17,599 bases of DNA, taken from assembly GCA_030267965.1 (NCBI GenBank), contig BRYA01000931.1, forward strand, positions 6,484-24,082. Direction: 5' to 3'. The translations under genes and the position numbers were made by a program. Source of the stretch: Triparma columacea. Taxonomy: Eukaryota > Sar > Bolidophyceae > Parmales > Triparmaceae. Positions 1-17,599 of the stretch are shown piece by piece (positions within the stretch are counted from its first letter, which is position 1; each line of letters begins with the position of its first letter). A model generated the notes under the pieces. The model was not told the DNA's origin and did no database searches. It worked only from the letters and a program-made list of their open reading frames with translations.

Positions 1-31
1 CATTCTCTCTCCGCTTCTCCTGACAACCCAG
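1..31 (+). promoter_or_regulatory. Likely 3' end of an intron (branch point and acceptor) before the giant exon
   Basis: The first 31 bases are pyrimidine-rich, contain a branch-like CTGAC at 20-24 and end in CCCAG. This matches the ends of the other introns in the window (CACCTCAG, CTCCTCAG, CTTGCAG, TTCACAG). Translation in frame with the giant protein stays open from base 2, so the exon may begin at 32 with a Gly run before the Met at 41. The alternative is that this is simply a pyrimidine-rich 5' leader and 41 is the true start. Confidence 0.45.
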
Positions 32-40
32 GGAGGAGGA

Positions 41-3000
41 ATGGGGCCCCTTTGCGAGTCTCTCTCATCTCTTTACGGTTCCCGCGGTGGCGCAGCTTCC
101 ATGACTTGGGAGAACATGAGGGACTTCGTTGAGTCTGCCTGTTCGCGCGTCCTCTCTAACAACATATTTGTCGAGAGTACGTACCTGGTTGCCTCGTCGT
201 CACTCCTCCTGCCCCGGCCTCCTTTTCGCACCTCTCCTGAGGCCTTCGCCAGAAATGTCGGGACCAACAACCCCTCAATGGTCTTTGTCTCTGCGAACCA
301 GCTCGAGGCCATGACTCTTGGTTCCGCTGTTGAGTTGTCTTCGACCCCTACGCTTCCTCTGCTTCTCGATTCTGTTTCGTTTGCAGATGTGCTCTCCACC
401 ATGAACCCCATGACTGTTAGCAAGATGCAGCTACAGAGACTTCAAGAGATTGTTGATTCGGGTTTCGGTTTCAAGAGGGCCAATTTGGACGACATTCACG
501 AGTCTGTTGAGGATGCTGCCGGTCCTAGCTTCATGCAGCAGTACGCTGCACTGCTTGCCGCTAAGAAGGTCCAAGATGAGATCAAGGAGGCTACCGAGCT
601 TGTTGCCAATCTTGGTCATGCAGTGAGGCAGAGAGCCTCAGAGCTACTGCTCGAAGGGCCTTTGTTGAGCCTCAAGGAGGGTATCGGGAGAAATGATGGG
701 GGGGCTGCTGCGACCGTGGAAAGCAGCCAAAGCTCAAGACCTGAGATATCACGGGCTCGTATGCATGCCTACAGTCAGGTCTCTGACCGTTCTGGCCGAG
801 GGATCGCTGGCTATGAGGGGTGGGGCTGGTCCGAATCGTCTACTTCGCTCGAGAGTAGCGGTGAGCCAGTTTGCGTTCTCGAGATCAGTCCTGAGAGGCT
901 CGAGGAGATTCAGGGATGTGACTCCCAGCCCTTCTCTGCCCATCTCATCAGGATCTTGAACCATGCGTCCACTGATGATAGGCTTAGCAATGTCAAGGAC
1001 ATCGTTCAGTACTACCCCGGCGTCGATGTGGACGTGCAAGGAAGGGAGAGTGACAGTGGAGGCGGTTCTGGAGGCCTCAAGGGCAGGGTTCGCGCCGCCC
1101 ATGTTGTGACGACGTCGCTGGATGGCTACTCGCCTCTTTCCAACATTGTCGATGCCAAGGGTGGCATTGGCAGTACCAACTCAGGTGTAAGGCTCGCTAG
1201 ATACGTGGGAAGACAGGTTCTTCGAACGCTGTCCAGAATCCATGATGGCAATTACCTGCTGAGAGATCTCAGCTTGAAGTCCATCTTCCTGCCTCCTTCC
1301 CTGGACTCCAATGACTCTATCATTATCGGGAGCCTGCTCCACTTGGGTGTCCTGGACGAGGATGGCAACTTAACGAATGAAGCCCCTGATCTTGACCCTA
1401 GCTTGTTCAGTTTGACTTCCAGCATGTGCCCACCTGAGGCTCTTGCTGTTAAGAAGTTGTCCCTGGAGCAGGGAGGAGGCTTCGAGGTCGAGTTCACTGA
1501 CTCGAGGTCCCTAGGAAAAGCAAGTGGTACCAAACCGGCCACCAAGACTTGGGATACTTGGTGCTTCGGGGTGATGCTATTCGAACTGGTGACGGGGAAG
1601 AAGATACCATCCTACGGCAGCAGTTTAATGGGATACCTTGGGAAGTCTGAACAGTCAGGAGATTCTGATCAGCTGTTAAGGCGTTTCCATTACGACTGGA
1701 TCAAGGCCATCGGAGAGAGTAAGGGCGAACGAGACGTCGCAAAGGTGGAGAGCTTCGATGATGACTCTGATGAAGAGGTCAACTTTTCGGACCAGAAGCC
1801 TGGACTGCAGCTCTGCTCGTCTGTGCTGACCTCTGCGACCCCTTTGAACTCCTCGACTGGACCACCCACGGTGGACTCCTCCCTTTTGGCATCTTCTGCC
1901 CTCCTTGCTTCTCTCGCCAACGGTTTCAGCTACAGGGCTCTTCTGCCCCGCAGCGCAATCATCGAGAGTGGAGGGAGGAAGGCGGGCGATCAGCTCATTG
2001 AGGCCATCCGTCAGAAGTGGATTCGCCTCGAGATGAGCCACGACGGCTCTTCGACCTCATGTTGCAGTTGGCCAGAGTTGATTGAGAAAATGTCTCGCCA
2101 TGCAAGAGGCATTGAGAGGAAGGTGAAGGCCGAGAACGCTACCAAGGGCAACGATGGTGACGCTGACGAGACTTCTCATGCTCTCAAGGTGCTTAAGTCA
2201 CTCGATTCGGCCGACCGTAGGGGGCTGGCCCCTTCCGTATTTGTCGAGAACCTTATTTCCGGACCCGACGGCATTCATGGCAATGGTCTCAATTATCCTT
2301 TGACCCCAGTCGAGGCCGCCCGCTTGGCGTCCTGTGCCACTTTCATTGACAAGGCTGATTCTGGCAGCGAGCCCCTCGTCTTCTACGAAGCGTTCGCCTC
2401 CATCTTCAGCGGATACCCTCACGGAGGCAAGTTCGGAGGGAAGGAAGACCCTTCCTCTCTCCTCCTGGACGTCCTTGCTCTCTGCTTCATCGGCCAGGCG
2501 GAATTGCGCCCCACGGCTGAAACGCTCCTCTCCCATCCATTTTTCACCCTCACTGATGCTGAAGAGAACGCTGCCATGTTGGACGCCAAGGCTTATAACA
2601 GCGGGGCTGGCCCAGTGAACGTCATGGTTCAACAGCACGTTATCAAGCCGCTCCATGAACTGACAATGCAGAGCGCTAAGCTTACTAATGCCCAGCAGAA
2701 GGTCGATTTGGCTCTTTCGATAGGTGCCACGGACATTGACGGCGCCCACAACGACCATCTCTTCGATGTTGGCACTTTCTGTGATGTCCTCAACTCCGCA
2801 AGCAGCTTCCTTCACGGAGGTGGCGAATCAAGCTTTAGCAACAGTGCTGCCGCTGAGGGAAGTAGGGTTGCTCACAGCAGCCGCTGGTCCCCGTCAGAGA
2901 GGCTTCACGCGGCAGAGTTGATGTTCTCTAATGAGCTCATGGTTGGCGGTATCCTTCCGAAGATCGTAGCTTGCGCGTTGAGGTTTGTAACCAGTGATCA

Positions 3001-6000
3001 GGGAAGCATGACAGGATATGACTTCGAGAACGCTGCTGCCGTTGGAGGTTCTGCCAATGCCACACTTGGCCAGCGCCTCATGAGCAGGATAGTCCGCTTC
3101 TTCGAGAGCGTCCTCCTAGAAACGAGGCCTATCGCCGAAGGTGGAAACAAGCTCAAAGATGGGCCGGCGACGCCTTACGTGAGCAGTATCTTGGAGGCCT
3201 TGGTGAAGCTCTACCTGGGAGAGGAGGCAGGTCTTGCCTCTATCTACGGAAAGGGGCGAGGCTTCAGGATAGACTTTTCAGGATTCGGAGGAAGCAATTT
3301 TGGCTACGACGACATCTCACATATCAAGGGTGGCGTGAAAATATCCAAGTCCACGAAGTGGGGTCCTTTCGGGAGGGACATGGAAGGCGTGAACCACTGG
3401 TCGCCTAATTTCATGAACGTCATTGAACCTGTTCTTTTGCTCGCCGTCACGGAAAGCGGAGGGGGGAACCACCTTTATGCCCCCATCGTCGATTTTATCA
3501 GGGCCTCCAAGGTCAAGATCGAGGCAGGAGATGAAGATGCAACTGTGGGAGGCGGGGGTGATGATGATGATGATGATGACGACTTGGTGGGGACGGAGAG
3601 TGGCGCTGTCACAACCGTGAAGCCCTTTATGAGAACGAGCCTGTACTTTTCAGAGCTTGTCAGTCTTGGGCGCACCTTTGCTAACCTCGCTGCTGCCTCA
3701 CGCGGGCAGGGAAGGACAGGTGCCAGGGCCAGGAGGAGCTGCGTAAGCTTCATTTTGACCATGGTGAGGTTGTGGGGCTTGAAGGAGGGGGGAGGAGCAG
3801 CCGAGGGTCTCTCGGCGCGCCCAGATGCTCTTAGCAGCATGCAGCGTGCCCAGCTCCTTCTGGATGTCAGGGTTGCAAGCAAGCTGCTTCCTTACGTGGC
3901 GGATTACGATGCCGAGGTTCGAAGGGATGTCCTTACCTCTGCCCTTGCTGCGCTCTCGACCGGCATGCCCTTGCTTGGTGGGAACACCGGCAACGTTGCC
4001 AACCCTCACGCCGAGCTCGGTTTGGAGTTCTGCAGCAAGGGTTGGTGCGAGGCCTTCGGCAAGGCGCTTGTGAGTGGTGGATCCACCAAGGACGACGCTG
4101 CTTGCAGGACGCTTGCGGCACAGTGCCTAGAGAGGATGGCTTCGGCCGGGGATGTTGCCTGCGAAGGTTGGGGCGTGGCCGGCGTTGTCGGCAACCTGGG
4201 CAATGCGCTCACCGACAACAGGCGGGCAGGAGCTAAGGACGGCGCGCTAGCCGTCTTCGAGGCGCTTGCGTCCTCTTCGGCTCCCAACGTCAGCAAGCTT
4301 CTACAGGCTCATCCTTCCATTCAGTCCAACCTAGCTAGTGTTGGGCTGTCTATGCCGCCCCCTCTGAACCTGCCTATGCTTTCCCAAAGGGGCATGGACT
4401 TGGCCAAGGGTCACACTATGGCAGAAGTTGAGCAGCTCGTCAGCATGGTTAGGAACCTTCTCAGCTCCGCTGCGCAGATGGATGACAGTTCGGTGCTCGG
4501 AGAGGGCAGACCTCCGGAGAGTCTTATCAAGTTGGTTGCCCAGATTTGGGGCTGGTTTGAAGTGTACTGGTACAAGGCTAGTCTCGCTGGATTGAGCGGA
4601 AAGAATGATCCTCATGAGAACGCAAGGACTCACGTCTTAGCCGAGTGCATAGACCTTTTTGAGTTCTTGGTAAGCGGAGGAGGAGGCGAGAGGGGCGCCT
4701 GGCTATTAGACATTGCTCCAGACTACGATGTCTGTAAGGTTGGAGGGATCAGACCCCCGGGAGATACTGGGGATGGCCCCATGAACGAGGAAGAGGAGGA
4801 GATAGAGAGGGAGAGGGAGGGGAAGAGGAGGGGGAAGGAAATCACGAAGAGGCTGCTCATGGACATTGGTATGGGCATGGAAGAGGCTGGTCTCGAGGAA
4901 GATGACGATGGTGACGGTGACGAGAATAAGGCTGCCGGGAACGGACTTACTGCCTTTGTCACCAAGATGGGGAGGAACAGAGGCGGAGGATTCGAAGCTT
5001 TCCGCGCTGACAAGCTCGTTGGCTTGAAGGTGAAGGTCATGCACGCCGTTGCTAGCGGGATGAAGTCCGGGGGGAGCACCGTTGTCGACAAGATGCTCAA
5101 CAGCGGGGTCGCGCTATACTTTGGTGAGGCCATGCATGCTGGAGCATTGCTCGTCAAGAATGCGATCAACTCAGGGTCTGAGCACATTCACCTTGCGACG
5201 AATTACGCTGATGCTTGTGCTGCTAGGGCCAGGATGTGGGAATGTCTTCTAGTCAGCAGGAGCAAAAAGTGCGCTGAGCAGATCCTTTTGAGCGGAGTGT
5301 GTGAACTTATCGTCGGGGTAATGCTGAGAGATGAGAAGGCTGTTGACGTGACAAATGTTGTTATCGACCTGCAGTTTGCCCCCTTCAACGGGAAGCGCCT
5401 TTGCAGGAACGAGGCCATTGGAATGCTAGTTGCTTGCAAGAAGGGTATCGGAGAAGGTTCCACGATTGTCTGCAAGGCCGTGGTTGGCGAGATTGTGAGG
5501 CAGCTGAGGAAGTACGACACGGTAGCGCAAGAGAGAGAGAGCCTCTGGAGGATGGGTGGAGGAGGGAAGACTCTGAGGGCCAGACAGGCAAGGTCTGAGG
5601 TAATCAGGGTGATGAGAGCTATACTCAGTGTTAGGAGTTCCGAGTTGGTGAGGGACCTCCAGTTCATTGCAGGAGTCGGCACTGATCTGCTCGAGAAGGA
5701 GGTTGCTCTGTGGAACGGACTGCCGTTGAGCATGGTTGAAAAGAAACACCTGGCTGCTGAGTGGGTGAAGTGGGCTAAGGGTCAGGCGGAGCAGTATGAT
5801 AACGTCCGTGTAGTTGCGGACGAGGACAACGATCTCTTCAAGTACGATTCCGAGCTCAGAGAGCTTGTTGGCAGGGGTGGGAGAGCTGGAAGGAGAAGGG
5901 ATGAGGAGGTTGGCCAAGAGGTCAAGGCTGCCATCACAGAGAGTGTCGCCCAGAGCATGGGTGCAGGGAATGCAACCGTTCCTGTTGGAAGGAACATTCC

Positions 6001-8413
6001 GATCGAAGCCCATCCGGCTCCCGTTGAGCGTGTGGTTTCGGCGCCTGCAGCCACAGCAGATATCGCCCCTGTAGCTCCAAGTCAGGCGACCGCATCGGTT
6101 GCCGAGGCTCTCGAGGTGGCACCCCCCGCTGTGCCAAGCAAGAAGCTTTGCACGATCAAGGTTGTCGGCCCTCCTGAAAAGCTCTCGCTGCAGAAGCTCC
6201 TCAATGGCATCGCTGTGGATGTTGGGTGCGACGACAATGAGATCACGGCCCTTAGCGTGAGGAGGGGCATCCAAAAAGGCGGAAATGGCGAAGCCACGAT
6301 CGTTGAGCTTTCCGTTAACGATGGTGTCGCGACGAGCATTCACACCCGAGCCAGGGCGGCCATGTTCCTGACTGAGGCCGGAAGTGGATTGACATTCGTT
6401 AGTGTTGAGATCCAGAGCATGGGAAGGATCGACAACAAGGGGAACGAAGTCTTCGGTGGAATTGATGATGACATGGAGTTCGGGATCGCTACTGGCACTG
6501 GTAGTAAGAGTGCCATGAGTATGAGCTCCGGCTTAAGCAACTTTTATGCCGAGGCCCCCATGGACACTTACGTCTCAAATCTCAGAATGAACAGGGGGGG
6601 GGCCGGCGGAGATGCGACTGGCTATGATAGGGCTGGGGTGGATTTCGGAACCCAGTACTCCGCGAGGAGTGGAGGATCGAGGTCTGCGAGGTTCGGGCGT
6701 AGTGGAGGGAGAGGCGAAGAAGCATCGCCTCCCACCCTCCCTCTGATCTTGGACCGCCTCGGAGGGGCAATTGCCGAGATTAAGATGGTTTATGATTCCA
6801 GGTCCTCTGACGACGGGACTTTGGACCGCCAAGACATCATGAATGGGCTGCTCGATCTGAGAATTGACCCCATGCTGGCGAGGGATGCGGTGAAGACCAG
6901 TTCCATGTGTGACTTCCATTCTTTCGTGCTGATGCATGCCAAGACCGCTGGTTACGACGGTAGCGGCGATGAGAGCGGCAACGGAAACGTGAATCTCCCT
7001 GGAGAGATGTGGGTCGAGAACGGCTCCTCTGGAAGGTGGTTGGTTCTTGGTGGAAGGGACGTCGGCAAACTGAGGAGGGGTTTCGACAATTTTGCTGAGA
7101 GGTTCGGAGCTGACAGCGACAAGAGCATCCTCAGTAAGGACAAGCTGAAGAGTGCCCTTCGCGCAGTTGGCGGCTTGGTGGTTTCCGATGGGGAAATCGG
7201 CAAGTACTTGGGAGCCAGAGGTGGAGTGCTGAACGTTTCGAGGAAGGGTGAGAGTATCATTGGCTTCCAAGAGTTCTGCCGCTGTTGGCTCGAATTCGGT
7301 GGTGAGAAGGACGGTGACTGGGCCGTCGAGAACATGGGGCGAAGCGTGGAGATGAGGGGGAGGGGGGAGGAGGGAGAATTTGACATGTACGATGAGTACG
7401 AGGGAGAGGAGAATTTGAGGAAGAACATCGACATTGGGAAGGACTTGGAGGAATTCCTTGTACCTGATGACGACGAGATGGAAGACTACGCCAAAGAGGA
7501 GAGGTACGCGAACTTGGGGGCGGGTGCCAAGAAGTTCGCCAGGGATGACTTTGCCTCGAGCAGGGTTAGGGACAGTGGCCCCGGCTTCAGGATGTCGGGA
7601 GGCGGGGCGCGCTGGGCTGCGAAGCAGCAAGAGAGGAAGAAGGCGGCCGGCAAATTCAAGGGAGGCGAGAGAAGCTTGTTGGGCGTGAGCGCCGAGAGGG
7701 GAGGAGACGACACTCTGAGAGACGAACTGAGGGGAAGTGCACTGAAAAGGGGGTTCAAAGAGTTGAGCGGGGGCAAGGATAGGATTACCATGGGAAGCTT
7801 GAGGGTCGCGATGGCCAAGAGGGGCGACAGCGGGGGAGCTGCTGAAGATGAGGCGTTGAGAACTTTCATTGAGAGCAGAGGGGGGAACATTAGGGATGGC
7901 TTGACGGAGAAGCAATTCAACGACGCGTACGAAAGTGGAAGGGGGGGCATTGCCGGTGGAAGCATCAGTCTTCCCTACGTTGACGACGGAAGCCGCGTCG
8001 CCGGTAGCGGCGGAGTGAGTTGGAAGGACAAGAAGGGGGAGGGTAGGGATAAGGGGAAGAAGGGGAAGAAGAGGTATGAGGATAGTGACGATGAGAGCGA
8101 AAATAGCGATGAGGAGGAGGACAGCCCAAGGTTGAGCAGGAAAGATAGGGAGTCGAGAGACGAGGAGATAGACGAACTCACAGTCGATCCTTTCACGGAG
8201 GAGGCTATTTTGAAGACCTTCAACATGTACGACCTTAATTCCGACGGGGTCATCAGCTACCTGGAATTGAAGACCATCTTCCAGCAGCAGGGAAGGGACA
8301 GTTTGGACTACGAGATTAGGAGCTGGATCCGGAGCCGCGATTCAAGCGGAACGGGAAGCGTGAACTTCGCGGATTTCAGGAGGAACTTCCTGTTGAAGCA
8401 GATGAAGCGGTGA
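41..8413 (+). CDS. Giant pseudokinase / helical-repeat / EF-hand protein (probably 5'-partial)
   Basis: One uninterrupted 2790-codon frame. Residues ~355-835 read as a protein kinase domain: an alpha-E helix then an HRD-like R408-D409, with the catalytic-loop Lys and Asn replaced (S411, S414); a subdomain IX block with D505-x-W-x-F-G; then, after an insert of nearly 300 residues, a subdomain XI block LRPTAETLLSHPFF around 822-835. No convincing DFG is seen (only a DEDG stretch), so it is probably a pseudokinase. Residues ~1266-1414 look like HEAT/ARM-type helical repeats, and D1174-D1181 is an Asp run. Residues ~2237-2304, ~2343-2421 and ~2558-2632 look like degenerate EF-hand pairs. A charged disordered segment (~2666-2713) precedes a good EF-hand loop at 2731-2742 (D1, N3, D5, S9, E12) and a weaker one at 2767-2778. 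ULK4 and Fused kinases also join kinase and ARM repeats, but homology to them is not shown. The frame is open to the left edge and a splice acceptor lies just upstream of the first ATG, so the true start is probably outside the window. Confidence 0.85.
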   Translation: MGPLCESLSSLYGSRGGAASMTWENMRDFVESACSRVLSNNIFVESTYLVASSSLLLPRPPFRTSPEAFARNVGTNNPSMVFVSANQLEAMTLGSAVELSSTPTLPLLLDSVSFADVLSTMNPMTVSKMQLQRLQEIVDSGFGFKRANLDDIHESVEDAAGPSFMQQYAALLAAKKVQDEIKEATELVANLGHAVRQRASELLLEGPLLSLKEGIGRNDGGAAATVESSQSSRPEISRARMHAYSQVSDRSGRGIAGYEGWGWSESSTSLESSGEPVCVLEISPERLEEIQGCDSQPFSAHLIRILNHASTDDRLSNVKDIVQYYPGVDVDVQGRESDSGGGSGGLKGRVRAAHVVTTSLDGYSPLSNIVDAKGGIGSTNSGVRLARYVGRQVLRTLSRIHDGNYLLRDLSLKSIFLPPSLDSNDSIIIGSLLHLGVLDEDGNLTNEAPDLDPSLFSLTSSMCPPEALAVKKLSLEQGGGFEVEFTDSRSLGKASGTKPATKTWDTWCFGVMLFELVTGKKIPSYGSSLMGYLGKSEQSGDSDQLLRRFHYDWIKAIGESKGERDVAKVESFDDDSDEEVNFSDQKPGLQLCSSVLTSATPLNSSTGPPTVDSSLLASSALLASLANGFSYRALLPRSAIIESGGRKAGDQLIEAIRQKWIRLEMSHDGSSTSCCSWPELIEKMSRHARGIERKVKAENATKGNDGDADETSHALKVLKSLDSADRRGLAPSVFVENLISGPDGIHGNGLNYPLTPVEAARLASCATFIDKADSGSEPLVFYEAFASIFSGYPHGGKFGGKEDPSSLLLDVLALCFIGQAELRPTAETLLSHPFFTLTDAEENAAMLDAKAYNSGAGPVNVMVQQHVIKPLHELTMQSAKLTNAQQKVDLALSIGATDIDGAHNDHLFDVGTFCDVLNSASSFLHGGGESSFSNSAAAEGSRVAHSSRWSPSERLHAAELMFSNELMVGGILPKIVACALRFVTSDQGSMTGYDFENAAAVGGSANATLGQRLMSRIVRFFESVLLETRPIAEGGNKLKDGPATPYVSSILEALVKLYLGEEAGLASIYGKGRGFRIDFSGFGGSNFGYDDISHIKGGVKISKSTKWGPFGRDMEGVNHWSPNFMNVIEPVLLLAVTESGGGNHLYAPIVDFIRASKVKIEAGDEDATVGGGGDDDDDDDDLVGTESGAVTTVKPFMRTSLYFSELVSLGRTFANLAAASRGQGRTGARARRSCVSFILTMVRLWGLKEGGGAAEGLSARPDALSSMQRAQLLLDVRVASKLLPYVADYDAEVRRDVLTSALAALSTGMPLLGGNTGNVANPHAELGLEFCSKGWCEAFGKALVSGGSTKDDAACRTLAAQCLERMASAGDVACEGWGVAGVVGNLGNALTDNRRAGAKDGALAVFEALASSSAPNVSKLLQAHPSIQSNLASVGLSMPPPLNLPMLSQRGMDLAKGHTMAEVEQLVSMVRNLLSSAAQMDDSSVLGEGRPPESLIKLVAQIWGWFEVYWYKASLAGLSGKNDPHENARTHVLAECIDLFEFLVSGGGGERGAWLLDIAPDYDVCKVGGIRPPGDTGDGPMNEEEEEIEREREGKRRGKEITKRLLMDIGMGMEEAGLEEDDDGDGDENKAAGNGLTAFVTKMGRNRGGGFEAFRADKLVGLKVKVMHAVASGMKSGGSTVVDKMLNSGVALYFGEAMHAGALLVKNAINSGSEHIHLATNYADACAARARMWECLLVSRSKKCAEQILLSGVCELIVGVMLRDEKAVDVTNVVIDLQFAPFNGKRLCRNEAIGMLVACKKGIGEGSTIVCKAVVGEIVRQLRKYDTVAQERESLWRMGGGGKTLRARQARSEVIRVMRAILSVRSSELVRDLQFIAGVGTDLLEKEVALWNGLPLSMVEKKHLAAEWVKWAKGQAEQYDNVRVVADEDNDLFKYDSELRELVGRGGRAGRRRDEEVGQEVKAAITESVAQSMGAGNATVPVGRNIPIEAHPAPVERVVSAPAATADIAPVAPSQATASVAEALEVAPPAVPSKKLCTIKVVGPPEKLSLQKLLNGIAVDVGCDDNEITALSVRRGIQKGGNGEATIVELSVNDGVATSIHTRARAAMFLTEAGSGLTFVSVEIQSMGRIDNKGNEVFGGIDDDMEFGIATGTGSKSAMSMSSGLSNFYAEAPMDTYVSNLRMNRGGAGGDATGYDRAGVDFGTQYSARSGGSRSARFGRSGGRGEEASPPTLPLILDRLGGAIAEIKMVYDSRSSDDGTLDRQDIMNGLLDLRIDPMLARDAVKTSSMCDFHSFVLMHAKTAGYDGSGDESGNGNVNLPGEMWVENGSSGRWLVLGGRDVGKLRRGFDNFAERFGADSDKSILSKDKLKSALRAVGGLVVSDGEIGKYLGARGGVLNVSRKGESIIGFQEFCRCWLEFGGEKDGDWAVENMGRSVEMRGRGEEGEFDMYDEYEGEENLRKNIDIGKDLEEFLVPDDDEMEDYAKEERYANLGAGAKKFARDDFASSRVRDSGPGFRMSGGGARWAAKQQERKKAAGKFKGGERSLLGVSAERGGDDTLRDELRGSALKRGFKELSGGKDRITMGSLRVAMAKRGDSGGAAEDEALRTFIESRGGNIRDGLTEKQFNDAYESGRGGIAGGSISLPYVDDGSRVAGSGGVSWKDKKGEGRDKGKKGKKRYEDSDDESENSDEEEDSPRLSRKDRESRDEEIDELTVDPFTEEAILKTFNMYDLNSDGVISYLELKTIFQQQGRDSLDYEIRSWIRSRDSSGTGSVNFADFRRNFLLKQMKR
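3560..3583 (+). repeat. GAT/GAC trinucleotide run encoding eight Asp
   Basis: Six GAT codons followed by two GAC codons inside the giant gene encode D1174-D1181 after a Gly-rich stretch. It is a coding microsatellite, likely variable in length and lying in a disordered linker. Confidence 0.9.
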
Positions 8414-8625
8414 GAAGGGGAACGGGGGAAAATAGGTGGTGGAGGATAGAACAAGAAGCAATAGCTAAATGATGAATTGTATAGAACCTACGTAGCTTTT
8501 AATTATGGTCGGGTGGCCTTCTCATGTTTCCCGCCGAGTTATGGTTTCGGTTTTGTTGATGCTCAATTGCCTGCCCCTGTCAGCCTTTCTTGTCTTGTAT
8601 CCCCCGGTGTAAGGATTTCCCCAAT

Positions 8626-10131
8626 TCACTTCTTTGCAGGAGGGGCGGGCAAGCCGGGCTTTCTCAAATCGTGGGTGCCCCAAACGTTGTTAAGCTGCTG
8701 GGTGACGCGGATGAAGGTAGTCCGCTTGGGCAGCTCCTTCAAGCTGGAGGCGCCGACATAAGTGCACGAGGACCTAATTCCACCCAAAACGTCCAGAATG
8801 GTATTGTGCACGGTGCCCTTGTACGGGATTGAGACAGTCTTTCCCTCGGAAGACCTGTAGTTGGCGACACCACCAGCGTGCTTCTCCATGGCGGTGGAGG
8901 AGGACATGCCGTAGAAGAGTTTGACCTTGGTGCCATCATCATGGACGACAAGCTGAGCGACGAGCGAAACGAAGAGTGTCGTAGAACGTGATTGGGGTGT
9001 TGGGTGAGAAATAAATGACATAGTATGATTACTGCATGAAAACTATTATCGTCCTTTCTCACCTCACCACCAGACTCATCGTGGCCAGCGAACATCCCCC
9101 CCGTCATGACGAAGTCGCCACCGCCTCCGAAAGCCTTTGAGAAGTCCCCGGGGCACGTGCATCCGCCGTCGGAGACCACATGTCCCCCAAGTCCGTGGGC
9201 GGCATCGGCGCACTCGATTACCGCGGAGAGCTGAGGGTACCCCACCCCTGTCTGCTTGCGGGTGGTGCAGACGGAACCTGGGCCGATGCCTACCTTGACA
9301 ACATCAGCGCCGGAGAGGATAAGCTCCTCACACATCTCACAGGTGACGACGTTGCCGGCGACGATAATATGCTCAGGGAAAGCTGCGCGGGCCCTGCGGA
9401 CGCAAGAGATGAAGAACTCAGAGTATCCGTTCGCAACGTCCAGGCAGATGAAAGGGATCTGGGGGTGAGCGCTCAGGATGACCTTGAGCTGAGGAGCGGC
9501 GGGGGAGTAGAGTTAGCCAAGTGTGAAATCATAATGTATCTTTCAATAGATCGTAACTACCTCCTCACCTTCTCGAAATCCGAGTCACTGCTCCCTGCAG
9601 AAGCGGCAACATACTCCAAGGTGGACTCGTTCGCAGCAGCAAACTCGCCCCACTGTTCGGGGGTGTAGTGCTTGTGAATGCAGGTCACAATTTTATGAGT
9701 CGCAGCAGCCTTGGCAATCTCAAACGTGCCGGTTGTGTCCATGTTGGCAACCTGAGGTGGGCGGTGTGTGAAGAGAACGAGCGGATTTCCGCCGTTCGCA
9801 CAAATTAGAAGGTCAGCAGTTGGACAGAAGCCCCTCGCAATGGCCGCACCAACGCAGCGATCCCCTTCACTCACCATTATGGGAACGCCTGTCCAAACCT
9901 TTGGGGAGTGCTTGAACTTGAACTGCCTCTCGACGGTGACCTCAGATCTAGACTTCAAAGTCGAGCGCTTAGGACGGATGAGAACATCTGTACGGGTGTC
10001 GGAAGGGCGGGGTTTTGGAGGAGGAAATGAGGGTTTCGCGACATCTGGGTGAGATTTAAAGGAGGCCATGCTACAATGGGTACGATGGACTCACCCTTGA
10101 AGTCCAACTTCATCTCAGATTCGATCCTCAT
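8626..10131 (-). CDS. guaC: GMP reductase (five exons)
   Basis: Catalyses NADPH-dependent reductive deamination of GMP to IMP in purine interconversion. Exons on the minus strand: 10131-10095, 9987-9875, 9751-9569, 9488-9063, 8952-8626; the joined length is 1086 nt, or 361 residues, close to E. coli GuaC and human GMPR (about 345). All four introns are GT-AG (107, 123, 80 and 110 nt). The spliced N-terminus [20 protein letters not shown] matches the family, with the Asp codon split by intron 1. Further family blocks are [42 protein letters not shown] with catalytic Cys ~185, [22 protein letters not shown] and [15 protein letters not shown] is favoured over IMP dehydrogenase by its length, lack of CBS domains and GMPR-specific C-terminus. 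An ATG at 10069 opens a long frame but lies inside intron 1. The C-terminal tail after the conserved FIRVTQQ is longer than usual (about 20 residues, ending AKK); a missed last intron is possible. Confidence 0.95.
9752..9874 (-). other. GMP reductase intron 2, length divisible by three and stop-free
   Basis: This 123-nt interval has a GTGAGT donor and a CACCTCAG acceptor. It splits the family-conserved block GVPI(M/I)-(V/A)ANMDTVG exactly between codons. If retained it adds 41 in-frame residues in the active-site core, so the reading frame alone does not reveal it. Family conservation does. Confidence 0.92.
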
Positions 10132-10567
10132 GTTTTAGCTTAAGCGATAAAAAAGAGGGACAACAATGGTGTCAAAGCAGAGAAAAGAAGGCGTGGTTTT
10201 GAGCAAAACTGGGTGCCAGCCTAGGGCTTGAAGCCCTAGACGCGGGCCCTGTCCCGGGCCATGGTTGGCCTCTACGTACTCGCTTGGTGTTTCAAAAAAG
10301 CGTGCGGGGGCCTGTGTTTTCCAGCCGTGCCGCAAAGACCCAAAATAGAAAATGGCTCGTTCAAAACCGTGGGATGGTAAGTTTGGGGGTTATTTTCTGG
10401 GGGAAGCTGGGGCCCGAGATGTCTCGGTGGGTTGTTAGGGCTTGTCTTTGTTGTTGCTTGCCGTGAAGATTCCGGGGGTGTCCACGTTTACTTCAATTTT
10501 GCATGAAAATCCCAATGATTTCAGTCCCATACAACCCGTCTTAGGATGGTGGGCTGGATTTCAAGCC
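10132..10567. other. Intergenic region: GMP reductase upstream sequence and tRNA 5' flank
   Basis: No convincing gene is seen. On the minus strand it carries the GMP reductase upstream region, with a T/A-rich stretch about 10-25 bases before the start codon. On the plus strand it leads into the first tRNA gene. It holds a perfect short inverted repeat at 10221-10239 followed by GC-rich GGGCCC/CCCGGG words, and an 11-base word (10460-10470) that recurs at 10760-10770 upstream of the second tRNA. Confidence 0.7.
10221..10239. repeat. Perfect inverted repeat, 9-bp arms, 1-nt centre
   Basis: CTAGGGCTT and AAGCCCTAG flank a single G. It can form a hairpin in either strand, or a dyad for a dimeric DNA-binding protein. 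It lies about 90 bp upstream of the GMP reductase start codon. No function is shown. Confidence 0.75.
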
Positions 10568-10640
10568 GGCCGTGTGGCCTAATGGACAAGGCGCCAGTTT
10601 CCGACGCTGGAGATTGAGGGTTCAAGTCCCTCCTCGGTCG
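10568..10640 (+). tRNA. tRNA-Arg (anticodon CCG), copy 1
   Basis: Folds as a 73-nt cloverleaf: acceptor strand GGCCGTG, U8-G9, D arm GCCT/AGGC with an 8-nt loop containing GG, anticodon stem CCAGT/GCTGG with loop TTCCGAC (anticodon CCG, reads CGG), 5-nt variable loop, T arm GAGGG/CCCTC with loop TTCAAGT, discriminator G. The A box TGGCCTAATGG and B box GGTTCAAGTCC match consensus. The acceptor stem has one U-U mismatch (6:67) and one G-U pair (2:71). It closely resembles metazoan tRNA-Arg-CCG as I know it. No intron; CCA is not encoded. No T4 run occurs until 10754, 113 nt past the end. Confidence 0.95.
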
Positions 10641-10817
10641 TAAAACGGGATGCAAACTATGGTGGACCACCAAATTATCTGAGCAAGAGTTTCGGGGAAG
10701 GGGGAGATGTGTTATTCGTTTGTTCGCCGGGAAGGGGGGGTTGTGTTAGTGGGTTTTTCGCCGTGAAGATGACCAATCGTGTGGATTTGGGTCAATTGCA
10801 ACATATCAGGTCGTTTG

Positions 10818-10890
10818 GGCCGTGTGGCCTAATGGACAAGGCGCCAGTTTCCGACGCTGGAGATTGAGGGTTCAAGTCCCTCCTCGGTCG
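10818..10890 (+). tRNA. tRNA-Arg (anticodon CCG), copy 2
   Basis: Identical base for base to copy 1 over all 73 nt plus the following T, 250 bp downstream on the same strand. Immediate flanks differ, so the two are old duplicates whose tRNA body is held constant or gene-converted. The first T-run downstream is T7 at 10988-10994, about 97 nt past the end, so efficient Pol III termination close to the gene is not evident. Confidence 0.95.
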
Positions 10891-11222
10891 TGACCACTGT
10901 GACCTGATGATATTAATGTTGTCGATTCTCTTATTTGCGCGTTTCATATAATCTGAGCGAAATTTGGGGGGTGGGGGCGATCGACACTTTTTTTGGTGCC
11001 TGCAATCATTTGCTCATCCTTTCCTTCCCTCCCGTCCCTCCTCCTCAGCGTCACGATACGAAACGATGTGTTTATTTCAACCATTTGCCATCGCTGACGC
11101 TCTTACCATTGCTGACACTCTTAATAATAAATATTTTCCTCGTTATTCATGTTGCAAACATAACCAGTCTATTTTCTAACCTCAAACTCCTCCTTTCGTC
11201 TTCTCCTCATCCTATGCGTTAT
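10891..11222. other. Intergenic region: tRNA 3' flank and 3' UTR of the Orai-like gene
   Basis: No gene is recognised. It contains the T7 run at 10988-10994, a C/T-rich stretch (about 11010-11048), and an AATAAA hexamer on the minus strand (11071-11076). Short plus-strand frames here lack any recognisable domain. Confidence 0.6.
11071..11076 (-). terminator. Candidate polyadenylation signal of the Orai-like gene
   Basis: A canonical AATAAA on the minus strand about 147 nt past the stop codon at 11223. Other A/T-rich words lie nearby, so which one is used is uncertain. Confidence 0.4.
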
Positions 11223-12086
11223 CTATATGTTTGTGCCTGGAGCCTCCAGTATATCTCGCTCCAATTCCCTCTGTAGAAAGCTCTGCGCCCTAACCGGTCT
11301 ATCCTTTTCCTGGCTCGAGGCTTTTGATCCACCGAAGATGTTATGGAACGTTTGTTTTCTTTTTTTCACTTGTGTCCCCCCCCTACCGTCGTCATCGCCC
11401 GCGTAAATCTCTTCGTACCTAAACTTCCTCTTGATCCTGTCCATCGACCTCCTTATCACCTCGAACCCCAGGATGATGCATATTGAGCACGGGATGGCTG
11501 TTTCTACGGGAGCTATGATAAAGAAGGTGAAGATCTGGGCCATCCCAAAGCAGCAGGCTCCAGTCCAGAAAGCGGAGAGGATAACAAGGCGCTCCTCCTT
11601 CATGTACTGAACGGATTCGTGCATTGACCCCTTCGGCCCGTTGAGGGCGAACGTCGGCCCCAGTACCGACACCAGGGTGGCGTTCATAACGCAGTACATC
11701 TCAAAAAGGAGGGCGCTGGTGTTGAAGAAGTAGTACCCCAGGATCAAGAGGGGGTGGACGGTCTTTGCGAGCTCCACGGCATAGCTGACAGCCGCGGCAA
11801 AGCCACAGATGAGGGCAGCCTGGGTGCCGATGGCCTGAAGGTAACGATCTATGTTGTTCATCTCAATGTTCTTGATTTGGACGGCCTGGGCCTGCAGGTC
11901 GGTCTCGACGGCACTCCTGTCCGCGGCGAGCCTGGGGTTTGGTTGTTGGGAACGGGGGGGGGGGGGGGGAGTCAGGGAGGTGCCGAGCATGGGGGGGGGG
12001 GTGGGAAGTTGCAGGAAAAGTGGGGAGAGCACCCAAATCACCGGAAATACAGGGGAGGCGCAGGAACAACGCCCTAGAACGTACAT
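11223..12086 (-). CDS. Orai/CRAC-like calcium channel subunit
   Basis: Orai proteins are four-helix plasma-membrane subunits that form hexameric store-operated Ca2+ channels. In the 287-residue frame TM1 (~88-107) holds GTQAALICGFAAAVSYAVEL, resembling the Orai TM1 ALLSGFAMVAMVEV; Glu105 is the counterpart of the selectivity-filter Glu. TM2 is ~113-144 (ending ATLVSVLGP), TM3 ~167-191 and TM4 ~196-212, followed by a basic cytosolic tail with a terminal helix-prone segment. The spacing from GF to Glu is two residues longer than in animal Orai1. The N-terminus is uncertain: residues 1-51 are encoded by C-run-rich DNA that looks like an intron ending at 11932, so the real coding part may begin near residue 52 or at Met76. 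It shares a roughly 150-bp divergent promoter region with the next gene. No STIM-like partner is visible in the window. Confidence 0.7.
   Translation of the reverse strand: MYVLGRCSCASPVFPVIWVLSPLFLQLPTPPPMLGTSLTPPPPPRSQQPNPRLAADRSAVETDLQAQAVQIKNIEMNNIDRYLQAIGTQAALICGFAAAVSYAVELAKTVHPLLILGYYFFNTSALLFEMYCVMNATLVSVLGPTFALNGPKGSMHESVQYMKEERLVILSAFWTGACCFGMAQIFTFFIIAPVETAIPCSICIILGFEVIRRSMDRIKRKFRYEEIYAGDDDGRGGTQVKKRKQTFHNIFGGSKASSQEKDRPVRAQSFLQRELERDILEAPGTNI
11932..12084 (-). other. Candidate intron in the N-terminal codons of the Orai-like gene
   Basis: On the minus strand, GTACGT at 12084-12079 is a possible donor. The other end shows CTGAC, a 16-base C run and AAACCCCAG, a textbook branch point, pyrimidine tract and acceptor. 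The interval is 153 nt (3n) and stop-free. Removing it joins AT to G and so rebuilds the ATG. The acceptor looks good; the donor is weaker than the GTGAG/GTAAG donors elsewhere in the window. Confidence 0.35.
11954..11969. repeat. 16-base G run (C run on the minus strand)
   Basis: A mononucleotide tract within the candidate intron of the Orai-like gene; a second 11-base run lies at 11991-12001. If this DNA were coding it would be an unstable poly-Pro segment, which argues for the intron interpretation. Confidence 0.85.
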
Positions 12087-12242
12087 GTTTCTAGCGTGAA
12101 GATAACCCGCTCAGTTGGTAGCAGTAAGAATGCCTTTAAAAGACCCGGACAGGTTCCCAGATTAGCTTGCACCCAACTATTTTTTTATTATTGCCTTGAC
12201 GATAATCGTCAGCTGCCGTGATACTCTCCCGGGCCTATTGAA
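12087..12242. promoter_or_regulatory. Divergent promoter region, Orai-like (-) and FAIM-AP2 (+)
   Basis: 156 bp separate the two start codons. It contains a TTTAAA word near 12135 readable on both strands and a T7 run near 12180. The start codon at 12243 is the first ATG of the plus-strand frame. No specific factor site can be named. Confidence 0.4.
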
Positions 12243-13307
12243 ATGAAGGACCAGACTTGGAATTTCTTAGTTCCCGGATCTGGCACCCACACCTTCAGAT
12301 GGACAGGGTCCAACGCCTTCATTGACTCAACTCGAATTAAAATGAACAAGTCAACGCACCCCAATCTGTCATACGTCTTCTCGGGTGTCAGATTATTGCT
12401 CTCTCGCAACCCACAGCAGTCCGTAACCTCCCTCCAGAAGTGGCGTCTCCAGGTCGACGGCCGCCTGGTGGAGGAGTATGCCCTCACCTCCGGGGGGAGC
12501 AGGAACTACGGGGGAATGCAGGAGGGGAGCTACACCATCGCGACGCACTTCACGCCGAGCGTCGAACCCCAGGCCGTCTTCGTCTTCCTCTCGGGAGGCC
12601 TGAGCCACAACGTGTCGCTGGGACACGACCAGGCGACGGGGAGGGTGGAGCTTACGGTGGACGGGGAGATGAAATGCGGGAGGGACTTTAAGTTCTTCGA
12701 CAGCGGGATCAAACTTGACTTTGAGGCTGGGGGGGTGCCGTGCCAGGCAAGGATAAAAACAAGCATGCTGAGCTTCAATTATAAGCTGTTTGTGAACGAG
12801 AGGGAGGTGAAGCCATGCCATACAAAGGCGGGGGGGGCAGTGAAGGATTTCGAGCCGGTGGAGATTGAGGGACCTAGCAAGAGTGTGGGGGAGGAGGGGA
12901 GGCAAAGAAGAACCTCTGTGGGTTGGAACGCTGGGATGGTTGGGGAGGAGAAGGGGGGGGAGGAGGGGAAAGAGGAGGAGGGGGGGGGGAGAGGGGGAGG
13001 GGAGGAGAAGGAGGAGGAGAAGCACGAGCTCCGGACGAGCCACCGACAAAAGTCCGTGTCGATATCAGCTTCTTCATCCGGGTTCGGGGACGGGGACAAC
13101 GACGGGGGGTCAGGCTTGAGGGCTCCTCCGTCTTACGATTCTTACACCCCCACCCTACCCCGGGGGGTGGCGTACGACAGCTCTGAGGGCCTGTACACGT
13201 GCGGGGTCACGGTGAGGGGGAGGTTCCTGAACTTGGGAGCGTTTGACACGGTGGAGGAGGCGGCGCAGGCGTACCAGGAGGGCCTGCGGAAGTACTCGAG
13301 GAAGTGA
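12243..13307 (+). CDS. FAIM-like beta-sandwich fused to an AP2-like DNA-binding domain
   Basis: Residues ~5-190 resemble FAIM (Fas apoptotic inhibitory molecule), an all-beta protein. TWNFLVPGSGTHTFRW parallels the FAIM N-terminus, KWRLQVDGRLVEEY parallels its VDGK strand, and residues 133-190 (GRVELTVDGE ... FKFFDSGIKLDF ... QARIKTSMLSFNYKLFVNEREV) match the FAIM GKRVVYVDGK...FAYEYTLEING pattern. A Gly/Glu/Lys-rich disordered linker (~211-275) follows. The last 49 residues (306-354) resemble the AP2/ERF fold: RGV, an aromatic-rich strand, VRGRFLNLGAFDTVEEAAQAYQEG, matching the plant pattern RGVR...WLGTFDTAEEAARAYD. FAIM is cytosolic and has been linked to protein-aggregate control; AP2 suggests nuclear DNA binding. 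Residues ~22-65 are less FAIM-like and end in a CCTCCCTCCAG acceptor-like word, but no good in-frame donor was found. The reading frame is continuous across the fusion. Confidence 0.65.
   Translation: MKDQTWNFLVPGSGTHTFRWTGSNAFIDSTRIKMNKSTHPNLSYVFSGVRLLLSRNPQQSVTSLQKWRLQVDGRLVEEYALTSGGSRNYGGMQEGSYTIATHFTPSVEPQAVFVFLSGGLSHNVSLGHDQATGRVELTVDGEMKCGRDFKFFDSGIKLDFEAGGVPCQARIKTSMLSFNYKLFVNEREVKPCHTKAGGAVKDFEPVEIEGPSKSVGEEGRQRRTSVGWNAGMVGEEKGGEEGKEEEGGGRGGGEEKEEEKHELRTSHRQKSVSISASSSGFGDGDNDGGSGLRAPPSYDSYTPTLPRGVAYDSSEGLYTCGVTVRGRFLNLGAFDTVEEAAQAYQEGLRKYSRK
12945..13015 (+). repeat. G-rich low-complexity tract, G-quadruplex prone
   Basis: Repeated runs of four to nine G separated by GA-rich spacers encode the Gly/Glu linker of the FAIM-AP2 protein. 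Several G4-compatible combinations exist in the coding strand. The tract is prone to indels and sequencing error, and any such error would shift the frame into the AP2 part. Confidence 0.75.
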
Positions 13308-13312
13308 ATAAA
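13307..13312 (+). terminator. AATAAA overlapping the FAIM-AP2 stop codon
   Basis: The TGA at 13305-13307 shares its last A with AATAAA. If used, cleavage would fall about 10-30 nt later, inside the antisense 3' region of the rhomboid gene, giving a very short 3' UTR. Confidence 0.45.
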
Positions 13313-13333
13313 GGGGGTTAAGGGCTCATCTTT

Positions 13334-13339
13334 TTTATT
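13334..13339 (-). terminator. AATAAA for the rhomboid gene
   Basis: On the minus strand this hexamer lies 32 nt past the rhomboid stop at 13371 and 22-27 bp from the opposing plus-strand signal. The two transcripts are likely to end within or overlap in a 63-bp gap. Confidence 0.45.
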
Positions 13340-13370
13340 AGAAAAACTGCCCCGGGGAGGGGGGGAGTTA

Positions 13371-14285
13371 TCAGGAAGGTTTCTTTTTGAGCGCGAGGAG
13401 GGGCTGTGAGGGTTCAAAGAGCATGCCGTACATGATGGAGAAGCCGATCCCCACGGCCCCCCCTACAACATGGGTCAGCCTCGAGACCCCGTCCTCCTTC
13501 GTCGCCCCATGGTACAGCTCCTCCCCCACGAAGATCAAGACCGTCAGGGGGAAGGTCAGGGGGACCTCCCCCCCAGTTCTGACGGTGGACCCGGCGTGCA
13601 GCCCAATCAGGGCAAAGAGGTAACCGGAGGAACCGAGGAGGGCAGTGTTCCGGGCGCCGAACAACCAGTGGAAGGCGCCGCACACGGAGGCAGCTGCGAC
13701 GTACAGCACCAGGATGGCTCGGGTGGAGTAGAGGTACTCTTGGGAAGGGTGGAGGAGGATGATGTGCTTGAAGTTGTTGAAGCAGTGGGAGGGGGAGGCG
13801 TGGGCTAGGGGGTGGGTGAGGAGCTTGAGGAACCACCACGGGCGGTAGCGGCAGTGGGAGAAGGGAGGGAGAGCAAAGAATGTGGAGTCAAGGTGGGGAG
13901 CAAAGGGTGAGATCTCTTGAGCGAGAAGGATGAGAGAAATGGAAAGGAAGAGAAGTAGGAATGGGGAATCTAGCGTCAGTTTGAATGATGATGTTTTATT
14001 AGCGTGTGTTTGAAGAGGAGAATGAAGACGGAATTGTTGGTTTGGTGTCGGGTAATATTGATAGAACTGTGGGGTTGGAGGTTTTGACATGAGGGGGTCG
14101 AGTTGGTTGCAGGTATTTGCTAGGTACTCGCTATTCACTTGATATTTCCTCGCTATTGATGTGTATCCGGGGTAATAGCTTGTATGCGATTCGATTGAAT
14201 TTAAAGGTGTGTCCTGAAAGGTGTTTATCAAGGTTCTTGAGGGCTGGCCCAAAATGGGAGTGAAACCAAAAGATCTTGGTGTCAT
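13371..14285 (-). CDS. Rhomboid-family intramembrane serine protease
   Basis: Rhomboids cleave transmembrane helices inside the bilayer with a Ser-His dyad. Visible signatures in the 304-residue frame: H162 and H167 with N170 in LAHASPSHCFNN (the family HxxxxHxxxN element of the oxyanion region), G218-S-S220-G (catalytic Ser220), and T-H272-V-V-G-G-A-V-G (catalytic His272 with its glycine-packing motif). Hydrophobic segments: ~107-123, ~151-176, ~191-210, ~217-231, ~241-259 and ~270-290, which fits the six-helix core. The N-terminus is uncertain: Met66 (codon at 14090-14088) starts MSKPPTPQ and would exclude a 65-residue AT-rich stretch that is either leader sequence or a targeting extension. 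No EF-hand or UBA extension is seen. Targeting to mitochondrion, plastid or secretory membranes cannot be decided. Confidence 0.88.
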   Translation of the reverse strand: MTPRSFGFTPILGQPSRTLINTFQDTPLNSIESHTSYYPGYTSIARKYQVNSEYLANTCNQLDPLMSKPPTPQFYQYYPTPNQQFRLHSPLQTHANKTSSFKLTLDSPFLLLFLSISLILLAQEISPFAPHLDSTFFALPPFSHCRYRPWWFLKLLTHPLAHASPSHCFNNFKHIILLHPSQEYLYSTRAILVLYVAAASVCGAFHWLFGARNTALLGSSGYLFALIGLHAGSTVRTGGEVPLTFPLTVLIFVGEELYHGATKEDGVSRLTHVVGGAVGIGFSIMYGMLFEPSQPLLALKKKPS

Positions 14286-14416
14286 TTGAATCGATGAATT
14301 CCGAATGAATCCAAAAGTCGCACAAATAGTTTTAACCAGGAGGACCTTTTCCCATTGCCCTCTTATCGAAACCCGTCCTCCCGTCTCCTCCTCCCCCCCC
14401 CCCCCCCCCCCTTACT
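14286..14416. promoter_or_regulatory. Divergent promoter region with a 19-base C run next to the start codon
   Basis: The 131-bp gap lies between the longest rhomboid frame (-) and the multipass membrane gene (+); it is about 326 bp if the rhomboid starts at Met66. On the plus strand it becomes C/T-rich and ends in a 19-base C run (14393-14411) five bases before the ATG at 14417, so the run lies in the immediate 5' leader. Confidence 0.5.
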
Positions 14417-16752
14417 ATGTCGTCCGTTGCGCCCGATCCCCTGAATCGTCTGAAGCTTTGTATTTCCTTCATATTTAATAATGTCGACCTATTGCTTATC
14501 GTCCTGAATACATGGTCCCTCTGCAACTCCCTGACATACGAGTCCAACTACGTCCCGTGGAGGACCGTTGTGAGCCCAACATACGACAATGGAGGGGACG
14601 AGAAGTTGACAACCTTCAGGGAATGGTTTCCGTACCTGAAAAACCAAAGCAATTATAACCACTTGGAACCCAACCCATATGATGAAAGGGATCTGTACCA
14701 GTGCGACAGCCAGTCAATGTACGACGCCTTCAACAGCGGCGACGGGGAGGTGAGAGAGAGAGAGAGAGATTGTGAGAAAAGAAACCAATAAAATGTCACC
14801 TTTCTCTAACCCGCCCACCACCAATAAAATGTCACCTTTCTCTAACCCGCCCACCCAGTTCCTTAGAGTTATTCCCGAGTATTACGACGTCTCTGATATG
14901 AAGTGCCTTAACGAAGTCATGCAAGCTTCGGACATGGACTCAATCTTCCTCCCCACGATCCTCCCCCTCTTCATCGTCGTCCTCCTAACCCTAGCCTACA
15001 AGTTCCTAAAGTCCGAGCTCTGGAACCACTCCTACGGCACCTGGGGCCACGTCACCGCCATGGTAAACGTTCGTAACTACGCCCTCTACCGTTGCCTCCT
15101 CGTTCTCATCCTCGCCCTGGCTGCCAACGCCGTGGCGTTCGCTGTGGGGACGGGGAGCGCCTGGGATAACCCTGACTTTGTTATTATCTTTGTTGTCAGC
15201 GTAGTCAACATTCTTAACTCGTACTCCTCGCTGCGTAGCCACACCGACGCCACACTTGAGGTCGGGGCTGTCGCAGACACCATAAAAATCGGTTCTCTCA
15301 AGCTCCACAGCAAGGTCGAGACGGTAATGGAGGCTATGGAGGACGGTATTATGGTGATGCTAACAACCGGTCACGACACCATGCTAACGCACGAGCTCAA
15401 GGTGTCAGAGTCGGACTGCCTCAAGCTCAAGGAGTGCTTGCTTGGTGGGGGGGTCGTTGAGAGACACTCCGTTATGGCGTACCTAAGGAGCGGGGGGAAA
15501 TCATCGACGCCGAAGAAGATCGAGGGGTGGGAAAACGAGCAGGCAGAGGGCGAGGAAGGGGAGGGCGAGAAAGGGGGGGGAGGGTGGGCCAAAAAACTAG
15601 GAAGCTTCGTGTGCGCACAGGGGACGTTCTTCATCGCGATGCTTAACCTCTTTGGACTCGTTTGGGAGGTATCGATGGACTGGATTGAGAACAACTTCGT
15701 AGCGTCCTTCCCGCAGTTCATTTGGGAGGACCAACATTGGGATACCACCAATGAACTGTGGTTCACAAACGGTACCATGGACGGGACGGCGGAGGTCGTG
15801 TTTAAGACAACAATGGATACCTTGACTATGGACAAGTGTCGAAGGACCGGGTTCGCTTGGGACCAGTTCCTCGGTAAGCCGTTTGGGGGCCTGTGCGGGA
15901 ACCCAGGTGTCGCTGTTATCATCCTCCTCGTCCTGAACCTCTCCATCCTCCTCGCCATATTCTTCATTGCCTACATAAGCGAGGTGCACAGTCTAGAGTA
16001 CGGGACGTTCGGGTTCGTACAAAGCATCTCGGACGCACCTAAGGACGCGAAGTATCGGAGGACGGTTAAATTTGTTATTGTACTCTCTGCATGCTGTGCC
16101 ATATACGCGCTATACTTCGACGATAACACCTGCGCATGGTGGAATACCGACGAATATTGCAACCCCTTTGACTGGCAGAAAGGTGAGAGTTTCGTGGAAT
16201 GGGGGAAGGAATGCAGGAATGCAGCTTCCCCTAGCTTGCCCCCCCCCGCCTCCCCCCCCCGCAGGGGCACCTAAACCTTACAAATTTCTTCCCCCGTTCG
16301 CCCAACCCGCCCTTGCAGGACAACTAATAATAATGGGTTGGTTCAACACAGCCAATATCCTCTTCTCCACCCTCCGCGCATCCAAGACGAAGCTCGCGCA
16401 CTCCCCCTTGGCGTCAGGTATAAGGATCCCGAAGATGCATGTATGGGAGAACCCTAAGGTTATATACGAGTTAATTCAGGACGGTCTTATGATGTATATA
16501 GCCAAGGGTGACTTAACGATTTTGCAGGGAAGACTGGGCATGAAGAAGAAGGATGTGGACGAACTTGTGGAGGCAATTAGCAGCATGGAGGTACATCGGG
16601 ACTTCTACTCGGGGAGACTTAAGGTATCACACCCGGAGACTAAGAGGAAGGGAGCGAGCAAGAAGGATTTAGAAGCGAAGGGGAAATTTCAAAAGGTTGA
16701 AACGGAACGAGAACCTGGGGTGGGAGGTAGAGAAGACGATAACCAGCTTTGA
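14417..16752 (+). CDS. Multipass membrane protein of unknown family (three exons)
   Basis: Not recognised. Exons 14417-14749, 14859-16182 and 16319-16752 join into 696 residues. Donors are GTGAGA for both introns; acceptors are CACCCAG and CTTGCAG. Hydrophobic segments in the spliced protein: ~12-34, ~140-159, ~188-208, ~216-234, ~363-383, ~460-484, ~513-531, and a weaker one near 553-570. Between the fourth and fifth lies a soluble region (~235-362) with helical, charged sequence and a Glu/Gly linker; between the fifth and sixth is a Trp/Asn/Asp-rich loop with Cys, probably lumenal or extracellular, and a second short Cys/Trp-rich loop (DDNTCAWWNTDEYCNPFDW) follows the seventh. The ~125-residue C-terminus is soluble and Lys-rich at its end. 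It could be a channel, transporter or receptor-like protein; no diagnostic motif decides. An alternative intron-2 acceptor adds 18 in-frame residues. Confidence 0.8.
14750..14858 (+). other. Intron 1 of the multipass gene, made mostly of simple and tandem repeats
   Basis: The intron opens with GT followed by nine GA dinucleotides (14752-14769), so the donor is embedded in a microsatellite. Its 3' part is a perfect tandem duplication of a 36-bp unit (14784-14819 and 14820-14855). Each copy carries a branch-like CTAAC and a pyrimidine tract, but only the second is followed by the acceptor CAG. Confidence 0.85.
14784..14855 (+). repeat. 36-bp perfect tandem duplication, two copies
   Basis: The two units are identical base for base. 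Each contains AATAAAATG, a C/T-rich stretch and CTAAC. Perfect identity inside an intron suggests a recent event, for example replication slippage. Confidence 0.95.
16183..16318 (+). other. Intron 2 of the multipass gene with two in-frame acceptor choices
   Basis: Donor GTGAGA at 16183. Two acceptors follow pyrimidine-rich DNA: CCCCCGCAG ending at 16264 (82-nt intron) and CCCTTGCAG ending at 16318 (136-nt intron). Both restore the same phase, and the 54 nt between them are stop-free, so isoforms differing by 18 Pro/Phe/Ala-rich residues are possible. The downstream acceptor is chosen here because a CCCAACCC word with a pyrimidine-rich tract precedes it, but the evidence is slight. Confidence 0.65.
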
Positions 16753-16930
16753 GAATTGGGGGAGACAAAGAGGGGGGCTGACCATGAGACGATGTTGGCG
16801 ATGATAATACCGATAAGTGTTGGAACTTTCCTTGCGAAACCGCACTCTTTCCATTTTATTATCTCTTTCTCGGATGAGAGGAGAAGGAGTCCAAGAACAA
16901 ATCTCAAAGATTTCTGTAGTGTGGCATAAA
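16753..16930 (+). promoter_or_regulatory. Short head-to-tail intergenic region
   Basis: This 178-bp gap runs from the stop of the multipass gene to the preferred start at 16931. It holds the 3' end of one gene and the promoter of the next. Base composition shifts sharply from GC-rich to AT-rich here. There is no AATAAA on the plus strand. Confidence 0.4.
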
Positions 16931-17599
16931 ATGCATCCATTTGTACGTGTAGTTGTATTATTATGTGTAATATCTCCTTTATCAATATCATTGAGTGTAA
17001 AAGTGTCCTCTTTATCAAATAAAGCACTACCATGGGAGAATGTCAAGGCCGGGAGGATAATGATTGTCGACAACTTTTTGCCTCAAGATCTTCTAATTAG
17101 ATTAAAGAATGATTCACGTGACTTATATAACAAAGGATTGTTTATACCTGACGCATTAGCTAAATATAGTAGCGTTAATACAGAGAAATCAACCACAAAA
17201 GCCTCATTCAACAAATCCAGAGACAGGACAGGTAAGTTGAGGGGACAAGGGGGGATGGTTACACAGACAAACGTTACACAGACAAACTCAACAAAGAGAA
17301 AAAGAAAGGAAGAAGAAGGGCAAGAAGGAATGAAGACCTTCAAGGAGCACAATGAGGAACATTCAAGCACACTCTAAGCTCGCCCTTCTCCCTACTCCCC
17401 CTTCACAGTCCTCCCTTGTTACATCCCTTCCTCAAAGCATCTCGGTGCATTCGTCGATCCAACCGTAGGTGATTCAACCGCCCGTTCCCAGCTCCATTCA
17501 ATAATCGAGGATCTCCGTATCCTCGCCTCCACCACCCTCTCCCGTCCCGATCTCTCCCATCCCCCTGTTACATGGTCATCTTTATCTAAGTCGGATACA
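16931..17599 (+). CDS. N-terminal part of a putative secreted 2-oxoglutarate/Fe(II) dioxygenase-like protein (3' truncated by the window)
   Basis: Exon 1 is 16931-17231; a GTAAGT donor follows and a CCTTCACAG acceptor ends at 17408; exon 2 runs open to the right edge. The start at 16931 gives a hydrophobic signal-like segment (residues ~5-22). The block GRIMIVDNFLPQDLLIRLKNDSRDLYNKGLF (41-71) resembles the opening of prolyl-4-hydroxylase-like dioxygenases, and exon 2 encodes LHSIIEDLRILASTTLSRP, like the helix before the double-stranded beta-helix. The iron-binding HxD...H residues would lie beyond the window, so the assignment rests on the N-terminal pattern only. Reading through without splicing gives a Lys/Glu-rich tail and a stop at 17377; an upstream ATG at 16817 is also in frame. 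The first half of exon 1 is AT-rich compared with all neighbours. Confidence 0.55.
17232..17408 (+). other. Intron of the dioxygenase-like gene
   Basis: GTAAGT donor, a purine-rich body containing direct ACACAGACAAAC repeats near 17261-17286, and a pyrimidine-rich 3' end with TTCACAG. It is 177 nt, the longest intron I can define here. The frame continues after splicing to the window edge without a stop. Confidence 0.7.

What the first reader, a model, noticed from the sequence alone, without database searches (positions are those of the whole stretch)
12243..13307. FAIM-like domain fused to an AP2-like DNA-binding domain in one gene
FAIM proteins are normally small stand-alone cytosolic beta-sandwich proteins. 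Here a FAIM-like region (residues ~5-190, clearest at 133-190) is followed in the same uninterrupted frame by a Gly/Glu linker and a C-terminal AP2-like block (306-354). I know of no described protein combining the two. If real, it would couple a stress or aggregate-sensing fold to sequence-specific DNA binding, and would be a candidate new family of regulators.
Basis: partly seen in the sequence, partly recalled or inferred. Interest (0 to 1): 0.75.

Follow-up and report, generated by a model that had tools for sequence, protein, structure and literature searches.

The report
FAIM-like domains joined to AP2 domain
A small marine alga carries one gene that joins two FAIM-like modules, apparently in the reverse of the animal order, to an AP2-type module of the kind plants use to bind DNA; the combination is real and shared by relatives, but what it does is unknown.

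Summary
The 354-aa frame at 12243-13307 encodes two beta-sandwich domains, a disordered linker and a C-terminal AP2 fold. Pfam FAIM1 hits residues 121-190 above its cut-off. Pfam AP2 is below its cut-off, but a family profile finds the plant AP2 factor WRI1 first among solved structures (E 2e-7), and the predicted model matches FAIM-NTD, FAIM-CTD and AP2 structures above unrelated rows. Of 8 homologues, 5 carry FAIM, linker and AP2 in this order, one of them an MMETSP transcript ORF marked complete. A second gene of the same genome has AP2, acidic linker and one weakly matched FAIM-CTD-like domain. New here: the FAIM halves look reversed (CTD-like first), and 5 of 5 linkers examined keep a basic-x-Ser/Thr motif before [VI]G[WF]. 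The interpretation (sequence-specific DNA binding, stress sensing) is untested; plant-type DNA-contact residues are mostly absent. Best reading: an adaptor of Parmales-like algae, with a protein-binding FAIM head tethered to a divergent AP2 anchor. New combination of two known kinds; function open.

The parts
12243..13307 (+). FAIM-like/AP2 fusion gene, 354 aa, one open frame with no intron needed
12243..12485 (+). Domain 1 (residues 1-81): beta-sandwich most like the human FAIM C-terminal domain
12522..12557 (+). EGSYTIATHFTP element (residues 94-105) between the two sandwiches; E94, G95, S96, Y97, I99, A100, T101, H102 and P105 invariant in the 9 rows aligned
   Evidence: low confidence in the model (residues 78-104 under pLDDT 50)
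12558..12830 (+). Domain 2 (residues 106-196): beta-sandwich most like the human FAIM N-terminal domain; Pfam FAIM1 hit at residues 121-190
12876..13148 (+). Disordered Gly/Glu-rich linker (residues 212-302, pLDDT < 50)
12906..12926 (+). Conserved short motif RRTSVGW (residues 222-228): basic-x-[ST] just before [VI]G[WF]
   Evidence: in 5 of 5 linkers examined (window, P0002, P0004, P0005, P0006)
13149..13304 (+). AP2 domain (residues 303-354), three strands and one helix
13307..13312 (+). AATAAA overlapping the stop codon, possible polyadenylation signal
   Evidence: sequence; role inferred

Best explanation
The gene encodes a modular adaptor, found so far only in Parmales-like algae and unnamed environmental contigs. 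Two FAIM-type beta-sandwiches (CTD-like then NTD-like) form a protein-binding head. A long disordered linker, with a conserved basic-x-Ser/Thr site that looks like a basophilic (AGC-type) kinase substrate, tethers the head to a small divergent AP2 domain. Most likely the AP2 end docks the protein on a nucleic-acid-bearing assembly (DNA, chromatin or RNA-protein) and the FAIM head brings or shields a protein partner there, with phosphorylation of the linker changing the coupling. Shown here by computation: the three folds, their order, its conservation, the linker disorder and the motif. Inferred: docking, partner binding, phosphorylation, nuclear location, any effect on transcription.
For: Fold matches for all three domains. 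FAIM, linker and AP2 in the same order in P0001, P0002, P0004, P0005, P0006 of 8 homologues; P0001 is 99% identical and so hardly independent, and P0005 as held starts after domain 1. Second gene in the same genome: AP2 E 1.3e-11 and CTD-like domain E 0.005 for an assumed 15000 proteins, 0 of 5000 shuffles as good for either; it keeps the AP2 end and an acidic linker while domain 2 is missing. Motif basic-x-[ST] before [VI]G[WF] in 5 of 5 linkers examined. The AP2 blocks keep a surface of their own: R4, G5 and [RK]G[RK] at 22-24 in 6 of 6, N27 in 5 of 6. Precedent for AP2 domains that do not use the canonical DNA-binding features: four Toxoplasma mitoribosomal proteins (PMC11742926, passages seen). 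[quoted passage not shown]
Against: No functional data. The AP2 may bind DNA in a way not read from plant residues; the second gene's AP2 region has net charge +5. The kinase-site reading rests on a short motif alone; 4 of 5 linkers have RRxS and P0004 has KSKS; P0007 has RRKS but no [VI]G[WF], P0008 has RMRSS but no [VI]G[WF], and the second gene's linker shows no such site. The linker of P0006 is only mildly acidic (Asp+Glu 25%, Lys+Arg 18%; whole protein pI 8.63). Three of 8 homologues (P0003, P0007, P0008) show no AP2 block in the sequence held; P0003 is labelled partial, the other two may be cut, mispredicted or truly lack it. FAIM-head partner binding is carried over from animal FAIM across a great evolutionary distance.
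Confidence: 0.4

Rival explanations
1. A true transcription regulator: AP2 binds a specific DNA site, and the FAIM head senses misfolded or ubiquitinated proteins so that stress alters target genes.
For: AP2 part matches plant AP2 structures solved with DNA (WRI1, AtERF1); AP2 domains are mostly DNA-binding (established knowledge); [quoted passage not shown] UniRef names P0004 an AP2/ERF domain-containing protein. The second gene's AP2 region has net charge +5.
Against: Plant-type contact positions mostly changed; net charge of the AP2 region is 0 or +1 in the window, P0001, P0002, P0004, P0005 and P0006. No sensing evidence.
Confidence: 0.2
2. A cytosolic proteostasis protein: the FAIM head is the working part and the AP2 fold has become a protein-protein or oligomerisation module without nucleic-acid role.
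For: Loss of plant-type contact residues and lack of net positive charge; AP2 absent from the held sequence of 3 of 8 homologues.
Against: The AP2 block is at least as well kept as the sandwiches (mean column identity 61% against 57% and 54%, not quite the same rows) and is the best-kept part of the second gene; R4, N27 and the [RK]G[RK] turn are conserved.
Confidence: 0.2
3. An RNA- or RNP-associated factor, the AP2 fold serving in an RNA assembly as in the Toxoplasma mitoribosome.
For: Precedent (PMC11742926). The only other Pfam FAIM1 gene found in this genome carries its NTD-like sandwich at the end of a frame with a CxxC...H...H stretch that looks like a zinc finger; Pfam does not report a zinc finger there.
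Against: The Toxoplasma AP2 folds are mainly scaffolds for extensions that contact rRNA; no targeting or RNA evidence here.
Confidence: 0.13
4. Gene-model artefact: two neighbouring genes or a frameshift in the G-rich linker joined by chance.
For: G runs of 8 and 10 in the linker; no RNA reads for this species at hand; the T. strigata genes were predicted from protein hints without RNA (PMC10328945, passage).
Against: Same order in relatives, one an MMETSP transcript ORF marked complete; a second gene with the same layout; a conserved motif inside the linker.
Confidence: 0.03

Closest known systems
FAIM / FAIM1 (Fas apoptotic inhibitory molecule, PF06905; human structures 3mx7, 2kw1, 2kd2)
   Same: Two beta-sandwiches of the FAIM fold; domain 2 scores above the Pfam cut-off
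   Different: Halves apparently in reverse order (CTD-like first), joined by an EGSYxIATHFTP element, fused to a linker and AP2; animal FAIM is a small stand-alone protein (recalled)
AP2/ERF domain (PF00847; WRI1 7wq5, AtERF1 1gcc)
   Same: Three-stranded sheet plus helix, RGV start and LGxFxTxEEAAxAY-like core
   Different: Below the Pfam cut-off, plant-type DNA-contact residues mostly absent, a single AP2 joined to FAIM-like domains
Toxoplasma mitoribosomal AP2 proteins (PMC11742926, passages seen)
   Same: AP2 fold that departs from canonical DNA-binding use
   Different: They sit in a ribosome and no FAIM domain is mentioned in the passages seen; no sequence comparison made here

Membership tests
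FAIM1 | Sequence match to Pfam FAIM1 at the curated cut-off | tested here: met
   Window 24.6 bits vs 22. Relatives are weaker: P0006 21.4, P0003 20.5, P0004 16.4, P0005 13.2, none at E up to 1 in P0002, P0007, P0008 or the second gene P0009
FAIM1 | Two FAIM beta-sandwiches | tested here: met
FAIM1 | Order NTD then CTD | tested here: not met
FAIM1 | Small stand-alone protein | tested here: not met
   354 aa with linker and AP2
FAIM1 | Prevents protein aggregation under stress | not testable with these tools
   needs bench work
AP2/ERF domain | Three-stranded sheet plus helix fold | tested here: met
AP2/ERF domain | Sequence match at the Pfam cut-off | tested here: not met
   21.5 bits whole protein, 26.5 for the block alone, cut-off 33.3; as whole proteins P0002, P0004, P0006 and P0009 give no AP2 hit at E up to 1; as blocks 4 of 6 do
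AP2/ERF domain | Profile-level sequence relation to solved AP2 proteins | tested here: met
   WRI1 E 2e-7, ERF096 1.3e-3, AtERF1 7.5e-3; with the whole-protein profile WRI1 first at 0.0094
AP2/ERF domain | Plant-type DNA-contact residues (Arg/Trp of the sheet; positions recalled, not from a call) | tested here: inconclusive
   By eye, only the Arg of RGV is clearly kept
AP2/ERF domain | Binds DNA | not testable with these tools
   needs bench work

The most novel reading that the evidence does not exclude
A new family of regulators in which a reversed double-FAIM head reads the state of client proteins and an AP2 end carries that information to DNA or RNA, under control of linker phosphorylation: a direct proteostasis-to-gene-expression switch outside animals and plants.
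Probability: 0.12. Interest if true: 0.8.

Novelty: new variant of a known kind. Interest (0 to 1): 0.5.

Why it matters
[quoted passage not shown] Here both FAIM sandwiches occur in algae of the stramenopile line, apparently in reverse order and tied to an AP2 fold, and one half also occurs apart from the other in two more genes of the same genome. If so, the two halves are independent modules, older or more mobile than that account implies (the taxonomic spread of Pfam FAIM1 was not surveyed here). A natural fusion also gives a testable hint to where FAIM-type sandwiches act.

Tried and rejected
Artefact of the G-rich linker: set aside on the conserved order in relatives. Viral copies: a scan of viral contigs with the family alignment found 87 pattern matches, none a relative. 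Viral-structure search: no match at E 0.001 or better; the 50 rows shown are alignments of 43-78 columns, several named AP2/ERF or HNH endonuclease, and long low-probability ones; aligned ranges are not shown. Sequence-level proof that domain 1 is FAIM: a profile against solved-structure sequences and Pfam on 8 members gave no FAIM hit; the claim rests on predicted structure. The domain 2 profile also found no FAIM chain among solved-structure sequences, though Pfam did for 6 of 8 members. Common ancestry of domains 1 and 2 by profile comparison: probability 9.9%, E 0.0032, 14 columns, not supported. NCBIfam: nothing at E up to 0.1 for 3 proteins. Plain PDB sequence searches gave no FAIM or AP2 chain for the window (14 matches) and nothing for P0006. 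Foldseek gave no match at E 0.001 or better for either model. Protein searches were limited (searches scored only the roughly 8000 candidates sharing most words; one search scored 110), so absence from diatoms or other groups is not shown. Paper searches listed no FAIM-AP2 protein; some searches listed 20, 10 and 10 of 2479, 14693 and 341 papers. In the three papers opened because of 'FAIM' the word was the mass-spectrometry device FAIMS.

Full report
What is there. The frame 12243-13307 (+) runs from ATG to TGA for 354 codons. It lies between a divergent minus-strand gene (start 12086, 156 bases away), whose only Pfam match is a sub-threshold Orai-1 hit, and a convergent minus-strand gene of the rhomboid family (end 13371, 63 bases away). 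Its stop codon overlaps an AATAAA. The window lies in an unnamed 37.9-Mb genome; its named relatives at this gene are Triparma retinervis (71% identity over 60%) and Triparma strigata (43% over 100%), so the source is most likely a Parmales (Bolidophyceae) alga. Parmalean genomes are 31.0 to 43.6 Mb (PMC10328945, passages seen), which fits.

Conservation. One search found 8 homologues. Five (P0001, P0002, P0004, P0005, P0006) have domain 2, a linker and the AP2 block in this order; four of the five (all but P0005, which as held starts after domain 1) also have domain 1. P0001 is 99% identical to the window protein. P0002 is an MMETSP transcript ORF marked complete. P0004 comes from a genome annotated from protein hints without RNA (PMC10328945, passage). 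P0003 (labelled partial), P0007 and P0008 lack the AP2 block in the sequence held. Two further searches added no new full relative; one search added P0010, see Noticed in passing. In the same genome a search with the protein gave one more place, C293, with a 236-aa frame counted from its ATG. Against profiles built without its row, its AP2 scores E 1.3e-11 and its N-terminal domain E 0.005 for an assumed 15000 proteins, with 0 of 5000 shuffles as good in either case. It lacks domain 2, and Pfam reports no family for it. Pfam AP2 finds only the window gene in the genome (a search that scored one candidate and missed this second gene), and Pfam FAIM1 finds one other gene, where an NTD-like sandwich (34.3 bits) ends a frame of about 700 aa.

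Linker. In 5 of 5 linkers examined (window, P0002, P0004, P0005, P0006) a basic-x-[ST] stretch stands just before [VI]G[WF]: RRTSVGW, RRASGIGW, KSKSTVGW, RRKSSVGW, RRNSSIGF; Asp plus Glu make up 21 to 30% and Lys plus Arg 7 to 18% of what follows up to AP2. P0007 (RRKS) and P0008 (RMRSS) have a basic-x-Ser site without the [VI]G[WF] part, P0003 ends before it, and the second gene shows no such site in its linker. RRxS resembles the consensus of AGC-type kinases (recalled); phosphorylation is not shown.

AP2 surface. Invariant in the 6 blocks: L2, P3, R4, G5, V6, G23, L28, G29, V34, A37. N27 is kept in 5 of 6 at the place where WRI1 repeat 2 has Tyr before LG. Set beside WRI1 repeat 2, the Arg of RGV is kept, while the basic and Trp residues of the first two strands become small, acidic or Tyr (by eye). 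Net charge of the AP2 region is 0 (window, P0001, P0004, P0006) or +1 (P0002, P0005), and +5 in the second gene. DNA binding of the plant kind is therefore not to be assumed. Four AP2 proteins of the Toxoplasma mitoribosome do not use the canonical AP2 features for RNA (PMC11742926, passages), and one survey of 26 species found apicomplexan-type AP2 genes absent from its stramenopiles (PMC4501334, passages).

Mechanism. I take the protein to be an adaptor: FAIM head for protein partners, regulated tether, divergent AP2 as anchor to a nucleic-acid-bearing assembly (confidence 0.4). Animal FAIM counters aggregation and is recruited to ubiquitinated proteins under stress (PMC7056718, passages) and works with small heat shock proteins (PMC9570119, passages); that this holds for the algal head is inference.

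Verdict. Observation confirmed and extended; interpretation half supported. A novel combination and apparent reversal of known domains, conserved in one algal lineage as far as searched; function unknown. No paper describing it was listed in the searches named under Tried and rejected, which cover open-licence PubMed Central papers only and show only part of some listings.

Noticed in passing
window 11223-12086 (-) and P0010: P0010 (ENA, 214 aa) joins 47 residues of a FAIM-AP2 relative (44 of 47 identical to P0002) to a sequence 57% identical over 154 columns to the divergent neighbour gene of the window. It suggests that the two genes are neighbours in a relative too; whether the join is an inversion, an assembly fault or a gene-model error is open. 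The neighbour's Pfam Orai-1 match is sub-threshold.
   Followed up: partly
L008:1133-3238 (own genome C84): A 701-aa frame (mechanical TTG start) ends in a FAIM-NTD-like sandwich (Pfam 34.3 bits) behind low-complexity Ser/Thr/Pro and Lys-rich stretches and a CPLC...H...H stretch: another setting for this half.
   Followed up: partly
L002:1477-2226 (-) (own genome C293): Second gene with one weakly matched FAIM-CTD-like domain, acidic linker and AP2; not modelled in 3D.
   Followed up: partly
window 41-8413 (+): Very long single frame of 2790 aa with a C-terminal EF-hand pair (35.7 bits) and a weak, sub-threshold protein kinase match.
   Followed up: no
window 8739-9335 (-): Fragment of an IMP dehydrogenase / GMP reductase gene (108.5 bits), probably one exon of an intron-bearing gene that may go on to 9557-10069 (-), where Pfam reports nothing; the exon reading is inference.
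   Followed up: no
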